A stretch of DNA of 64,000 bases from Axinella damicornis. Its lineage: Eukaryota; Porifera; Demospongiae; Axinellida; Axinellidae. The notes beneath the pieces are model-generated. The model did not search any database and was not told the origin of the DNA. It saw only the letters and a program-made list of their open reading frames with translations. This document shows positions 1-64,000 of the stretch, in pieces. The position numbers and the translations under genes were made by a program. Location: NCBI GenBank assembly GCA_963931865.1, contig OZ007513.1, forward strand, positions 558,001 through 622,000. Direction: 5' to 3'. Each line of letters opens with the position of its first letter. Within the stretch, counting starts at the first letter, position 1.

Positions 1-116
1 GTCAGGACTAATAACTAATAGGTCACCTGACAAGCTTAATCCGTCAAGACCTAGAGCGGGGGAGCTTTTAAATGCAGTTACTGACCAAACTCATATGAAT
101 GAGTTGAACTCCTTAC

Positions 117-3100
117 CACATGCCAAGCCAAATTCTTTCACTGCCGCCGAGTGAGATTTCTTGCTCGCTGCCTTTGCCTTCTCTATTGCAGCTGCGACGG
201 TCTCATCTGTCTCAAACTTGTGCTGGCGGGCGGGGTCCCGGAGCTGCTGCACGGCGGTGTCCAGGCCATCCTCGCCAGTCTCAATGACATGGTTCAGGAT
301 CCGGGCCCCGCCCAGAGCAAAACCAACGGCAATGGGGTTGGACTGTACCATGTGTGGGGAGAGAAAGGTTCATGTGTATGAGTAGAGGGGGAGAAGGAGG
401 GTGGGAGGACCAGGGGGAGAGGAGGGGGGAGGGGAGAGGGGAGTGGGGTGAGGTGGGAGAGGGGAGTGGGGTGAGGAAGGAGGGGGGAGGGGAGAGGGGA
501 GAGGGGGGAGGGGAGAGGGGAGAGGGGGGAGGGCAGAGGGGAAGGGGGGAGGGGAGAGGAGGGAGGGGGGTGGGAGAGGGGAGAGGGGGATGGGGGATGG
601 GAGAGAAAACTCCACACAATGCTGCCTGAGGTTTCATGAGGGTTGCCATGCACCTGTAATAGTTGTACATGGTGCTAACTCTCCCCTCCCTCCTCCCCTC
701 CCCTCCCTCCTCCCCTCCCCTCCTCTCCCTCCTCCCCTCCCCTCCCTCCTCAGTGGCTCTGCACGCATGGCCTCAGCACCATGCAGTTCTTGATCGTTTA
801 CAGCATGCTGTACGCGATCAAAAACTGGTGGAGTAGAAGGCCTGGGAACGAGGCTACGCAGACTAATATGCTAAGTATCTTGGGCTAGGAATGAGATTAT
901 GAAGCTGGGATTTGCACCATTGTGATCAGCATGAATGGAGCTTTCCAATGATGTCCTTTTTGTTGTCTGTTGAATTTTGACCCAAAATCATGAAAAACCA
1001 TGGATTATAGCCTTTGGTTGAGTGTGATTTTTGACAAAAATGTGATGGACAATAAAAACCGATTTTAGGACATCATTTGAAAGCTGTTTTCATGCGCATC
1101 TCAATGGCAAAATCCCCAGCTTCGTATCTCATTCAAATACACAGATACAACATGTCTTTCTTCGACAATTAATGGATACCGGTATATGGAGTAGGATTAT
1201 GCCAGCTAAGTACTATGCTAGGTATCTTGGGATAGGAAGGAGATACGAAGCTGGGATTTTCACCATTGTGATCAGCATGAATGAATGAGATAGGAAGCTG
1301 AGATTTTCACTATTATGATCACAACGAATGGAGCATTTGAATGAGATACGAAGCTGGGGATTTTGCCATTGTGATCAGCATGAAAACAGCTCAGACAGAA
1401 TGAAGCAATTGCTTTATCCTCTTTCCACATGCACATGTGGAGTACCTCTTGCCTGTACAATGTCATACAGAGTACCTTCAGGAGATGCAATACTTAGAGT
1501 CCATTGAATCATACATGTGGAGTATCACTCTTACCAGCACGAGGTGAGGGTAAAGTAAGGGGCAGGTGTCATTATCCTATCAGCTGCTCTAGCAGGAGTG
1601 CAGCTGCTCTACCAGGAGTGCAGCTACTCTACCAGGAGTGCAGCTGCTCTCTACCAGGAGTGCAGCTGCTCTACCAGGAGTGCAGCTGCTCTACCAGGAG
1701 TGCAGCTGCTCCACCCTTGTCCCACATACCTGTGTCACTTTGACACACCTCTCCACGGATGCCAGCATCTCTGACTTGCCACTGAGCATGGCAATGACAC
1801 CAATGGATTTGACCAGGCCGTCAGGATCGGCACTGCCTGGGTCCGACTCGGGAGTGTCCCCATTCTCACGCTTTGCAATGAATATCTGCAAAGAGTATAA
1901 CAATGAACTCACATTTGAGGCCCTTTCCCTTCCCGTCTAGGGGTGAATATGGCAATCTGATTGGCTTATTACTCCAAGTCAGTGGCCATCAGAAGGATAA
2001 AAGTGAGCCTGTTACCTATGACAGCAGATGAGCCCAATAACTACATCTGATGGCCTCAAGGCTAAGGTGACCTACTACATCTGATGGCCTCAAGGCTAAG
2101 GTGACCCACTACATCTGATGGCCTCAAGGCTAAGGTGACCCACTACATCTGATGGCCTCAAGGCTAAGGTGACCCACTACATCTGATGGCCTCAAGGCTA
2201 AGGTGACCCACTACATCTGATGGCCTCAAGGCTAAGGTGACCCACTACATCTGATGGCGTCAAGGCTAAGGTGACCCACTACATCTGATGGCCTCAAGGC
2301 TAAGGTGACCCACTACATCTGATGGCCTCGAGGCTAAGGTGACCCACTACATCTGATGGCCTCAAGGCTAAGGTGACCCACTACATCTGATGGCCTCAAG
2401 GCTAAGGTGACCCACTACATCTGATGGCCTCGAGGCTAAGGTGACCCACTACATCTGATGGCCTCGAGGCTAAGGTGACCCACTACATCTGATGGCCTCA
2501 AGGCTAAGGTGACCCACTACATCTGATGGCCTCAAGGCTAAGGTGACCCACTACATCTGATGGCCTCAAGGCTAAGGTGACCCACTACATCTGATGGCCT
2601 CAAGGCTAAGGTGACCCACTCATCAACTGACAGTGAGCTGTACAGTGGGCTTGCAGCATATGGTTTCCAGATTCTAACCAATCAGGCTGTACACTCAGTC
2701 GGTCAGTGTGTGGTTATTCACCACAGGATGGCTTCCTTGGTCCTCAATGAAATCTACAGTGATCTCCAGTAAGTTTTCAAGTGATCTCCACTAATTTCTA
2801 TATAGCAATCTAGTATTCTCTAGTAATCTCTAGTAGTCTCTAGTAGTCTCTAGTAATCTCTAGTAATCTCTAGTAATCTCTAGTAGTCTCTAGTAGTCTC
2901 TAGTAAATCTCTAGTAATCTCTAGTAATCTCTAGTAATCTAATACTTAACCACCTCATTACACAACACATTCACAGAACAGCCTCACTCCCACTCAGCAT
3001 CGTGAAGAATTACAGCAGAAACTCTCAAGTACATACTTTTAGGTTGTGGTTGGTCCAGGGTCCCTTGAGAGGATAGCCGGACTGCGTCCTGGCTCTCTCA

Positions 3101-4720
3101 TACTCAGTGCCTGGGCCGAAGTGCTTGAACAGTTTATCAGCCATGTCTTCTGTGTTGACAGCTATCACATGGGAGGGAAAGGGAAAGGGAATGATAGGAT
3201 GAAGGGAAGGGGAGGGAGGGAGGGGGAGAGAGGTGGAGCGGTGGAGAGGGAGGTAGAGTGAAGGAGAGGGGAATGAGAGGAAGAGGAGAGGCGCAGGGAG
3301 GGGGGGGGGGGAGGAGGATGGAGTGGAAAGACAGGGGATGAGGAAATGAGGAGGGAGGAGGAGGAGGGGGAGGATGAGAGGAGGAGGTAGAGGAGGGGGA
3401 AGGGGAGGAGGAGGAGGGGGAGGAGGAGGGGGAGGATGAGAGGAGGAGGTAGAGGAGGGGGAAGGGGAGGAGGAGGGGGAGGAGGAGGAGGAGAGGGAGG
3501 AGGAGAGGGGGAGGAGGAGAAGGGAGGAAGAGGAGAGGGGGAGGAGGAGGAGGAGGAGGAGGAGGAGGAGGGGGAGGGGGAGGGGGAGGGGGAGGGGGAG
3601 TGGGAGGAGGAGGAGGAGGAGGAGGAGGTGGAGGAGGTGGTGGTGGCCAATGGAAATTATAGGACCTTGTTGGTGTATTGACCCACAAAGCAGATGGAGG
3701 GCATGTAAAGTTACTTGCACTATTTGTTTTGCTAGCTGCGCTCCAATCAGGTTGTAGATCTTTGCCACATGACTAGTCTATTGAAATTTCTCTCGCTCTG
3801 GAAGTTGGGAGGCTCTTCCTTATGCCCGGCCCAACATCCGGAGTGAGTCCAGCTGCAAACAAAATCACCAAGCTACTTCAATAGTACGAGTTTAGACACT
3901 TTCTCTAATTAATGAAGATTATGTAAACAATTGCATTCCGTGATCTGCAGAAGCTGTACAGTACGTTTTGAGGAGGTGAACCTATCCCCCCACTTGCTGC
4001 ATGTATACTTCAACATTCCTCTCTGACCTGCCCTTCAGCTTACTACATTGACATTAGCAAAACACTTGCTTCGTTCCCAGGCCTACCCCGTTTTTTCTGT
4101 TCTTCGGTTTCCGTTGACAATACACGGATGCGGAAGGGCTTTTGCCACCCTTCCACATCCGTGTATTATTGTCAACGGAAACCGAAGAACAGGAAAAACG
4201 GGGTAGGCCTGGGAACGAGGCTAGCAAAATGCTAAACACATAATGTTACAGGTCTACTGAGAAGTCAGCACCTTTTCTCTCCGCCAGGGATTTCAAGGTG
4301 ACGTAGAGCTGGTCTCCATAAGTACTAGTGTTCCCGGTTTCGATGGTGTAGAACGGACAATGGGAGGTGGGGTAGAACTCAGCTGCTCGTCCCTTCGTCA
4401 AGTCCTGCACCTTTCCCTGGTCGTATATCCAGTGCAGGGGGGCAGCTAGTGACGTGTGTGTACGTGTGTGATGTGACCATGTGTGTGTGTGTGTATGTGT
4501 GTGCATGTAGTGTGGGTGTGTGCAGTGTGGGTGTGTGTGTGCAGCGACGGTGTGTGTGTGTGCAAATTATGGCAGTGGCTCCACTGGTACACAAGATGCA
4601 ACCAGCATCAACAACACACATACTTGCTGCATCTGTAACCACAGCTCCCAGAATGGCTGCCGCCCTTCTCTGCTGCAGGGCGGAGAGAGTCTTCAGCCTG
4701 CCAAGAATTTCCTGTGCCAT
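117..4720 (-). CDS. ADP-ribosylglycohydrolase / J1-crystallin-like protein (3' incomplete)
   Basis: Five exons join in phase: 4624-4720, 4272-4445, 3037-3149, 1730-1885 and 117-342. They give about 255 residues; the gene continues past base 1 through a GTAAGG donor. The ATG at 4718-4720 starts MAQEILGRLKTLSAL, followed by the family-like stretches GAVVTDAA, APLHWIYDQ, YGDQLYVTLKSL, FGPGTEY, YPLKGPW, DPDGLVKSIGVIAMLSGK and SNPIAVGFALGGARIL. These resemble the ADP-ribosylglycohydrolase superfamily (Pfam ADP_ribosyl_GH), closest to the J1-crystallin/selenoprotein J branch. Family enzymes remove ADP-ribose or serve as lens crystallins; the activity here is unknown. The exon 2 donor (AAAG|GTGCTG) was chosen because only it keeps phase, so that junction is the least certain. 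Introns hold a 34-bp minisatellite and long purine tracts. The gene is divergent from the RhoGEF gene, 412 bp away. Confidence 0.8.
354..602 (+). repeat. Purine-rich array (GGGAGAGGGG) abutting an ADP-ribosylglycohydrolase acceptor
   Basis: About 245 bp of GGGGAGAGG-type sequence. On the gene's strand this is a pyrimidine tract leading to the acceptor at 343. Such mirror-type purine tracts can form triplex DNA. Confidence 0.85.
885..1400. mobile_element. GAGATACGAAGCTGGGATTT-type inverted-repeat elements
   Basis: The first element, about 885-1135, has inverted ends (ATGAGATTATGAAGCTGGG and CCCAGCTTCGTATCTCAT); partial copies follow to 1400. A close relative lies at about 9700-9950 in the RhoGEF intron. 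Non-coding. Confidence 0.55.
1577..1712. repeat. 20-bp repeat, about 7 copies, beside an exon donor
   Basis: Unit GCAGCTGCTCTACCAGGAGT, ending 18 bp from the exon 4 donor of the ADP-ribosylglycohydrolase gene. Confidence 0.85.
2041..2620. repeat. 34-bp minisatellite, 17 copies
   Basis: Unit CTACATCTGATGGCCTCAAG followed by GCTAAGGTGACCCA, very homogeneous (A/G variant in CTCRAGG), intronic. Confidence 0.95.
2810..2940. repeat. TAGTAATCTC decamer repeat
   Basis: About 13 copies of TAGTAATCTC or TAGTAGTCTC within an intron. Confidence 0.85.
3171..3640 (+). repeat. GGA/GGGA array beside an acceptor
   Basis: About 470 bp of GGAGGAGGGG-type sequence. It is pyrimidine on the gene's strand and leads to the acceptor at 3150. 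Confidence 0.9.
4066..4223. mobile_element. 158-bp hairpin element of the TAGCCTCGTTCCCAGGC family
   Basis: Arms share CGTTCCCAGGCCTACCCCGT and GTTTCCGTTGACAATA. Flanks GCAAAACAC and GCAAAATGC are a 9-bp duplication with two changes. Confidence 0.75.
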
Positions 4721-5132
4721 TGTCTGCCTCCTCCTTCCAATGCCTGAGAGATGGATGAGCACAAAGAGAAGCAGCAAAACGAGCGAGGTAGCAAGTAGCC
4801 TTCTAGGACTCTGTGCGTGCGCGTGCATACATACACCAGGCAAGCATGCAGCAGCCCTAGAACAGTGTATAAATACCTCTTCCTGCTTACGTGTATACAC
4901 GTAGTATACAGTATAGTACACGAAGTTGTTACGTAATTACTACACAGATCTACCTAATTATACGCAAACGAAATGTTTTCATAAACAAAAACTAAGTGGG
5001 TGGAGCCACTTAGATAACCCAACATTCCTCACCTTCGTTTGCTGCCTTTGCAATAGATACTTACATGTAGCTGTTGACAGCGGGATCCACCACGCACCAG
5101 AGGAGAAGATCAAGAATCAGGACGTACCGGAC
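4721..5132. promoter_or_regulatory. Divergent intergenic region (ADP-ribosylglycohydrolase / RhoGEF)
   Basis: This 412-bp spacer separates two start codons pointing away from each other, so it probably holds both promoters. A TATAAATA string lies near 4866-4873 on the plus strand. The reading frame of the RhoGEF is open upstream to an ATG at 4926, but the SH3 homology begins just after the ATG at 5133, so that start is preferred. Promoter function is inferred from position only. Confidence 0.45.
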
Positions 5133-8100
5133 ATGGCTGATAACCGAAGAATACCGTGTGCTCGTGCGCAGTACGGATTTGAAAGTCAAAGCGAGCACGA
5201 ACTAAGTTTCAGCCCTGGGGTTTCGATCATGCTACTGCGACGAATTGACGAGAACTGGCTCGAGGGACAACTGGACGGCAAAGTGGGGATATTCCCGGCC
5301 ACCCATGTGAAGATCGAACTCTCAAATCCGACACTCTCTCATGAAAACGCGCTGGCTAGCTCCGGAAGACCGTATGCGATCGCGCTGTACTCTTTCAAGG
5401 GTGATCAGCCGGGCGATCTGCCCTTCAACAAAGGCGAGCTGGTAGAGCTGGTGGGTACGGTCGGTAGTGGCTGGCTGCGAGGGAGGATGAACGGTTGCAC
5501 GGGCATATTCCCCGCATCTTTCGTGGAGATCCTGAAGTCTACCGATGCGATGTTGCCAACAGAAAGTGTTGAAGTGCATGTAAACGGGATTGATATGGAC
5601 TCGTACACAGAACAGTCTGAGGAGAACACGGAAAGCAGACCGATCCCCAAACCTCGTCCTCAGCGCACCTCTGCCCCGCCCACTTCTTCCCTGATGCCTA
5701 ATGGCTCTGTTCCCACGTCCTTTGGTTCGCACCATGATCCCAGCGATGAGATTCTGATCCCGTCCCGATCACCTCCTGCCCCGCCCACCACCTCCAGCAG
5801 TCCCGAATACGAAGTGGTTGACCATGAGCCTAAGGTGGGTCAATGGTTTATCCTATCCAGTACTGGAATGGGATCAAGGCGAACTCCCCGGCCTCATTCC
5901 CATCTCACTTTATAGTGAACGTCCGATAGTGGGCCCTCCGCAATAGGGACACAGTATAATAGTAAAGGACGATTTTCAAAGTCCCAAATTGGTTTCCCTA
6001 TAGTTAAATATCTCCAAAAAGAGAACAACCTCTCTACAAAACTCCTGACTTTGCCAATGGTGTCCTGATTATGTGGGGGGAGGATCCAATGCACAACCAT
6101 GCATCATTGCACTTGATGCAGTAGTTACTGACTTCTGACTACGTAGCTTTCTGGATGCTAAGCTAAGCACACTTGGACACTGGCCACAAAATGATCGCCT
6201 TGGAGCTCAGCTATGATCTGGTGTTCAATGCTTAAAATCATCCCCCCCTCCCCCCCCCCCCCCCCCCCCATCACCACCACCACCACCACACATCCACACA
6301 CTCACAGGAGTACAACAGCTCTACTCTTCCGAAGCCGAAGCCTCGCAAGAAGCTTGGCCGGAGAACCTCCGTCTCCAACGCTGAGCTGCAACTCAATAGC
6401 CTGGAGTCAAACCTCACCGTAAGAGCAGCACAGCCATGGATGTATTCAATAGTGTGTGCAGAGAAGCTGCAGGCGGCCATTAGCCTCATAGCCAGGCTCC
6501 ATCCTATCAGTGGGTGGAGCCTGGTTGGAGGCAGTCTAGCTGCTAGCCCCTCTCCACCCGGCCGGGATAACTGGCCTGGCAGAGAGGGGCTAGTGGCTAG
6601 ACTGGGTTGGAGGGTGTGTCGGTCTGAGCAGAATGTTCGGAGTTGAGTGGTCCTGGGTCTGTTCACAGAGCCATGCCACATCAATCTAATACGAAGCTAA
6701 CTTGGTGTACAGGTTGTAGCAACAAACAAGTGGTACGCTATTCTTCCATATACTGATCAACTTTCCCCAGCATTTGCTGTTAACTAGAGTGCATGATGAC
6801 ATCATCGTCCACCGCAATGACGATGATGTCATCGTCATCATGTGCTAAGAGCACTATGACCTGGTTTGCCTAGTGTTTCAGTACCTTTCCTCATCTGCAA
6901 GTGCCCTGCTGGATGCATGCAGGCAGCCCCACCCATTTGTTTCCACGGTGAGCAGGTGCACTAAACAAACATTTACAGCTGTTCACTTTGTACCGGATCC
7001 ATTGCAGCTTCATTAAAACGTCCTGAAAGGAGTGGGTTGAAAGATTCCATGAGGCATTTTAAAGTCTTCTACTCACTGTAATGATTTCTTTCTTACTGGT
7101 GGACTTTAGAGCAGATTTTAGCAAATTTATGCCAATGCAGTTCAAAATCCAACCAACCAACTCTGAGAATCAGTATATTAATAACGGTTGCTATTAGCCC
7201 TGATAGTTTATTTCACAAACATAACAAAAGCATACGCCATCAAGCCTCCCTCTCTCCGTCCTTCCGCCCTTCTCCCCCCACCCTCCTCCTGCCTATCACC
7301 CTTCCCTCCTCCCTCTCTCCTCTCTCCTCTCTCCTCCCGCCCTTCCTTCCCTCCTCTCTCCCTCCTCTCCCTCCTCCCTCCCTCCATCTCCCTCATCCCC
7401 TCCTGCCTTCCTCCTCTCCCTCCTCCCTCATTCCTCCTCCCTCCTCTCCCTCCTCCCTCCCCTCCTTCCTCCCTCTTCTCTCCCCTCCTCCCTCCCTCCC
7501 TCCCTCTCTTAGATTGAGCTGAAGATGCTGGAGAGTGCACAGAACTTGCTCCTCATTTGCCAGAACGAAACGAAGAAAGAGAAACTCAGAGAGCGCATGA
7601 CGACTCACCAGACGAACATAGAGACATTGAAACAGCAGATTCAGGAGGTCAAAGGTCAGCAGGCAACGTCTGTGAGTCCTATCAGGTTTTAGGGATGAAG
7701 GATTTAGGGTTGTGTGTTCCCATGCCAACAAGCCTGGGTTGATTGTTTAGATGGTGCATTAAATGCATTTTTGGAAATTACTGAACAGGCTATTCAACCT
7801 CGTTCCCAGTTATCCAGCGCGTGTATCGCTTTCAGTTTTCCCCGCGCGCGATACTAAAAGTGATCCGTGCTGGGGTTGGTTGGGTCTGGGACCGAGACTA
7901 ATTCAACCCCAGTCATTATAATCATAGTCATGGCCGTCCAAACACGGTCATAGCCAACTGTTGCTGAGCACAGAATTCATTGTTAGTGGGTAATTCATTG
8001 GTATGAATGTTGTATCGAGTCATATGATTGACTGATTGGGCCCAGAACATTTCCATTTTGGGAGTGAGTGGGGTAAGAGAGTTAATGTGGATTAGTAACG

Positions 8101-11100
8101 CTGCAGTGAACAGGTTAATGTGGGACAGACTGTGGTAGAAGAGTTAATATTCTGCAATGAACAGGTCTGCGGTAGAAGAGTTAATATGGGATATTCTGCA
8201 GTGAACAGGTTAATGTGGGACAGTCTGCAGTGAAAAGGTTAATGAGGGACACAGTCCGCAGTAGAAGAGTTAATGTACGATACAGTGCTGGTGTATTTAT
8301 GATGTCATCCAGTTGCCATTTCAGTGCTAGTCACCAATCCATGAGCATCAGCGCCCACGAGTGACTGTTGGCGTGCTTTGCATGAGCCCTTTCCTTTCCC
8401 CCTCACGATCCAAAACTCCACAATTACTTCAGTACAGACCATTGAAGATGGATCATTACATTTTGAGGGCATCTTGTGTAACTGATACAGGATTATGACA
8501 GTTCTCGGGTTTCTGCAGGCCAGAGAGAATTAGCAGTGATTGAGGCACAGTCCCCTCCCCCGGCTCCACCGTCCCCTCCCTCCCGCCCCCCTCCACCCAC
8601 CTCTTCCCAGCGACAACAGAGGTCAAAGGTCATTGACGAGTTAGTCTTCACAGAGAAGGACTTCCACCATCAGATGGAGATGTGCTGTATGAAAGTTATT
8701 CCGGCATTAAGAGAGGTATGCTCACTGTAGATACGTAAGATCGCTCAAACCCTTTCCTCCTACCTCAATCCCCCTCCCCTTCCCTCCGTCCCCCCTCCCC
8801 TTCCTTTCTCTCCCTCCCTCTCTCCTTGCTTCCCTCCCTCTCTCCCTGCCTCCCTCGATCACGATCACTCCCTCCTCCCCTCCCTTCTTGTCCACTCACA
8901 CACTCCTCAACTCCTTTACCAGATTTCTGAAATCAACGTTGAAGCTCTCGTCGGCAACATTGAAGAGGTGACTGCTCTCTCGGGTGACTTTCTCTCAGCT
9001 CTGGAGGACGCATGTAAAGACCACGAGACCATCGGGAAGGTGTTTTTGACCTTTGCACCCCAGATGAGGGATGTCTACGCCGTCTACTGTCGCAAGCATG
9101 ACACTGCATCTGCTCTTTTGGAAAAGGTGAACAACTATAAGTGTAGCTAATTTAGACGTTAGCCTCACACCTGGTATGGTAAACCTCACAGCTGACCACA
9201 CAGTCATTGTCATACGGTTGTCATGCATATGTCACGCTTCTGAGCATGCGCTATGCGCAGTAGTATCATTGACCACACCCCTTTACGTTGCCATGTTCAC
9301 AAGGCACACCCGATGTGCCATTTCTGCCAAGAAAGGAACAACAAATTGGCAGAAACAGCACTCCTGGTGAGCAACATCTGCTCAGTACTTGCATCAGCAC
9401 ACCAAGGATAGTAGGATATACACAGTGAAGCCAGCAACGATAATGTCTTGTCATCAAAGTTCTGTTTGCTACATGATTGTGCACTAGCTGCTATTTGTAT
9501 ACTACCACCTGTCGTGGAGGGCAGCTGCTACTTGTACACTACCACCTGTTGTGGAGGGCGTCCTGCGGGCATGCATAGCCTCATTCCCAAGCTAGACCTT
9601 CTACGCCTCCAGTTTTTGATTGCTTACAGTGTGCAAAATAAACAAAAATGGAAAAGGCCTGGGAAGGAGGCTAGGCATGCAGCTATGTTAAGTATCTTGG
9701 GCTAGGAATGAGATACGAGGCTGGGATTTGCACCATTGTGATCAACATAAATGGAGCTTTCCAATGATGTCCTTTTTGCTGTAGGTTGAATTTTGACCCA
9801 AAATCATGAAAACCCATGGATTATAGCCTTTGGTCGAGTGCGATTTTTGGCAAAAATGTGACCGAAATTAAAAATCATTTTAAGAACATAATTTGAAAGC
9901 TCTTTTTATGCTGACCGCAATGGCACAATCCCCAGCTTCATATCTCATTCATATACGTAGTGCAACGCCCTCTTCCAAGTCTGTTCCCAATGCCAAATTT
10001 GGTTCATTTTTGGTTCATTTATGAGGCACTGGTCACCCAATAGAATGGGAGTGCTGTTTCTGCCAATTTTAGACCAAAATTGGCAAGTATACCAGGGCAC
10101 TACCCCAGAGCAGAGCACCAAACAGCTGCGAACTTGGATGGAAGAATTACTATTGTATGACCCTGTTAGAGTATTGTGGGGTATCCGCAGAAGGATATCC
10201 TCCACTCACCACAGACCACTTTCAGGGGTTTGCTCAGCATCAACAAACTACCACATCACATCACAGTACGGGTTGGAGGTTGGAAGCCTACGACACAACA
10301 CGTTGCCACATCACATCACAGTACGGGTTGCAGTGGGGAAAGAGTGGGAAGCCTGCCACACACCACTCTAACATACTTATACACACCACACACTGGCATG
10401 TTTGTACTGCTGGTGGTGTTGTCTCAAGTCCACTGAAGCAAATTGATCAAGTGCGACAGCCCCAGGATATAGCTACACTGTAGCCTTGTTCCAAGGCACT
10501 GCCCAGGTTTTTGTCACTTTTCCGTACTGCAAGTGACAAAAACCTGGCAGGGCCTAGGAACGAGGCTGGCTACACTGTCTGCATAAATGATCAATAATCC
10601 TATCCAGGATTGACTTGATTCAGTTGATATCCATTCCATAGTACTGTGATCAGAATAGGTTTTCAAATCAGTGGTAGCTGGTTTGCACAGCCATGTCGGC
10701 AGGGCTCTAAGTTGCCATGGCAACGAGGCCAACCAGCATGAGTATACAGCTGTGTATTAGCCTCGTTCCCAGGTGCTCGATAATTGGGGAGAAGAGCTCT
10801 GCTCCCGACCTGCATGTTTTACAGTAAGCACACACTTACAGTGTACTTGTGAAAACTGCCCACCTATTGAGTTGTTTACCTACGGCAAGTGGGCATCTTC
10901 TTGTGTGGGTTCTCTGGTCAGCACTTGAGGGCTTGATGGTCTTCAGCTGTTTTCCTCCTGCTTGCTGGAGAGGACCTGGCCAGACATTGCGACACCAGAG
11001 ATACGGCATCTCTTTTACCCCAGACTCTTGGTCTCCACGGCAATTTATCAATTAGCTGGTTGGGGTGGTGTTGAGCTAGTTTAGTGGTTGCGGGGTTAAT

Positions 11101-14100
11101 CGACACACACACACAAGGTGTCGCGATAGTGCTTCAGTTCTTGTTCTCCTCACCTGCTACAACCTTACGACCTAGGGCCAAAACCTTGTAGCAGTGGAAA
11201 GCACACTCTGAGTGCAGTAAATTTGGGTAAATATTCACATCTGCATGCTGAAACCAGCCCTCCATCCCGCCTCCTCCAATCAATTGGCTGCTCAACTGGC
11301 GTGAAGTTTTACACTGCTGCAGCCACCGCTTCACAGTGTGCAGCCATCTTGTAATGGCCACACCCCTTGTTTCCATGCACTGCCATAAAACATGATTTTC
11401 CATGAAATACGTATGACACAATAGTGTGGCCATCTGATGTCATACAAATACTTTAATGATGTGTGGTGATGTAATGATGATGTAATGGCAATGTGTACGT
11501 GTTGAAATCTGTAGGCCTAATGTTTGTGTTCTCCAATGTGTGTGTATATAAACATAGTATTAGGATGATGTAATGATGATGTATTTGTCCATTGTGATCG
11601 ATCTGAAGGGCATGCTTCTCTCCCTGGCTGCAGTACATGGAGAATCCTGCGGTGGCCGAGAACATCCGAGACTGCCTGGACATTATCAGGTGAGAGGGTA
11701 TTGGAGCAATGGATGCAATGGTGGGAAGCAGGTGTACCAGTTCCAGGCCAGTTTGGGAATGGGGTTACCTCCATTCACACATAGTACACAAATCAGAGTC
11801 TCCTGAGCGTCAGCACGTCTGCCAGTGGGAATCAGCTAGACTCTGTCCAGGCCATCTCACCATCCGATTACATCATCATTCTCACTTTGTGGTATATCGC
11901 TGTGTACCTTCCATTCAATTGCTGTGATCTGATTGCCCAGTAGCAGCGCGTAGCGTATATCAGAGCAAAACTACTGAGACCTGTTTGGTTGTATCATCTC
12001 ACCAATTTACAACTGTGGTTAATGAATGCTCTAGCATCTGAGACCCAGCACCAAGGTTGGCGTGACAACACTCCAGCCACAATGTCCAGCACATTAAGCT
12101 CAACTGCATCCCACCAACGGAACCGGCACAACTAGTGTGGCTGCAACAGCTGACTGAAGGTCAAAGTTCAACTGATAGCCGCCACTACTCTCTTGGCACT
12201 TCCTGTCATGTACTAGCTCTTTCTGTAGCCAAGCTGAGACACGGCCATGCTGTTTTCACTCTCTGGGTGAACCAACCCATCCCTTGCCCCACCTTGGACA
12301 TTGCCGGAAGTGACATCGTGAATCTCATGATGTATCAATGCTTGAGCAGTAGCACCTGCTCTCATGAGTTCATGTTGATGTGTGAAGGTGTACTGGCATA
12401 CACGTCAGCCATGTGAGTGCTGTACTAATGCCTCACGAAAGCCACACCTCGCAATTAGTGATCGAAGATGGTTGCAAGATGCAAGATGGTTGGCCACTGG
12501 CACTGCAACCACTATTAATGATTTGTAGTTTCTGTTCATCTGCAGGAGTGAGACGCAGGCGTGGGACTTACAGTCTCTGCTGATCAAACCGGTTCAACGT
12601 GTTCTCAAGTACCCTCTCCTTCTGGACAAACTGGTAGCATCAACATCATTGAAACATCCCGACCACACGGCCGTAAACAACGCCAGGGACGCCATCAGCC
12701 AAGTGGCACAGGACATCAATGAGATCAAGAGGAGAAAAGACCTTGGTGAGGTGTAGTCTAAATGGACTGCCTCTGTCATTGTTGTAAAACTGGTTGGCCT
12801 CCATCCTCACTCCCTCCCTCTCTCCGTCCCTTCCCTTCCGTCTTCCCTCTCTCCATCCATCCCTCCCACCTTCACTTCCCTTCATTCCACCCTCCCTCCA
12901 TCCCTTTCCTCCCTCCCTCCCTCCTTCCCTCCCTCTGTCCCTCCTTCCCTTCCCTTCTATCTTCCCTCTCTCCATCCTCCCTGCTTCCCTTCCCTTCATT
13001 CCATCCTCCCTCCCTCCCTCCCTCCATCCCTCCTTCTCCTCTCTCCCTCCCTCCCACCCCATCCCTCCCTCTTATAGTTGAGCGGTACACAGGCACAACT
13101 CGAGATGAGAGAAGAATCACAGTCTCCGTGCACTCCATGCAGAAGAAACTTCGCAGGCTGCAGCAGACACTGACACAACTCACGGGGATAAGAGAAAAAG
13201 TGAGACATACACTGTACCTCAACAGATTGTCACTCCAGTAATCACTGTACTGACGTGCAGGGTCAAAGGTGAAACACCCAATCCCCCTCCCCTTCCACAG
13301 ACAGTTGACCCTAAATTTGATGAGGTGGAGCAGCGTGTCTTGTCCCTAGAGGGGTTGATACGGACACTGGTCCGAGATATCCAAAGCTGGCAGGAGGAGA
13401 TGCAGGTTTGTGCACCCCTCAGTAATCTAGCTTGAATTCTTTTGCACACATCAGTAATCTACCACAAGTCAAGTGTTATTCTTCTGTGCACCTCAGTAAA
13501 CTATAGTGGTGTGTGTTTGTTTCCAGAGGGTATCGGACAGCCGTGAGACCCTCGGTGATGGGATGGTCCTGTACTGCACTGAGGTGCATGCACTGTCTGA
13601 CTTCCAGCACCTGCTGAGTGGGCTGGACGAGACTGTCAGAGCACACGTGAGTGCACATGTATCTGTAATGTGTTGAGCTAGAGTGAAGGAGAATGAAATT
13701 TGGTATGCGTCTTAAGAAATGATCCCGAGATTCAGAACGTTTTCCAACATGAGTTTGCGGCATGGCTTTGCTGGAAATCAAAAGGCTTATTCCAAGAATC
13801 AAGAAGTGTTTTTCCTAACAAGCAGAAAGCTTCTTGCAACGAGCACTGGTAATTGTACGTATATAAGTTTCTGAAAAATGGTGGAGCTTCACTGATCGAT
13901 CTTCTAGACCTCCGTTTGTAATGTAAGTCTGGCGCAGTGATGGAAATGGTTAGTAACGCAAACTGGCCAAGGGAAGAGAAATAGGTTGATATCAATATGA
14001 TGATCACTACTCCATCCTCCCCATGCAGGGTCAGTTTGTGAAGGAGTGTGTCATGACTCCCCTGGAGAGCCTCCTCGCACTGTTCCAAGACCCACTACAC

Positions 14101-14920
14101 CTGATGCACAAACGCAGAGACAAACTGCTGGACTACGACCACATGCAGTACGCACTAGAGCACGCAGAAGAACCGGAGAAGATAAAACAGCTGCGGGAAG
14201 ATTGCTTACTAGCTAGGAGAAACTATGAGGCACTTAATGCCCAGTTATTAGAGGATCTTCCCCATTTCTTGCAGCTGTCATTAAAACTGGTACAACATGC
14301 TCTGACGGTGTTGGTACATGCGCAGTACACCTTCCACTCTGCTGTTTGTGACATTTTAGAACCTCTTTCAGGAGGTATTCAACAGTCTTCTGATATCCAG
14401 CAGCAACATGCAAGAGAAGTTGGTGCCATCTCACAGAAGCTCGTCCAGCTGTCATTAGTTCCTGCCTCCCTGGCTATTAACTTTACCAGTGCCACTCCTG
14501 TGAGGCACAAGCGTCCCTCGGAAGGGTCTCCAAGCTTCCCAGTGTCTCCTCCCCTTCATCAACTGACTCAGGAACATCAGGAAGATGAGGAGGAGGAAGC
14601 AGAAGTGAGTTGAAACAGAGTGGTGTCACAAGAGCAACATTGAAGCTGAATTCTCAACCCACATACATATATACACACACACACACATACACACACACAC
14701 ACACTAGGAGCCCCCAATAGGCACAAAACTGGAGGTGCTGTACGAGTTTGAAGCCCAGGACAGAGCGGAGCTGAGTGTGGGTGCGGGCCAGGTGGTGACT
14801 CTGCTGTGTGCCCATGACAGAATAGGCTGCAGAGAGTGGTGGCTGGTTCAGATCAGGGACTCCAAGAAGGGCTATGTGCCAGCAACCTACCTGGCCGAGT
14901 GCAACCCAGAAAACAGATAG
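5133..14920 (+). CDS. DNMBP/Tuba-like RhoGEF: SH3-SH3-coiled coil-DH-BAR-SH3
   Basis: Twelve exons keep phase throughout and encode 915 residues: 5133-5834, 6308-6418, 7513-7654, 8519-8715, 8923-9126, 11634-11689, 12546-12745, 13078-13199, 13301-13405, 13527-13646, 14029-14604 and 14708-14920. Exon 1 carries two SH3 domains (ARAQYGFESQSEHELSF and AIALYSFKGDQPGDLPF), then proline-rich PKPRP segments. Exons 3-4 give a coiled coil and a polyproline stretch. The DH domain runs from VIDELVFTEKDF through LLIKPVQRVLKYPLLL. The following exons form a BAR-like helical region (FVKECVMTPLESLLALFQDP), and the last exon is an SH3 domain. This matches Tuba (DNMBP), a Cdc42 GEF linking dynamin and actin regulators at membranes, but with two N-terminal and one C-terminal SH3 instead of four and two. 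No PH domain is seen, as in Tuba. Exons 7-12 recur as a decayed copy at 30081-32401. Confidence 0.88.
6242..6300 (+). repeat. Poly-C and CAC/CCA simple repeat before RhoGEF exon 2
   Basis: C runs of over 15 bases, then ACCACCACC, just before the exon 2 acceptor. Run length may be unreliable. Confidence 0.8.
7243..7510 (+). repeat. CCCT-type pyrimidine array ending at the RhoGEF exon 3 acceptor
   Basis: About 265 bp of CTCCCTCC-type sequence running directly into TTAG|ATTGAG. Confidence 0.9.
9127..11633. other. Large RhoGEF intron 5 filled with mobile-element remnants
   Basis: No coding exon of the RhoGEF was found in this 2.5-kb intron. It contains a TAGCCTCATTCCC-type short element (about 9576-9673), a copy of the GAGATACGAAGCTGGG inverted-repeat element (about 9700-9950), a direct repeat of the ACATCACATCACAGTACGGG type near 10250-10330, and a complete 88-bp TAGCCT element at 10481-10568. 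Confidence 0.6.
10481..10568. mobile_element. 88-bp TAGCCTTGTTCC hairpin element
   Basis: Arms around CCGTACTGCAAGTGACAAAA. Perfect 9-bp duplications GCTACACTG at 10472-10480 and 10569-10577. Confidence 0.85.
12785..13076 (+). repeat. CCCT-type pyrimidine array ending at the RhoGEF exon 8 acceptor
   Basis: About 290 bp of CCCTCCCTCC-type sequence; the copy B counterpart (30372-30505) is about 130 bp and more regular. Confidence 0.9.
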
Positions 14921-15682
14921 CAGGGACATCCCCATCGTTACTGTAATGTGTTGTCGATTGCTTGTCCGTGTTCTCTCTTTGCAAACTGAGTCCAGCATAA
15001 TTTGTATGAACAGTGAGAGGATGTGAAATAGAGTAGTTTACAGGAACTGCTCCTCTGCATGCCCCTACAATTAGTGTACCATAGAAATCCAGACACATGC
15101 ATGATGCCTGCCCCTTCCCTCAATCATATGGATAATTATGATGAACAAGTGCAATGCTATAGGCTGAATGCATAATATGCATGTGGGAGGTCATGAACTC
15201 CTGATCAGGTCCATGGCCTCGTTCCAATACATGCATTATGCATACAGGTCTTCACCACGTACCTCCGGATGCTCGAGATCAGGCATGCAAATGTAGCCAC
15301 ACAAACAAACCATGACACAATCATGCATGGTAATCCCCAAAACATGGATCAGCTACAAAAGGTGATGATGGAGTCTGGACGTGTACAGTACATGCAGTGT
15401 TTAGGATATACAAAATAATATACTCTGATCATGACAGCTCATGGCTGCACAATAAGTACATGTACCAGTATAAGAACAATGATGGTATCTCTGCAGTCTG
15501 CGGGTCTACAAGCATAAACAATGACACGATTGAGTACAAACACGAAATTCAATAACGATGAGAGATACGAAACTGCTGGTTTATAATATAATTACTGAGC
15601 CTACACAATCAGAGCAAGATAGTACTGTGTATGGATACACTACACATAGTCAGCTGTGGACGTATGTATGCACTACAGTACG
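14921..15682. other. Convergent intergenic region, RhoGEF / ankyrin A
   Basis: The 762 bp between two convergent 3' ends contain no convincing coding sequence. The part next to the RhoGEF stop is homologous to the start of 32402-33520 but has a single copy of the 3'-UTR unit that is expanded to about twelve copies in the duplicate. Confidence 0.6.
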
Positions 15683-17914
15683 TCAGCTTGAATGTTCAAA
15701 CTTCTGCAGCTGCAAATAGAGAGCGACATTGAGATGGCCGTTGGCTATAGCGTACTCATGAGGTGTCATATTACGTTTATTTCTCAAGTTGGGAGGACAC
15801 TTCAGCTCCTCAACAAAGAACTGAACTACTTGTAGGTGGCCATTCTCTGCTGCATAGTGGAGAGGAGTGTCGTTTGAAACTGCTTGTGGGTTGGGATTGC
15901 AATGCTTTTCCAGTGAAAGGAATTTCACAATGTCTAAATGTCCGTTGTCTGCAGCACAATGAAGTGGTGTCACTTTGTCTCTATCCAAACATGATGGATC
16001 ACAACCTTGTTCATCAATCAAATACTTCACTATGTGCAGGTGACCATTCTCAGCAGCAAGGTGAAGAGGGGTTCTGCCATACTGGCCTGGAATGTTCGGA
16101 CTACAATTCTGATCAGTGATGAAGAATTTGAGTACGTCCAAATGGCCCCCCTGAGCTGCCCTTGTGATGGTAGTGTTACCATCGGAATCTCTAGATGTTG
16201 GATTGCAGTGATGTTCTAGTGTAAGGAATTTCACAATGTCTAAATGTCCGTTGTCTGCAGCACGATGAAGTGGTGTCACTTTGTCTCTATCAAAACATGA
16301 TGGATCACAACCTTGTTCATCAATCAAATACTTCACTATGTGCAGGTGACCTGTCTCAGCAGCGGCGTGAAGAGAGGTTCTACCATACTGGCCTGGAATG
16401 TTCGGACTACAGTTCTGATCAGTGATGAAGAATTTGAGTATGTCTAAATGGCCATGCTGAACTGCCCCTGTGATGGAAGTGCTACCATCGGAATTTCTAG
16501 ATGTTGGATTGCAGTGATGTTCCAGTGTAAGGAATTTCACAATGTCTAAATGTCCATTGCTTGCAGCACTATGAAGTGGTGTCACTTTGTCTCTATCCAA
16601 ACATGATGGATCACAACCTTGTTCATCAATCAAATACTTCACTATGTGCAGGTGACCATTCTCAGCAGCATGGTGAAGAGGGGTTCTGCCATACTGGCCT
16701 GGAATGTTCGGACTACAGTTCTGATCAGTGATGAAGAATTTGAGTATGTCCAAATGGCCCCTCTCAGCTGCCCATGTGATGGGAGTGTTGCCATGGGAAT
16801 CTCTAGATGTTGGATTGCAGTGATGTTCCAGTGTAAGGAATTTCACAATGTCTAAATGTCCACTGTATGCAGCAAGATGAAGTGGTGTCACTTTGTCTCT
16901 ATCCAAACATGATGGATCACAACCTTGTTCATCAATCAAATACTTCACTATGTGCAGGTGACCTCCTGCAGCGGCAGAGTGAAGAGGGGTTCTGCCATAC
17001 TGGCCTGGAATGTTCGGACTACAGTTCTGATCAGTGATGAAGAATTTGAGTATGTCCAAATGGCCCCCCTCAGCTGCCCCTGTGATGGGAGTGTTACCAT
17101 AGGAATCTCTAGATGTTGGATTGCAGTGATGTTCCAGTGTAAAGAATTTCACAATGTCTAAATGTCCATTGTCTGCAGCACGATCAAGTGGTGTCAGTTT
17201 GTGTCTATCCAAACATGATGGATCACAAGCTTGTTCATCAATCAAATACTTCACTACGTGCAGGTGACCTCTCTCAGCAGCATGGTGAAGAGGGGTTCTG
17301 CCATACTGGCCTGGAATGTTCGGACTACAGTTCTTGTCTGAAATGAAGAATTTAACAATGTTCAAGCGACCACCAAGCACTGCATAGTGTAGAGGATTGT
17401 TTTCAAACTTGTCTTTCAGATCAGCAAGAATGTCCTTCATTGGATTGTATTTCTCAATCTCCTCACTCAGAAATGTAACAATGCTGAGATCACCTACACA
17501 ACTGTGGTGCAGTGGAGTCCTTCCATCCTCATCCTGACACAGAGGGTCTACCTGCTGCTCAATAACGAGGTACTTGACGACATCAAGGTGAGCTTTAACA
17601 CTAGCGAGATGAAGTGGTGTTCTCCCATGATAACCTGGACATGCAGGGTTGCAGTTTTTCTCACTGATGAAATACTTGAGCACGTCCAAACTCCCTCCCA
17701 GTGCAGCTGCGTGAAGAGCAGTGTCTCCTCTCTCATCTTTCTGAAGTGGGCTTTCGTGTTTCTCCTCTGTAAGTAGCCTGACAGTCTCAAGGTCCCCTCT
17801 CTGTGCAGCACGGTGCAGTTCAGTTGTTCTGTGGTGTCCACTGGATGCCTCAGATGGTGACTGATGGATATGAAGTGTGTACTCAAATTCCTCCAGTTCT
17901 TTATACAAAGGGTC
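15683..17914 (-). CDS. Ankyrin-repeat protein, copy A (5' exon(s) uncertain)
   Basis: A single open exon of 743 codons starts at a CAG acceptor (reading DPLYKELEEFEYTLH) and ends with TGA at 15683. It consists almost entirely of ankyrin repeats of about 33-34 residues (GRTPLHHAAERGHLHVVKYL type). They are organised as a higher-order unit of three repeats (102 residues, 306 bp), each containing NCSPNIPGQYGR, CDPSCLDR and CNPTSR segments; five such units are present. No catalytic, transmembrane or Death domain is visible, so a binding or scaffold role is likely, partner unknown. There is no ATG at the start of this exon. A 28-nt exon near 17960-17990 reading CVIDGVRIE would join in phase, so the true start lies further upstream. 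The gene is convergent with the RhoGEF. Confidence 0.75.
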   Translation of the reverse strand, partial: DPLYKELEEFEYTLHIHQSPSEASSGHHRTTELHRAAQRGDLETVRLLTEEKHESPLQKDERGDTALHAAALGGSLDVLKYFISEKNCNPACPGYHGRTPLHLASVKAHLDVVKYLVIEQQVDPLCQDEDGRTPLHHSCVGDLSIVTFLSEEIEKYNPMKDILADLKDKFENNPLHYAVLGGRLNIVKFFISDKNCSPNIPGQYGRTPLHHAAERGHLHVVKYLIDEQACDPSCLDRHKLTPLDRAADNGHLDIVKFFTLEHHCNPTSRDSYGNTPITGAAEGGHLDILKFFITDQNCSPNIPGQYGRTPLHSAAAGGHLHIVKYLIDEQGCDPSCLDRDKVTPLHLAAYSGHLDIVKFLTLEHHCNPTSRDSHGNTPITWAAERGHLDILKFFITDQNCSPNIPGQYGRTPLHHAAENGHLHIVKYLIDEQGCDPSCLDRDKVTPLHSAASNGHLDIVKFLTLEHHCNPTSRNSDGSTSITGAVQHGHLDILKFFITDQNCSPNIPGQYGRTSLHAAAETGHLHIVKYLIDEQGCDPSCFDRDKVTPLHRAADNGHLDIVKFLTLEHHCNPTSRDSDGNTTITRAAQGGHLDVLKFFITDQNCSPNIPGQYGRTPLHLAAENGHLHIVKYLIDEQGCDPSCLDRDKVTPLHCAADNGHLDIVKFLSLEKHCNPNPQAVSNDTPLHYAAENGHLQVVQFFVEELKCPPNLRNKRNMTPHEYAIANGHLNVALYLQLQKFEHSS

Positions 17915-19187
17915 CTGTATTGAAGTTCAAACAGGAGCACAATGAAAACATACCTCAATACGAACACCATCAATTACACAGCTGCATGAAAGAGGTGAGT
18001 ATGCACTTACAGCAGGTGGGTTGACATGTATGCTACAGGTTATCCAATCAAATGGAGTGCAAGTATATTAGAGCACACGGTGGTGTCAGAAGATAGTACA
18101 GTTTATGGAGGAGGCTGTGCAGCACCTGGTTAAATTTATAGTGCACAAAATTCTTCCTGTAAAATTTCTGCTAGCTGTCAGAAAGACCTCTCGTACCCAT
18201 TCTATCCTGCACCATTTTCACTCTGCTCTGTCGAGTTTTGGCAAATTTAATGTTGTCAAAGGGGGGAAGTACATTTATGCATGAACTGCTGCTACAAGTG
18301 GGTCTGGTATCGATCAAAGAACTGCCTCTATACAGGCAGTGTATGTTTCTGTTGGGAAGGAATGTCCCAAATCCCGAGCACAATAGGGGGACTATAGCCC
18401 CCATAGCACGGGGACTATAGCCCCCATAGCCCTCGTGCTTCCTCCACTCTTGAGAGCAGCCTAGCTGCCACAAGATATTACCGACTGTAAATGTGTACAA
18501 CACATGCTCAGTGATGGTCACATGACGTACCCGTATTTCCGCGAATAGACGCCGCCCTCAAATAAACGCCGCACAATTGAGCGAAATAAATGCCGCCCTC
18601 GAATAAACACCGCGGCGGGTTAGCATGCGCGCAAAGTATGACAATACAATGTGGACAATTTGTACGTCTTCCAACAGTCATGGTAGAGTCCTCGAGCTTG
18701 TTGTCATCCCCCTCCATATGCATCCCGCGAAGGCATCTTCTTCACCATCATCCTCGTCCCGTGTGTATCGCTTTGTCGCAAAGCGACGGCTAATCAAAGT
18801 GCTCAGTGCTCCAGCTGTGGACGGCACTTGCCGAATCTTGCCCATTGTGAGTTGTGGTTTTGTGTGTTTCTCAACCGAATTTTGTAAGAGCCTCTCACCT
18901 GCCTGTTGGCGCAATTCGACAGGGAGCTATGCTGTGTATGTGGCACGGTCATACTGCCCGAAGTAATAAACGCCGCCCTTGAATAGTCGCCGCACCAAAC
19001 TGGAATAAATAAACACCGCAGTGTCTATTCGTTGAAATACGGTGCCTCACCATACACATACTCCTGCACATCCACACACAAATGCACAAATAGACAACCG
19101 TCATGAATTGCACACGAGCCTGAGTATAGAAGTACGACATTACACAGCGTATCTGCATATCATCTCGGGATATTCACGTCATGTATT
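17915..19187. other. Intergenic region between ankyrin A and Death-domain gene A
   Basis: It contains the putative small upstream exon of the ankyrin gene near 17960-17990. A block at about 18070-18500 is homologous to 38270-38640 in copy B, and includes a repeated GGGGACTATAGCCCCCATAG motif at 18386-18432. A 512-bp inverted-repeat element lies at 18531-19042. No other coding sequence is supported. Confidence 0.55.
18531..19042. mobile_element. Non-autonomous inverted-repeat element, CCGTATTTCCGCGAATAG type
   Basis: The left end reads CCGTATTTCCGCGAATAGAC and the right end is its imperfect reverse complement, CTATTCGTTGAAATACGG. Several GAATAAACGCCGC-like subrepeats lie inside both ends. The corresponding place in copy B lacks the element, so it inserted after the duplication or was lost from B. 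No transposase is present. The target-site duplication is unclear. Confidence 0.6.
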
Positions 19188-22100
19188 TCACACAAACTGA
19201 CTGACCTCTTCATCAGTGGCAAATGTGCACATGCTCTTGTCATCCGTGAAGATGCTGCCCCCCATGGCAGAGTCTGTGTCAAAGTCATGCCTCGTCAGTG
19301 CCGGCTGAAACACTGGATCCCTCAGCTCTGCTACAGGTTCTTAAAGGGAAAAGTAAATCATCTCTTGATAATCAGGGGCTTCCCTAAAGTGCACTGAGCC
19401 CCACTACTCCAGTGCTCCACCTCACAACCAACCATAATGTATTGCGTCAAACTAGCCAATTTGTTTTCCTTTTCCTATAGTGTATGACAATAGGGTTTGA
19501 ACCAGCAAGTTCCTTTTCAAATATCATGTAGCTATGCCAAGGCTTGCACATGGGACTAAGGGCAAGTCATCCAGGTTGAGGATGAGTGATGGTATAGTCT
19601 CACAACCACCCTCCAACCACAGGGAGGAAGAGTCTGGTCGCACTGCAACATACGTACCATAGTTGCTGTTCCATGTCCCAAGATCCTGGAATGACGTAAC
19701 CGCAATGGGGGTAGCTGTGCATGTACTAACAACTAAGTTTAGTGGATGCATAACTACACTGTACAAGTAATCACATTCCATGGTAGTGACTGGGTCACAC
19801 TAGTGACTATAACAGTAGCCGCTGCGTGAGACTGATTACACACATACTGATATGAAGTAGTTCTCGTGTATGTGTCTGGTAGATCACAAATTCCATGGTG
19901 ATCACCCATGTTGGGTTTCCCTTGATGGCCACAGGCCTCAATTGAACCTAATTAAGCCCTTCTGATCAGTACTAGCTATTTACGCTCAGCACCATTTTTC
20001 AATGTTTGGCGTGTGCTCAAATAAATCATTCTGGACTCACCAGTGTCTTCCAGTTCAGATTCATCCTCCTTTCCCTGCAGTGACAAGATCACACATAGGT
20101 TGCTATGGTTCAAACAGGAAAAGTTTCTTGTATGTGTGATGAGTGCATGATGACATCATCTTCATTGACAATGGCAATGATGATGATGTCATCATGCACT
20201 CTTCTAGTGTGAAACTTCTGAGGGACAACTTTGTCTTGCAAAGTCTATGGTGGTATTCGAAACCAAAAGCCTGTGTGTAAGAAGCAGTGTATGGTGAAAT
20301 GGGGAGGCACACACCTTGGCAACAAACTCGTAGTTTCCACATGTCAGCTTGATCACTCCCTCTGCCACCAGGGCCCTCTCTTGCTCACTGGACAGAGGAA
20401 ATATCTCTTGTTGCACAAACGAGGGCACCTGGAACATGACCCGGAAACAACCTTCCTCCACTCGACAGAGACGAAGAACACCTTGTGATACATGGAGGAT
20501 TTCTTTAAGCCTGTATCGAAAATTCTCTACTGCTTCCAAAGTGAATTGTTCATACACCGAATCTATCTTCAAACTTAATTCAACATGATCAGCTTCGCTC
20601 ACAGGTCCAAAGACTGGGAGACATTCATACACTCTACGCTTTGAGTAACGGTCAAATTCTTCCTTGTAGTTACGAAGCTCAGCTTTGTCCTGGTCTGTAC
20701 CAAGTTTACTGACAATGTGTTCAATAACGTGATAGTTGAAAAAGGAAAAGTAGTCTCCAATAACCCACAACACCTTCTCAATACTTCCCGCAGTCTGAAG
20801 CTCTTTAAAGAAGGTTTGAAACACTGGCTTCTGAGAACCCTTACTGACAGGGTCAAAGGCACGCAACGACATGAGGTGAGTGACTAACCTGTCCACAGAA
20901 ATGCCTCGCGTACGCAGTGACTCATAGACGGTGGAGAAAAGGTGCTGAAACTTAATCATAATATCCTCCGACTCCACACGCAGCCTGCCTCTGAGTTCTT
21001 GCTGTTGCTCGTGGGTAAGTCGACTGAAATCGAGGCATGGGAACGAGCTAGCTGAGGGGATTGGGTTTGAGCATCCACTCTCAAGATAACTATAGAATGT
21101 GCACTTGCCACACCCACAGCCAAACGGTGGCTTCTGAGATCCCTCACTCTGAGTGGAAGAGCTGGGCCTGGGACTGACACCAGCACCTTCAGAAGTGAAC
21201 ATGTCATCTGATACTGTGCCGCTAGCACACGAGTCTTCTCGAGTTCTGACGGGAGTTTGCTTGGGGGGTTGAGGAGTAGCAGCTGCAATCTCTGCATGAG
21301 GTTAGAGAATAGATTCACCTAGCCTCTTACAGTGGTCCGCACAATGAGTACATGTATATCCATACACTATTGCTGGCATTGCGTAAGCATTGCCGGTATA
21401 ATGATTCTGGACACTCAAAACTTCTGCCATTAACAAATCCCCAAATCAGCTCTATCAAGGGACACTGTTGGTCACCGTGAACTTCACTGAAATGCTTTCT
21501 GTTGTCCTGTGCAACTTCCAGTTTAATGAAATTAAAGTAGCGGGTATAGAGCTGATTAATTCAAGTTTCTATACAGGGACACACTTTGGTGTGCATTGGT
21601 CATTCATAGCTTGAACCAGTTCCAAAAACGAGCCAGAATCACTATCCGACTGATACCTGCATGCTACATGTATCAAGCACACACTGGCAGGAAAATCGCA
21701 TAGTCAGTTGCTCTAAAGAATGTGCACCTGCCACACCCACACCCAAACTATGGCTTCTGAGACCCTCACTCGGAGTGGAAGTGGAAGAGACGGGCCTGGG
21801 ACTGACACTAGCACCTTCATCCGGTACTGTGCTGCTAGCACATGAGTCTTGACTTCTGGTGGACGTTTGTGGAGCAGTACTCCTACTTGTAATCACTGCA
21901 GATAAGAGGTGAGCGGTTGTTTAGTAACTAACGAATATGGGTCAAGCCTGAGCAGACTGAGTTTGACATTGTGCCTGAGATGGAAAATTAACAACTTGAT
22001 TTCACATTCTAGAGTGCTATTGTCACACGATGACACCAACATATAGACAGCCACTAAAATGACCTTGTGGGACTTCCATTACCGCTGTACAACTTCAACA

Positions 22101-25100
22101 GTACAAGGGCCCATTCTTACCTAGGATGCATTGGGCTTTCCCTGAGCTACTTAGCCTCGTTCCCAGGCCGTTTTGGGAGGGAGAAACGGCCTGGCAACTT
22201 CCGCGAGTTCAAACTGTTTACGGACGTAACGTCACGGCAATTGCATACCTCATTCAATCAGTGAAGTGCACGTGATACTTCTGATATTTTCATCGGCTGA
22301 GAACGGTCCTTTCCTGCTCATGCATGCATAGTTGCCAAGTGTCCCGGAACGTCCGGGACAGTCCCGGAATTCTTTGTCTTGACTCCTGTTCCGTACGGAA
22401 GGTGCTTTGTCCCGGAAAAAATAGCAATAGGCCTGTTCTCGTTCCCAGGCTTGTTGCATGCAGTCTGGAACGGAAATTAGTGAAAGACCACATGCTGCAA
22501 CGCTGACAAATGCGTGAGTTGAGGACTGCAGTGCAGTCTGTACCTGTACACCTACAGCAAAGAAGCCAAGGAGGGAATGCCATTCGTGGAGGGAGGAGTT
22601 TCCAGGTATATATATTCAACGAAGTGTAGTGCAGCTGTGCAGTGCATGCTTTGATCTTCTGCATTTCTCACGGTGTCTGATATGACTTTGGAACAGGGCG
22701 CACATCAATGGAAAGTGGCACCATGGCGAAGAGGTGGTAAACTGTGATTATGTGTACCGTAGATCGGGAAATTTTCGCCGTAATAATTTTCGTCGATATT
22801 GCATTACGATGAAAATTAAAAACACAAAATATTTTCAACGTCGAATAATTTATGATTCTGTGAGTTTTCGTGAATCGAAGTACAAGCATGGTTCTGCTGC
22901 GCTACCAGAAACCTGTCGATGGTGTTCCTGATCCTGAAAGATCGCTGAGCTCTTCTATACCAGCGCGCCATCGCGGAAGCGAACTTCTGATGGCAGTTGG
23001 AACCGCGGACCGAGACAGACGGGTGAAATCTTTCGAGGTAAGTAGCCAATGGCAGTTCCCTCTCTACCAGTGATACGGCATGGGTGTCTGCTGCATTCCC
23101 TCGCTCGCGCTGATCCGAGGCTCCAGCTTCTCTCCAATAGCGCGACATGGTATCCGGTCCCGGGATCGGGAACGTGCACGTGCATGTGTATGCGTGAACA
23201 AAATTTTCGCGTGGTTTAATTTTCGTCGGTGTGCTTGAGCGACGAAAATAAAACAACGCGAAAAATTAAAAGGCGAAGTATATTTAACGCGAAAATTTCC
23301 GGATCTACGGTATGGTGTGGTTATAATGTTCTTCGACCAGAGAAGTGTGTATATCTTCTTGACTATACCCGGCCCGGGGGTGCACCATTCAACCAAGTGT
23401 CCCTGAAGTTGCTTTTGAAAACTTGGCAACTATGCTCGTGGAAGCAACTGTTTGCTGTGACGGAAGGCAAGCAGAAGACGAACGAACAAAAGTCGTCCTG
23501 CAGAGCACCCACACTAACGTGATCGAGCGATCAACTATTGTGATGAATGGGCGTGACTGCAACGTTTCAATGCATGACACAATTCGGTTTACTGTTGTCA
23601 TGTGACAGCAATCTGAAATCTGATTGGGACTTCCAACTCTCTGGCAGCGGAAGTAACAGTTTGAACTTGCGGAAGTTGCCAGGCCGTTTCTCCCTCCCAA
23701 AACGGCCTGGGAACGAGGCTATGAGCTACTTAGCCTCATACCCAGCTTCTTTATCGTGCTACAATGCTACTGAGGTACTTGATCGAGAAGTCATTAATGA
23801 GTGGGCATGGTGAGGTACTAGACAATAGCAGCACGAGTGTGTGTAGGCACTTTAATGGGATAATTCCACTCTGGTTTACCAATATGCCCAGAATGGGTAT
23901 TAGTTAGAGCATGTAACCGAGGTTTCTTAGCTGTATAGTAACCCGAGTGGTGCGTAGTGGCTGAAGCCAGACCACTAAATGACCGAGGCGGAGCCGAGGT
24001 CATTTAGTGGTCTGGCTGAAGCCACTACGCGCCACAAGGGGTAATTACTATACAGCTAAGAAACGTCAGTCACATGCTCTAACTAATTTAGAAAATTTAA
24101 ATGTGCTGTCCTGTCTGTCTAGTTAGTTCTTGCAGTTGCTCGTTCTTGTTGAGTGCGTGTTCTCCAGTTGCTATTGTACTGGCTACCGCTGTGAGTTTTG
24201 AGCCCTTTCCTGGAGTTAGACTACGTGGTCCTCCCGTTCCTGACGATCTAAGCGGTTTGATGCACAGCTGTACTGGACATACCTGCACTTTTTGCGCATG
24301 GAGGAGGGAAAATCCGATGGAGCTAGGATGGGAGAGACTACTCGAGCCTGAAGAAGCCTGCCCTAGTGGTTCTACACTTTGCGGAGTGAATCTAACCAGC
24401 TCACAAATGCTAGATTCCTCCTGTGACTTGTCTACTCAACAGACCACTGACTTTTTGGCAGATTTTGATGATGAAAGCTACTTCCCTCACCTTGATGCTG
24501 AATTTGAGCAAATTTTAACGCAGGTGGAGACATCTGTAAGTCGATCTGTTAACTGTAGTACAACCATGGCCTCTACTACTGTGACCTCTGCTAGCGCTAA
24601 CCGTGTGTATGCATCCCCAAAGGGAAGGGCGGCTGTACAATCATTCACTACGTGTGACTTCAGCTACCCGACTGTTCGATGCAGAGGTAGATGAACAGCT
24701 GATAATGACTAGAACCGGCCACTCCAGCACTGACGGTGTACGTGCCTACAAGAGGACATCTGACAAACTCAGACAACTCACTTCAGATGTGCTCAACAGT
24801 AGAAAACAAATGTGACCCCTGCTATCATGGAAGCAAAGTCTGAACCAGCACCAAAGCCAAAGCGTCCTCATCATGAAGAAAAGGAAAATGTGATGGTTCC
24901 TCACCATCAACATTAATTCCAATCCTTCTTAACCCTTTAACCACCGAATTCTTCCCACCAAGACAACACATTTTCATGCATTCAGCGCACACCACTTTCG
25001 TAGGTACTCCTCTCCCACAGCATTCGCTCCTCAGCGGCCAAACTTGGTGGGGCCCGCACACATGGAGAGACCCCTCTGGAAATACCATTAATGATATTCA

Positions 25101-28100
25101 TAACCCCCCACAAGCCCAGCAATCGGAGGTCAAAGATGGATGTCAGCTGGATTTTCGCCCAGCATTTCCCTAAACTTGGGCCAGATCTGACTGATGGCAC
25201 ACCTTACACCACCAATTTGCAGGTTTTCTTGAGGCCCTGGGTGGGGTCTATGAATATCATTAGAATCAAAAAATTCTCGGGTCAATGAATCTCATTAAAA
25301 TCAACAAACGCCCACGACAGGCCGAAGGGGGGGCTGCCGCCCCCCCTTCGAAACCCCCCCGCTTGTACGTTTAGTGGGGGAGGCGCGCCGAAATCTGACC
25401 AAATTTTTGAGTTTGTGCCTTAAAGTCGTCCCTAGGCCCTCTGAAGACTTTTTGGTCTCTTTTTGGACTGGCGAGAAGCCCTACAAGTGCATAGGGTCTA
25501 AATGACGCCTAGACGTCAATGGGGCTTAAAGGGTTAACTGAACGTCTCTAGTAGTGTACAGTTGCTGTGTATGCAATGTACTGTTTACCACTTCAATTAG
25601 ACTAGTTGTAATGTAACAATTGAGTTATTTGGTTAAGTTCAAAGAGTGATTAGCACTAGACTTCAGACTAATAACCATATTCATGAGGTCACTAAATCAT
25701 TAGTTAGAGACCTGTGGGTAGGTCTCTAACCCAGTTAGAGACCTGATGGTGGTTCCTACACTATACTAGGGGCAAAAAAATTTTCCCCAAAAATTCTAGG
25801 GGATTTAGTGATGGCCTGTCACATTCCATGCACCTCACGAAAAACCTAAGAAACAAGAGGAAATGCCATTAACCAGCCTCAGTCCCATCCCATTTATTTT
25901 TTAAAATGTAGAATTTAGGGATGGGATGGGACTGAGGCTGGTTAATGGCATTTCCTCTTGTTTCTTAGGTTTTTCGTGAGGTGCATGGAATGTGACAGGC
26001 CATCACTAAATCCCCTAGAATTTTGGGGGGGAAATTTTTTGCCCCTAGTTTGTGCACTTTTTTGAGCGCATGAAATGCGTAGCTTATTAGTCATGGTATG
26101 TGCAACATCACCATACGGGACAGGCATTGGGTACAGGGGTACTGGATGTAGCTATGCCCTAATGTCAGATTTTAAGGTGTTGTTACATGTACCTAATCAC
26201 CATGTCAGCAAAGGAAAGCTATGACAGTCTCTCATGATGGCAGTGATGGATGTGGACCTTCTGCTGAACATTGAGCAGGCTTAATTTGTTGCTTCCATTA
26301 ATAATATTGTTGTACGCATGTTGCTCTTGTCATCAGCTAGCTACAAGTCTTTGGGAGGTGGTGGGCATTCACCCTTCATCAGATCAGAGAGCTTGATGGC
26401 AGTCATACTTATAGGTCACGTACATGCAATGGCTCCATATAATAGTTTAAAACTCCAGCCTCACTCACAGTTCTGGTCAGTATTGGTACAAGTACAAAGT
26501 TTTGTTCTGCACTGTAGCTACATATGTACGTCATGAAAAAGAAAGCCACGCCCCCATGATGGCACAGCCTAGCCACGATAGATCTTGACAAGAACAGGTG
26601 GGTAGAAATTCCTCTCAGCGGTAGTGAGCCACCAGATGACGGATTGACAAGGATTCAGTAAGTGTCTCAAACGCAGCTATCACAAGCAAAAAGAACACAA
26701 CATGCGCTTGCATTTGAAATGCGCATGCGCAATTGGCAGAACGCGTGACCTAGTACCTCTGGCTGCCTCAAAATGGCGTCGTGCTACAATTTCGTCGAAT
26801 GGTAGCTAACCAAAACTGCTGTTCTTGCCAGTTTGCAGACATACTGACGCAAGGACTCTACTGCGGAGAAAGCGGTGTTGTTCTGTGCTTAAATGAGCTC
26901 AAGGACTCCTTCCGTTGGTGAGCTATGCTTGACTATGAGAAAGAAGAAGAAAGAAGAAAGAAGAAAGAAGATGACGAAATCGGAATTTACAGCGACTTGT
27001 CTCTCGACTCCTGCGTACTCTCAGGTACGTTTAAGAGTGTTTTTGTGAACTGCTAGGCAGTGTCATTCTGTCTGCATGCTTGGTTTGGGCCTTTGTAGCT
27101 TCTTTTGCCGTTTTCCTGCTAGTGCATCAGTATGGTAAATTCGAAATTCCTTGGCCATCCCTAAATAGAGAACGCTATCGCGTTCTCTGATAGGATACTC
27201 ATTAAGGCTACACACATCAAAGCTTGAATATTCAAAAATTTTCTAAGGCAAGATACTGCCATGGCTTCTTACTTTAGCACTTCCTTTTCAAACCCATACT
27301 GATAGTGAATCAGTAGTCTCTCACCTGAGTGTCTTCCTGCAATGGTCATGGCAAGTGCACAGTTGTTCCCAGCTACTGGGCGTGCCACCACTTTCACCAC
27401 CGTTCTCCATGTCGGCTCACCAAACAGCTCTACATCATAGTTCTTCCTCAGCCAGCATGTTAGCACGCCCGACAAACACTCTTCACAATCACCGTGGTTA
27501 TCAGTTTGAATCTGATCCAGACGTCCAGAGTCAATTCGGAACCCTCTGCCAATGGCCTTCCATCTTGCAACGAGTGGTATCATTTCTTCTAGCACATCCA
27601 AGAGATCCTTTTCCCCTGATGGAAGATAACGTTGGAAGGTAATGTTAGAGTAAACTTAGAAGACAATTTTCGTTGACTAACCTAATGGACAATCATCCAC
27701 AGCAAGGAGTGCCTTGTCCACCTGATCCGATCCTGCACAGAGAATAAGAAAGTCGTTGCATGTAGGAATAAGTATTCATTGGGCACAATTCACTGGAATT
27801 TGCATAATTATGTGTACAAAACAACAGTCAAGTTGTGTACCTTCCTTGTCTGTGGGCCCAGGGTTTCTCTCAACGTCTCCTGCCATCAGAAGTAGAGACA
27901 GCACCACCAAACACACTCCGAGCAGCAAGCACACCCCACTGCGCACTCCCGCCATCCCTCTGGCCTCTGTGCTCGGGACAGATTCACCCCTCAATTTGGG
28001 ACAGCGCACCTTGCCACACGCACCGCTCCCCTTTGGACAGCCTCCCCACCTGCGGAACGCATACTCCAGTATCAGCGACAGGGAGACGAACGCCATGCAG

Positions 28101-28252
28101 CCTTGGAGCACTAGAGGGGTGCTATTCACGACCTCCCCGACCCCCCATCTGGCCGCCCTCCACTGGACAGGGAGCGGGCGGCAGGCGTACCGACCATGGC
28201 GGTAGTAGTTGAGCCCAATTCGAGCTCGCCATGTAGCAAGATCGATCCCCAT
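19188..28252 (-). CDS. Death-domain protein with N-terminal membrane segments and 2A-like motif, copy A
   Basis: Seven exons join in phase for 680 residues: 27841-28252, 27682-27732, 27325-27615, 21770-21895, 20315-21291, 20041-20074 and 19188-19339. Exon 1 encodes 137 residues with hydrophobic stretches at about 51-66 and 106-124, then GDVERNPGP at 125-133, which fits the 2A ribosome-skipping consensus D(V/I)ExNPGP. Exons 2-3 encode a Death domain (WKAIGRGFRI, CLSGVLTCWLRKNY, EPTWRTVVKVV, NNCALAMTIAGRH). Exon 5 encodes a 325-residue module (CGCGKCTFYSYLESGC, SFFNYHVIEHIVSKLGT, RVEEGCFRVMFQVPSFVQQ) that I associate with sponge Death-domain proteins; its function is not known to me. Inferred: skipping at G132/P133 would free a cytosolic Death-domain protein from a membrane-anchored leader. 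Exons 6-7 are short and acidic. The terminal exon is least sure. The 5.4-kb intron 3 is full of transposons. Confidence 0.78.
20141..20201. mobile_element. 61-bp palindromic element, GAGTGCATGATGACATCATC type
   Basis: A nearly perfect inverted repeat whose ends read GAGTGCATGATGACATCATC and GATGATGTCATCATGCACTC. Related copies lie near 6787-6847, 42643-42690 and 48888-48925. The homologous intron in copy B lacks it. It carries TGACATCA-like (CRE/AP-1-like) half sites, probably by chance. Confidence 0.55.
22152..23721. mobile_element. 1570-bp TAGCCTCGTTCCCAG-type element with nested insertion
   Basis: The ends are long inverted repeats (about 67 bp) beginning TAGCCTCGTTCCCAGGCCGT. Perfect 9-bp duplications TGAGCTACT flank it at 22143-22151 and 23722-23730. 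Copy B has the unoccupied site near 42434-42441 (CTGAGCTACA). No transposase reading frame is seen, so it is non-autonomous. A second, TA-flanked element sits inside it at 22757-23310. Confidence 0.85.
22757..23310. mobile_element. TA-flanked inverted-repeat element, CCGTAGATC type (nested)
   Basis: The left end CCGTAGATCGGGAAATTTTC and right end GAAAATTTCCGGATCTACGG are inverted copies, each bordered by TA (22755-22756 and 23311-23312). A TA target duplication is typical of the Tc1/mariner/IS630 group, but no transposase is present. The interior holds further TTTTCG-type subrepeats. Confidence 0.7.
23903..24083. mobile_element. Palindromic MITE, GTTAGAGCATG type
   Basis: An inverted repeat of about 180 bp with ends GTTAGAGCATGT and ACATGCTCTAAC. 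The arms share TTTCTTAGCTGTATAGTAA and a central CACTAAATGACC/GGTCATTTAGTG. No coding capacity. Confidence 0.6.
24097..24815 (+). pseudogene. Crypton-like tyrosine recombinase remnant (DUF3504 type)
   Basis: The C-terminal part (24603-24815) reads NHSLRVTSATRLF, DEQLIMTRTGH and GVRAYKRTSDKL. This resembles the C-terminal catalytic block of Crypton/DUF3504 tyrosine recombinases, with the HxxR box (HSLR), the downstream H and the Y nucleophile. The first part (24097-24694) is in another frame and lacks the central catalytic region. The simplest reading is an internally deleted, frameshifted element. Cryptons have no terminal inverted repeats, so its ends cannot be defined here. Confidence 0.65.
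24933..25533. mobile_element. TTAA-flanked non-autonomous element (piggyBac-like)
   Basis: Left end TTAA-CCCTTTAA and right end TTAAAGGG-TTAA form short inverted repeats immediately inside TTAA duplications (24929-24932 and 25534-25537). TTAA target and CCC/GGG termini are the pattern of piggyBac-derived short elements. No transposase frame is visible. Confidence 0.6.
25766..26048. repeat. 283-bp imperfect palindrome
   Basis: The arms, about 125 bp each, begin CTAGGGGCAAAAAAATTTTC and end with its reverse complement, around a short AT-rich centre near 25905. An RNA copy would fold into a long hairpin. The arms are nearly identical, so it is young or maintained. It is probably a foldback-type transposon. 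Confidence 0.7.
26925..27024 (+). CDS. Possible short first coding exon downstream of a promoter-like segment
   Basis: An ATG at 26925 opens a frame rich in Lys/Glu (MLDYEKEEERRKKKEDDE, then IYSDLSLDSC) that ends at a good GTACGT donor. About 140-200 bp upstream are a TGCGCATGCGC palindrome (NRF1-like, near 26721-26731) and AAAATGGCG (YY1-like, near 26771-26779), both common in animal promoters. No downstream exon was identified. It may be a 5' exon left by a mobile element rather than a host gene. Confidence 0.25.
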
Positions 28253-28475
28253 ATTTCACTTTCTGCAGTGTTCTGTCGACTTTCCACGTAATTAGTCTCG
28301 TGCCCAGACCCCAACCGGGTACCCCGGCCCGCCCGGCGCCCCCTCGTACTACACGTTTCCGGCTGGTAATTGCCCCACGTAGGCGCACGTGCACTGCACG
28401 TTACATAAAATAAGGGGTGGGGCTAGGCACGTCCCACTAAGCAAGGCCCCGCGATTCTGCTAACCTGCGCCCATC
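28253..28475. promoter_or_regulatory. Divergent spacer, Death-domain gene A / RSPH14 fragment
   Basis: It corresponds to the 129-bp bidirectional spacer of copy B but is longer. It contains a TAGTCTCGTGCCCAGACC sequence, the usual left end of the 9-bp-TSD element family, at about 28293. Promoter activity for the Death-domain gene is inferred. Confidence 0.4.
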
Positions 28476-29605
28476 TACGACCCCAGCAAGTCCACGCTCG
28501 CCTAGTCTCGTTCCCAGACGATTTTTCGCACGCGGAATGTAAAGTCTGGCCTGCGAGACTAACGCTCGCCTACTGCACAGAGCCATTCCAAAACTCGTAA
28601 GCTTTATCTATGGTTCTCAATTTAGTTGTGTACAGTTTAACAACTGCACCCAGAGGCTAAATTCAACCACTCCGCCAGTACTACTGTATACATGGTTCCT
28701 CATGGAGGGGAGAGCTCTCTCTTCCCCCTCTGCGCCGGGAACCAGGCTTATACAGTAACACATCCATACACACAAACAGAACAGGGAGCTACGATGATCC
28801 CTCAGTTCGCCGGCAGGCACTGTTGCTCCTCGCTGATGTCCTGCACAAGAGGGAGAACCTAGCCTCCGCACTGAGAGAAGGTGAGCCCCTTCATGGCGAT
28901 GCCAGACCAAGCATGAAAGCAGGAGGGTCTATAACCTGTAGTCCTCATCTAACACTTCCAGTACCTTCTTGTTGTTAGAAACTAGTCAGTGCTGCAAGAA
29001 CGTCCCGGGGACGAGCCGTCCCCAGGACGAGCTGTACCAGGTATTTATGTCCTGCTAATAGAGATGCAAGAATATGGTATTACATAGTATTGTGTATTGC
29101 TCAACTGTATATTGCAATATTGTAATACTGACATCATTGATAGTATTGTGTATTGCTCAACTGTGTAATGCAATGTATTGCAATACTGATAGCATGTACA
29201 CAGTTTCAGGCCTATGTACAAAACAAAGTTGCAGCACTATGACAGTACAGCAGTATACCCTGGCAGGTATTGCATTTTGCAATATCTCAAATCATACCGA
29301 GAATGCCCTCCACTCCGCTATTCCTCCAGAACCACCACAGTGTTATGTAACTTTGTGCGTGAATATATTTACACACGCAGTGCCCTCTCAGGCTCTGGTT
29401 CAAACAACAGGAAGTACAATGTAGGTGGTAGCAATTGCCTATTCTGCAATCTGATTGGACTGCAAGAGTATTGCAGTATCTTCCCTTGTAGTTGGCCATG
29501 GGCCCCTCCCACCTCCAGGATAGCCACCGTACAGGTGGCTACGATACATTGTGATACTGATATTGTGGACCTTATGACACTGCAGGGTCGGATGAGGGTG
29601 CAGTC
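28476..29605 (+). pseudogene. RSPH14 5' fragment (truncated, frameshifted)
   Basis: Homologous to exons 1 and 2 of the intact gene at 44115. The start codon and first codons are missing. A 59-bp transposon (28503-28561, 9-bp duplications ACGCTCGCC) sits inside exon 1. Exon 2 (about 28772-28880) has a net 5-nt loss, giving an early TGA. A faint trace of exon 3 may lie at 29575-29605. The remaining exons are absent because the duplication ends here. It cannot encode a radial-spoke protein. Confidence 0.75.
28503..28561. mobile_element. 59-bp TAGTCTCG element inside RSPH14 fragment exon 1
   Basis: Ends TAGTCTCG and CGAGACTA are bordered by perfect ACGCTCGCC duplications (28494-28502 and 28562-28570). 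Exon 1 of the intact gene (CACGCTCGCCTACGG near 44170) gives the empty site, so element length and 9-bp duplication are directly readable. Confidence 0.85.
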
Positions 29606-30080
29606 CATTCCGTATTCCTGTGTTCCGGCTGACACTCCAATTGTGTTTATTGGGATGACTGTAGCTTTCTTGTGTGGTATCAGCTCAGTATTCCCAGTCA
29701 GCCCCTGGATGTTCGGTGTGGGGCTTGCTATGAGCGGATGTGACCTTATGTTTGCGAATTGCATCATCACCAAGCAACAATATTGGTTTGAGGCTTCTTC
29801 TCATGCTTGCATGCTAAAGGTGGCCACACCTAGTTACGGTAATTCAGTGAACACACCAAGACTGACATTATTTAATTGGAGGGTTCTCCTCTCCTATTAG
29901 TCATTATAGTTCTGTTCATTATTTGATTGGACAGTTCTCCTCTCCTATTAGTCATTATAGTTCTGTTAATTATTTATTGGACGGTTCTCCTCTCCTATTA
30001 GTCATTACAGTTCTGCTCATTATTGATTGGAGGGTTCTCCTCTCCTATTAGTCATTACAGTTCTGCTCATTCATCTGCAG
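28900..30080. other. Junction region between duplication copies
   Basis: No intact gene. AT-rich GTATTGTGTATTGCTCAACTG-type repeats lie at 29080-29200. A CTCTCCTATTAGTCATTA repeat of about 50 bp (four copies) spans about 29885-30070, directly before the truncated RhoGEF exon. The breakpoint lies between about 29605 and 30070. Confidence 0.5.
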
Positions 30081-30371
30081 GAGTGAGACGCAGGCATGGG
30101 ACTTGCAGTCTCTGCTGATAAAACCGGTTCAGTGTGTTCTCAAGTACCCTCTCCTTCTGGACAAACTGGTAGCATCAACATCATTGAAACATCCCGACCA
30201 CACGGCCATGGACAACGCCAGGGATGCCATCAGCCAGGTGGCACAGGACATCAATGAGATCAAGAGGAGGAAAGACCTTGGTGAGGAGGTGTAGTCTAAA
30301 TGGACTGCCACTGTTGTATGTAATTTCAGTCATTAATATACAGGGTCTCATAAGTCTTGTAATACTGGTTG

Positions 30372-30505
30372 GCCTCCGTCCTCCCTCCCTCCCTCCCTCC
30401 CTCCCTCCCTCCCTCCCTCCATCCCTCCCTCCCTCCATCCCTCCCTCCCTCCCTCCCTCCCTCCCTCCCTCCGTCCCTTTCCTCCCTCCCTCCCTCTCTC
30501 TTATA
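30372..30505 (+). repeat. CCCT array before exon 8 of the RhoGEF fragment
   Basis: Uniform CCCT repeat, homologous in position to 12785-13076. Confidence 0.9.
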
Positions 30506-32086
30506 GTTGAGTGATACACAGGCACAACTCGAGATGAGAGAAAAATCACCGTCTCCATGCACTCCATGCAGAAGAAACTTCGCAGGCTGCAGCAGACACT
30601 AACACAACTCACGGGGATAAGAGAAAAAGTGAGACATACACTGTTCAAGAGATTGTCACTCCAGTAAGCACTGTACTAACATGCAGGGTCAAAGGTGAAA
30701 ATGAAACACCCAATCCCCTCCCCTTCCACAGACAGTTGACCCTAAATTTGATGAGGTGGAGCAGCGTGTCTTGTCCCTGGAGGGGTTGATACGGACACTG
30801 GTCCGAGATATCCAGAGCTGGCAGGAGGAGATGCAGGTTTGTGCACCCTCAGTAATCAGTCAGTAATCTACCACAAGTCAAGTGTTATTCTTCAGTGCAC
30901 CTCAGTAAACTATACTGGTGTGTGTTTGTTTCCAGAGGGTATCGGACAGCCGTGAGACCCTCGGTGATGGGATGGTTCTGTACTGCACTGAGGTGCATGC
31001 ACTGTCTGACTTCCAGCACCTGCTGAGTGGGCTGGACGAGACTGTCAGATCACACGTGAGTGCACATGTATCTGTAATGCATTGAGCTGGAGTGAAGGAG
31101 AATGAAATATGTATAGAAATGGCCCCGACATTCAGAATGTTTTCCAACATGAATTTGTGGTGTGGCTTCGCCAGAAATCAGAAGGCTTATTCTGAGAATC
31201 AGGAAGTGTCTTCCAAACAAGCAGAAAGCTTCTTGCAAAGAGCGCTGGTGTTTGTACGTATAATGTTTCTGAAAAATGGCGGAGTTTCACTGATGGATCT
31301 TCCAGACCTCTGTTTGTAATGTAAATGCAGCACAGTGATGGAAATGGTTCCGCAAACGTTTAGAAATGCGTACCGTAAAGTGAGTGTCAATGCCAAGAGA
31401 AGACAAATAGATATGATGATCACTACTCCAACCTCCCCATGCAGGGCCAGTTTGTGAAGGAGTGTGTCATGACTCCCCTGGAGAGCCTCCTCGCACTGTT
31501 CCAAGACCCGCTACACCTGATGCACAAACGCAGAGACAAACTGCTGGACTACGACCACATGCAGTACGCACTAGAGCACGCAGAAGAACCGGAGAAGATA
31601 AAACAGCTGCGGGAAGATTGCTTACTAGCTAGGAGAAACTATGAGGCACTTAATGCCCAGTTATTAGAGGATCTTCCCCATTTCTTGCAGCTGTCATTAA
31701 AACTGGTACAACATGCTCTGACGGTGTTGGTACATGCGCAGTACACCTTCCACTCCGCTGTTTGTGACATTTTAGAACCTCTTTCAGGAGGTATTCAACA
31801 GTCTTCTGATATCCAGCAGCAGCACGCAAGAGAAGTCGGTGCCATCTCACAGAAGCTCGTCCAGCTGTCATTAGTTCCTGCCTCCCTGGCTATTAACTTT
31901 ACCAGTGCCACTCCTGTGAGGCACAAGCGTCCCTCGGACGGGTCTCCAAGCTTCCCAGTGTCTCCTCCCCTTCATCAATTGACTCAGGAACATCAGGAAG
32001 AAGAGGAGGAAGCAGAAGTGAGTTGAAACAGAGTGGTGTCACAAGAGCAACATTGAAGCTGAATTCTCACCCACATGCACGCACAC

Positions 32087-32138
32087 ACGTGTACACACAC
32101 ACACACGCACACACGCACACATGCACACGCACACACAC

Positions 32139-32186
<48 letters not shown>
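32087..32186 (+). repeat. CA dinucleotide repeat before the last exon of the RhoGEF fragment
   Basis: About 100 bp of CA/CACG. The intact gene has about 40 bp at 14668-14705. Confidence 0.85.
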
Positions 32187-32188
<2 letters not shown>

Positions 32189-32395
32189 GAGCCCCCAATA
32201 GGCACACAACTGGAGGTGCTGTACGAGTTTGAAGCCCAGGACAGAGCGGAGCTCAGTGTGGGTGCGGGCCAGGTGGTGACTCTGCTGTGTGCCCATGACA
32301 GAATAGGCTGCAGAGAGTGGTGGCTGGTTCAGATCAGGGACTCCAAGAAGGGCTATGTGCCAGCAACCTACCTGGCCGAGTGCAACCCAGAAAAC

Positions 32396-32940
32396 AGATA
32401 GCAGGGACATCCCCATCGTTACTGTAATGTGTTGTTGATCAGATAGCAGGGACATCCCCATCGTTACTGTATTGTGGTGTTGATCAGATAGCAGGGACAT
32501 CCCCATCGTTACTGTACATGTAATGTGTTGTTGATCAAATAGCAGGGACATCCCCATCGTTACTGTATTGTGGTGTTGATCAGATAGCAGGGACATCCCC
32601 ATCGTTACTGTAATGTGTTGTTGATCAGATAGCAGGGACATCCCCATCGTTACTGTATTGTGGTGTTGATCAGATAGCAGGGACATCCCCATCGTTACTG
32701 TATGTGTTGTTGATCAGATAGCAGGGACATCCCCATCATTACTGTAATTTGGTGTTGATCAGATAGCAGGGACATCCCCATCATTACTGTAATGTGTTGT
32801 TGATCAGATAGCAGGGACATCCCCATCATTACTGTAATTTGGTGTTGATCAGATAGCAGGGACATCCCCATCATTACTGTAATGTGTTGTTGATCAGATA
32901 GCAGGGACATCCCCATCATTACTGTAATGTGTTGTCGATT
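32396..32940 (+). repeat. Minisatellite of about 45 bp x 12 spanning the RhoGEF-fragment stop codon and 3' UTR
   Basis: The unit contains GATAGCAGGGACATCCCCAT and starts at the stop codon itself. The intact gene at 14915 has only one unit. The expansion therefore happened in the decayed copy after duplication. Confidence 0.85.
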
Positions 32941-33520
32941 GTTTGTCTGTGTTCTCTCTGAGTCCAGCAGCATGATTTGTATGAACATGAGAGGTGGAAG
33001 AATGGGAATTAAGGGATCAACAAATTCAATATATTGATCTCTACAATCATGGTGGCCATGTTCCCATGCATGCATGCAGACCACCTCGATCTGGATGTAC
33101 TCAGGCAAATGACGAAGACTGCATGGAGGCAGTGAAGGCCAACAAATGTGGCTACTGCTTAGGGCATAATGTATACAAACATACAACATGATAATAATAA
33201 GTTGTGGATCAGCTACAAAAGGTGATGATTGAGTCTTCATGTGAACAGTACAGTGTTGTGTAAAGGATACTCTGATCATGACAGCTCATGGCTGCACACT
33301 AAGTACTGGTATAAGAACAATGATGGGATCACTGCAGTCTGCAGGTCTACAAGAATAAACAATGACACAAATTGAGTACAAACACGAAATTCAATAACGA
33401 TGAGAGATACAAAACTGCTGGTATATAATTACTGAACCTACACAATCAGTGCAAGATAGTACTGTGTATGGATACACTACACACAGTCAGCTGTGGACGT
33501 ATGTATGCACTTACAGTACG
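32941..33520. other. Convergent intergenic region, RhoGEF fragment / ankyrin B
   Basis: Homologous to 14950-15682 but shortened. No coding sequence of its own is visible. Confidence 0.5.
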
Positions 33521-34843
33521 TCAGCTTGAATGTTCAAACTTCTGCAGCTGCAAATAGAGAGCGACATTGAGATGGCCGTTGGCTATAGCGTACTGATAAG
33601 GTGTCATATTACGTTTATTTCTCAAGTTGGGAGGACACTTCAGCTCCTCAACAAAGAACTGAACTACTTGTGAGTGGCCATTCTCTGCAGCATGGTGGAG
33701 AGGAGTGTTGTTTGAAACAGTTCGTGGGTTGGGATTGCAATGCTTTTCCAGTGTAAGGAACTTCACAATGTCTAGATTTCCTTGTCTTGCAGCATGATGA
33801 AGTGGTGTCACTTTGTCTCTATCCAAACATGATGGATCACAACCTTGTTCATCAATCAAATACTTCACTATGTGCGGGTGACCTCTGTCAGCAGCATAGT
33901 GAAGAGGGGTTCTGCCATACCGGCCTGGAATGTTCGGACTACAGTTCTGATCAGTGATGAAGAATTTGAGTATGTCCAAATGGCCTCGATGAGCTGCCAC
34001 TGTGATGGGAGTGTTACCATGGGAATTTCTAGATGTTGGATTGCAGTGATGTTCCAGTGTAAGGAATTTCACAATGTCTAAATGTCCATTGTGTGCAGCA
34101 CGATGAAGTGGTGTCTCTTTGCTTCTATCCAAACACGATGGATCACAACCTTGTTCATCAATCAAATACTTCACTATGTGCAGGTGACCTGCTGCAGCAG
34201 CGGAGTGAAGAGGGGTTCTGCCATACTGGCCTCGAATGTTCGGACTACAATTCTTCTTGGAAATGAAGAATTGAACAATGTTCAAGTGACCATAATGGAC
34301 TGCATAGTGTAGAGGATTGAGTTCAAACTTGTTTTTGAGATCAGCAAGAATGTCCTTGATTGGATTGTACTTCTCAATCTCCTCACTCAGAAATGTGACA
34401 ATGCTGAGATCACCTGCTGTACAACTGCAGTGCAGTGGAGTCATTCCATCCTCATCCTGACACAGAGGGTCTACCTGCTGCTCAATAACAAGGTACTTGA
34501 CCACATCAAGGTGACCATTCTCACTGGCGTCATGAAGTGTTGTTCTCCCACGATAACCTGGACATGCAGGGTTGCAGTTTTTTTCACTGATAAAATACCT
34601 GAGCACGTCTAAACTCCCTCCCACTGCAGCTGCATGAAGAGCAGTGTCTCCTCTCTCATCTTTCTCAAGTGGGGTTTCATGTTTCTCCTCTGTGAGTAGC
34701 CTGACAGTCTCAAGGTCCCCTCTCCATGCAGCATGGTGCAGTTCAGTTGTTCTGTGGACCAGGTGTTCACTCGATGCCTCAGATGGTGACTGATGGATAT
34801 GAAGTGTGTACTCAAATTCCTCCAGTTCTTTATACAAAGGGTC
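33521..34843 (-). CDS. Ankyrin-repeat protein, copy B
   Basis: One open exon of 440 codons plus stop, homologous to copy A from its first codon (DPLYKELEEFEYTLHIHQ) to its end (LQLQKFEHSS). It keeps the N-terminal repeats and the C-terminal repeats but has only two of the 102-residue higher-order units instead of five; this explains the length difference of 303 residues almost exactly. The upstream mini-exon of copy A is altered here: its acceptor AG is missing and it carries a 4-nt deletion. Expression would need another 5' exon or start. A 726-bp inverted-repeat element sits about 100 bp upstream. Confidence 0.65.
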   Translation of the reverse strand, partial: DPLYKELEEFEYTLHIHQSPSEASSEHLVHRTTELHHAAWRGDLETVRLLTEEKHETPLEKDERGDTALHAAAVGGSLDVLRYFISEKNCNPACPGYRGRTTLHDASENGHLDVVKYLVIEQQVDPLCQDEDGMTPLHCSCTAGDLSIVTFLSEEIEKYNPIKDILADLKNKFELNPLHYAVHYGHLNIVQFFISKKNCSPNIRGQYGRTPLHSAAAAGHLHIVKYLIDEQGCDPSCLDRSKETPLHRAAHNGHLDIVKFLTLEHHCNPTSRNSHGNTPITVAAHRGHLDILKFFITDQNCSPNIPGRYGRTPLHYAADRGHPHIVKYLIDEQGCDPSCLDRDKVTPLHHAARQGNLDIVKFLTLEKHCNPNPRTVSNNTPLHHAAENGHSQVVQFFVEELKCPPNLRNKRNMTPYQYAIANGHLNVALYLQLQKFEHSS

Positions 34844-34944
34844 CTGTATTGAAGTTTAAACAGGAGCACAATGAAAACATACCTCGATACATCATCAATT
34901 ACACAGAGGTGAGTAATATGTATGCTAATACTGCTACAGGTTAA

Positions 34945-35670
34945 TTCGGGTCTCTGTAAAAGCTGGACTCTGGACTGGACCATGGACTGGACTGTGGACT
35001 GGACTGGACTGAACTGACTAAAACAGCTGTATACAGACAGCAAACGTCACCAAAGCTATGAAGGGTCGTCTTCCGTCTCCCTCCCACCCGCCCGCCCCGC
35101 CCTCCCCGGAAACGAAACGCAGAAGGGTCTGGGAACCAAACTAGCCTGTTGCAGCATCATCTCCTCGATTTCCAAGAGGTCAAAGGTCACGTGCATATTT
35201 CATGAGCTTCAACAATGGGCTCAAACTACAGTCATGGATAACATGGGAATATTCCTTCTGGTTCTACACTTCACAAAAGGCTGGAGTTTGGTAATAACTG
35301 CTCTCCTAATCCTTCAAGCAGGCAGAGCATATCCTAACTGGAGCTCAATTAGAGTTTGATGATGGTTCTTTCCAACAAACATGTGTGACCTCCATAAGAA
35401 ACAGTCGATACAAGTCATGGATGCTCAAAGCCGGTACAGAACCCACAAGAATTCAGCCATAGCCACTTTTGCTGAAGCTCATTAAATATGCACGTGACCT
35501 TTGACCTCTCGGAAATCGAGGAGATGATGCTGCAACAGGCTAGGAAGCAGCTTGAGACAGAGCTGGAGACGACCCTTCATAGCTTTGGTGACGTTTGCTG
35601 TCTGTATACAGCTGTTTTGGTCAGTTCATAGTCCAGTCCAGTCCACAGTCCAGCTTTTACAGAGACCCGG
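34945..35670. mobile_element. Long inverted-repeat element flanked by TTAA
   Basis: The outer ends read CGGGTCTCTGTAAAAGCTGG and its reverse complement, next to TTAA at 34941-34944 and 35671-35674. The homology of the arms continues inward with interruptions (GACCTTTGACCTC, GGAGATGATGCTGCAACAGG) for roughly 250 bp on each side. Copy A shows the unoccupied region near 18025-18035. No transposase is seen. Confidence 0.7.
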
Positions 35671-36317
35671 TTAATGGGGATGCAAATAAAATTAAAACGG
35701 AGCTATTTAATGATATTCATGAGGATTCTGGCAGCCATTTGGGTCAGACCATGTCAAGTGCCAGCATACAACCAAAGTTAGCTACAGTTGGCTTCACAGG
35801 TACCAACGGCACAGGCACACCCTCCAACACACAGGAAAAAATGATATTAATGATCTACAAAATAAGACAGATTACGTCCCTTGTTGCAGTCACAGTCAGG
35901 GTATGGTTGGACAGAGGTTCAGTGCTCAGTTCAGCTACAGCTTGCTTATCTCTGAACTTTTGTCCCACATTTCGGATCTTTCTCTCGTCTCATTAACTCT
36001 TTAGGGACTAAATTCTTTCTCTAGGTCATTTTCAGTCTATAGAACACTTAAACATACCCTAATTTCTGTTCCCTGGCATTGCTGGGCTCGAAACTGCTCA
36101 CACAGGTAATTTCAGCTGTACTGAGCATATACGTGACTTAACCACACCCACCAATTAACGAGCTTGCAATCAAGCCTCCCGAGAAATGCCAACCTGCCGT
36201 AGCTGAAAAACGGGCGATGTATGCTGGAAATGGAGGCCCTACAAGGCAAGACAGCTACTTCTAAGTCCATTTATGCCAAAAACGGCGGAAATGGCCCTCC
36301 CAGTGCCGACCAAGACC

Positions 36318-38027
36318 TAGTCTCGTGCCCAGACCACACCCCCCGAGGGGAGAGACGGTCTGGTGAACGAAGTCGAATTTCTTGAGCTTATTACCGGAAT
36401 GTGGTAAGGACCAATGAGATTGCAAGATTGTTAATAATTACGTAGTAATCGCTTTGAATACTCATAAGCTGGATCATAGATAGATAGATAGATAGATTTT
36501 AATTTGTGACAGGAAATGCCTCATCAGCGATAGTGCTGGTTTTCATGAGGGTCCTGCATATAACCACATATAGTACAAACCGACAAACCGACAAAAGATA
36601 ATATGTACAGTTGAGAAATATAATTATGCAAGTCATAGCACAAACCGACAAAAGATAATTACGGTTGAGAAATAAATGCAAGGGTACAACAGCCTTGCAC
36701 ACAGAATTTACAACTACAAAACAAAACGAGTGTACGCTACCTAAGTAAGAGTGATTGAAAGTATAAAAACAGTATCCTAAAAAGATATAAAAATATATCA
36801 AACACAAGCTTAAGACAAATAATTATTGTCAATGAGATAGGCCTTGAGGTGTTTCTTAAAGAGGGGGGCTGATCCAGCAATTTCGGTGATTTCAGCAGGT
36901 AACTTGTTCCAATCCTGCGCCCCCTTGAAGCGAAGGGAGTTCTTGCCCACCTCTGTATGTACTGGGTATAGATGGAGCTTGTTCTGACCCCTAGTCGCAT
37001 GGTAATTGGGCAATGCACTGTTTGCAATAAAGTGACCGTGAAGGTAACCTGGGGCCTGGTGATTAATACAGCGGTGAATCATGTTCAACCTGAACATTCG
37101 TTGTCTGCAGGATAGGGTCATCCACCTAAGCTGCTTCCTCAGCTCGTCACTGGGCGTTCTAGGTGGCTTTGCCAGGATTAACCTCATTCCATAATTCTGG
37201 ATTCTTTCCACTTTTTGCTGCAAGACTGCCCCACATTCATGCCAGACTACCAAGCAATAGTCAGTGTGAGGTAGGACCAGAGCATTGTAGAGTGATATCT
37301 TAGTGCTGACTGGAAGAACATCCTTCAGTTTCGAAGCTGTGACAGCCCTCGGAAACACTTCCTCCTCACTGCTTCTATCTGGCCCCTCCAGGTCAGCTTG
37401 TCGTCAACCAGGACTCCCAGATACTTCACTGTGTCACTTCTCTGTACTCATGGAGAAGACAACAGCCAAGAGCCTTTGCCATGCCAGTTTCCCCTTAGCG
37501 CTGACTGTGTAAGGCAACGCTACGTCGTGGTGACAACTTCTGAAGACCTTTTCGCTCGATTGTGCTAGTTGCGAGCCCTGTGACATCGCTTATGAAGGAT
37601 CAAGTTGAGAGCTTTGGAAGCGAGGTCAGTAAAGGGATCAAGTAGACAACGAAGGGCCCCCTCTAGGTGCAAGCTAATGCTAGCCCTAGCCCTAAGGGGC
37701 CGTTCTTTGCATTTGACCCCGTAAAGTGCCTGAAATGACTGCCAAACGGACGGGAAGCAGATTCCATGGACGAACAAGGATGCTTCAAAACTCTTCTATG
37801 GGCCGTGGGTGAGCGGCAAAAGGTTAGTACATCTTCTCTCCAGATATGAGTAGCCATGATCGCGCTTGGTCGACACGGGAGCCTTCAGCAGACACTTTCG
37901 CAGGCACTTAACACCACGGGATTATACAATGATTACACATTCCATAGTATGCTTCAAGCCCAAGAAATTCGACTTCGTTCACCAGACCGTCTCCCCCCTC
38001 GGGGGGTGTGGTCTGGGCACGAGACTA
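36318..38027. mobile_element. 1710-bp TAGTCTCG-type element carrying a LINE fragment
   Basis: The inverted ends (TAGTCTCGTGCCCAGACC and reverse complement) extend over about 70 bp and are bordered by perfect 9-bp duplications ACCAAGACC at 36309-36317 and 38028-38036. Most of the interior is a minus-strand LINE 3' fragment. Confidence 0.8.
36476..37480 (-). pseudogene. Non-LTR retrotransposon (CR1/L2/jockey-like) 3' fragment, frameshifted
   Basis: Minus-strand translation gives SDTVKYLGVLVDDKLTW in one frame (about 37350-37455), then, after a frameshift, LYNALVLPHTDYCLVVWH and ERIQNYGMRLIL (37358 downward). This is the usual end of a reverse-transcriptase domain. The 3' end is a short (ATCTAT)n-like tail at 36476-36498, as in CR1/L2-type elements. 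It is 5'-truncated and not coding. Confidence 0.7.
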
Positions 38028-38682
38028 ACCAAGACCTTTCTATCGCGGAGCCCAGACACGGCCATGCTGTTTGCACCCTCCGGGTGCACCCACCCACCTC
38101 CCCCTGTCCTGCCCTTTCTGCTGTCGCAGAACCTATCTCCCAAGGACTTTGCCGGATGTGACATCATGAAGCTGAAAGTCTCATGACACCTTAAGGCGTC
38201 ATTAGCAGGGAAAGGGTTAATTCATCATGATTGTATCTGTTACGTTATTCAATGTGGCAATAGGGTCAACACACAGTGGTGGAAGGTAGTACAGTTTATG
38301 GGGGCATGCAGCACGTCCACAGACGCTGTGCAGGACATGATTAAATTGCAAAGTGCACTCATGCATGGTTTTCTGCTAGCTATCAGAAAGAAATTTCGTA
38401 GTACGTACCCATTTTATTTTCACTCTGCTCGTTGACAATCATTGTTGTGGCAAATTCAATGCTGCTGCTACAGGTCGGTCTGGAGCAGTTGGTATAGATC
38501 AAAGAATTGCCTCTATATATGGGCTGTTCATGCTTGTGTTGGGAAGGGGGCCATGCCCCACTTCCCAAGCACCATAAGGGGACTACAGCCCCCGTAGCTC
38601 TCGTGCTTCCTCCACTCTTGAGAGCACCCTAGCTGATCTTGTTCCTTACGCTAGCTCCAAAGGAGGTACTACTGACTGTAAG

Positions 38683-39073
38683 TAGCCTCGTTCCCAGGCC
38701 CCACCCAGCTTTTCGTCGCTTGCAGTACGGAAAAGCGGGGGAGAGCCTGGTATGTTTCCTCACGTGAGCATTACGTAATCGACAAACGGCCAAAATTTTC
38801 AGAATGAAAAAGCGAAGTTTTGCGTATTGTTCAACCAACTACACGTTTAACGCTTGGTGTGTATGACAGTCGCCCCCCGCTAGCTAGATACGTGTGGTAA
38901 GTTACCTAGTACCTTTGCTCTTTTTGCTGTTCTGAGCCCCAGTTCGCCGACGTTCAATTAAGTCCTTTCTACCACCTTTCTACCCTCGACGTCACGCATG
39001 TGAGGAAACATACCAGGCCCTCCGCGTTCTTTCGTGCAACCGAAAGCGGCGCGCGGGCCTGGGAACGAGGCTA
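38683..39073. mobile_element. 391-bp TAGCCTCGTTCCCAGGC element
   Basis: Inverted ends TAGCCTCGTTCCCAGGC with perfect 9-bp duplications GACTGTAAG at 38674-38682 and 39074-39082. Copy A has the single unoccupied sequence (ACTGTAAATGTG near 18484), so the insertion post-dates the duplication. Confidence 0.85.
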
Positions 39074-39103
39074 GACTGTAAGCTGTGTACATTACACAAT
39101 AAC

Positions 39104-39340
39104 ACATGCTCAGTGATGGTCACGTGACGTACCCTGCCAGACTATGTCATGCACATACTCCACACATCCTATACCCACACACATGCTCAGTGATGGTCAC
39201 GTGACGTACCCTGCCAGACTATGTCATGCACATACTCCACACATCCTATACCCACACACATGCTCAGTGATGGTCACATGACGTACCCTGCCAGACAATG
39301 ACTATACAATGCACATACTCCACCCACACACTCACAAACA
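39104..39340. repeat. 77-bp tandem repeat, about 2.6 copies
   Basis: The unit starts ACATGCTCAGTGATGGTCAC and is present once in copy A (about 18503). It overlaps the 3' end of the open frame of Death-domain gene B. Confidence 0.75.
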
Positions 39341-42300
39341 GATCACTAGACATCCGACATGAAGTGCTAAAGGGGCTGAGTATATAGAAGTATATTACAC
39401 AGAGCACCTGCACCTCGTCTTTGGTATTTATGGACACAAACTCACTGACCTCTTCATCAGTGACGAATGTGCACCTGCTCTTGTCATCCGTCAAGATGCT
39501 ACCCCCCATGGCAGAGTCTACGTCAAAGTCATGCCTCGTCAGTGCCGGCTGAAACACTGGACCCCTCAGCTCTGCTACAGGTTCTTAAAGGGAAAAGCAA
39601 ATCATCTCGTGAGTGAGTGTCACTACTGCAGGTAGCCTCACAACCAAATCTGTCACACAGAGGAAGGGTCTGGTCGTACTGCAACATTCAAAGGTACACT
39701 GTACTGAAGGTGTAACCTACCTACAGAGCTTAGGAATAGCCTGGCATGGTTAGCAACATACTAGTTGTTTCAAGGTCATGGAATGGGTTGAATGTGTGGG
39801 ATGGTTTCTTGTGCTTGTAATAACTGCATTGTATAAAAGTCACATTCCACAGTAGTAGCCTGGTCACAGCCAGGCTTCCTCTCTGTACTAAGGGGTGTGG
39901 CTTTCAAGACTACCCCACTTCTTAATTATAATGAGAGCATCATTCTACTTTTCAGTGATAATGACATTGTGCTCAATAAATCAAGTACGTCATTCTGGAC
40001 TGACCAGTGTCTTCTGATTCAGACTCACCCTCCTCTCCCTGTAGTGGCAAGATCACACTATGTCATAACATAATTATTCATATGTTGCAGTGTACTGTGA
40101 GATGAGTCAGTACCATGATGTCAGATAATTGGCACGCACCTTGGCAACAAACTCATAGTTTCCACATGTCAGCTTGATCACTCCCTCTGCTACCAGGGCC
40201 CCCTCTTGCTCACTGGACAGAGGAAATATCTCTTGCTGCACAAACAAGGGCACCTGGAACGTGAGCTGGAAACAGCCTTCCTCCACTTGACAGAGACGAA
40301 GAACGCCTTGTGATACATGAAGGATTCCATTAAGCCTGTATTGAAAATTCTTCACTGCCTCCAGAGTGAATTGCTCGTACACTGAATCGATCTTCAAAAC
40401 TAACTTAACATGGTTGGGTTCGCTCACAGGTCCAAAGACTGGGAGACATTCAAAAACTCTACGCTTTGAGTAGCGGTCAAATTCTTCCTTGTAGTTACGA
40501 AGCTCAGCTTTGTCCTGGTCTGTACCAAGTTTACTGACAATGTGTTCGATAACGTGATAGTTGAAAAAGGAAAAGTTGTCTCTTATAACAAACAACACCT
40601 TCTCAATACTTCCCGCATTCTGAAGTTTTTCACTGAACATTTGAAACACTGGTTTCTGAGAACCCTCATAGACAGGGTCGAATGCACCCCATGACAAGAG
40701 GTGAGTGACTAGCTTGTCCACAGGAATGCTCTGTGCACACAGTGACTCGTAGACGGTGGAGAAGAGGTGCTGGAATTTGATCATAATATCCTCTGACTCC
40801 ACACGCAGCCTGCTCTGCAGTCCTTGCCGTTGCTCGTGGGTAAGTCCACCGAAATCAAGGCATGGGAATGAGCTAGCTGAGGGGATTGGGTTTGGGCACC
40901 CACTCTCAATATAACTATAGAATGTGCACTTGCCACACCCACACCCAAACGGTGGCTTCTGAGATCCCTCACTCTGAGTGGAAGAGCTGGGCCTGGGACT
41001 GACACCAGCACCTTCAGAGGTGAACACATCATCTGATACTGTGCTGCTAGCACATGAGTCTTCTCGACTTCTGATGGGAGTTTGCTTGGAAGGTTGAGGA
41101 GTAGCAGCTGCAATCTCTGAATGTGTTTAGAGAATAGATTCATTCTGACAGCAGCACTGGATGAGGAGAGATGGATATGAATCTACCCAGCCCAACCAAC
41201 AATGAGGTACTATACATGTGTAACTCAATGTTATATCCATACACTACTGCACATGCATCCTCAACTGTATAATGATTCTGGGCACTCAAAATCTTCTGGC
41301 AAATCAGCCGTTACCAAATTCCCTTATTCAGCTCTATCAACAGAAACTGTTGGTCACTGTGAACTGCATAAATTATAGATGCTTTCAGTACATGTTAAGA
41401 ACAGCTGATATTTAGATATCGATTCTACATAAAGAGCAACCATTGGGGCACTGTGGTGCACATTGGTCATTCTCATAGCTCGAACCAGTTCCAAGAACAA
41501 CCTGTTTCTTTCAAAACATCAGAATCGCAATCACTGATATCTGCATGCTACCAAGCACACACTGGCAGGGAATTTACTATGTGTATATAGTCGTGCAGCT
41601 GAGGGGGTGGAGTTCATGTAGTTGCTCTAAAGACAGGCTCGACACACCCACACCGTAGTGGTGTTTTCTGAGATCCCTCACCCTGAGTGGGGGTGTAGGT
41701 GGGCCTGGGACTGACACTAGCACCTTCATCCGGCACTGCACTGCTGGAGTCTTGACTTCTGGTGGACATTCGTGTAGCAGCTCCTGTAATCACTGTAAAT
41801 AAGAGATGAGCTGTTTAGTAACAAACAAAATGCTGTGTATATATATGATTGAGCTGAGGATTATTATTGTGCTGGTGTGAGTTTGATCTCTAAACTAATG
41901 CAAGTACTTTGCGATCTTGTCCATGCGATTTGTGACAATGCTTTTTGCGATCCTAGCCACACGCTCAGCTATTACGGTTGTACTGCCGCTTTTTGCGCTC
42001 ATTCACTTCGCAATGCCCATTGCCCATTGCACTGACTATGCAACTTCCCAGTGAGGACACTACAATCTGTGGACGCCTAGGTTCGTTCCCAGGCCTCCAC
42101 CCAGATTTAATCTCGTAGCTGTGGAGAATTTCCACGGCTATGAGATAAAATCTGGGCGGAGGCCCGGGAATGAGCCTACAGACCTCCTTTGCTCTTGTTG
42201 TGATACACAAGGCTGCGAAAATGTCCATTACTTCCTGGTCACCATGGCAACTTCCTGGTCACCATGGCAACTTCCTTCACTGCTGCAGGGACAGCTCGCT

Positions 42301-43985
42301 AACATGTTCATCTAATTCATTAATTTATTTTCAATGAGTGTAAGCACTCACAAGCATAACGGTGTACTAAAATAGAGTTGCTCTCATGCACCTAGTAGGG
42401 CCTCCATTCCTGCTGAATAAGGCTCATTTTGCTTTTCCCTGAGCTACACATGTACTTGATTGAGATATTGTTAACAAAGTTATAGGTTCATGATTATACT
42501 GATGATGGCAACTTCAGCAAGTGTGGGAAATTTATTGGTAACTCTTCTACTTCTCAGGCCAATATACCCTGACTGAGACAAAGACAGTGAGATGGCTACT
42601 ATGAACTGCTATTCAAACCCATATATAATGATAGCAAACATGAGCACATGGTGACATCATCGTCATTGTGACAATAATGTTATGACGCGACTCCTCCCTG
42701 GATCCACTACACTAATTTGTTACCTGAGTGTCTTCCTGCAATGCTCGTGGCAAGTGCACAGTTGCTCCCAGCTGCAGAATCTCCCACCACTTTCACCACC
42801 GCTCGCCACGTCGGCTCACCAAACCGCTCCGTATTGTAGTTTCTCCTCAGCCAGTGCTTCAGCATCGCAGACATACAGTCCCGGGGATTGCGATTATGTG
42901 CTGCTTCGATTTCATCCAGTGCTCCAAGACTGAGTCGGAGTCCTTCACCAATGGCCTTCCAACCAGCAACAGCTGGCATCAACTCTTTCAGTAAGTCAAA
43001 GAAATCGTCTTCTCCTGTTGGAAGAGAATGACGAAAAGAACTTATAAAGACTCACTATATTCAATCTTTCTGACTAACCTAATGGAGAATCGTCCACACC
43101 AGGGAGCATCTTATCCACCTCATCTGATCCTACACACAGAATAAGGAATCAAGTCATAGTGCGTAACTAGATAATTCATTGTATTCATTTGGCAGTAATT
43201 TGCCTAAGAATGACAGGAATTTGCAATGAATTCATTATGTGAACAAAACAACACACGAGCAGCCATTTTGTCTTTTTTTAGTAATATTTAGATACCACTT
43301 TGCCGTGCATTACGGGTTTTAGTGCACGAGGGCAATCTAGTTAACGGTCGAGGGCGAGATAATGCACGAGCCGAAGGCGAGTGCATTATCCGCCCGAGAC
43401 CGTTAACTAGATTGCCCGAGTGCACTAAAGCCCGTAATGCACTGCAAACTGGTATCTAAACTACTTAGTGCAACTCATCGACCCGAGACAGCCTTTGATC
43501 TTTGAAAAGTGTGAGGGTCACGTGAGTAGCACTAATTTTATTTAAAGTCATTCTATCAGGAAAGTAGCCATACCTTCCTTCCCTGTGGGCCCAGGGTTTC
43601 TCTCAACATCTCCTGCCATCAGAAGTAGAGACAGCACCACCAAACACACTCCGAGCAGTAAGCACACCCCACTGCCCACACCCACCGTCCCTCTGGCCTC
43701 ATTGCTCGGGACAGATCCACCACCCAACTTGGGACAGCGCACCTTGCCACACCCACTCCTCCCCTTTGGACAGCCTCCCCACCTGCGGAACGCATACTCC
43801 AGTATCAGCGACAGGGAGACGAACGCCATGCAGCCTTGGAACACTAGAGGGGTACTATTCACAACCTCTCCGACCCCCCATCTGACCGCCCTCCACTGGA
43901 CAGGGAGCGGGCGGCAGGCGTACCGACCACGGCGGCAGTAGTTTTGCCCAATTCGAGCTCTCCACGTAGCGAGATCGATCTCCAT
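39264..43985 (-). CDS. Death-domain protein with N-terminal membrane segments and 2A-like motif, copy B
   Basis: The exons mirror copy A: 43574-43985, 43079-43129, 42724-43014, 41682-41792, 40140-41116, 40005-40038 and 39264-39583, all in phase (about 731 residues if the last exon is unspliced). Exon 1 keeps the hydrophobic stretches and GDVERNPGP. The Death domain (WKAIGEGLRL, CMSAMLKHWLRRNY, EPTWRAVVKVV) and the long exon 5 module are intact but clearly diverged from A, by many substitutions. In copy A the last exon stops at EEVSQFV; here the frame runs on about 57 codons, unless a GTGAGT near 39447 is a donor. The gene shares a 129-bp divergent spacer with RSPH14. Both copies open and diverged suggests both are used (inference). 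Confidence 0.76.
42078..42178. mobile_element. About 100-bp TAGGTTCGTTCCCAGGC hairpin element
   Basis: An inverted repeat with family-type ends and a GGCCTCC/GGAGGCC arm. Flanking duplications are degenerate (GTGGACGCC versus CAGACCTCC), so this is an older insertion. Confidence 0.55.
43289..43458. mobile_element. 170-bp palindromic MITE in intron 1 of Death-domain gene B
   Basis: Ends TAGATACCA and TGGTATCTA. The arms share GTGCATTACGGG, AGTGCACGAGGGCAATCTAG and AACGGTC with their complements. Absent from the homologous intron of copy A. Confidence 0.65.
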
Positions 43986-44114
43986 TTCACTTTCTGGATT
44001 TCTCGCAGTCGAGTTGACCTTTGATCCTTACTCGAACTCCTATACTGATCGATCGCGGAGCTAGAGGTTCCATAGGGGGTGGGGCTATGCTCGTTTCCAT
44101 AGCAACATTTAGAT
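43986..44114. promoter_or_regulatory. 129-bp divergent spacer, Death-domain gene B / RSPH14
   Basis: Two start codons point outward from only 129 bp, which implies a bidirectional promoter. No TATA box is evident. Function is inferred from layout alone. Confidence 0.5.
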
Positions 44115-45682
44115 ATGGCTGCTCCACGGATCTCAGCTAACCTGCCCATCTACGACCCCAGCAAGTCCACGCTCGCCTACGGCAACAGAGCCATTCCAAA
44201 ACTCGTAAGTGTAGACGATACTACTCTAACTAGCCCCCTTCCCAGCAGACTATTCTACACCTGGTCTCGCGGGGCCAGGTCTGGCCCCGCGAGACCGACC
44301 TCCAGTTTCCGATCGATCGCTTACTTACAGCTATGAAAACCGGAATTGTACAAGGCCTGGGAACGAGACTAACTCCAGACCCGCACTCACACCACACACA
44401 AACAGAACAGGGAGCTGCAGAGTGGTGATCTCTCAGTTCGCCAGCAGGCACTGTTGCTCCTCGCTGATGTCCTGCACAAGAGGGAGAACCTAGCCTCCGC
44501 ACTGAGAGAAGGTGAGACACTTCACGGCAGGCTTGCAGTGTTGCAGTATCTTCCCTCCACTGGGGCGGACAACCCCATTCACAGGCACCATACTACTATT
44601 ACTAGTGGTTGTGGCCCTCGTAGAATATTATCATTAAGATGCAATGATACTGACCTTATGACAAATCTCCCCCTCCTCCCCTGCAGGTGTTGCTGGCACA
44701 CTGCAGGGTCTACTGGAGGATGAGGATGCAGTAGTGAGACAGAGGAGTGCCCACGCACTGGGACTCGTGGCACGTAAGTGCACCAAATCAGTGTCCACCA
44801 TTTGACACAAGCTACCACACAGAATGATGACACTCCTATGAACACCTAGCTCTGTCACATTACCACAGAGCATGCTCTCGGGAGACAGACATTCCTGGAC
44901 CTGAGGATGATACCTGCCCTGGCTAAACTGGTGAGCCCAGTTCCTGAATCCAGCATTGGGGAAATCCCAAACTGCATCACACACACACACGCACACACAC
45001 ACACACACACACACATACGCACACACACACACACACCTGCACACACACACACCTGTACCACTCACACATGCTCCTCCAGTTTTCAGACAGTGAGTATGCC
45101 GTGCGTTACAGTGCTCACACATCAGTTGAGATGTGTTCCAGAACCAATGAAGGTAGGAGGTATAAACACTTCTGAGGGGCTCATGACATCATGGTGACTC
45201 ATAACTACAGGGGCTCATGACATCATGGTGACTCATAATTACAAGGGCTCATGATATCATGATGACTCATAATTACAGGGGCTCAGGGGACAGTGGCAGC
45301 TGGTCTTGTTCCTCTGTGTGTGGAGAAACTGGTGGAAGAGGAGAGCCCAGAGCTGAAGGTACACGTCCCTCTCCCCAACATACCCTTTCCCCTCCCTATC
45401 CCTCCCCTCCCCATCCCCTCCCCACCCTACCCCTCCCCTCCCAACCCTATCCCTCTGCATCTTATCCCCATCCCCAGCCTCCTCCCAACCCTACCCCTCC
45501 CCTTCTTACCCCCATCCCTTCCCCTAGCTCCCCGCTCTACCCTATATACCCTGTGAGCCTTAACAGTTCTCTTGTTCAACTCAAAGCTGTGTGTGCCTGC
45601 GTCTAGTTGTCTGCCTCCTATAATTTAGTTGAGAGGGTGTGGTTTTCTTTAATCTCCTCCTGACTTACATGGGCCAATACTC

Positions 45683-45717
<35 letters not shown>

Positions 45718-48090
45718 CCAGGAGTTAATATTAGACACACTGCACTGGTGCTTCCAGGTGGACACGTCCCAGGGACTGCGCTGCAAGACCATCCCCATAT
45801 GCACTCCAATACTAGCACACCAGTCGTCCAGGTACTGTACACACATCATTGCACCCACCGTCTCCATGGTGATAGACCGTCCCCATATGCACTCCAATAT
45901 TAATACTAGCACACCAGTCATCCAGGTACACACGTACATCATTGTACCATGGTGATATGACAGTTGTGTGCAGAAACGTACACGCCTTAAGACCACTATT
46001 ATTTGCAGGTGCTACGAACTTTAGTGAATTCACAAAAATTTTGATCAGCAAATTATTGGCAGTATCGGACATCCCCCCCCCCCCCCCCCCCCCCCCCCCT
46101 CCCCACTAGATACACTCCCCTTTCATCGTCAATGTTTCCCTATTAGCAGCCATCTGACGAATGAAGTTTGCGCTTATAATGAGGGCAACTTCAACTGATG
46201 CGTGCACATGAATGATGAGCACGTATATCTATGGGCACTTGTTGCTATGGCAACCAGGCAGTGTTGTTGATGCGAGTCCTCCCCCGTCCTTACAGGTTGC
46301 GTGGCAGGGCGGCCAGGATCATATTTGACCTCACCCTGCCCTACGAGGGCAAGGAGGTGGCGTGTGGGGCGGAGTGCATCCCAGCCCTAGTGGGCCTGTT
46401 GTCCGACGGTGACACGTTCGTGAAATCACAAGCTGCAGCCACACTCATGAGGTGATTCACTAGTACACTTCAAAGTGTTTGCAACTGAAGGCATTCCTCA
46501 CTCATATGGTGGTGGTAGCTACCTAGACAATGGACAATCAGAGAAATCCATTTTGCAGTTAGACAGGAAGTATGGTCTTAATTGGTATTAGCAATCATGG
46601 CCTCGGCAAAACATTGTCCACTGCATAACGTTTGTGATTTGAGGTTACAGCTAGTGTCTGCATGCATTCACAGTACATGTATGCATGCACCGTGCAAATG
46701 TTACTTCCACTAGCTGCTCTCAACAGCAGGCAGTTTTCACTTTGTTTCCTTGCTCTTCCTCCCTCTCCCTCCCCTCTTCCCTCTCTCTCTCCTCTCTCCC
46801 TCCTCCTTCCCCTCTCCCTCCAGTATTGCAGTGATCACGAAGGGCAAGTACAGTGTACTGGAGGCAGGTGCCCTCCCCCGGCTGGTGACTCTACTCAGCG
46901 ATGAGGACTCAGAAGTCAGACTCAACAGCACCAAGGCTAGTACCCTACCTTCCTCACTTACAAGCTGCAGCTAATCCAATGCTGTTGCTGATCCTAACTA
47001 GCCCCTCCCTCCATGCTAATCCAACGCTGTTGCTGATCCTAACTAGCCCCTCCCTCCATGCTAATCCAATGCTGTTGCTGATCCTAACTAGCCCCTCCCT
47101 CCATGCTAATCCAATGCTGTTGCTGATCCTAACTAGCCCCTCCCTCCATGCTAATCCAACGCTGTTGCTGATCCTAACTAGCCCCTCCCTCCATGCTAAT
47201 CCAATGCTGTTGCTGATCCTAACTAGCCCCTCCCTCCATGCTAATCCAATGCTGTTGCTGATCCTAACTAGCCCCTCCTCCAACGCTGTTGCTGATCCTA
47301 ACTAGCCCCTCCCTCCATGCTAATCCAATGCTGTTGCTGATCCTAACTAGCCCCTCCCTCCATGCTAATCCAACGCTATTGCTGATATCCTAACTAGCCC
47401 CTCCCTCCATGCTAATCCAACACTGTTGCTAACTAGCCCCTCCCCTACTTCCTGCAGGCCCTCACGATGCTGGCTGAGACTCCAGAGGGAAAGAAGGAGC
47501 TGCAGTCATCACTACCAAAGGTAAACTACATGTACTTCCAGTAACTTGACCAATGCTGCGTAGCCTTGTTCTTCAAGGCTACGTGCACTGGCATGGGGAA
47601 TCATGCACACTCATACAATGGAACCAGGTCCCCATGGAGGTTTCACTGTAGTGGTGAGGCATGCCAAATATATGCTGCGTGTTACTAACTACTCTAAAAC
47701 TGGGCATTGCCCTTATCTGGCAACACATTTGGACATGCACATCATTAGTTCTATTGGGCTCCTCAAGGAATTAGTGACCTTTTCCACTAAACAGGTCAAT
47801 TATGGTTTGGAATTATGACCTGCATGGATGGGAGTTTGGCTTGAGCGCACAAGAAGAAACATTGCATTACAAGGGCGATTGTTATAACTGGGGGTTTTTT
47901 TTCCAAATGAACGGTGGAAGTGAATATATACGCAGCTTCCCCCATTTAACACACCGCGGCTCATATAAGCTCCTGAACACTCATTCACACACTCACTCAT
48001 TCACAGCTGGAAGAGATCATCAGTGGAGACGGTGAGATGGTGTGCAAGGCAGCCAAGACAGCACAGAACGTCATCACGTGGAAACCATAA
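44115..48090 (+). CDS. RSPH14: Radial spoke head 14 homologue (ARM-repeat axonemal protein)
   Basis: Eleven exons join in phase to 340 residues, close to the human protein (348 as I recall): 44115-44204, 44406-44511, 44687-44773, 44869-44930, 45080-45152, 45279-45358, 45722-45831, 46296-46451, 46824-46935, 47458-47520 and 48007-48090. Diagnostic segments are TLAYGNRAIPKL, VRQQALLLLADVLH, DTFVKSQAAATLM, ITKGKYSVLEAGALPRL, STK|ALTMLAETPEGKKEL and the C-terminal ITWKP. It consists of armadillo/HEAT-like helical repeats and belongs to the radial spoke of motile cilia, here presumably choanocyte or larval cilia. The exon 9 donor that keeps phase and homology is AAG|GCTAGT, a GC-AG intron. Intron 9 is a 45-bp minisatellite, and the end of exon 7 is partly duplicated downstream. 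The gene is convergent with MOB3. Confidence 0.92.
45681..45719 (+). repeat. Poly-C run before the RSPH14 exon 7 acceptor
   Basis: More than 30 consecutive C bases. A similar run is at 46073-46098. Lengths may be assembly-dependent. Confidence 0.8.
46970..47445. repeat. 45-bp minisatellite, about 10 copies, RSPH14 intron 9
   Basis: The unit contains GCTAATCCAATGCTGTTGCT, beginning about 35 bp after the GC donor of exon 9 and running to the next acceptor. Units vary at few positions. Confidence 0.9.
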
Positions 48091-48297
48091 CCATCTCTGA
48101 TCTGAACACCACATGTAAACACCATCACCTTGACAACTATACATACACACTGTATAGCCACCAGTTATTAGACATGTACAATCAGACGCTAGCGCCTAAC
48201 GTGTATATTACCAAAAGTAGGTGGAACCATCAGTCGATGCTATGTCTAAAGTTCAATTTCAGACAAAAAGGTATGATCGGACAAATAATTCATGTAT

Positions 48298-48485
48298 TAT
48301 CAGATGATGCTCCCTGCTTCAGGAACTTTCTCCAAGATTTTTGCAGGCTCATCCGATTGTACAGTCATGTTGTCTGAAAATCGGTGGCTTATAAGCCACC
48401 GATTTTCAGACAACATGACTGTACAATCGGATGAGCCTGCAAAAATCTTGGAGAAAGTTCCTGAAGCAGGGAGCATCATCTGATA
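48298..48485. repeat. Perfect 188-bp palindrome (94-bp arms, no spacer)
   Basis: The arms read TATCAGATGATGCTCCCTGC inward to a centre GGCTTATAAGCC at 48391/48392; no mismatch was seen by eye over 94 bp. It lies between the convergent 3' ends of RSPH14 and MOB3. It abuts another palindrome whose ends also begin TATCA. Confidence 0.85.
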
Positions 48486-48555
48486 TATCATGGTACTATT
48501 GTGTGCTATACAGAGTATACTCTGTATATATATAGCACACAATAGTACCATGATA
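48486..48555. repeat. 70-bp palindrome adjoining the 188-bp palindrome
   Basis: Ends TATCATGGTACTATTGTGTG and its reverse complement, around a short AGAGTATACTCT centre. It starts at the base after the first palindrome ends. Confidence 0.8.
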
Positions 48556-48783
48556 CACAGGTTGAATTGTAAACAAGTCAACAATGGTTTTCATATTGCA
48601 AAAAATCTTCATCTTTTAAAAATCTCCTGGTAGGCTGCATATAGCACCACACACACATGCATGTGTCAACATACATACATACACACATCAGGATGATGTA
48701 GAGGCATTACTGTGTCATACTGTAGTAGGTTAGTGTATTAATGTAGGTCCCAGGGGGTGTGGTGAGCTAGTTGTGAGCGTGGC

Positions 48784-51700
48784 TCAGCGACAGATTCGTT
48801 CTGATAGGTCTTTCTGCAGGTAGAGAAGACATCATAACGTCATTCATTGCTGTCTGGTACAGAGTGATCACATGACCAAGACCGCATGATGACATCATTG
48901 TCATTGTGGCAGAGGAAGAGTGTGCAATGGTCAAAATTTTGAAACAGGCGGTCTCTCCCGTGTGTACTAAATATAGAACACAAACGGAAGCTTTGTCAGT
49001 AAATACATATAAATGGCTAACAGGAAATTTAAGCGCTCAAAGCTCATGATGCAACGTCTACCAGTGTGGAACGGTTGTTGACCCTTATCAACACGAAGAA
49101 CTTTGTTATATGTTGCTACCCAAGCCTGACAGTCCAAGAGGTCGGTGTTTAGTGATGACGGGAGTTCTCTCTGTTGAAAACTACAACGTGGCTGGATGTG
49201 CTACTTCTAGTCAATGGTGTATACGTACATGTATCTAATTAGCAGGGCCCCAAGCAACTTCAGCTTGAACGATCGTCTTGGGCTGAAACAGCAAAGAGTT
49301 CAAAACTTACTGGCAAACCTCGCCAGTGTGCCTCAAGCTCTGCTTGGGAAAGTGTGACTTAGCCATGGGCCCATGACTCCACGTGGCTACTATGTCGACA
49401 GCTGCTGGCGTCTCAAGACTGACGTAATTTTACTACTACTGGCAGGGCGGGCGTTTTGAATGTCAGGCAGGCCTGTGCCCTGCTAGGCCAGGCCTGCCAT
49501 AGATCCACCACAGCCTGATAGTACACACGGAAGAGTCTGCTTTCACCATTGGGGGAATAGAAAGTGATACGCTCTTCCTCCTCCGCTGAAATAATGATGG
49601 TGTCCAGGGTTTCATTTAGGGGGGGGGGGGCATTCGCCCCCCCTTGGAATCTCTTTGCCCCCCCTAGGCATTTTCACATTCCCTATTATACAGTACTGTG
49701 AAATGAAATAGGCAATGGCACAAGCCATTCAGATTACAGTTCTTGTAACGTGCATATGTAGGTCTGTTTATGGTTAGTAATAAAATGTGATTTTTGCCCC
49801 TCAAATTACATCAGAATCAATCTCAGAGGATCTAGATTCCAATCTTTTCCCTGGGGGAGGACCCCCAGACCCCCCTTTAGTAACACATCCCAACTTTGTC
49901 CCTTCCCTCCCTCCCTCCCTCCCCCCATTCCCTTTTGTAAGTGTCATGAAAATAAATAAGCAAGGTCCAAGCTAGCAGTCAAACAGCAGCTACTTTCATA
50001 CTGTATGTGTACATGTGTTTTGATTGTGAATTTTGACCCTAAATTGTGTCAGAATCAATCTCAGAGGATCTAAATTCAAAAATTTTCCTGGGGGAGGCCC
50101 CTGTAAAGTGTAGTAACACATGCCACTTATGCCCCCCCAAAGTTCATCGAACCTTAATTTCGCCCCCTCTTGAGAAAATTTCTAAATGAAAGCCTGGTGT
50201 CATCATGTACTCTTGCATGACGTATATTTGGGATGTATCACATTGTCATAGTTCCAAATAGAGCACACCTACAGTTTTGCTATAGCCTCATTCCCACACT
50301 GCAAGTGAGAATGACCTGGGAATGAGACTAGAGAATCACGACTCTGATTCAACTCACCAAAGGCTCAAACTCCTTCGAGTCCATGAGGTTAAATTCCACA
50401 ACAAAGTAGTAGAAGTGCTTATAGCATGAGTTTACATGGGCTTCCTGAGAGGGAGAGAGGAGGGAGGGGGAAAGGGAGGGAGGAGGGAGGGAGAGAGAAG
50501 GACTATGTTGCGGTGCTACAGTTGTGTAGCCATTAATAAGTTCAGAACACGTACATCAAGCTACATGTAGGGTGCACAGCCGTCTGCCTATTCACATACC
50601 GCTCCTGTGACTATCATTCACATACCGCTCCTGTGACTATCATTCACATACCGCTCCTGTGACTATCATTCACATACCGCTCCTGTGGCTATCATTCACA
50701 TACCGCTCCTGTGACTATCATTCACATACCGCTCCTGTGGCTATCATTCACATACCGCTCCTGTGACTATCATTCACATACCACTCCTGTGACTATCATT
50801 CACATACCGCTCCTGTGACTATCATTCACATACCGCTCCTGTGGCTATCATTCACATACCGCTCCTGTGGCTATCATTCACATACCGCTCCTGTGGCTAT
50901 CATTCACATACCGCTCCTGTGACTATCATTCACATACCGCTCCTGTGACTATCATTCACATACCACTCCTGTGACTATCATTCACATACCGCTCCTGTGA
51001 CTATCATTCACATACCGCTCCTGTGACTATCATTCACATACCGCTCCTGTGACTATCATTCACATACCACTCCTGTGGCTATCATTCACATACCACTCCT
51101 GTGACTATCATTCACATACCGCTCCTGTGACTATCATTCACATACCGCTCCTGTGACTATCATTCACATACCACTCCTGTGACTATCATTCACATACCGC
51201 TCCTGTGGCTATCATTCACATACCGCTCCTGTGACTATCATTCACATACCGCTCCTGTGACTATCATTCACATACCGCTCCTGTGACTATCATTCACATA
51301 CCGCTCCTGTGACTATCATTCACATACCACTCCTGTGACTATCATTCACATACCACTCCTGTGGCTATCATTCACATACCACTCCTGTGACTATCATTCA
51401 CATACCACTCCTGTGACTATCATTCACATACCGCTCCTGTGACTATCATTCACATACCGCTCCTGTGGCTATCATTCACATACCACTCCTGTGACTATCA
51501 TTCACATACCGCTCCTCTGGCTATCATTCACATACCACTCCTGTGACTATCATTCACATACCGCTCCTGTGGCTACCATTCACATACCACTCCTGTGACT
51601 ATCATTCACATACCACTCCTGTGACTATCATTTTGTCGAAGTGATGGATGTAGACATGGACAAACACTCGGTAGAGTCTTGTCAGAATCTTTTTCGCAAC

Positions 51701-54700
51701 AGGGACAAAGTTCTTTGGGAAGGGGGTGCCTATCGGAGGGGTGGGGAGGAGGGGGAGGAAGGGAGAGGAGGGGGAGGAAGGGAGAGGAGGGGAGGAAGGG
51801 AGAGGGGGGGAGGGGTGGGGAGGAGGAGGAGGGATGGGGAGGAAGGGAGGCATGATTATTTCATTGTGATAACATTAAGGTGGGTATTAAATAGAACCTT
51901 GGTAATTTTAAGCTCGTACTACATGTACCTACCTACCTCATGGCATGCAAGCAGGTGTATGTTTCATGGCATGCTACGTACCGACTTGGCTGGGGAAGAG
52001 GTCCTCATTGTTAATTTGCTTCTCAATCCACGCCATCAGATTCGCAATGTACTGCAGACGTGGTTGTGTGTGCACATGTGTAAATGAGGGTTGCGTGTGA
52101 ATGTGTACTATAGAAGTTAACATCACAGCTATGATGTTATCGAAGCAGAGGTCAATGTCTCCCTACTAACACATACTACAGCCCCAGAGGAGGACGGCCA
52201 AGGTTGACCTTTTCTAATCAGGTCTCATTAAAGTCACGTGAAATCCGATACCATGGATTACGTAATGCATGTTAAGTACAGTACTTTCCATAGACATTGT
52301 TTCGACAGTTTTCACCATCGCGCCCCGGCTCAATCAACAGGAATAATGGCTTGCAGGGAAGCGTAGGCATCTGTTGTCGTTATAAAAGGCCGAGCCCTTC
52401 AAGATTCAGCTGCGGCATGGCAGAAACAAGTGGAAGTAGTCTCCCGGGCCAGATGGTCCCCACGCGTGCCGCAAACATCTGGCCTGCCAGACTCGAGTGG
52501 AGGTTCGGTGCCGTCTCATCAGTTTTGCAAAGCGCGTTCAACGATTGCCAACTGGAAACACTCCATAGCAGCCACAGAAACGGTCTTCTATTCGTATGGC
52601 TATCTGCAATAACTTTTAATAACCGTCCACTTGTCACATGATATAATTACTCGAGACGTATGCGGTGGCCAACCTCCTCTGCTACAGCTCTCCGGAGTGA
52701 GTGTCTCCATGCAGTCAGAACTGGCAGGATAATTACTGGTACGAACATGGTGACCAATAGGACCCAGGTTATCTTCTGATCATGACACGGGACATGGTGA
52801 CCATTAGGACCCTGATCACGACACGGGACAAGGACCAGTGTATAGCGAAGGCCTTCCTAAAACTCAAATCAGTAGAGCCTCACTATACACATGTATAAGT
52901 ACATATACACACTGCGTACGTACCCGTGGAGCTGGTAGTGCCTGTGGTTTAACCCTAACCCTATACACAAGTACATGTACACACTGTGTATGTACCCGTG
53001 GAGCTGGTAGTGCCTGTGGTTTCTTGTGTGTCTCGTCTGCCCAGTAGTACTCGAACTTGGGCCCGCCAGACATGATCGGACACGACTGTTCTGTGCAGTA
53101 CTCACACACTGTCCCGTAGAAAATGTTGATACGATTGAAGAAGTCTACCACGTGGACCGCCAGCCAGTCGTTGAAGTCCTCATCTTCTGGTAGTCTGACG
53201 GCCATTCTCAGATCCAGGCCAGAGTTTAGAGTAGCCTTTGAGTGAGTGAGGGAGGCAGGTGGTAGGGAAGGAGCGAAGGAGAAGGGAGGTAGGGAGGGAA
53301 GGAAGGTAGGGAAGGAGGGAAAGAGAAGGGAGGTAGGGAGGGATGGAGGGATGGAGGGAAGGAGAAGGGAGGTAGGGAGGGAAGGAGGGAGGGAGGAAGG
53401 TGGGAGGGAGGGAAGAAGAAAGGAGGTAGGGAGGAAGGTGGGAGGGAGGGAAGAAGAAGGGAGAGAGGGAGGTAGGGAGGGAAGGAAGGTAGGGAGGGAA
53501 GGAGGGAGAAGGGAGGGAGGGAAGGAGGGAAAGAGAAGGGAGGTAGGGAGGGATGGAGGGAGGGAGGAAGGTGGGAGGGAGGGAAGAAGAAGGGAGAGAG
53601 GGAGGTAGGGAGGGAAGGAGAAGGGATCGAGGGGGCAGGGAGGGAGGGGGTATGAGCTGGATGCATTACACCACACCTTTCCCGCTGATAATGGTTTTGA
53701 ACATAAAACAGGGGTTGTATTTAGGTGCATGGTCACCATGGTACCCCACATGCAGGACCGGCCCATACCATGGTGTCCCAACACAAGCCTGATTCAAACT
53801 TGAGGTACCATGGAAACCACAAACACCGTAATAGGAAGCCAATAATATTCATGCCTGCATACGACACACCGCTTGGGGTCGGTTGCAGGGCAACAAAGCA
53901 TTCAGACCTGCACGTCAGAACCTTGTTTTGGCAATTTGATATGCAACACACAATCCCAGTTAGTTCAACAAGTTGGAAGGATTTACAAATATGGAATGGA
54001 CCCACACACCATCATTATAACGTACAAAGATGGTCACAACAATAATGGTCTGAGATGTAGCGTGTAATGAATTTCTACACACTACACTGTATGTCCATCT
54101 ACAGTATAATTATGAGACAGATATCAAATGCTTGGTCTCTACTTGGGACTAGCCTTGTTCACAGGGCTTCTACACCTCCACTTCTTGATCGCTTGCCCTC
54201 CGTTTTGGCATACTGCAAGTGATCAAAAACTGGAGGTGTAGAAGGCCTGCATGGGAACGAGGCTAACTTGGGACAGTGTGGATGGTATCAGCGCTGACAC
54301 ACTAGCAAGCACAGGATGGATGGTATCAGTGCTGACACACTAGCAAGCACAGGATGGCTGGTATCAGCGCTGACACACTAGCAAGCACAGGATGGATGGT
54401 ATCAGTGCTGACACACTAGCAAGCACAGGATGGATGGTATCAGTGCTGACACACTAGCAAGCACAGGATGGATGGTATCAGTGCTGACACACTAGCAAGC
54501 ACAGGATGGCTGGTATCAGCGCTGACACACTAGCAAGCACAGGATGGATGGTATCAGTGCTGACACACTAGCAAGCACAGGATGGATGGTATCAGTGCTG
54601 ACACACTAGCAAGCACAGGATGGATGGTATCAGTGCTGACACACTAGCAAGCACAGGATGGCTGGTATCAGTGCTGACACACTAGCAAGCACAGGATGGA

Positions 54701-55942
54701 TGGTACATTGTATATCCAAAACGTCCACACTTGGAGTCCTGAAGTTGTACCCACGTGCTCCAAAATGTAATTACCTGCCACATTTCGGAGTCTAACACAC
54801 ACACACACATGCACACACACCACAAACACAACACACACCACACACACTGTGCACACTCCCTGCAGCTGCCTATACGTACATGCAACTGTACACTTCCTGC
54901 ACATGAATCACTGCTGATACCAACTTCCATTCACTAACCACAAACAGAGCTACTTGAAAAGACCCACACTTACACGTAGTACAATTCCAGCTAAATCTGC
55001 ATTCTGCCTATACATGAACCTGTATGCCACTATTCCCATTGTAATACACACACACACACACACATAACGACGCACACACGCACACACGCACTCACACAAC
55101 ATTCACAAGTCCACTTTTTAAACGTGGGCACACAGCATGAATGATCCTGGTCCTATGGATGCTAATTCTAAAGTGAAATGATTCCTGATATCACTTCCCT
55201 CATCAACCACAAACAGGGCTGCAAGGAAATGTCCAAGGAAGTGACTACATGATGCAGAAACATTCACTGAAAGTGCTTCTGTTTTCCATCAGGGAAAACC
55301 TAACATGGACATCCAAGAGGCTCTGGTTTCACATTCTAGTACTGGAAAAACAGCCTACTTATAGCTTCCAATGTGATCAGCCTATGAGATACATAGAAGC
55401 CATCATGGCCAGAGTTCGTGCTAAAGGGTTTTCCAAACGGCACAGCCCTTGGGCCCTTTAACTGGCCAGTGCCATCGAGTTCTGTGAGAAGCAGAAAAAT
55501 TCTTTCAGAATCAACCTCAGAGAGACTGAAAATTTCTAGGGGGTACACCTCCAGACTGTTGTAGAAGCAGTGTGCTATCTACCACCAGCTACTGTACAGA
55601 GTGCAGTGCTGAAACAGATCACATGATTTAGATAGTGCGTCGTATACTAAACACTGGGGGAGATCATCACTTGCGTCTACCCTTGGTGTTGCACACGGGA
55701 TAAGGTGTGCCTCTACCATCCCCTCACTCTCGCCCTCCCTCCCTCCATCCCCTCTCCCACCTTCCAGCCACTCCCTCCCTCCCCTCCTCCCACCTTCCAG
55801 CCACTCCCTCCCCTCCTCCCACCTTCCAGCCACTCCCTCACCTCCCCTCCCCTCCTCCCACTCCCCCTCTGTTCACCTTAGCCTTCTTGTGGAGATCATA
55901 CTTCATCGTCCCTTTCTCCCATTTCTTCTTGGGACGGAACGT
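48784..55942 (-). CDS. MOB3-like MOB kinase activator (first coding exon not found)
   Basis: Six exons in phase encode 202 residues: 55877-55942, 52996-53235, 51982-52051, 51614-51729, 50358-50444 and 48784-48813. They contain [52 protein letters not shown], the segment PFPKNF and [10 protein letters not shown], ending KDLSERICR. The Cys and His residues of the Mob zinc site are present (CEYCTEQSC and VHVYIHHFD). This is closest to MOB3A/B/C; MOB proteins bind NDR/LATS or MST kinases, and MOB3 is reported to act with MST1. Human MOB3 has about 14 further N-terminal residues, which should lie in an exon upstream of 55942. Intron 4 holds about 40 copies of a 26-bp unit derived from the exon end and its donor. 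Introns before exons b, d and e have long pyrimidine arrays on the coding strand. Confidence 0.85.
49602..50198. mobile_element. Inverted-end element with internal direct repeat
   Basis: Begins CCAGGGTTTCATTTAGGGGG and ends with AAATGAAAGCCTGG. Inside, a block containing CAGAATCAATCTCAGAGGAT appears twice (about 49812 and 50050), each followed by CTGGGGGAGG and TAGTAACACAT. A related fragment is near 55505. No coding capacity. Confidence 0.5.
50592..51633. repeat. 26-bp minisatellite, about 40 copies, made from a MOB3 exon end plus 5' splice site
   Basis: Plus-strand unit CACATACCGCTCCTGTGACT followed by ATCATT. On the gene's strand each unit reads ATGATAGTCACAGGAG(T/C)G|GTATGTG, which is the last 18 nt of MOB3 exon 51614-51729 plus its donor. 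The last unit is the real exon boundary. Variants differ mainly at CGC/CAC and GGC/GAC positions. Confidence 0.92.
53240..53650 (+). repeat. GGGA/GGAA array ending at a MOB3 acceptor
   Basis: About 400 bp of GGGAGGGAAGG-type sequence, pyrimidine on the coding strand and directly before exon 52996-53235. Confidence 0.9.
54150..54265. mobile_element. 116-bp TAGCCTTGTTCAC hairpin element
   Basis: Inverted arms around TTGATCGCTTGC, with perfect 9-bp duplications ACTTGGGAC at 54141-54149 and 54266-54274. Confidence 0.85.
54283..54705. repeat. 38-bp minisatellite, 11 copies, MOB3 intron
   Basis: Unit TGGTATCAGTGCTGACACAC then TAGCAAGCACAGGATGGA. It starts immediately after the 9-bp duplication of the preceding transposon. 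Confidence 0.9.
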
Positions 55943-58900
55943 CTGTACAAGGCAGTAGAGAGAACACTCACATCACACAGGTCAAGTCTCCTTCAAACAA
56001 AATGCCTGTACAGTACGGTAGTGGAGTGATCACCACTCAACAAACATCACTCTAGCCTCGACCCCCCTCCTCCGCGCCTGGGTTCAAGGCGAATATCACT
56101 CCAATATACCAAATTCGCAGAAGATACATGCACAGCACAACACCGAAAGCAACTACCTCCGCATAGCAACCACGTGACCTCGATGACAGGGTCAATGTCA
56201 TTTTTTTCTGCCTGGCCACATGACCGGGCACGGCTATGCTACTGACTGTGGTCACAGCTGTGTGTGTGCAGAGCTTACCCAACATCGTTTACGGTTTTGA
56301 CTGTACCCAAAATGAGTTCTTAACCGTTTTGTTTATATAATAGTTGTTGCGATCACTTTGAGGCATACAGTGTACACAAAGGAAAGAAGAGTAGCCATTG
56401 GCTAATACCAACCAGTACTGGACGTCATGTGCATGTACGTGTGTGATATTACAGGTGAGTCATTCATGTAACAGTATTAGTCTCTGAATTACTCCACAGG
56501 AGGTTTGGGAAGGAGATCACAACAGCCTCACTGGAACGTGAGGTATGGCACCCAGGTGACCACAAGAGTCACAAGCACAAGATGGATCGAATTACCTAGA
56601 GAAATGTTATCAGTCACTGTTTTCCCTTTGTGAATAATTGCACTACAATGATTCTCCTTCTGGGGGCAGCGTAATATTAAGTACCTTCCGATATGATACC
56701 ATTTGGCAACTTGACACCTCTCACATTGCTGGCAAGGTGATACCACTCAACACCTCTCTTTCCTCATTCCTACCTCCAGTCTTCGATCGCTTTATGCGAC
56801 ATTTTCTGACATTGCAAGAAAGGGCTTTATAAGTCCCAGACCTCTCCCAGGCCTCCCCATATTCACATACTGCAAGCGATCAAAGACTGGAGGTGATAAC
56901 TGCCTGGGAATGAGACAACACCTCTCTACACTGCATGCAAGTTGGTACGCTCTTCAGCATTATTGGCACGTTGACACCACTCCACAATGCTGGCATTGCG
57001 ACACCTCTGCATCTTGCCGCCGTTGCCGGCTGGAGACCATCCCCAGACGCTAGACATATACAATGCCAAGTTCGACCACTTTCAAAGTTAGCTTCAAATC
57101 CGCCTATGCATCTCAAGTTCTAAGACAGTCGGCAAAAGAGCCAGACAATTACAGGCCTAGCCGTGCCTCATTCCACAAGCCCTTGGGCCAGCCAGGGAAC
57201 GAGCCTAGAAGTTATATTTCCCAGTCCATCGCACAACGGTACACTACTTTGCGCATTGTTGGTAGCCCTGGGTATACGTTATTGGTTTCCAGTGACCTTG
57301 TACGGACGAGATTACAGAACATGCAGTTCACCCCTACACACAATGAACAGATCTACTACTACTACACTGAAGTTGGTACGTGTTCGTGAGGGTCAGTCAC
57401 ATATCATTGTACCCAGGAATGTAACGGGGCGTCTGAATCCAACTTATGAGATTTTAAAATCTGATGGGCCAACCTTCCCCCTCCCAATGGAAATGAGAGC
57501 TTCTGCATCAGCTCTAGACTGAGCATAGTGCAGGCCAGGTCCAGGGTACACGCACCAGGTGAAGCTCCCTCCTTCACGTTCGAGTTGAGGCCAGTTATAA
57601 TAGCAGAAAAGGATTCATCTTGGGAGGTCGATCACACTCTTGGATATGACAAGGAATTAACCTCGTACCTCCCCAGATTTTGCCTCGCAGCTTTGGAGAA
57701 AACTCAGAAGGAAGGCCTACAAGGATTTCACATGTTGATACGGTGTCACAGTGATTTCAAATTTACTGGCTTCAAAGGTGATGCCCTTCACGTTATTGCA
57801 AGCCTGTTAACTAGGAAGCCGTGTGGCTGAGATGACTCAGCATGCAGGAGGACACACAAAACTTCCAGAGTGAGGTTACACAGGCACTGTATCATGTGGG
57901 AAATCCTCGGAGTTTTCTCGAAAGCTGTGACATTATAATCTCGGGAAGAAAGCCTTGGTGCAAGGCCACCAACATTATTTCGGTACAGGCACAACTGTGA
58001 CTCGACATCTTGATCCTGTATACTAAGCAAGGGGCCACAACTGCCCCTTGCTTGGGAAGCACAGTTTCAAGAAACAAAGAAGTGGAGTGGTGGAGGACTT
58101 CACCAACAGGAGTGAATAATTTGTCGCAGTCAAAGAGTCCAGGCTACTTTAGTCTTAGTCCTAGCCACCACGTGATCCTTGATCATCCGGATCAGTTGGA
58201 ATATACGGCACCAGAAGTCAGTTCAATACTTAGGGTATATTAGGTCCAGGGCAGGTACTAGCTGACTTCCGGTGCCGTATATTCCAACTCTCTACCTATT
58301 CCTTCAAACACGGTCTAAACTTGACCCCTCTACTGATAATAAGTATCAAGTTGAGTTGACGGACCCAGCGAACTTGTGTACTTGAAGCCTGCTCAGGCCT
58401 CATAAACCCTAAGGTCGGTCAACTCTACTTGACCGGATAATAGTTCCCGTTGCTGTCTGACATGATTGTAACACATGTAGACACGCAGGAGTGCCACAAA
58501 TAGAATTACACAGAGAGTACACGATAACATACAGCGGCACTGTGTTTCTTTACCCGCCCTTTGGAGAAGATAGCAGCCATTGCCTTCGAAGACCAGCCAC
58601 GACAGTCGGATAAGTGGAAGTGTCAACTTCAGCGCCACCAGATATCCCTCGCACACCATATAAGTATGCCACACACACGCCACATCCGCTCTTTCCGGAG
58701 GTGAGCCAGCCGGAACGGGACGGAACCGGGACGGAACATCCTGTCTCGTTCCGGCATATCCGGTACGGAACATGTTAACACGCCACACTCATATTGCGGA
58801 AGTGGGTGTGGTGTAATGACAGCTTGCAGGGCGCTAACTAGCTAGCATGGCATGGGACCTCTTGCAGGACACCATTAGCCTCGTTCCCAGTCCCACGCCC

Positions 58901-59478
58901 AGCTTTTCGTCGCTTGTAGTACGGTACTGCAAGTGACGAAAAGCTGGGTGTGGGACTGGGAACGAGGCTAGGACATCATGCAATTGGCATTCACATAATT
59001 CACTATCCCTGCCTAGCCCATGAAAGACAAATACGGACTCTTTGCGCTCAAAAGTAGGGAAACAAGATAATATCATGGACGGAGTGCATGCAAGTACAGG
59101 TGCAATGATGTGCCCAGTATGAAGGCCGGGGGAGAGGCTATGACACAGCCCTGACCTCTGACCTAGGAAACACACTAGCAGGCTATGCAGTGGGCCGAAG
59201 GGAGAAGTTGGCTTGCCAAGAAATATATGGGGGTTGGTAACTTGGTACATGTAGTTACCACTACAAAAGCAACACGTGTACAAGCAAAATACACACCCTG
59301 AACTACACACAACTGCATGGTTAGCCCTGAGGGAGGGATCAGAAGCTCACCAGCAACTACCTGCTCTAGCTGCAGTGACTTGTACAATGTGTACAAACTC
59401 TACTACCTACATCACACTGATCACAGCCAGACTTTTAAAAAAGATCCATGTATACTGTTTGAGTTGAAAGATTTGATA
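55943..59478. other. Intergenic region upstream of MOB3 and downstream of PPP1R2
   Basis: It should contain the missing first MOB3 exon and promoter, but no in-phase candidate was recognised. Contents seen: a TATATAAA string near 56333 on the minus strand, TAGCCTC-type hairpins at about 56759-56917 and 58876-58970, a GGAATATACGGCACC inverted repeat (about 58195-58291), and unrecognised open frames at 57163-57830 that look non-genic. Confidence 0.5.
58876..58970. mobile_element. 95-bp TAGCCTCGTTCCCAG hairpin element
   Basis: Near-perfect hairpin (TCCCACGCCCAGCTTTTCGT arm) with 9-bp duplications GGACACCAT and GGACATCAT, one mismatch. Confidence 0.8.
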
Positions 59479-61636
59479 TTAAGCATTTGTCCTTCCCCCA
59501 GCCTCCGAGTCAACCTCCATTGTTTGCTCCTCCTCCTCCTCCTGTTGTTGTTGATGTTGTTGTTGTTGCTCGTCCTGCTCGAGTCTCTCGAGCTCTTCAG
59601 ACTCCTGCGAGGAGGGAACAGACCAGTCTCATTGCTGTTGCTATGGCAATGATTACGAATAACACTATGCCTGCCACACTTCACAGACGATAGTCTCCAT
59701 ACCAATGAGAGTATCCAACCTCCTCAGAGGTTGAATGTACTTACAATAGGATGATCCACCAAACATTTACCAATACACTTACCTGTTGAATCAATTCCCT
59801 GGCACGTTTCACTGCAAGAAACTCATTGTAATGTTTCTTTCTCCACTCGCGAAACTTCCTTTTATGCTCCTTTTGCTCGTCTGTCAGAGATTCCTCATCC
59901 CCAAACTCACTTCCAGATGATTCCTGATCCCATTTGCTCTGTGAGTCTCCCTTAGCAGCCTCCATTACTCTGGAGGGAGGGAGGGAGGGAGGGAGGGAGG
60001 GAGGGAGGGAGGGAGGGAGGGAGGGAGGGAGGAAGGGAGGGAGGGAGGGAGGGAGGGAGGGAGGGAGGGAGGGAGGGAGGGAGGGAGGGAGGGAGGGAGG
60101 GAGGGGGGAGGGAGGGAGGGAGGGAGGGAGGGAGGATGGGAGGGAGGGGACGAGGGAGGGGGAGGGAGGAAGGGAGGGAGGGAGGGAGGGAGGGAGGGAG
60201 GGAGGGAGGGAGGATGGGAGGGAGGGGAGGAGGGAGGGGGAGAGAGGGAGGGAGGGAGGGAGGGAGGGAGGGAGGGAGGGAGGGAGGGAGGGAGGGAGGG
60301 AGGGAGGGAGGGAGGTAGGGAGGGAGGGAGAGGGAGGGAGGGAGGGAGAGGGAGGGAGGGAGGGAGGGAGGGAGGGAGGGAGGGAGGGGGTAGGGAGGGA
60401 GGGAGGAACAGACTCACAACACATGCACACACACTCCCACCTTCTTTGGTCCATTAACCAATGAAATTATCCTCCTCCAAATCACTCACTTCTCAGACAG
60501 CACGTCAGTAAACAGCTGCTGGGCCTTCTTTTCCTCCTCGTCTGGAATGTTCTCGTGGTAGGGGGTCTTTGGCTCATCAATCTTCATGTGGCCATAGTCC
60601 TTGTTCGCTGGGTGCTCGGTCATCAAGATGTTCATTTCGTCCCATTGTATGTTGCTAGGGTGTTCACTGGCAAGGGGGGGGGGGGGGGGGGGAAGACAGG
60701 TGGATGGTTTGTCACCATTAATTTTGTCAGTAGTTCACCTGTTTCCATCTACTGCTAGTTGTCTCTTCTGAGTTGCAGAATATTCCTGGGTGGAGCACAC
60801 CCCCAAAATCCCTTAGCTTGGGGCCGCTTACAGCAGTCCATCCCACCGTTTTTGAAGTATTTTCCACAGCAGTATTTACACCGTCACGCCACTGCACACA
60901 GCAATGATGCCGGACTCGGCTAGCAATGTGGTTGTTCTAGTAAGGCTCACGTCTCGGGAGGAAATTGGTAGCCCCTCCCAGCTTCAACCACTGATAGAGT
61001 TAAACAGGTCCCACAGGTATATATATAGCTAGTCGCGGAATCAGACCCTTCGAACAGGGAGGAAGGGTCTGGGCACGTGCTTACATTCAAGTTGTCCCCG
61101 GGATGGAATGCTGACCTGACAAATCAGAAGCGTTGATTACAAATGACTTCATGGAAATGATTTTTTTTCCAGGCTCACATTGTTGCCAGTGACTAGACAT
61201 GGCAAATCGCTGTGCTATACTGTGTTACTTGCGAGAGTTTGAGTGGAGCAACAAGCAGGTCAACTGTGATCAGGTATCACAGTGGATCACCCACGCATAA
61301 TTGCATTCTGTCCGGACAATCTAATGTAGGCACGTGCCCAGCCCCTTCCTCCTTCCCATGTGAAGGGTCTGGTTCCGAGACTAGTATATAGCTTGTACAA
61401 ATGCAACACACGCCAGAGTATAATAGGCTCAATCCGTAAAAGTGATCGAGTCAAAAACTGAACATGACCTTTGACCCCGACATGTCGCTACTAAAATCAT
61501 GCTCTCACCTATCCGGTACAAATCTTGGTTTCTTCGGCTCTGTTTTTCCCTTCTTCAAGATGCCCTTCACGGGAGCACCGGGCGAGGCGGACGCCTGTGG
61601 TTGCGCCTGCTTGCTATGCTGATCGCTCTCAGCCAT
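59479..61636 (-). CDS. PPP1R2: Protein phosphatase 1 inhibitor 2
   Basis: Four exons in phase encode 205 residues: 61509-61636, 60490-60666, 59783-59969 and 59479-59604. The PP1-binding segments of inhibitor-2 are recognisable: KGILKK near the N terminus, WDEMNIL with the following [20 protein letters not shown] (the GSK3-site region PKTPYH), and [18 protein letters not shown] helix residues ([20 protein letters not shown]). The C terminus is a Gln/Glu-rich tail ending GGRTNA. Inhibitor-2 binds and regulates the PP1 catalytic subunit in cytosol and nucleus. Intron 2 contains 440 bp of GGGA repeat, which is pyrimidine on the coding strand right up to the acceptor. It is head-to-head with VCPIP1 across 399 bp. 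Confidence 0.9.
59970..60410 (+). repeat. GGGA tetranucleotide array in PPP1R2 intron 2
   Basis: About 440 bp of nearly pure GAGG repeat ending at the acceptor of exon 59783-59969. Confidence 0.95.
61030..61383. mobile_element. 354-bp TAGTC(T/G)CGG-type element in PPP1R2 intron 1
   Basis: Inverted ends share CAGACCCTTC and GGAAGGGTCTGGGCACGTGC-like arms. Flanked by ATATATAGC and GTATATAGC, a 9-bp duplication with one mismatch (61021-61029 and 61384-61392). Confidence 0.75.
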
Positions 61637-62035
61637 CTGGGTCAAGTGACGTCACAGTTTGAACTTTAATTTTCTTTGACGTCATTGCTATATTTAGGAA
61701 CGATGTTACTTTCCCAAACATGCTATTGTGCAGGCAGTGTACTGGCACCGTAAACGCACTGTGTTTAGGTTAGAGGAGCCCTTCGTCTCTGTCCACATCT
61801 GCATGTGAGTTCATTTGGGAGTTTGATGTGATTGAAAGCCATCTGAGCATATGCATGCATGCTTCAAACCTTTAGGGAGAACTTCATGACCTCCTTTGGT
61901 TCTTACTTGCTTGTCTGTAGGAGCAGAAGCACACTCCTGTAATCTGAACGCAAATTACAGAAGTCTAGGATCTAAAGACCTGCAGACAAGGGTGTGTGCC
62001 TCCTGTTACAACTTTAGTGGAGGTGATCGGCAAGG
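61637..62035. promoter_or_regulatory. Divergent spacer PPP1R2 / VCPIP1
   Basis: 399 bp between outward-facing start codons, so probably a bidirectional promoter; two TGACGT-type motifs (GTGACGTCA near 61647 and TTGACGTCA near 61676) lie close to the PPP1R2 start and resemble CREB/ATF sites. Function not shown by sequence alone. Confidence 0.5.
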
Positions 62036-63592
62036 ATGACGTCACCAACCTCCGTTGGGATGAGTCTGCTCAGTAGCCTTGCCTACCTCTTGGGTCAGCA
62101 GGACAGCGTGGGCACTAAACAGAACAAGAAGGTCAAGTACTGCTCCGCGACGTGTCCCGACCCACAGTGCCACACGAAACTGTACTTTCCCTCGCATGAG
62201 GCCAGCGTCGAGTGTACCAGTTGTGGCCAAAGACACTCGGTGAAGGATCTCCCTGACAAGCAGGAGCTGAAGGGGAGGGAGGACAAGTTTGGGGTCGAGT
62301 TGACGCAGCTGAAACAGCTGAACGCATCAGGGAAGAAGACGCCGGAGCTGGTGAAAGTGAAGGGGATATCGAACTACCAATGCAAGCTGCTGTCCCCTCT
62401 CCTGACCATGTATGGCATGGACAAGAGCGACCAAGCGAAACCACTCAAGGAGCTCGGGATGGGGGAGATGTTCGACTGCTCGAAGCTGGCCGGCAGGGCA
62501 TTTGCGATTGAGGAGAGCCAACTGAGCACGGTGGGCTATGGCAGAGACCGTTCGGGCTCTGCCAGGTATCTCAGTGACATGCTAAACCAGCTGAATCTGA
62601 CCAATGAAAATCGAGAGTGTCTTGTCCCTGTGCATGCGGATGGGGACGGCCACTGTTTGGTACACGCTGTTTCAAGATGCCTCGTCGGAAGAGAACTCTT
62701 TTGGCACGCAATGCGAACAAATCTCCACGACCACCTCTCCATGAATCAAGAGAAGTACAAAGAACTGTTCAAGGATTTCTACGCCGAAGAAGATTGGCCC
62801 GATGTTATTGCTGAAGCAGCGCCGGAGTTTCAACCCAGCGACAGTCAGGAGTTTGGTCTGCGCAACATTCACATCTTTGGTCTGGCCAACGTCCTGCGGA
62901 GACCCATCATCCTCCTGGACAGCCTCTCAGGGATGCAGTCCAGTGGAGACTACTCCGGAATCTTTCTCCCTGCCCTTCACAAACCCGAAGAGTGCTGCTC
63001 GAAAGATGCAAGTGGAGTCACAAAGCCGAATTCTCCGATTGTGATAGCATGGAGTACGAGTGGTCGTAACCACTTCATTCCTCTAGTCCCAATCAAGGGT
63101 CGGCCCCTGCCCAAATTGCCTCCCAACCTGCGGCCTAAAGTATGGGGAGTTGCGGAAGAGAAACTACAGGACTATGTCACCATGGACACCAATGGCTGCA
63201 TCGAGCTCTGCAGTGGGAAAGAGCTAGCGGACAAGTACCTTCAGAAGCTTGTCATGTGCATGGAGAGATTATTTTTTGATAAGAACGGGGTCTTACCCTC
63301 GCTGGTCGCAGACGTGAACCAGTACGTGTACAAGAGTGCTGGCTGTGTGGGCGTGTCTCTGGAGATGGTCACGAGCGCAACCAGAGTCGCGGTGGAGGAG
63401 AGTCGCTTGTTTCGCTGCCTCATATGCAATGCGATCAGCTGTGTGCCTCCTGATTGGCTGACTCGAGGTGGATCTCTGTACAACAAGGCAGCAGACAAGT
63501 TCGACCTGGTTGACAAGATGCCTTTCTCCTTCCCGATGGATGGAGTGAGCGCAGTCTATGAGGCTGAGACCGACAGCTTCAGGGCCATCATG
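62036..63592 (+). CDS. VCPIP1: VCPIP1 (VCIP135) OTU deubiquitinase, first coding exon
   Basis: 519 codons from ATG 62036 to a GTATGT donor after ATCATG; the gene continues beyond the window. The N terminus has paired cysteines (CPDPQCHTKLYFP and CTSCGQRHSV). The OTU domain shows VPVHADGDGHCLVHAVSR, with the catalytic Cys in DGDGHC, then GLRNIHIFGLANVLRRPIIL, LLDSLSGMQSSGDYSG and the catalytic-His segment SGRNHFIPLVPIKG. These match VCPIP1 closely. VCPIP1 binds VCP/p97 and syntaxin-5 and acts in Golgi and ER reassembly and as a protease for ubiquitin and DNA-protein crosslinks. The UBX-like C-terminal half is not in the window. The exon-end and donor sequence is repeated downstream. Confidence 0.93.
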
Positions 63593-64000
63593 GTATGTTG
63601 CAGATTGTATTGAGCCAATCAGAAGTTTGCATTTGACCCCTGAACAGGAAGTTGAAAGTTTGCCTAACCTATTGCCTTAGCCAAACATCCATCACGGTAT
63701 GTTGTAGATTGTATTCAGCCAATCAGAGGGCTGAATTTGCCTACTGAACAAGAAGTAAAAGTTGCCTAATCAATGGGCTTAGCATAATATACCGAAGGAC
63801 TTATTCATCTTTAAGACCATCACAGAGTGACCTTGGCCTCTCGAGAGAGCCGTGAGGCTGAGGGATGATAACGGTGTTGAACATCTATTGGATTGTAGTC
63901 CTATAATCTTTTCAACATTTCCATCCAGTAACACAGGGTTGCTGTTTGTGTCTCTGCATGATTCTATACAGCCAATCAGAAGGCTGCATTTGACCTCTTA
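63593..64000 (+). repeat. VCPIP1 intron 1 with tandem copies of the exon-end/donor segment
   Basis: Sequence around the donor (CATCATGGTATGTTGCAGAT, then ATTGAGCCAATCAGAAG and GCATTTGAC) recurs at about 63693-63770 as CATCACGGTATGTTGTAGAT, and partially again from about 63960 (CAGCCAATCAGAAGGCTGCA). No coding exon is seen here. Confidence 0.7.

Follow-up and report, generated by a model that had tools for sequence, protein, structure and literature searches.

A gene of Axinella damicornis that joins a Death domain, a TRADD-N-like domain and ankyrin repeats, in the manner of an immune receptor, probably begins with a working 2A (StopGo) skipping leader, a reading from sequence that takes in both partial and near-complete skipping. 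The window, a 64,000-nucleotide stretch of contig OZ007513.1, holds two tandem copies of this gene, A and B. Genome-wide counts of matches, presented below, show that 2A cores are coupled to Death-type genes, and codon comparisons show that the octapeptide of the window's leader family is under selection at the peptide rather than the DNA level.

Leader exon and gene models of copies A and B

The frame opened by the ATG of copy A exon 1 reads to ...SGVCLLLGVCLVVLSLLLMAG-DVERNPGP-TDKE with one further base, followed by a GT donor in phase 1. DVERNPGP agrees with the 2A octapeptide D(V/I)ExNPGP in both copies, and CLVVLSLLLMAG precedes it, providing a hydrophobic, leucine-rich context. As the earlier note had proposed, a true 2A core follows a hydrophobic block, with GDVERNPGP ending the second hydrophobic stretch of exon 1; its division into a 132-residue leader and a product starting with Pro133 agrees with our residue count, in which the D126 to P133 codons occupy 27877-27854, Gly132 ends the leader, and Pro133 starts the downstream product. 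Hydrophobic stretches were taken from 19-residue Kyte-Doolittle maxima, and positive charge flanks the leader N-terminally and is also present in its loop; the membrane topology used below is a guess from hydropathy.

With inferred splice sites, copy A has eight exons encoding 1420 amino acids, exon 1 being in frame with the downstream domains in the order leader/2A, Death domain, helical plus ferredoxin/TRADD-N-like domain, and ankyrin repeats. The model of copy B encodes 1110 amino acids, and exon phases are identical in A and B (1,1,1,1,0,1,0). The in-frame passage from exon 1 to the Death domain, claimed previously, holds in both complete models by way of the 51-base exon 2. The features, all on the minus strand, are as follows.

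27841..28252, minus: exon 1 of copy A, with ATG, 132-residue leader, two hydrophobic stretches, 2A core and phase-1 GT donor
28055..28123, minus: first hydrophobic stretch, residues ~44-66, candidate signal anchor (Kyte-Doolittle maximum 1.70)
27878..27940, minus: second hydrophobic stretch, residues 105-125, adjoining the 2A core (Kyte-Doolittle maximum 2.86)
27854..27877, minus: 2A core DVERNPGP, residues 126-133, predicted unformed bond Gly132/Pro133
27682..27732, minus: exon 2 of copy A (51 bases, both ends in phase 1)
27325..27615, minus: exon 3 of copy A, Death domain (Pfam; four homologues above the Pfam cut-off)
21764..21895, minus: exon 4 of copy A, Ser/Pro-rich linker (gene model; conserved block in B)
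20315..21291, minus: exon 5 of copy A, helical and beta-alpha-beta-beta-alpha-beta (ferredoxin/TRADD-N-like) parts
20041..20074, minus: exon 6 of copy A (gene model)
19206..19339, minus: exon 7 of copy A (gene model)
15683..17914, minus: exon 8 of copy A, ankyrin repeats and stop (Pfam, gene model)
43574..43985, minus: exon 1 of copy B, leader and 2A core, core codons 43610-43587 (gene model)
43079..43129, minus: exon 2 of copy B (gene model)
42724..43014, minus: exon 3 of copy B, Death domain (Pfam, gene model)
41682..41792, minus: exon 4 of copy B, linker (gene model)
40140..41116, minus: exon 5 of copy B (gene model)
40005..40038, minus: exon 6 of copy B (gene model)
39450..39583, minus: exon 7 of copy B (gene model)
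33521..34843, minus: exon 8 of copy B, an ankyrin-repeat exon with the stop, ~91% identical in DNA to its counterpart in A

Against the Pfam Death profile (cut-off 22.6 bits), the domain scored 16.0 bits in A (E=0.014) and 20.1 bits in B (E=7e-4); among the homologues scanned, P0019, P0032, P0053, and P0066 exceeded the cut-off (23.2-25.8 bits) and P0012 and P0048 fell below it. A sequence search of the PDB with the Death exon returned one weak match, to Fas (E 0.65). For exon 5, the TRADD-N match was weak, and part of the exon has the beta-alpha-beta-beta-alpha-beta order of an RRM-like or ferredoxin-like fold. Exon 5 of A had no match in Pfam and exon 5 had none by sequence in the PDB; Foldseek returned nothing at E≤0.001, and the absence of TRADD among the 50 matches listed excludes nothing.

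Predicted events on the ribosome

Given the length of the ribosomal exit tunnel, the second span would still be inside it, and the first already out, when Gly132 occupies the P site, so recognition of the first span could precede reading of the 2A sequence. Most ribosomes would fail to join Gly132 to Pro133; the leader would come off as a membrane peptide in its own right, and continued translation would yield a free cytosolic Death/ankyrin protein beginning with Pro133. The remaining ribosomes would form the bond, and their product would stay tethered through the leader. If the N terminus lies inside and the chain crosses the membrane twice, the Death and ankyrin parts of this tethered product too would face the cytosol, and the choice would therefore lie between tethered and free rather than between secreted and cytosolic. 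A fully efficient 2A sequence would give no tethered form.

A sub-case to which we assign a little less than an even chance is constitutive skipping, in which nearly all ribosomes skip, hardly any tethered form arises, and the membrane peptide and Pro-started Death protein are made in a fixed ratio. As this sub-case lies within the probability given to a working leader, the two estimates are not additive. The canonical core in its leucine-rich context fits constitutive skipping, as does the invariance among aligned homologues of M1, D4, W8, and R11, residues remote from the core whose retention would suit a leader with an independent role. In vitro skipping of ~80% is reported, moreover, for a sea-urchin leader (PMC4981915). 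On the other side, ER translocation is reported to inhibit 2A activity in some constructs (PMC2978324), and sequence gives no means to separate constitutive from partial skipping.

Conservation of the core and alternatives to a working leader

Several observations bear on whether the leader, in either skipping regime, is functional. First, a genome search with the leader gave 23 matches, read as 20 loci, of which 19 retain NPGP and 15 an uninterrupted frame; the five broken loci indicate that part of the family is decaying. Second, after exclusion of one uninterrupted copy that has lost an internal segment, the other 14 gave pN/pS of 0.04 for codons 126-133 (pS 0.289, pN 0.012) and 0.43 for codons 1-133, values from pairs that are not independent. 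The sole residue change in the core fell at the free x position, and variation there was otherwise almost only synonymous. Third, the homologues keep NPGP, a point that the earlier note had raised as a check: D[VI]ExNPGP is present in 113 of 120 listed public homologues, and leucine columns 118 and 120-122 of the leader are 97-99% conserved among these 120; in a sea-urchin 2A sequence, altering the leucine-rich tract reduced activity (PMC4981915). Two of the seven deviating homologues have DVERHPGP, a variant of the p16=H type for which >95% activity is reported (PMC12846837); the core of the other five is changed to a form without recognised activity, or the sequence is truncated before it. 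Finally, a second leader family keeps the core in 104 of 106 cases.

An ordinary signal anchor, in which NPGP no longer skips and the protein is always membrane-bound, would account for the two hydrophobic stretches and for the altered cores in some homologues. It is unlikely, however, because constraint on the leader is strongest at the core, both in the aligned homologues and in the 14 copies, whose cores vary at the tolerated position only, and because other leaders have little in common with this one beyond a hydrophobic end and the core.

Non-LTR retrotransposons bearing 2A sequences exist, and this genome contains two retrotransposon-like ORFs, L047 and L052, that have the same core together with PHD-type and endonuclease-type sequence and no Death exon. 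Exonisation of the leader from such an element, with the 2A sequence as a fossil, is nonetheless less likely again, as the core is conserved, under selection and coupled to Death exons. Compared by eye, the sequence upstream of 2A in L047 and L052 does not resemble the leaders, and origin of the leader from these two ORFs was rejected. An element origin of the leader would be compatible with present function.

Least probable is a wrong junction, with exon 1 belonging to another transcript or a pseudogene: five of 20 leader loci are broken and the exon joins are predicted from DNA, but a Death exon lies within 1.5 kb downstream, the stretch examined, in 17 of 20 leader loci, an exon-5 domain lies within 15 kb in 16 of 19, and a single open frame of P0012 (a 3.4-kb contig) covers the leader with its core as well as the Death and exon-5 domains.

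Genome-wide coupling and related systems

The predicted 2A leader in the window belongs to a larger set. Exact matches to the core number 209 genome-wide, compared with one for a reversed control pattern and ~0.4 expected in 226 Mb on both strands if bases are equally frequent; these figures and the near-synonymous core variation rule out chance. Two tandem arrays were excluded from the count: one of 11 places at C1:5.42 Mb, and one at C6:9.40 Mb in which 25 places are spaced 128 or ~255 bases, where 128 is no multiple of three. A further three of the 209 places were outside the listing, which leaves 170 located non-array sites. Death queries came from the window and 2A-linked loci, with matches accepted to E 1e-3 and 150 candidates scored per search.

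In counts that are not independent, owing to these queries, the 150-candidate scoring, and tandem clustering of sites, at least 126 of the 170 sites are followed within 10-12 kb on the same strand by a Death-type, exon-5-type or NACHT domain, and at least 88 by a Death-type exon within 3 kb. Among candidates scored, none of 161 sites had a Death-type exon within 3 kb upstream or antisense. Direction and strand are the fair control for coupling, and they discriminate fully at 3 kb but less well at longer distances. For some contigs, the lengths in the random control were guesses. Death matches numbered at least 100 downstream and at least 10 upstream at 10 kb, and exon-5 domains 44 versus 1 at 5 kb and 52 versus 15 at 12 kb, so some of the 126 may be domains of a neighbouring gene. 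NACHT domains lay within 10 kb downstream on the same strand at 15 of 161 sites (upstream, 3), and none of 103 NACHT places was on C9 between 0.1 and 10.4 Mb, the region holding A and B. Canonical Pfam Death domains were found within 15 kb on the same strand four times downstream and once upstream across 164 sites (150 of 980 candidates scored); the coupling is to particular Death subtypes.

Several apparently unrelated leaders carry 2A cores, 'unrelated' meaning no clear similarity past the hydrophobic end in short-query BLAST comparisons of 20 examples. Well over 100 sites in the genome seem, from these matches, to use such a 2A head. The single gene of the earlier note is real, but that scope was too narrow: the gene is one of a genome-wide set and continues into the exon-5 domain and ankyrin repeats.

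The note's further claim that this layout was undescribed proved too strong, as N-terminal 2A signal sequences and dual targeting of reporters have been published for sea-urchin NLRs, whose class bears Death domains at the N terminus (PMC4981915). By that account, 2A leaders occur in ~35% (85/241) of the sea-urchin species' NLRs, 14 of 87 NLRs in an NCBI set have the 26-aa form at the extreme N terminus, and skipping with dual targeting was demonstrated for one leader, using reporters in mammalian and plant cells (PMC4981915). In both systems, proteins of a class with N-terminal Death-type domains carry at the N terminus a hydrophobic block that closes with D(V/I)ExNPGP (PMC4981915). The sea-urchin leader, however, has 26 aa, resembles a signal peptide, and heads NACHT-LRR proteins (PMC4981915), whereas the Axinella leader has 132 aa and two hydrophobic stretches, occupies its own exon with a phase-1 donor, heads Death/exon-5/ankyrin genes, and is predicted to skip; unlike carriers of SpNLR2A-type leaders, A and B coincide with none of the 103 NACHT places. 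The long two-span leader, the Death/TRADD-N-like/ankyrin class, and the large scale are new relative to sea-urchin NLRs.

The sponge Amphimedon has a large lineage-specific expansion of proteins with an N-terminal Death-like domain, TRADD-N, and a variable C terminus, often ankyrin (PMC8195603). A and B share Death-like, TRADD-N-like, and ankyrin parts with these proteins, although the TRADD-N match is weak here, and the available text of that study mentions neither 2A nor signal peptides (PMC8195603). The canonical octapeptide and upstream leucine-rich stretch also resemble viral 2A/StopGo sites, which separate parts of polyproteins, whereas here the site is an N-terminal feature of a host gene; cellular use of 2A has been termed rare (PMC12846837). 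Simple polyprotein use was rejected, the core being N-terminal in A and B.

A tentative extension, which we hold with less confidence than constitutive skipping, is that 2A skipping could be a general head module for Death-domain immune receptors: exon shuffling would have placed membrane leaders of unrelated sequence, each on a phase-1 exon and closing with a hydrophobic block and 2A, at the front of both Death/TRADD-N-like/ankyrin and Death/NACHT genes. Every receptor would have a tethered and a free pool, in a ratio set on the ribosome, perhaps by the first span engaging the ER. One animal genome couples 2A, through several different leaders, to more than 100 Death/NACHT-type sites. Seen alongside the sea-urchin NLRs, this coupling suggests a deep or repeatedly invented link in animals between 2A leaders and innate-immune receptors, and it offers a testable route by which one messenger may give both membrane-bound and free receptor pools.

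Gene models of the two tandem Death-domain genes

The leader encoded by exon 1 of copy A starts from an ATG, and its hydropathy in 19-residue windows peaks at 1.70 (from residue 44) and at 2.86 (from residue 106 or 107). The second hydrophobic stretch directly adjoins the 2A core, GDVERNPGP, after which four codons and one base precede a GT donor. The position of the core codons means that skipping would give a 132-residue leader and a next product from Pro133, as the earlier note had it. The in-frame splice of leader to Death domain that it proposed also fits complete eight-exon models of copy A (1420 aa) and the tandem copy B (1110 aa), which use predicted canonical GT-AG sites and have identical phases (1,1,1,1,0,1,0).

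28252-15683, minus: copy A gene model, stop at 15683
28252-27841, minus: copy A exon 1, leader and 2A core
27877-27854, minus: codons of core residues D126-P133
43985-33521, minus: copy B gene model
12.7-15.0 kb and 30.1-32.4 kb, plus: two copies of the 3' end of a gene (BAR domain, by Pfam for the second copy, and SH3-like end), antisense to and adjoining the two Death genes

Both models encode, in order, the leader, the core, a predicted Death domain, a Ser/Pro-rich linker, the exon-5 domain (a helical part and a putative ferredoxin/TRADD-N-like part), two small exons, and ankyrin repeats. Between A and B, dN/dS was below 1 in all seven segments compared (0.29 to 0.63). dS differed among them, from 0.10 for the ankyrin exon and 0.12 for the leader to 0.24 for exon 5 and 0.71 for the Death exon, so the copies are mosaics, made either by exchange of the Death exon or by homogenisation of the leader and ankyrin exons.

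The first 11 residues of the window leader belong to an almost invariant MGIDxATWRxR start, with G2 in 118 of 119 sequences among the homologues listed, which we take to fit an N-myristoylation pattern. The copy B leader has Glu at position 2, where nearly all homologues have Gly.

Conservation of the core within and between leader families

First, 480 homologues of the window leader were found among 5.8 billion public proteins, and D[VI]ExNPGP was present in 113 of the 120 among the matches listed (the window's own included). The other seven were two truncated sequences, two with DVERHPGP, and three with DVARNPGP, DVERNSGP, or an NPDP ending; DVERHPGP is a p16=H change, a type of variant for which PMC12846837 gives >95% activity. 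When the 131 eight-column windows in the alignment of the listed homologues are ranked by entropy, the lowest six begin at residues 120-122 and 124-126, covering the core and the residues immediately before it, and the seventh begins at residue 8. In one homologue (P0012, 550 aa, from a 3.4-kb contig), a single open frame spans the leader, the core, the Death domain, and the exon-5 domain, apparently reading through an intron. Another public protein, P0010, is an exon-5 homologue whose repeated GVNPGP linker does not contain the 2A core.

Second, the window leader had 23 matches in its own genome, interpreted as 20 loci, with NPGP kept in 19 and an uninterrupted frame in 15. A Death exon lay within the 1.5 kb examined downstream at 17 of the 20; at 16 of the 19 tested, the exon-5 domain followed at a distance of up to 15 kb. 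One uninterrupted copy has an internal deletion and was excluded; for the other 14, pS was 0.289 and pN 0.012 over core codons 126-133, compared to 0.236 and 0.103 over residues 1-133, a large contrast, although copy pairs are non-independent. The lowest pN among 126 eight-codon windows of these copies fell in those starting at 124, 125, and 126. Seven of the eight core codons varied at the DNA level, and the single residue change, R to L, was at the free x position.

Third, the core is carried by different leaders. All 19 leaders listed end in a hydrophobic block, mostly leucine- or methionine-rich, followed by the core; a phase-1 GT-type donor lay 2-20 bases past the 23-base core pattern in 16 and was not found in three. 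A phase-1 acceptor was available at the Death exon in five of six loci examined. Short-query BLAST groups some leaders into families and detects little similarity between families apart from the hydrophobic end. The family of leaders L060 and L062 has WRARIG near its start, in common with the window leader; a Death exon lies downstream of each (5.6 and 2.7 kb, respectively), and NACHT 10.3 kb downstream of L060. The core was kept in 104 of 106 L062 leader homologues, the other two having NPGL and NVETNPGP.

Genome-wide 2A cores and their neighbours

The exact core pattern matched the genome at 209 places, compared to one for a reversed control. Leaving out one tandem array of 11 places, another of 25, and three places without a listed position gives 170 sites. 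Because the Death queries were drawn from the window and 2A-linked loci, and tandem copies make up many of the sites, the control is direction and strand, not raw number. Within 3 kb, 87 of 161 sites had a Death-type exon downstream on the same strand and none had one upstream or antisense; within 10 kb, the counts were 100 downstream, 10 upstream, two upstream antisense, and one downstream antisense, with 1.7 neighbours expected for random places (for some contigs, the length was guessed). At 5 kb, the exon-5 domain was found downstream of 44 sites and upstream of one, and at 12 kb downstream of 52 and upstream of 15, plus two antisense. With nine later-found places, Death exons lay downstream of 88/170 (3 kb) and 104/170 (10 kb) sites. 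When Death exons within 10 kb are pooled with exon-5 and NACHT domains within 12 kb, 126 of the 170 sites have at least one of them downstream, although at these wider distances some of the domains may belong to neighbouring genes.

The 44 remaining sites include at least two, L047 (G000:C2:11824404) and L052 (G000:C3:8721678), where the core precedes in-frame PHD-type and endonuclease-type sequence; judged by eye, these are non-LTR retrotransposon-like ORFs. Eleven tandem 2A exons on contig C1 (G000:C1:5419195-5425713, minus; L024-L034), mostly about 690 bases apart, are followed by an ISGERKH-type tail, as in the C10 leaders L060 and L062, and may be clustered alternative first exons. Outside the window, G000:C6:9399531-9404022 (minus) holds 25 exact core matches spaced 128 or about 255 bases apart; this array looks minisatellite-like, and a simple polyprotein is ruled out because 128 does not divide by three. 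On G000:C13, at about 9.4-10.0 Mb, lie paralogues that have Death and exon-5 domains but for which no window leader match was found, nor a core among the 206 listed places of the 209; they are possible leaderless comparison genes.

Relation to known 2A leaders and a proposed working

The earlier note knew of no description of this layout for this protein class, but N-terminal 2A leaders are already known on NLRs, and the kind is not new. Among the papers listed, judged by title and abstract opening, none described such leaders for Death-domain genes of sponges. One paper (PMC5009743), within its first 300,000 characters, has 2A-like, sponge, and NPGP without connecting them, and passages of a demosponge NLR survey (PMC12909245) gave no hits for NPGP, skipping, or signal peptide. 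The apparently new features are the gene class, a leader with two spans, the number of different leaders, and the scale.

By analogy, we infer that with most ribosomes the leader would come off as a separate peptide and synthesis would resume with a Pro-started Death/ankyrin protein, and that some ribosomes would join the Gly-Pro bond and make a leader-Death fusion. In PMC4981915, a reporter joined to a sea-urchin 2A leader entered the exocytic pathway. By contrast, the two spans here could keep the Death side cytosolic, which would make the joined form a tethered receptor. Span 1 would be out of the ribosome by the time the core is reached, and 2A is reportedly inhibited when certain upstream sequences are translocated (PMC2978324), so that targeting could bias the product ratio.
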